Source: Candidatus Fermentibacterota bacterium (GTDB lineage Bacteria; JAFGKV01). Taken from it: DNA of 6,351 nucleotides. Position numbers and translations under genes: made by a program. The notes below the pieces were generated by a model. That model was given only the letters and a program-made list of their open reading frames with translations. It searched no databases and was not told where the DNA came from. Where the stretch lies: NCBI GenBank assembly GCA_030620115.1, contig JAUXFG010000197.1:1-6351 (forward strand), given 5' to 3'. This document shows, piece after piece, positions 1 to 6,351 of the stretch; position 1 is the stretch's first letter; every line of letters starts with the position of its first letter.

Positions 1-185
1 AGAGGAGGATTAGGGCGACCCTCGGTGACTTCTCAATAAGTCCGGGCTAACGTCTCCCCCTTTGGCAAAGGGGGATTGAGGGGGATTTTCCCAGTATTGC
101 ATGGAGTTATTGAGAAATTCGGGCCAGGGTCTGCCATTCTGACCGCAGGCAAAGATTCTCATGACCGCACAATCCCGGAGAAAAC
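1..185. other. Intergenic region downstream of the VIT/VWA gene
   Basis: No coding region is supported here on either strand. The stretch is the 3' flank of the minus-strand operon. Its main content is an 87-bp inverted-repeat element at 30-116, annotated separately. I see no classical terminator with a T-run directly after the stop codon at 186-188. The G/C-rich hairpin inside the repeat element may end transcription, but no T-rich tail follows it on the minus strand. Confidence 0.6.
30..116. repeat. 87-bp MITE/REP-like element with terminal inverted repeats
   Basis: The ends form an inverted repeat: TTCTCAATAAGTCC at 30-43 matches the reverse complement of 103-116 at 13 of 14 positions. 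Inside is a perfect hairpin, with CCCCCTTT at 56-63 pairing with AAAGGGGG at 67-74 around a 3-nt loop, followed by a GGGGGATT motif repeated at 70-77 and 80-87. The CCCCCTTTGGCAAAGGGGG core resembles dispersed intergenic repeats I recall from many environmental genomes; that is memory, not a search. I see no clear target-site duplication. The element may be a non-autonomous mobile repeat, and its hairpin could act as a weak transcription stop for the operon. Confidence 0.6.
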
Positions 186-2984
186 CTATTGGCTCACGCT
201 TGTCTCGTACCTCACACCTTCCGGTACATAAACAGGGACATTTACCGTGATGCCGTGATCACCCGCCGTCTTCTCCAGGCCGTCCACCGCCAGGAAGGCC
301 GTATAGCGACAGATCAATCCATAGTCGATGGATGTTTTGATGATCTCTGCTTTCAGTGCATCCGAGGAAGCATAGGTCTCCTGCTCTGAGAGATCGGCGA
401 TTTTCCACCGCGCCCATACGCTACGGATGCCTTGGTGCTCTGTTTCAGTGTTGCTCATATTGACGCGGAGGGAGACAGTTCGGCTTTCTCCGCCAGTGCG
501 TCCGAATAGCTTCACTTTGGTCGACCCCTTGCCTTTGAAACGACCTGTAATCACTATTGGTCGGCCCACAAGGAGATCAGGGATCTTTTTGGGGTACACG
601 TCAGTCACTTCCATGTTGCCCCAATCGATTTCGATATCCGCCATGGCCGGGCGCGTGGCACGCTCGTAGAACTGATCTACCTTGTCGCCCGTGTTGTCGT
701 GAAGCCCCACATATGCGACCGCGCCTCGCCCGAGCTTGGCCATGTGTTCCAATAGATAGCGATTCACCGAAGTCCCGACGCCAAAACTGAAGATCCGCGC
801 TGATTTGACTTTTTCCTGTACTGCTGCCAGGATCTCTGATTCATTCCCTATGTAGCCGTCGGTCATGAATGAGACGATGCGAAGCCGGTTCTCGTCATGA
901 GGAAAATCCAATGCGGCTCTGACGCCACGGATCATCATAGTGCCGCCGTCCGCCCGTAGACCATTTATGAACTGAAATGCACGTTGGACGTTTTCTGGGG
1001 TTGCCGCCACGGGTGTCGGGCCGAACCTGGAGGCGGAGTTCGAGAAGCGGATGATCTGGAACGTATCGTGCTCATCCAAGTTCCGTAGACACTGCCGCAT
1101 GGCTGCTTTGGCCTTGGAAATGGGTTCACCTGTCATACTTCCTGAGCAGTCGACGACAAACACCATCTCCCGGGGCATACGGGGCAGATCCTTGAGATCA
1201 GCCGGTGGCTGTAGAACAAGGGCGAAGTAGTTTCCATCTTCAGCGCGATGGACCATCATAGCGGTTTTCGTTTTGTTTCCCGCAGTCCTGTATCGCAGCA
1301 CAAAATCCTTGTCAGGTAAACGATCGGTAGGGCTCAGTCCCACGATAGCCCGCGACTTGCCTCTTTTTTCGATCTCGATCTTGTGGCTCTTGCTGTAGAT
1401 CTCCTCGATAGCAACGCCGGCATCAATATCCACCTCTATGGCGATATCATGCCCACTTGGTTCCCCAGGCTTCAGGTACTCGACCTCTACGGGCTGTCCC
1501 GACTTGCCGTCTTTCCTCCGTGTCACCGCAGCGATACCGTCCTGCCATCCCGGCGGATTGAACCGTGGCCCCACAACGGTCGGAAAGATGAACTCATACT
1601 CGCCATCCACGTACTTCAAAGGATTGAAGAATGTTGTCTGTACTTCGATGTCCTTTCCTGGTTCGATGTTTGCCACCCGCTGTGTGAAGATGTTCGGTCG
1701 CTCCTGGGTAAGGAGCGCGGCTTTGTGGCCCCTGGCCTTGGCTTCCTGATAGATCCTCTTCGCCTCCTCCCGTTCCCGTATCAGGCCACGGATTCGTCTA
1801 TCACCAATGATCATGAGGAAATCCGTCACTGCTGAACTCTGCGGTAATGGGAATACGTAGACCGCCTCTATCTTGGTATCATATGGATTATGATACTGCT
1901 GGGTTACCTCAACCGTGGCAATGAAAACATCGATCCTCGCCTTCACATCCGTATGCTTCAGAGGCAGAGGAATCTCTTTCTCTTGCTCCGGCAGCTTCGC
2001 TTTCAACAGCGGAGCCTCGTAATCGCTTTCTTCCACCGACCCATCAGATCGCTCAATGATCCAGATTTCGGTATCGAGACCAGTGGTCTCCCATGGATCA
2101 CGCTTTCTCTCAGGCCGACGTGTTTTCTTGATGCGAGGGGGCCCGGGTGGCGGTACGGTCTCCACGCCCTCACGGCTCGTCATCCTGCTGGTAGCCGTGA
2201 CATCCGGACGGATGAGTGGTGGCCGTTCAGCCTGCACTTCTACAGGTGACATGGGTCGGGGTTCCATAGCGGGAAGCGGTTCTGGCATGCATGGTTCGAC
2301 CTCTGGGGATGGCTTATGGACGGTCATACCGTCAACGATAATTGTCGTCTCGCCAGCACGCCCCCCTCTCATATGAACATCGTTCTCTCGATCCTTTGCT
2401 GAGGATTGGGCTTTCATTGCTTCCTCAGGGATGGCCTCCATTATGCTTTCGATGGACTCTCCTCGGATATCTCTGCGCGAGTCCGTAACGTCAGTCTGAA
2501 TAAGAGGCCTTTCAGCCACTACCGCGATTTCTTCCCCTTGGATGACTTTCTCCCTCATCCAGATTGGCCCGAGATGAGTAGTCAAGTCGCTGGAAACAGA
2601 GACATCAGTGATTCTGACATCTGAAAATCCGATCATGCAAGCTCGAAGGGTATGGCTCCCGGGCGGAACGCCCACAATGAAGAAATCACCATGCTCATCC
2701 GCCACAGCTCCCAAGGTGGCCCCTTCTACCACGATTTGTACGTACCGAAGGGGGTTCCCCTCTTGATCGATGGTCTTGCCGGTGATTTTTCCATTTCTGC
2801 CTGTTGGAACTTGTCTCTCGACCGGCTCGGGCGTTTTTGCGACAGGCCCCTCAGCAACGCCTTCAGCGGTCTCCTCCGGCCCACGTCCAGCCAAACTCTG
2901 CAAGAACCCACAGCCGACAAATGACAATGACACGATGACGAAAAGGAATACAAGAATAGTCCGGTACTTCATCGTTGCTTTCAT
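186..2984 (-). CDS. VIT and VWA domain lipoprotein with N-terminal carboxypeptidase-regulatory-like and TonB-plug-like segments
   Basis: A 932-residue envelope protein. The ATG at 2984 overlaps the upstream stop by 1 nt (TGATG); a GTG one codon earlier is possible but less likely. Residues 6-24 are a hydrophobic signal ending in SFVGC, so Cys25 is the probable lipidation site; Gly follows it, which by the E. coli rule suggests outer-membrane sorting. Residues 66-139 resemble a carboxypeptidase-regulatory-like beta-sandwich (GKITGKTIDQEGNPL, VGVPPGSHTL). Residues 150-222 resemble the start of a TonB-dependent receptor plug (AERPLIQTDVT, then MRGGRAGETTIIVDGMTV), but no beta-barrel follows. A Pro-rich linker at 223-300 carries a second AERP-type copy at 248-283. 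The VIT domain covers about 334-465. The VWA domain starts near 606 with an intact MIDAS: DCSGS (D612, S614, S616), T682 and D709 in MTDG. RYTAFLAVD at 893-901 is typical of the C-terminus of VIT/VWA proteins. VWA domains usually bind protein ligands through a divalent cation. It is the last gene of the operon; ligand and function are unknown. Confidence 0.92.
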   Translation of the reverse strand: MKATMKYRTILVFLFVIVSLSFVGCGFLQSLAGRGPEETAEGVAEGPVAKTPEPVERQVPTGRNGKITGKTIDQEGNPLRYVQIVVEGATLGAVADEHGDFFIVGVPPGSHTLRACMIGFSDVRITDVSVSSDLTTHLGPIWMREKVIQGEEIAVVAERPLIQTDVTDSRRDIRGESIESIMEAIPEEAMKAQSSAKDRENDVHMRGGRAGETTIIVDGMTVHKPSPEVEPCMPEPLPAMEPRPMSPVEVQAERPPLIRPDVTATSRMTSREGVETVPPPGPPRIKKTRRPERKRDPWETTGLDTEIWIIERSDGSVEESDYEAPLLKAKLPEQEKEIPLPLKHTDVKARIDVFIATVEVTQQYHNPYDTKIEAVYVFPLPQSSAVTDFLMIIGDRRIRGLIREREEAKRIYQEAKARGHKAALLTQERPNIFTQRVANIEPGKDIEVQTTFFNPLKYVDGEYEFIFPTVVGPRFNPPGWQDGIAAVTRRKDGKSGQPVEVEYLKPGEPSGHDIAIEVDIDAGVAIEEIYSKSHKIEIEKRGKSRAIVGLSPTDRLPDKDFVLRYRTAGNKTKTAMMVHRAEDGNYFALVLQPPADLKDLPRMPREMVFVVDCSGSMTGEPISKAKAAMRQCLRNLDEHDTFQIIRFSNSASRFGPTPVAATPENVQRAFQFINGLRADGGTMMIRGVRAALDFPHDENRLRIVSFMTDGYIGNESEILAAVQEKVKSARIFSFGVGTSVNRYLLEHMAKLGRGAVAYVGLHDNTGDKVDQFYERATRPAMADIEIDWGNMEVTDVYPKKIPDLLVGRPIVITGRFKGKGSTKVKLFGRTGGESRTVSLRVNMSNTETEHQGIRSVWARWKIADLSEQETYASSDALKAEIIKTSIDYGLICRYTAFLAVDGLEKTAGDHGITVNVPVYVPEGVRYETSVSQ

Positions 2985-3469
2985 CACTCACCACCTTTCT
3001 CTTCCTTGGTCATGGTGTCGCTGTTCGCGGGCTCCAGATCCACCTTTGCCTTGATCCGCTGCCCTCCTGGCTCCGCGGCCGTGATCAGTCGTATTCCGAG
3101 GTCAGGTTGGCCTTCTCCCTCGATTCGAAGATGGCTCCTCGCCACGCGTGTTCTGCCTTGAGGAGCATTCTTGTGATCTGTCGTGAACGCGGCGAGAATA
3201 AGCCTGCCGCCTGCCAGGCCGCGGGGATCATAGTGGGGAGCGTCCTTGAAGACCTCCACCTCCCCGCCCTCCACACCAACAACCTCCACACGGCTCTTGT
3301 CGAACCTCATCTCGACCTGGTAGGCGACAAGCCTATGCTCCCCGCTGTCCACATACAGATCTATGGCCTGGAAGCGTACTATCGACTCCTGGGCCGTTCG
3401 TGCCTGAACGTCTGAGACTGGGATCGTCCCAGCAATGAGACTGAGTACGAAGATGATCCTCTTCATCAT
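2984..3469 (-). CDS. Secreted cohesin-like domain protein
   Basis: A 161-residue exported protein. MMKRIIFVLSLIAGTIPVSDVQA is a good Sec signal with a likely cleavage after Ala23. The mature part (about 30-145) is beta-rich and reads like a cohesin-type fold: an opening strand IDLYVDSG, then LVAYQVEMRFDKSRVEVVGVEGG, DPRGLAGGRLILAAFTTD and ARSHLRIEGEG. Cohesins bind dockerins in known cellulosome systems. Here the gene immediately upstream encodes a dockerin, which strengthens the call. The tail is hydrophilic, with no anchor or sorting signal. The ATG at 3469 overlaps the anti-sigma stop by 4 nt (ATGA). GGAGGAGG sits at 3478-3471, and its first GGAGG is 7 nt from the second ATG at 3466, so translation may really begin at the second Met. 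The stop overlaps the start of the VIT/VWA gene. Cohesin assignment is by eye at moderate confidence; another immunoglobulin-like fold is possible. Confidence 0.8.
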   Translation of the reverse strand: MMKRIIFVLSLIAGTIPVSDVQARTAQESIVRFQAIDLYVDSGEHRLVAYQVEMRFDKSRVEVVGVEGGEVEVFKDAPHYDPRGLAGGRLILAAFTTDHKNAPQGRTRVARSHLRIEGEGQPDLGIRLITAAEPGGQRIKAKVDLEPANSDTMTKEEKGGE

Positions 3470-4032
3470 GCCTCCTCCACCACTGCCACGGCCGCAAGCG
3501 TCACCACCGCGATGTCTTGCTTGTCAACCGCGCCATCTTTGTTGAGATCCCAATTCTCCGGCGTCTTGATTCCCGACTCAAGGCGGAGAGCCATGAGATA
3601 CGCATCCACGATGTCCACCGCACCATCCCGGTCGACATCTCCCGCATAGCTCACGGATTTCACTATAGTCGGCAGCATCGCCCGATGGGGTGACAATACA
3701 GACCACGTCAGAACCGCCACGGCAATCGCTGCCGCAGCAGCCCATACAGGCCTAGTGAGGAACCTCCTCCGCTTCGGATATCTCCACCGGATTTCCTGGG
3801 ATCGTTGTTCGATGACCGAGAACACGGCCTCATCCGCACGGCTTGGGGTTCCCATCACTGCGGGGCGATTCACTCTGGCATCGACAGCCAGCATGTCCAA
3901 CTCGGCAATGATCTCCTGACAGCGCGGGCATGCCTTCACGTGATCCCGCACAGCCACGGTTGCCTCGCCGGTTCGCGCAGCTTCGAGCTCCATCAGATCG
4001 GGATGCCGTTCAGTCGTGAGTTTCTCGCTCAT
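3466..4032 (-). CDS. Anti-sigma factor: HC2 zinc-binding motif, one membrane span, C-terminal dockerin
   Basis: A 188-residue protein starting MSEKLTTERHP. The ATG at 4032 is preferred because GGAGG lies 8 nt upstream; an in-frame ATG at 4059 would add nine residues and has no comparable site. The cytoplasmic N-terminus has the anti-sigma HX3CX2C motif (H31, C35, C38 in DHVKACPRC), which by family knowledge may bind zinc and clamps an ECF sigma factor. A basic stretch (YPKRRR) precedes one membrane helix at about 95-113. Outside it are two dockerin-type EF-hand loops. GDVDRDGAVDIVD supplies D132, D134, D136, D140 and D143; WDLNKDGAVDKQD supplies D162, N164, D166, D170 and D173. Every side-chain ligand position is acidic or Asn, so Ca2+ binding is likely. 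The gene overlaps the cohesin-like gene by 4 nt, which points to a dockerin-cohesin contact as the sensing step (inference). Its sigma partner is probably the ECF gene at 4534-5067. Confidence 0.9.
   Translation of the reverse strand: MSEKLTTERHPDLMELEAARTGEATVAVRDHVKACPRCQEIIAELDMLAVDARVNRPAVMGTPSRADEAVFSVIEQRSQEIRWRYPKRRRFLTRPVWAAAAAIAVAVLTWSVLSPHRAMLPTIVKSVSYAGDVDRDGAVDIVDAYLMALRLESGIKTPENWDLNKDGAVDKQDIAVVTLAAVAVVEEA
3471..3478 (-). promoter_or_regulatory. Ribosome binding site of the cohesin-like gene, inside the anti-sigma coding end
   Basis: GGAGGAGG on the minus strand also encodes the last Glu codons of the anti-sigma factor. Its first GGAGG is 7 nt from the second in-frame ATG (3466) and only 4 nt from the first ATG (3469), so the second start may be the used one. 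The placement suggests translational coupling of the two genes. Confidence 0.65.
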
Positions 4033-4040
4033 CGTTCTTT

Positions 4041-4045
4041 CCTCC
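4041..4045 (-). promoter_or_regulatory. Ribosome binding site fixing the anti-sigma start
   Basis: On the minus strand GGAGG is followed by 8 nt and then ATG at 4032. This is the strongest Shine-Dalgarno match near the gene and supports the MSEKL start over the ATG at 4059. Confidence 0.75.
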
Positions 4046-4051
4046 GACTCG

Positions 4052-4080
4052 TTAAGCATCGCACATGCCCAAAAGGTTCC
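4052..4080 (-). promoter_or_regulatory. Candidate ECF-type promoter for the anti-sigma/cohesin/VWA operon
   Basis: Reading the minus strand, GGAACC at 4080-4075 is followed after 17 nt by GCTTAA at 4057-4052. This resembles the GGAAC -35 plus TCTAA-like -10 layout of sigma-E type ECF promoters. It overlaps the longer possible start at 4059, so a transcript from here would use the 4032 start. The predicted transcription start would fall very close to the Shine-Dalgarno site, leaving almost no leader, which weakens the call. Confidence 0.3.
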
Positions 4081-4086
4081 CGAGGA

Positions 4087-4120
4087 AATCTGAAATCTTC
4101 AATCTGGCAATCTGGAATCT
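4087..4120. repeat. Five phased AATCT repeats, about 7-bp period
   Basis: AATCT occurs at 4087, 4094, 4101, 4109 and 4116, so the spacing is 7, 7, 8 and 7 bp. The linkers are variable and mostly purine. It lies just upstream of the anti-sigma gene. It may be a degenerate microsatellite or part of a dispersed intergenic repeat; no function is evident. Confidence 0.55.
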
Positions 4121-4203
4121 GAAGAGGAAGAGACGGAAGGAATGGGTGAAGGGATATCTGGCCGGTCATCGAACCTCCAACGTCGAAGTGGAGGATGATG
4201 GAG

Positions 4204-4265
4204 GGCCATGCTCCGTCATGGCCGTTGATGTCCGATACGACGGACGCGATCCGCCAGCTGGCGGA
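4204..4265. repeat. Three consecutive hairpins
   Basis: GGCCATG at 4204-4210 pairs with CATGGCC at 4217-4223 (6-nt loop). GTCCG at 4230-4234 pairs with CGGAC at 4241-4245. TCCGCCAGCTGGCGGA at 4250-4265 is a perfect 16-bp palindrome. Three structures in 62 bp suggest a REP/BIME-like palindromic unit. Confidence 0.55.
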
Positions 4266-4312
4266 CGTCCCTCCAGAGATCCTGATAGCTCGTATTGGAC
4301 GTGACAAGACGT

Positions 4313-4346
4313 GTCATTCTGAGGCAGCAAAGCGACCGAAGAATCT
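4313..4346. repeat. Dispersed repeat-like unit (GTCATTCTGAGG ... GAAGAATCT)
   Basis: The unit begins GTCATTCTGAGG and ends CGACCGAAGAATCT. It contains an ATTCT/AGAAT inverted pair, ATTCT at 4316-4320 and AGAAT at 4340-4344. I recall very similar GTCATTCTGAG...GAAGAATCT units as high-copy intergenic repeats in many uncultured-lineage genomes. That comparison is from memory. Confidence 0.55.
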
Positions 4347-4448
4347 GGGGGAAGGGAATGGGGAAATGCTGAAATGAAGGATAAAGTGAAGGAGGAGAAT
4401 CGATTGAAAGCGTGTGAAGGGAGTAGAAACTAGAAAGCAGTCCTGAGT

Positions 4449-4486
4449 AAACTGATTAAGTTTATGCGCAGGAACTTAATCAGTTT
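4449..4486. repeat. Perfect 14-bp inverted repeat after the sigma gene; possible terminator or attenuator
   Basis: AAACTGATTAAGTT at 4449-4462 pairs perfectly with AACTTAATCAGTTT at 4473-4486 around a 10-nt loop. It lies 48 nt downstream of the sigma factor stop, in the transcript leading to the anti-sigma gene. The stem is A/T-rich and no extra T-run follows it on the minus strand, so it is not a textbook terminator. It could reduce read-through from the sigma gene or be a protein-binding site. Confidence 0.6.
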
Positions 4487-4533
4487 TGGAAAGCAGTTGG
4501 GATGACGTTTTCGTGCCAGGAAACGGGTGCTGT

Positions 4534-5067
4534 TCAGTCGAACTTTGCCCGGAGCTGGGTGAGTGCCCGATGAAGTCTGGATTTGGCGGTTCCGAGTGGG
4601 ATCGAGAGAGTCTCGGCGATTTGTTGCAGGGAGAAATCCTCCGCGAATCGAAGCAGGAGGATTTCCTGTCCGTCTTCGGGGAGCCGGGAAATCATATCGT
4701 AGAAGCCTACACGCGAGGAGGGAGGCGGAGATCCGTTGGTGAGCTTGTCAGTGTGGCGACGTTCCAGCGGCACCACGCGGCGCTGCTTCTTGATCAGGTT
4801 CAATGAGATGTTGCGCGCTACCGGGTACAAGAAGGTCTTGAGCTGACTGCGGAGTTCAAACCCCGGAAACTTGGCGAAGAAGTAGATGAACACTTCCTGC
4901 ACCACATCGAGGGCATCATCCTCGTTCTCGCACACACGGTAGGCCTGGCCATAGACCCAGTCTCTGTGGCGGAAGTAGAGGGCCTTCATGGCCTGAGAAT
5001 CCCCCCGGTTCGCCTCGTCCACGAGATCTAGATCGACTTGGTGCTCAGATGGCTCAATGGCGGTCAT
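4534..5067 (-). CDS. ECF (sigma-70 family) RNA polymerase sigma factor
   Basis: A 177-residue protein of normal ECF length with only regions 2 and 4. Region 2 spans about 18-97: DDALDVVQEVFIYFF matches regions 2.1-2.2, and LKTFLYPVARNISLNLIKKQRR matches 2.3-2.4, which melt and read the -10 element. A short linker at 98-122 is rich in Pro and Ser. Region 4 spans about 123-175 with RLPEDGQEILLLRFAEDFSLQQIAETL and the recognition helix GTAKSRLHRAL, which reads the -35 element. There is no C-terminal extension. The ATG at 5067 has GGGAGA 8 nt upstream. The presumed regulator is the anti-sigma factor at 3466-4032, in the same orientation but about 500 bp away instead of adjacent. It would direct RNA polymerase to envelope-response genes, possibly its own operon (inference). 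Confidence 0.95.
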   Translation of the reverse strand: MTAIEPSEHQVDLDLVDEANRGDSQAMKALYFRHRDWVYGQAYRVCENEDDALDVVQEVFIYFFAKFPGFELRSQLKTFLYPVARNISLNLIKKQRRVVPLERRHTDKLTNGSPPPSSRVGFYDMISRLPEDGQEILLLRFAEDFSLQQIAETLSIPLGTAKSRLHRALTQLRAKFD

Positions 5068-5223
5068 CTGTGGCGTCTCCCGGGAGAGCTTTCAGGGCTG
5101 ATTGTGCCGTGTTGACCGAACTAAGGGTTCGCGCAGAAATAACTTCACATTGTTGCATCCCATTCTTTGTCCCGCATCTAGAGCGTGCTTTCTCGCCAGT
5201 CTTCCATTCTCCCCCTTTGGAGT

Positions 5224-5435
5224 GCGGTAGCCATGCTACCGCCTTTCCCGAGCAAGCCATGCTTGCGTAGGCCGTTGCTCATCGAACAGTCTGCGATGAG
5301 CGCGGGAGGATGGCTCCCGTAGAACAAAACGCAAGCATCGCACTTCAAAGCTTCCACACTCAATCCCGCGCAGAATGCGGGGCTACGCCTCCGGTGGGCA
5401 CGGTCCACCAGATGGCGGATGCCCCTACATGGGGG
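5224..5435. repeat. Array of seven short hairpins
   Basis: In order: GCGGTAGC/GCTACCGC at 5224-5242, loop CAT; GCAAGC/GCTTGC at 5252-5266, also loop CAT; GCTCATCG/CGATGAGC at 5277-5301, 9-nt loop; CGGGAG/CTCCCG at 5303-5319; CCCGC/GCGGG at 5365-5381; GGTGG/CCACC at 5393-5409; CCCC/GGGG at 5422-5434. The first two share the core AGC-CAT-GCT. Similar GCGGTAGC-type units recur as intergenic repeats in other genomes as far as I recall. This looks like a mosaic of REP-like units, possibly with mRNA-end or DNA-binding roles. Confidence 0.6.
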
Positions 5436-5521
5436 AGAACAATTCTACGGAAAATCTGTGCGTCAAGATTGCGGACCCTAAGTCCTGCCAGAGTAAGGAA
5501 AAGCATCGTTCATCCAACATC

Positions 5522-5555
5522 AAGTGCAGCAGGACAAGTGACTTGGCCTGCACTT
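5522..5555. repeat. Long imperfect hairpin
   Basis: AAGTGCAG at 5522-5529 pairs with CTGCACTT at 5548-5555. Inside, CAAGT at 5535-5539 pairs with ACTTG at 5541-5545. The two stems are separated by a small internal loop. It is one more palindromic unit of the intergenic array, and no T-run follows on either strand. Confidence 0.5.
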
Positions 5556-5610
5556 CTTATCGGCTTTCGTCGCGAAGCGGAGTAGTTGGCTTTGGCTGCA
5601 AGGCTTGCGA

Positions 5611-5635
5611 CCCTTCGACTGAGCTCAGGACAGGC
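5611..5635. repeat. Dispersed repeat-like unit centred on CTGAGCTCAG
   Basis: The unit begins CCCTTCGACTGAGCTCAGG and contains a perfect 10-bp palindrome at 5619-5628. Units of the type CCTTCGACT..GCTCAGGACAGGC are familiar to me as high-copy intergenic repeats in several environmental lineages; a search is needed to confirm this here. Confidence 0.5.
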
Positions 5636-5693
5636 CGAGGACCCTCTCCGGGCTGTAGGCTCTACGAGCTGGAAGCCGCAGGCGTATCCTCTG

Positions 5694-5786
5694 TCCCGCG
5701 TCTGACGCGGGATCGAGGAGTCCGAAGGAGCGTAACGAAGCAGGCAGGGCCAAATGTAACGCTGCAGTCCCGCGGCGGACGCGGGA
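5694..5786. repeat. Two related 19-bp G/C hairpins
   Basis: TCCCGCGTCTGACGCGGGA at 5694-5712 (8-bp stem, 3-nt loop) and TCCCGCGGCGGACGCGGGA at 5768-5786 (7-bp stem, 5-nt loop) share both arms and differ only in the middle. They are 74 bp apart, start to start. A weaker relative, TCCCGCGCAGAATGCGGGG, is at 5364-5382. Shared arms with changed loops suggest copies of one REP-like family. Confidence 0.6.
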
Positions 5787-5859
5787 TGAGAAATGCGTGG
5801 TGCAGGGAGATGCGGATCTTCTCGCGTGTCTCAGGGTATATGTCACGATGGGCTGTTCT

Positions 5860-5877
5860 CATATATGCGCATATATG
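5860..5877. promoter_or_regulatory. Perfect 18-bp palindrome upstream of the YHS-domain gene; candidate operator
   Basis: CATATATGCGCATATATG is perfectly self-complementary and ends 69 nt before the ATG at 5947. It differs in composition from the G/C-rich repeats around it. Length, symmetry and position fit a dimeric repressor site, for example of an ArsR/SmtB-type metal sensor, which would suit the metal-binding look of the gene. No regulator gene is in the window, and I cannot place a confident -35/-10 pair. Confidence 0.45.
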
Positions 5878-5913
5878 GGTATGCAAATGAATAGCCGCGC
5901 TGGGCTAGAGTTG

Positions 5914-5929
5914 GGCTGAGATATCAGCC
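5914..5929 (+). promoter_or_regulatory. Small leader hairpin before the YHS-domain gene
   Basis: GGCTGA at 5914-5919 pairs with TCAGCC at 5924-5929 around a GATA loop, ending 7 nt before the Shine-Dalgarno sequence at 5937-5941. If transcribed it would form just upstream of the ribosome site. Role unknown. Confidence 0.35.
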
Positions 5930-5936
5930 GAACAAA

Positions 5937-5941
5937 GGAGG
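5937..5941 (+). promoter_or_regulatory. Ribosome binding site of the YHS-domain gene
   Basis: GGAGG preceded by AAA lies 5 nt before the ATG at 5947. It is the evidence for the start of a gene that has no stop codon inside the window. Confidence 0.8.
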
Positions 5942-5946
5942 AAACT

Positions 5947-6351
5947 ATGAGAAAGGTACTCGTCTTCACGCTGTCCATAGTCGCTCTCGTTGCCGTGGTT
6001 CAATATGGCATTGCAGGCGAGAAGAGCGATTCAGACATCAAGTACCAGACCACTTGCCCGGTCATGGGCGGCGAGATCAACAAGGAGATCTACGAGGATC
6101 ACAACCGGCAACGGGTATATCTGTGTTGTGAAGGCTGCCGTGAGAAGTTCAAGGATGATCCGGAGAAGTACATCGAGAAGCTTGAATCCGAGGGTATCAC
6201 CGTCGCGAAGGTCGAGCCCGCTCAAACGAAATGCCCGGTCACCGGCGAACCCGTAGACAAGAGCATCTTCACGGAGTATGAAGGCAAAAAGGTATACTTT
6301 TGCTGCGCGGGTTGCCGCGACGAATTCGTCAAAGACCCAGAGAAGTATATG
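5947..6351 (+). CDS. Exported protein with two YHS/TRASH-like cysteine domains (3' end beyond the window)
   Basis: An open frame of 135 codons from the ATG at 5947 to the last base, with no stop. Residues 1-23 are a Sec signal (MRKVLVFTLSIVALVAVV, then QYGIA). Two similar domains follow. The first, about 36-79, has TCPVMGG with C37, then YLCCEGC with C60, C61 and C64, then KFKDDPEKYI. The second, from about 95, has KCPVTGE with C96, then YFCCAGC with C119, C120 and C123, then EFVKDPEKYM. The CPV-x(20)-CCxGC-x-DPEKY pattern matches YHS/TRASH-type domains, which are linked to heavy-metal binding and often sit next to copper or other metal transporters. Export implies periplasmic metal binding or delivery (inference). 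A perfect palindrome upstream may be its operator. More copies of the domain could follow past the edge. Confidence 0.9.
   Translation, partial: MRKVLVFTLSIVALVAVVQYGIAGEKSDSDIKYQTTCPVMGGEINKEIYEDHNRQRVYLCCEGCREKFKDDPEKYIEKLESEGITVAKVEPAQTKCPVTGEPVDKSIFTEYEGKKVYFCCAGCRDEFVKDPEKYM

Follow-up and report, generated by a model that had tools for sequence, protein, structure and literature searches.

We describe a gene set that joins an ECF sigma factor to a membrane anti-sigma factor ending in a dockerin, a secreted cohesin-like protein and a VIT/VWA lipoprotein. It was found on the minus strand of the window, a 6,351-nt stretch of contig JAUXFG010000197.1 from a Candidatus Fermentibacterota bacterium. 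Our preferred reading, to which we give a probability of roughly 0.62, is an RseA/RseB-like switch in which the dedicated cohesin docks on the dockerin of the anti-sigma factor and sets sigma activity; the binding itself is inferred. The composition, pairing and promoter of the gene set are well supported, and the direction of control and the signal remain inferences. The set is widespread among bacteria and apparently undescribed, with a possible earlier mention not excluded.

All four genes lie on the same strand, as the first-pass annotation had claimed, and its overlaps of 4 and 1 nt among the last three genes also held: the anti-sigma and cohesin-like genes share 3466–3469, and the cohesin-like and VIT/VWA genes share position 2984. 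Its view of a single four-gene locus held only in part. Between the sigma gene (4534–5067, minus strand) and the other three lie 474 bp that contain a strong hairpin, a 19-nt inverted repeat at 4449–4486 found by repeat search (−17.9 kcal/mol, z −4.4). The sigma gene thus stands apart from an operon of three genes that has a promoter of its own, and the four do not form a single unit. A predicted ECF-type promoter, GGAACCTTTT-N13-GCTTAA, is positioned 5' of this operon (4052–4080, minus strand). The ATG listed for the anti-sigma gene, at 4059 (3466–4059), falls inside the −10 element of this promoter, and translation very likely starts instead at the inner ATG at 4032 (MSEKLTTERH..., 188 aa; 3466–4032, minus strand), which an SD sequence, GGAGG, fits.

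The anti-sigma factor has a cytoplasmic domain with an Hx3Cx2C motif, one transmembrane helix (about residues 96–114) and a C-terminal type I dockerin on the extracytoplasmic side (3487–3645, minus strand). Dockerin_1 (PF00404) scores 34.7 bits against a Pfam cut-off of 22.9, and both calcium-loop repeats, DVDRDGAVDIVD and DLNKDGAVDKQD, are intact. The claimed HC2 anti-sigma domain is present as the motif, but Pfam zf-HC2 reaches only 13.9 bits, below its cut-off of 22.2, and the NCBIfam anti-sigma model NF052375 matches weakly (E 5.5e-6, below that model's cut-off). Besides the window, seven loci carry the motif (L009, L074–L078 and L081). Most relatives lack it and have a short cytoplasmic part without a zinc motif, which leaves gene position and topology as the grounds for assigning an anti-sigma function. 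Anti-sigma domains without zinc are common (PMC7406223), and a protein with one transmembrane helix encoded behind an ECF sigma gene is the standard arrangement for an anti-sigma factor.

Across the aligned set, the membrane helix is followed by 61–257 aa and then by the C-terminal dockerin. Calcium loop 2 is retained in 39 of the 40 aligned dockerins and loop 1, by motif, in 31. Loop 1 is degenerate or lost in L023, L064, L069 and L072 with the helix after it retained, which indicates selection on the binding surface and not on a calcium response. Exactly one dockerin is found in the window's genome and in six others (G000, G004, G016, G022, G046, G060 and G098, the window's genome included), which leaves no dockerin-bearing enzymes for assembly; many planctomycetes hold dozens of dockerins.

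The partner of this dockerin appears to be the product of the next gene (2984–3469, minus strand), a stand-alone, single-domain protein that has a signal peptide and is not a scaffold. Compared with Pfam, it matched no family at E ≤ 1, the cohesin model included. Its AlphaFold2 model (pLDDT 92.7, pTM 0.84) has cohesins as its best PDB matches (Z 11.0, 116 aligned, 2.7 Å), and nearly all of the 50 listed matches are cohesins or cohesin-like modules. The secreted protein is thus predicted to have a cohesin fold, though divergent and not covered by the sequence family that Pfam models, and the earlier cohesin-like claim holds by predicted structure, not by Pfam. One genome encodes a natural fusion (L060), in which ASD, transmembrane helix, dockerin and cohesin form a single protein. 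Its model packs the dockerin against the cohesin (pLDDT 90.9, pTM 0.81), albeit within a single covalent chain and with no unrelated-pair control. This compact model offers indirect, predicted support for binding, for which there are no physical data. We consider it likely that the two are cognate partners; their binding and its calcium dependence are inferred.

The comparison took in 45 related loci, drawn from Fermentibacteria, Planctomycetota, Verrucomicrobia and other groups, in which gene order is conserved. The cohesin gene adjoins the dockerin/anti-sigma gene in all 41 loci with enough sequence to tell, and a reciprocal search starting from the anti-sigma factor found it adjacent in 18/18. 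A search of viral contigs for relatives of the cassette found none. The sigma gene is near the dockerin/anti-sigma gene in 36 of 39 related loci and is absent nearby in L014, L021 and L058 despite sufficient upstream DNA. In the window, the sigma factor is matched above cut-off by Pfam Sigma70_r2 and Sigma70_r4_2 and by TIGR02937. With a profile built from cassette sigmas it scores 232.8 bits, versus 125.7 for the next sigma factor of its genome. Cassette sigmas reach at least 210 bits by this profile and paralogues at most 127, a gap on the basis of which we treat the former as one orthologous group.

A predicted promoter probably links the sigma factor to the operon. The consensus [TG]GAACCTTTT-N13-[GC]CTTAA occurs 5' of the anti-sigma gene in 32/41 loci, the window included, versus a mean of 2.7 and at most 6 loci for shuffled regions. 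Blind searching for promoter dyads at first turned up no signal beyond that of shuffled sequences; the motif was spotted by eye in seven loci with a divergent sigma gene and then tested on all loci. Because promoter-positive loci include 7 with a divergent sigma gene, the motif is no by-product of the sigma coding end. Its presence before the anti-sigma gene in so many loci makes the anti-sigma/cohesin/VWA operon the probable target of its own sigma factor, and we regard control of the operon by this sigma factor as likely. A conserved adjoining membrane anti-sigma gene together with an ECF-type promoter meets our criterion for an ECF sigma/anti-sigma pair, with binding and inhibition of the sigma factor by the anti-sigma factor inferred. 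The full promoter match is unique in the window's own genome. Allowing two mismatches there gave one further match with no gene behind it, versus four for a reversed control pattern, so no wider sigma regulon can be claimed. This promoter is new here and goes beyond the first-pass annotation.

The last gene (186–2984, minus strand; listed with an ATG start, with GTG at 2987 as an alternative) encodes a lipoprotein with CarboxypepD_reg, a TonB-plug-like stretch, VIT and VWA. VIT scores 126 bits, VWA and CarboxypepD_reg are above the Pfam cut-off, and TIGR03788 matches at E 1.5e-154, just under that model's cut-off. The lipobox is FVGC, and the VWA motif DCSGS...TDG is MIDAS-like. The gene is missing in 7/42 loci, which still keep sigma, dockerin and cohesin, and therefore is no core part of the cassette; in some loci it is replaced. 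Outside the cassette, too, VIT/VWA proteins are common (present in 177 of 292 Planctomycetota genomes), and 19 such loci mostly lack a cassette-type sigma factor and all lack a cohesin. No conserved genes were found in the region 3' of the VWA gene across loci. The lipoprotein is at least a co-transcribed output of the operon; a role in sensing, which had been suggested, is not specifically supported.

Together with the ECF sigma and dockerin domains, VIT and VWA were among the earlier domain claims that held by Pfam scores above cut-off. The envelope-signalling inference drawn from a dockerin–cohesin contact is supported, although binding, its dependence on calcium, and both what the signal is and which way it acts are still inferred. 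It would have been refuted had the genes not stayed together in other genomes, and they do stay together, across several phyla. A second refuting condition, two domains that neither bind nor are predicted to, was met by prediction only with evidence in favor of an interaction, namely the cohesin fold of the partner and the compact model of the L060 fusion.

In the switch that we propose, the sigma factor would at rest be held by the anti-sigma factor, with the cohesin docked on the latter's dockerin. The docked cohesin would act as RseB does on RseA, shielding the anti-sigma factor from site-1 proteolysis or fixing its conformation. An outside trigger (a cohesin ligand, loss of the cohesin or of the VWA lipoprotein, or a calcium change) would alter docking and release the sigma factor. 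Released sigma would then transcribe the anti-sigma, cohesin and VIT/VWA lipoprotein genes from its own promoter, replenishing the partner proteins and closing a negative-feedback loop, with the VWA surface lipoprotein as the principal output. The RseB-like direction of control is taken by analogy, and we lean slightly against it. A bolder reading, which we narrowly favor, is an undescribed class of transmembrane signalling in which one-to-one cohesin–dockerin docking would control ECF anti-sigma factors and tune production of VWA lipoproteins. It would cover ECF sigma factors of Planctomycetota, Fermentibacteria and beyond.

Assembly monitoring is a possible alternative. Here, the cohesin would mainly serve the VWA lipoprotein as structural partner or chaperone, and unused cohesin would bind the dockerin and keep sigma off, so that the lipoprotein is made only on need, like flagellar and secretion systems with their anti-sigma factors. 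The 1-nt overlap of the cohesin and VWA genes, their common sigma promoter, apparently private to the operon in its own genome, and the recurrence of VWA-type lipoproteins, as YfbK type, even in a distant subgroup are consistent with this. However, the loci without a VWA gene keep the other three, the cohesin shows no sign of a second binding face, and a cohesin–VWA contact is without data. An unlikely alternative is that the dockerin itself senses calcium or the envelope, folding only with calcium; the cohesin would merely stabilize the folded form, and calcium loss would open the anti-sigma factor to proteolysis. Near-universal retention of loop 2 favors such a sensor, whereas the four dockerins with a degenerate or lost loop 1 and a retained helix speak against it. 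Also unlikely is an anchor, in which the membrane dockerin protein only tethers the cohesin at the inner membrane and the operon is regulated by sigma otherwise. The short, zinc-motif-free cytoplasmic part of most members fits this view, but the window and seven loci have the class I anti-sigma Hx3Cx2C motif, the layout is that of standard anti-sigma factors, and zinc-less anti-sigma domains are common. A degradative complex, cellulosome-like or a 'planctosome', with enzymes regulated by the sigma system, is suggested by the two domains and the many planctomycete dockerins, but is all but excluded by the single-domain cohesin, which is not a scaffold, and the lack of a second convincing promoter site in the window's genome. 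We rejected both forms, as this genome and six others each encode just one dockerin; a cellulosome would need a scaffoldin plus several enzymes with dockerins.

Genomes without a cellulosome hold an abundance of cohesin and dockerin domains, whose role there is an old question. For one large group of them the cassette offers a testable answer, signal transduction across the envelope, which if true would be the first use of cohesin–dockerin in signal transduction instead of scaffolding. The cassette further provides a divergent family of cohesins, missed by sequence searches. The predicted promoter makes the circuit easy to probe by reporter, and the natural one-to-one pairs with an asymmetric dockerin would be useful orthogonal parts. 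The claim that no such system had been described held within the literature searched. There we found no dockerin joined with ECF or planctomycete sigma factors and no prior description of the gene set; mention in the main ECF reclassification (10.1093/nar/gkaa1229), the noncellulosomal cohesin/dockerin survey PMC3035643 or the planctomycete surveys PMC7286433 and PMC3497475 is not excluded.

Among the closest known systems is RpoE–RseA–RseB of the E. coli envelope stress response (PMC8103513), which shares a sigma factor, a one-pass anti-sigma factor, a secreted contact protein and autoregulation. In contrast, the cassette has a cohesin for the RseB/MucB domains, a dockerin for the RseA periplasmic domain and a VWA lipoprotein in the operon, and its sigma gene is often transcribed apart. 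Pfam found no RseA or MucB/RseB domain in the window's anti-sigma factor or secreted partner; the cassette is not a member of that family, and similar working is assumed by analogy. SigI–RsgI of Clostridium thermocellum and Acetivibrio (PMC3413522) likewise has a membrane anti-sigma factor with an outer protein-recognition or sensing module, in hosts that belong to bacteria known for cohesin–dockerin systems. However, RsgI carries CBM, PA14 or GH modules, with no dockerins and no dedicated cohesin, and the cassette sigma is ECF, not SigI; neither an RsgI_N domain nor a SigI-type sigma was found in the Pfam scan of the window. CnrH–CnrY–CnrX (nickel/cobalt) also comprises a sigma factor, a minimal membrane anti-sigma factor and a periplasmic partner, but CnrX is a metal-binding helical protein and the system lacks both cohesins and dockerins. 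Type I cohesin–dockerin pairs of cellulosomes (for example PDB 1OHZ, 6KGC) have both partner folds, whereas the cassette pair is one-to-one within a signalling operon, its dockerin on an anti-sigma factor and its cohesin stand-alone, secreted and without a Pfam sequence match. The 'planctosome' (PMC6461901) is another non-cellulosomal use of these domains in Planctomycetes, but was proposed as a peptidase scaffold of very large proteins with no sigma/anti-sigma part. VIT/VWA proteins outside the cassette mostly occur without sigma, dockerin or cohesin, and it is among the TIGR03788-like VIT/VWA and YfbK-type VWA lipoproteins that the fourth gene of the cassette belongs.

The window is a complete contig of 6,351 bp, and all four cassette genes lie on its minus strand. 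The ECF sigma factor gene (4534–5067) is upstream, separated by a 474-bp gap from the genes for a membrane protein that ends in a type I dockerin (3466–4032), a small secreted protein (2984–3469) and a VIT/VWA lipoprotein (186–2984). The last three overlap by 4 nt and 1 nt, as the first-pass annotation had claimed. Just past the sigma gene, at 4449–4486, lies a strong hairpin that is A/T-rich and has no T run; it could be a terminator, a processing site or a mobile repeat. The plus-strand stretch 5947–6351 holds the 5' part of a gene for a secreted protein, truncated by the contig end and, as far as seen, unrelated to the cassette; the encoded part has two YHS/TRASH metal-binding domains.

The secreted protein (2984–3469) matched no Pfam family, and a single-sequence search with it matched no solved structure. 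Structure matches (Foldseek, VIA-align) to its AlphaFold2 model, computed from a 45-sequence alignment (pLDDT 92.7, pTM 0.84), are nearly all cohesins, the best being 6KGC chain A (Z 11.0, 116 residues, 2.7 Å). Computation thus gives a predicted cohesin fold, and the label cohesin-like, previously assigned from sequence alone, held. The cohesins carry a signal peptide, or a lipobox in a distant subgroup of loci (L074–L081).

The composition of the cassette and its conservation are shown by computation in 45 non-redundant loci: 17 from a scan of named genomes, 27 from sampled genomes (292 Planctomycetota and 145 of a second phylum) and the window. Their record titles name Fermentibacteria, Fuerstiella, Planctomycetaceae, Phycisphaerales, Sedimentisphaerales, Verrucomicrobiales, Myxococcales and one unplaced proteobacterium. 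The cohesin gene is directly preceded by a dockerin/anti-sigma gene in 41/41 judgeable loci. A sigma gene is nearby in 36/39, transcribed divergently in seven of the 36, and a VIT/VWA lipoprotein gene comes next in 33/42; in another two the gene encodes a VWA lipoprotein of the YfbK type. In the atypical locus L068, a shortened dockerin-like helix continues into the cohesin ORF. Reciprocally, a profile of the anti-sigma/dockerin protein matched 18 of the same 292 genomes (E ≤ 1e-10); 17 are cohesin loci already known, and in the eighteenth, L087, a sigma gene and a lipoprotein cohesin gene adjoin the anti-sigma/dockerin gene. The first-pass annotation had named co-conservation across genomes as one check on its envelope signalling locus; this was run, and the genes stay together in both search directions. 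The cassette dockerin is the sole dockerin in seven genomes, including that of the window, and the probability that a genome's only dockerin and only cohesin recur next to each other by accident is negligible.

The cassette sigma factors form one group: members score 210–273 bits against a cassette-sigma profile, and other sigmas in their genomes reach at most 127 bits. Contig G001:C253 carries near its end a sigma scoring 210.9 bits, the contig stopping 463 bp further on, while the contig of the L009 cassette starts just upstream of its anti-sigma gene; this sigma is probably the missing partner of that cassette.

In the dockerin protein, a single hydrophobic helix follows basic residues, and 61–257 residues then lead up to the C-terminal dockerin. 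Because basic residues precede this single helix, the dockerin is inferred to face outward (positive-inside rule). Computation also shows a fusion, in locus L060 of genome G016 (5665–6459), of anti-sigma region, membrane helix, dockerin and cohesin in a single protein, which therefore places dockerin and cohesin on the same membrane side. This is classic fusion-type evidence of dockerin–cohesin contact; there are no binding data, and binding is inferred, not shown. The dockerin–cohesin part of the fusion was predicted with pLDDT 90.9 and pTM 0.81. Since we estimate ~0.65 pTM for two loosely arranged domains of such sizes, their relative placement in the predicted model is probably meaningful, with the caveat that there is no PAE and no control pair.

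The helix after the first dockerin loop, D-I-V/L-D-A-F/Y, is retained even without the first calcium loop (L023, L064, L069, L072), and the second calcium loop is retained in 39/40 dockerins. Cellulosomal dockerins commonly have two interchangeable faces (cf. the entry titles for 2VN5 and 2VN6), whereas the cassette dockerin is asymmetric, and we infer that a single dedicated binding face is the likelier arrangement. In L074, L075 and L077, the dockerins have VADC/SGDC in place of the first calcium loop and have Pro-rich linkers; no VWA gene was found adjoining.

A promoter motif of fixed spacing, [TG]GAACCTTTT-N13-[GC]CTTAA, is shown by computation upstream of the anti-sigma gene. Its weight-matrix score reaches threshold in 32/41 loci (shuffled regions: mean 2.7, maximum 6); since these loci also served to train the matrix, the shuffle comparison is somewhat biased toward the motif. 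In an independent check with the plain pattern TGAAC[CG]-N18-C[TG]NNA, 29 of 49 matches across 960 kb of strand fall just upstream of these anti-sigma genes. The first three bases frequently coincide with the sigma stop codon. The motif cannot be a side effect of where the sigma coding sequence stops, since it is present in divergent-sigma loci too, and it is mostly absent upstream of the sigma gene (3 strong cases among 35). RpoE-type sigma factors have similar promoters (GGAAC/TCTRA). The window's copy of the motif, at 4080–4052, covers the ATG at 4059, so we infer that anti-sigma translation likely begins behind a GGAGG, at 4032. An exact match to this copy is found only once in the window's genome; up to two mismatches yield only one further match, with no gene behind it, and a reversed control pattern yields four. 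The simplest reading, inferred but likely, is that the sigma factor serves its own operon.

In the RpoE–RseA–RseB system, RseB must leave RseA before DegS cleavage (PMC8103513). Its layout is that of the cassette: a sigma factor, a one-pass anti-sigma factor and a secreted partner of the anti-sigma outer domain. Because of this shared layout we favor, by analogy and with limited confidence, a model that gives the cohesin the role of an RseB-type co-regulator of the anti-sigma factor. The sigma factor would switch on the operon encoding the cohesin that helps restrain it, and the VWA lipoprotein would be the product of that sigma-driven operon. Sigma inhibition, the direction of the cohesin effect and the signal are inferred and not shown. 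The main rival, which we hold less likely, is an assembly-monitoring loop with repression by cohesin that is not in use.

Transmembrane ECF sigma/anti-sigma pairs are an already known kind. RsgI anti-sigma factors bear CBM, PA14 or GH modules (PMC3413522), whereas the cassette anti-sigma bears a dockerin, and the proposed planctosome (PMC6461901) is a scaffold for peptidases that, unlike the cassette, has no sigma parts. A cohesin–dockerin pair as the outer contact of an ECF sigma/anti-sigma was not found in the literature searched. Because several key papers lay outside its coverage, we limit the claim to a new use within a known type and do not put it forward as a categorical novelty.

TIGR03788-like proteins are present in 177/292 Planctomycetota genomes. 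Outside the cassette, 19 loci of this kind were examined: almost all lack an adjoining sigma of the cassette group, and a cohesin lies beside none of them. As they are common outside the cassette without a cohesin and mostly without a sigma, the VIT/VWA lipoprotein is the cassette's usual cargo and does not define it. Within the window's VIT/VWA gene (2400–2800, minus strand), the N-terminal part of the lipoprotein gives a match to the beginning of SusC/RagA TonB-dependent receptors (TIGR04056, E 5.8e-7); the matching region combines a carboxypeptidase-regulatory domain with a plug-like part, with an apparent second copy farther along. Transducers of the FecA type signal to anti-sigma factors too and, given these, the receptor-like N-terminus might not be chance. 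The VIT/VWA protein of locus L010 (2509–5652) has an N-terminal DUF1329/LolA-like outer-membrane lipoprotein domain. The distant-subgroup loci L078, L081 and L087 encode a zinc anti-sigma with a long linker and a dockerin, and a lipoprotein cohesin, followed by a YfbK-type VWA lipoprotein (L078, L081) or by a different lipoprotein, DUF4349-like by eye (L087). In L098 (G022:C228, 1959–6352), a sigma gene is the immediate upstream neighbor of a VIT/VWA gene, and neither a dockerin nor a cohesin is present; its genome also carries the cassette, and L098 may be a related circuit that uses a different outer domain.
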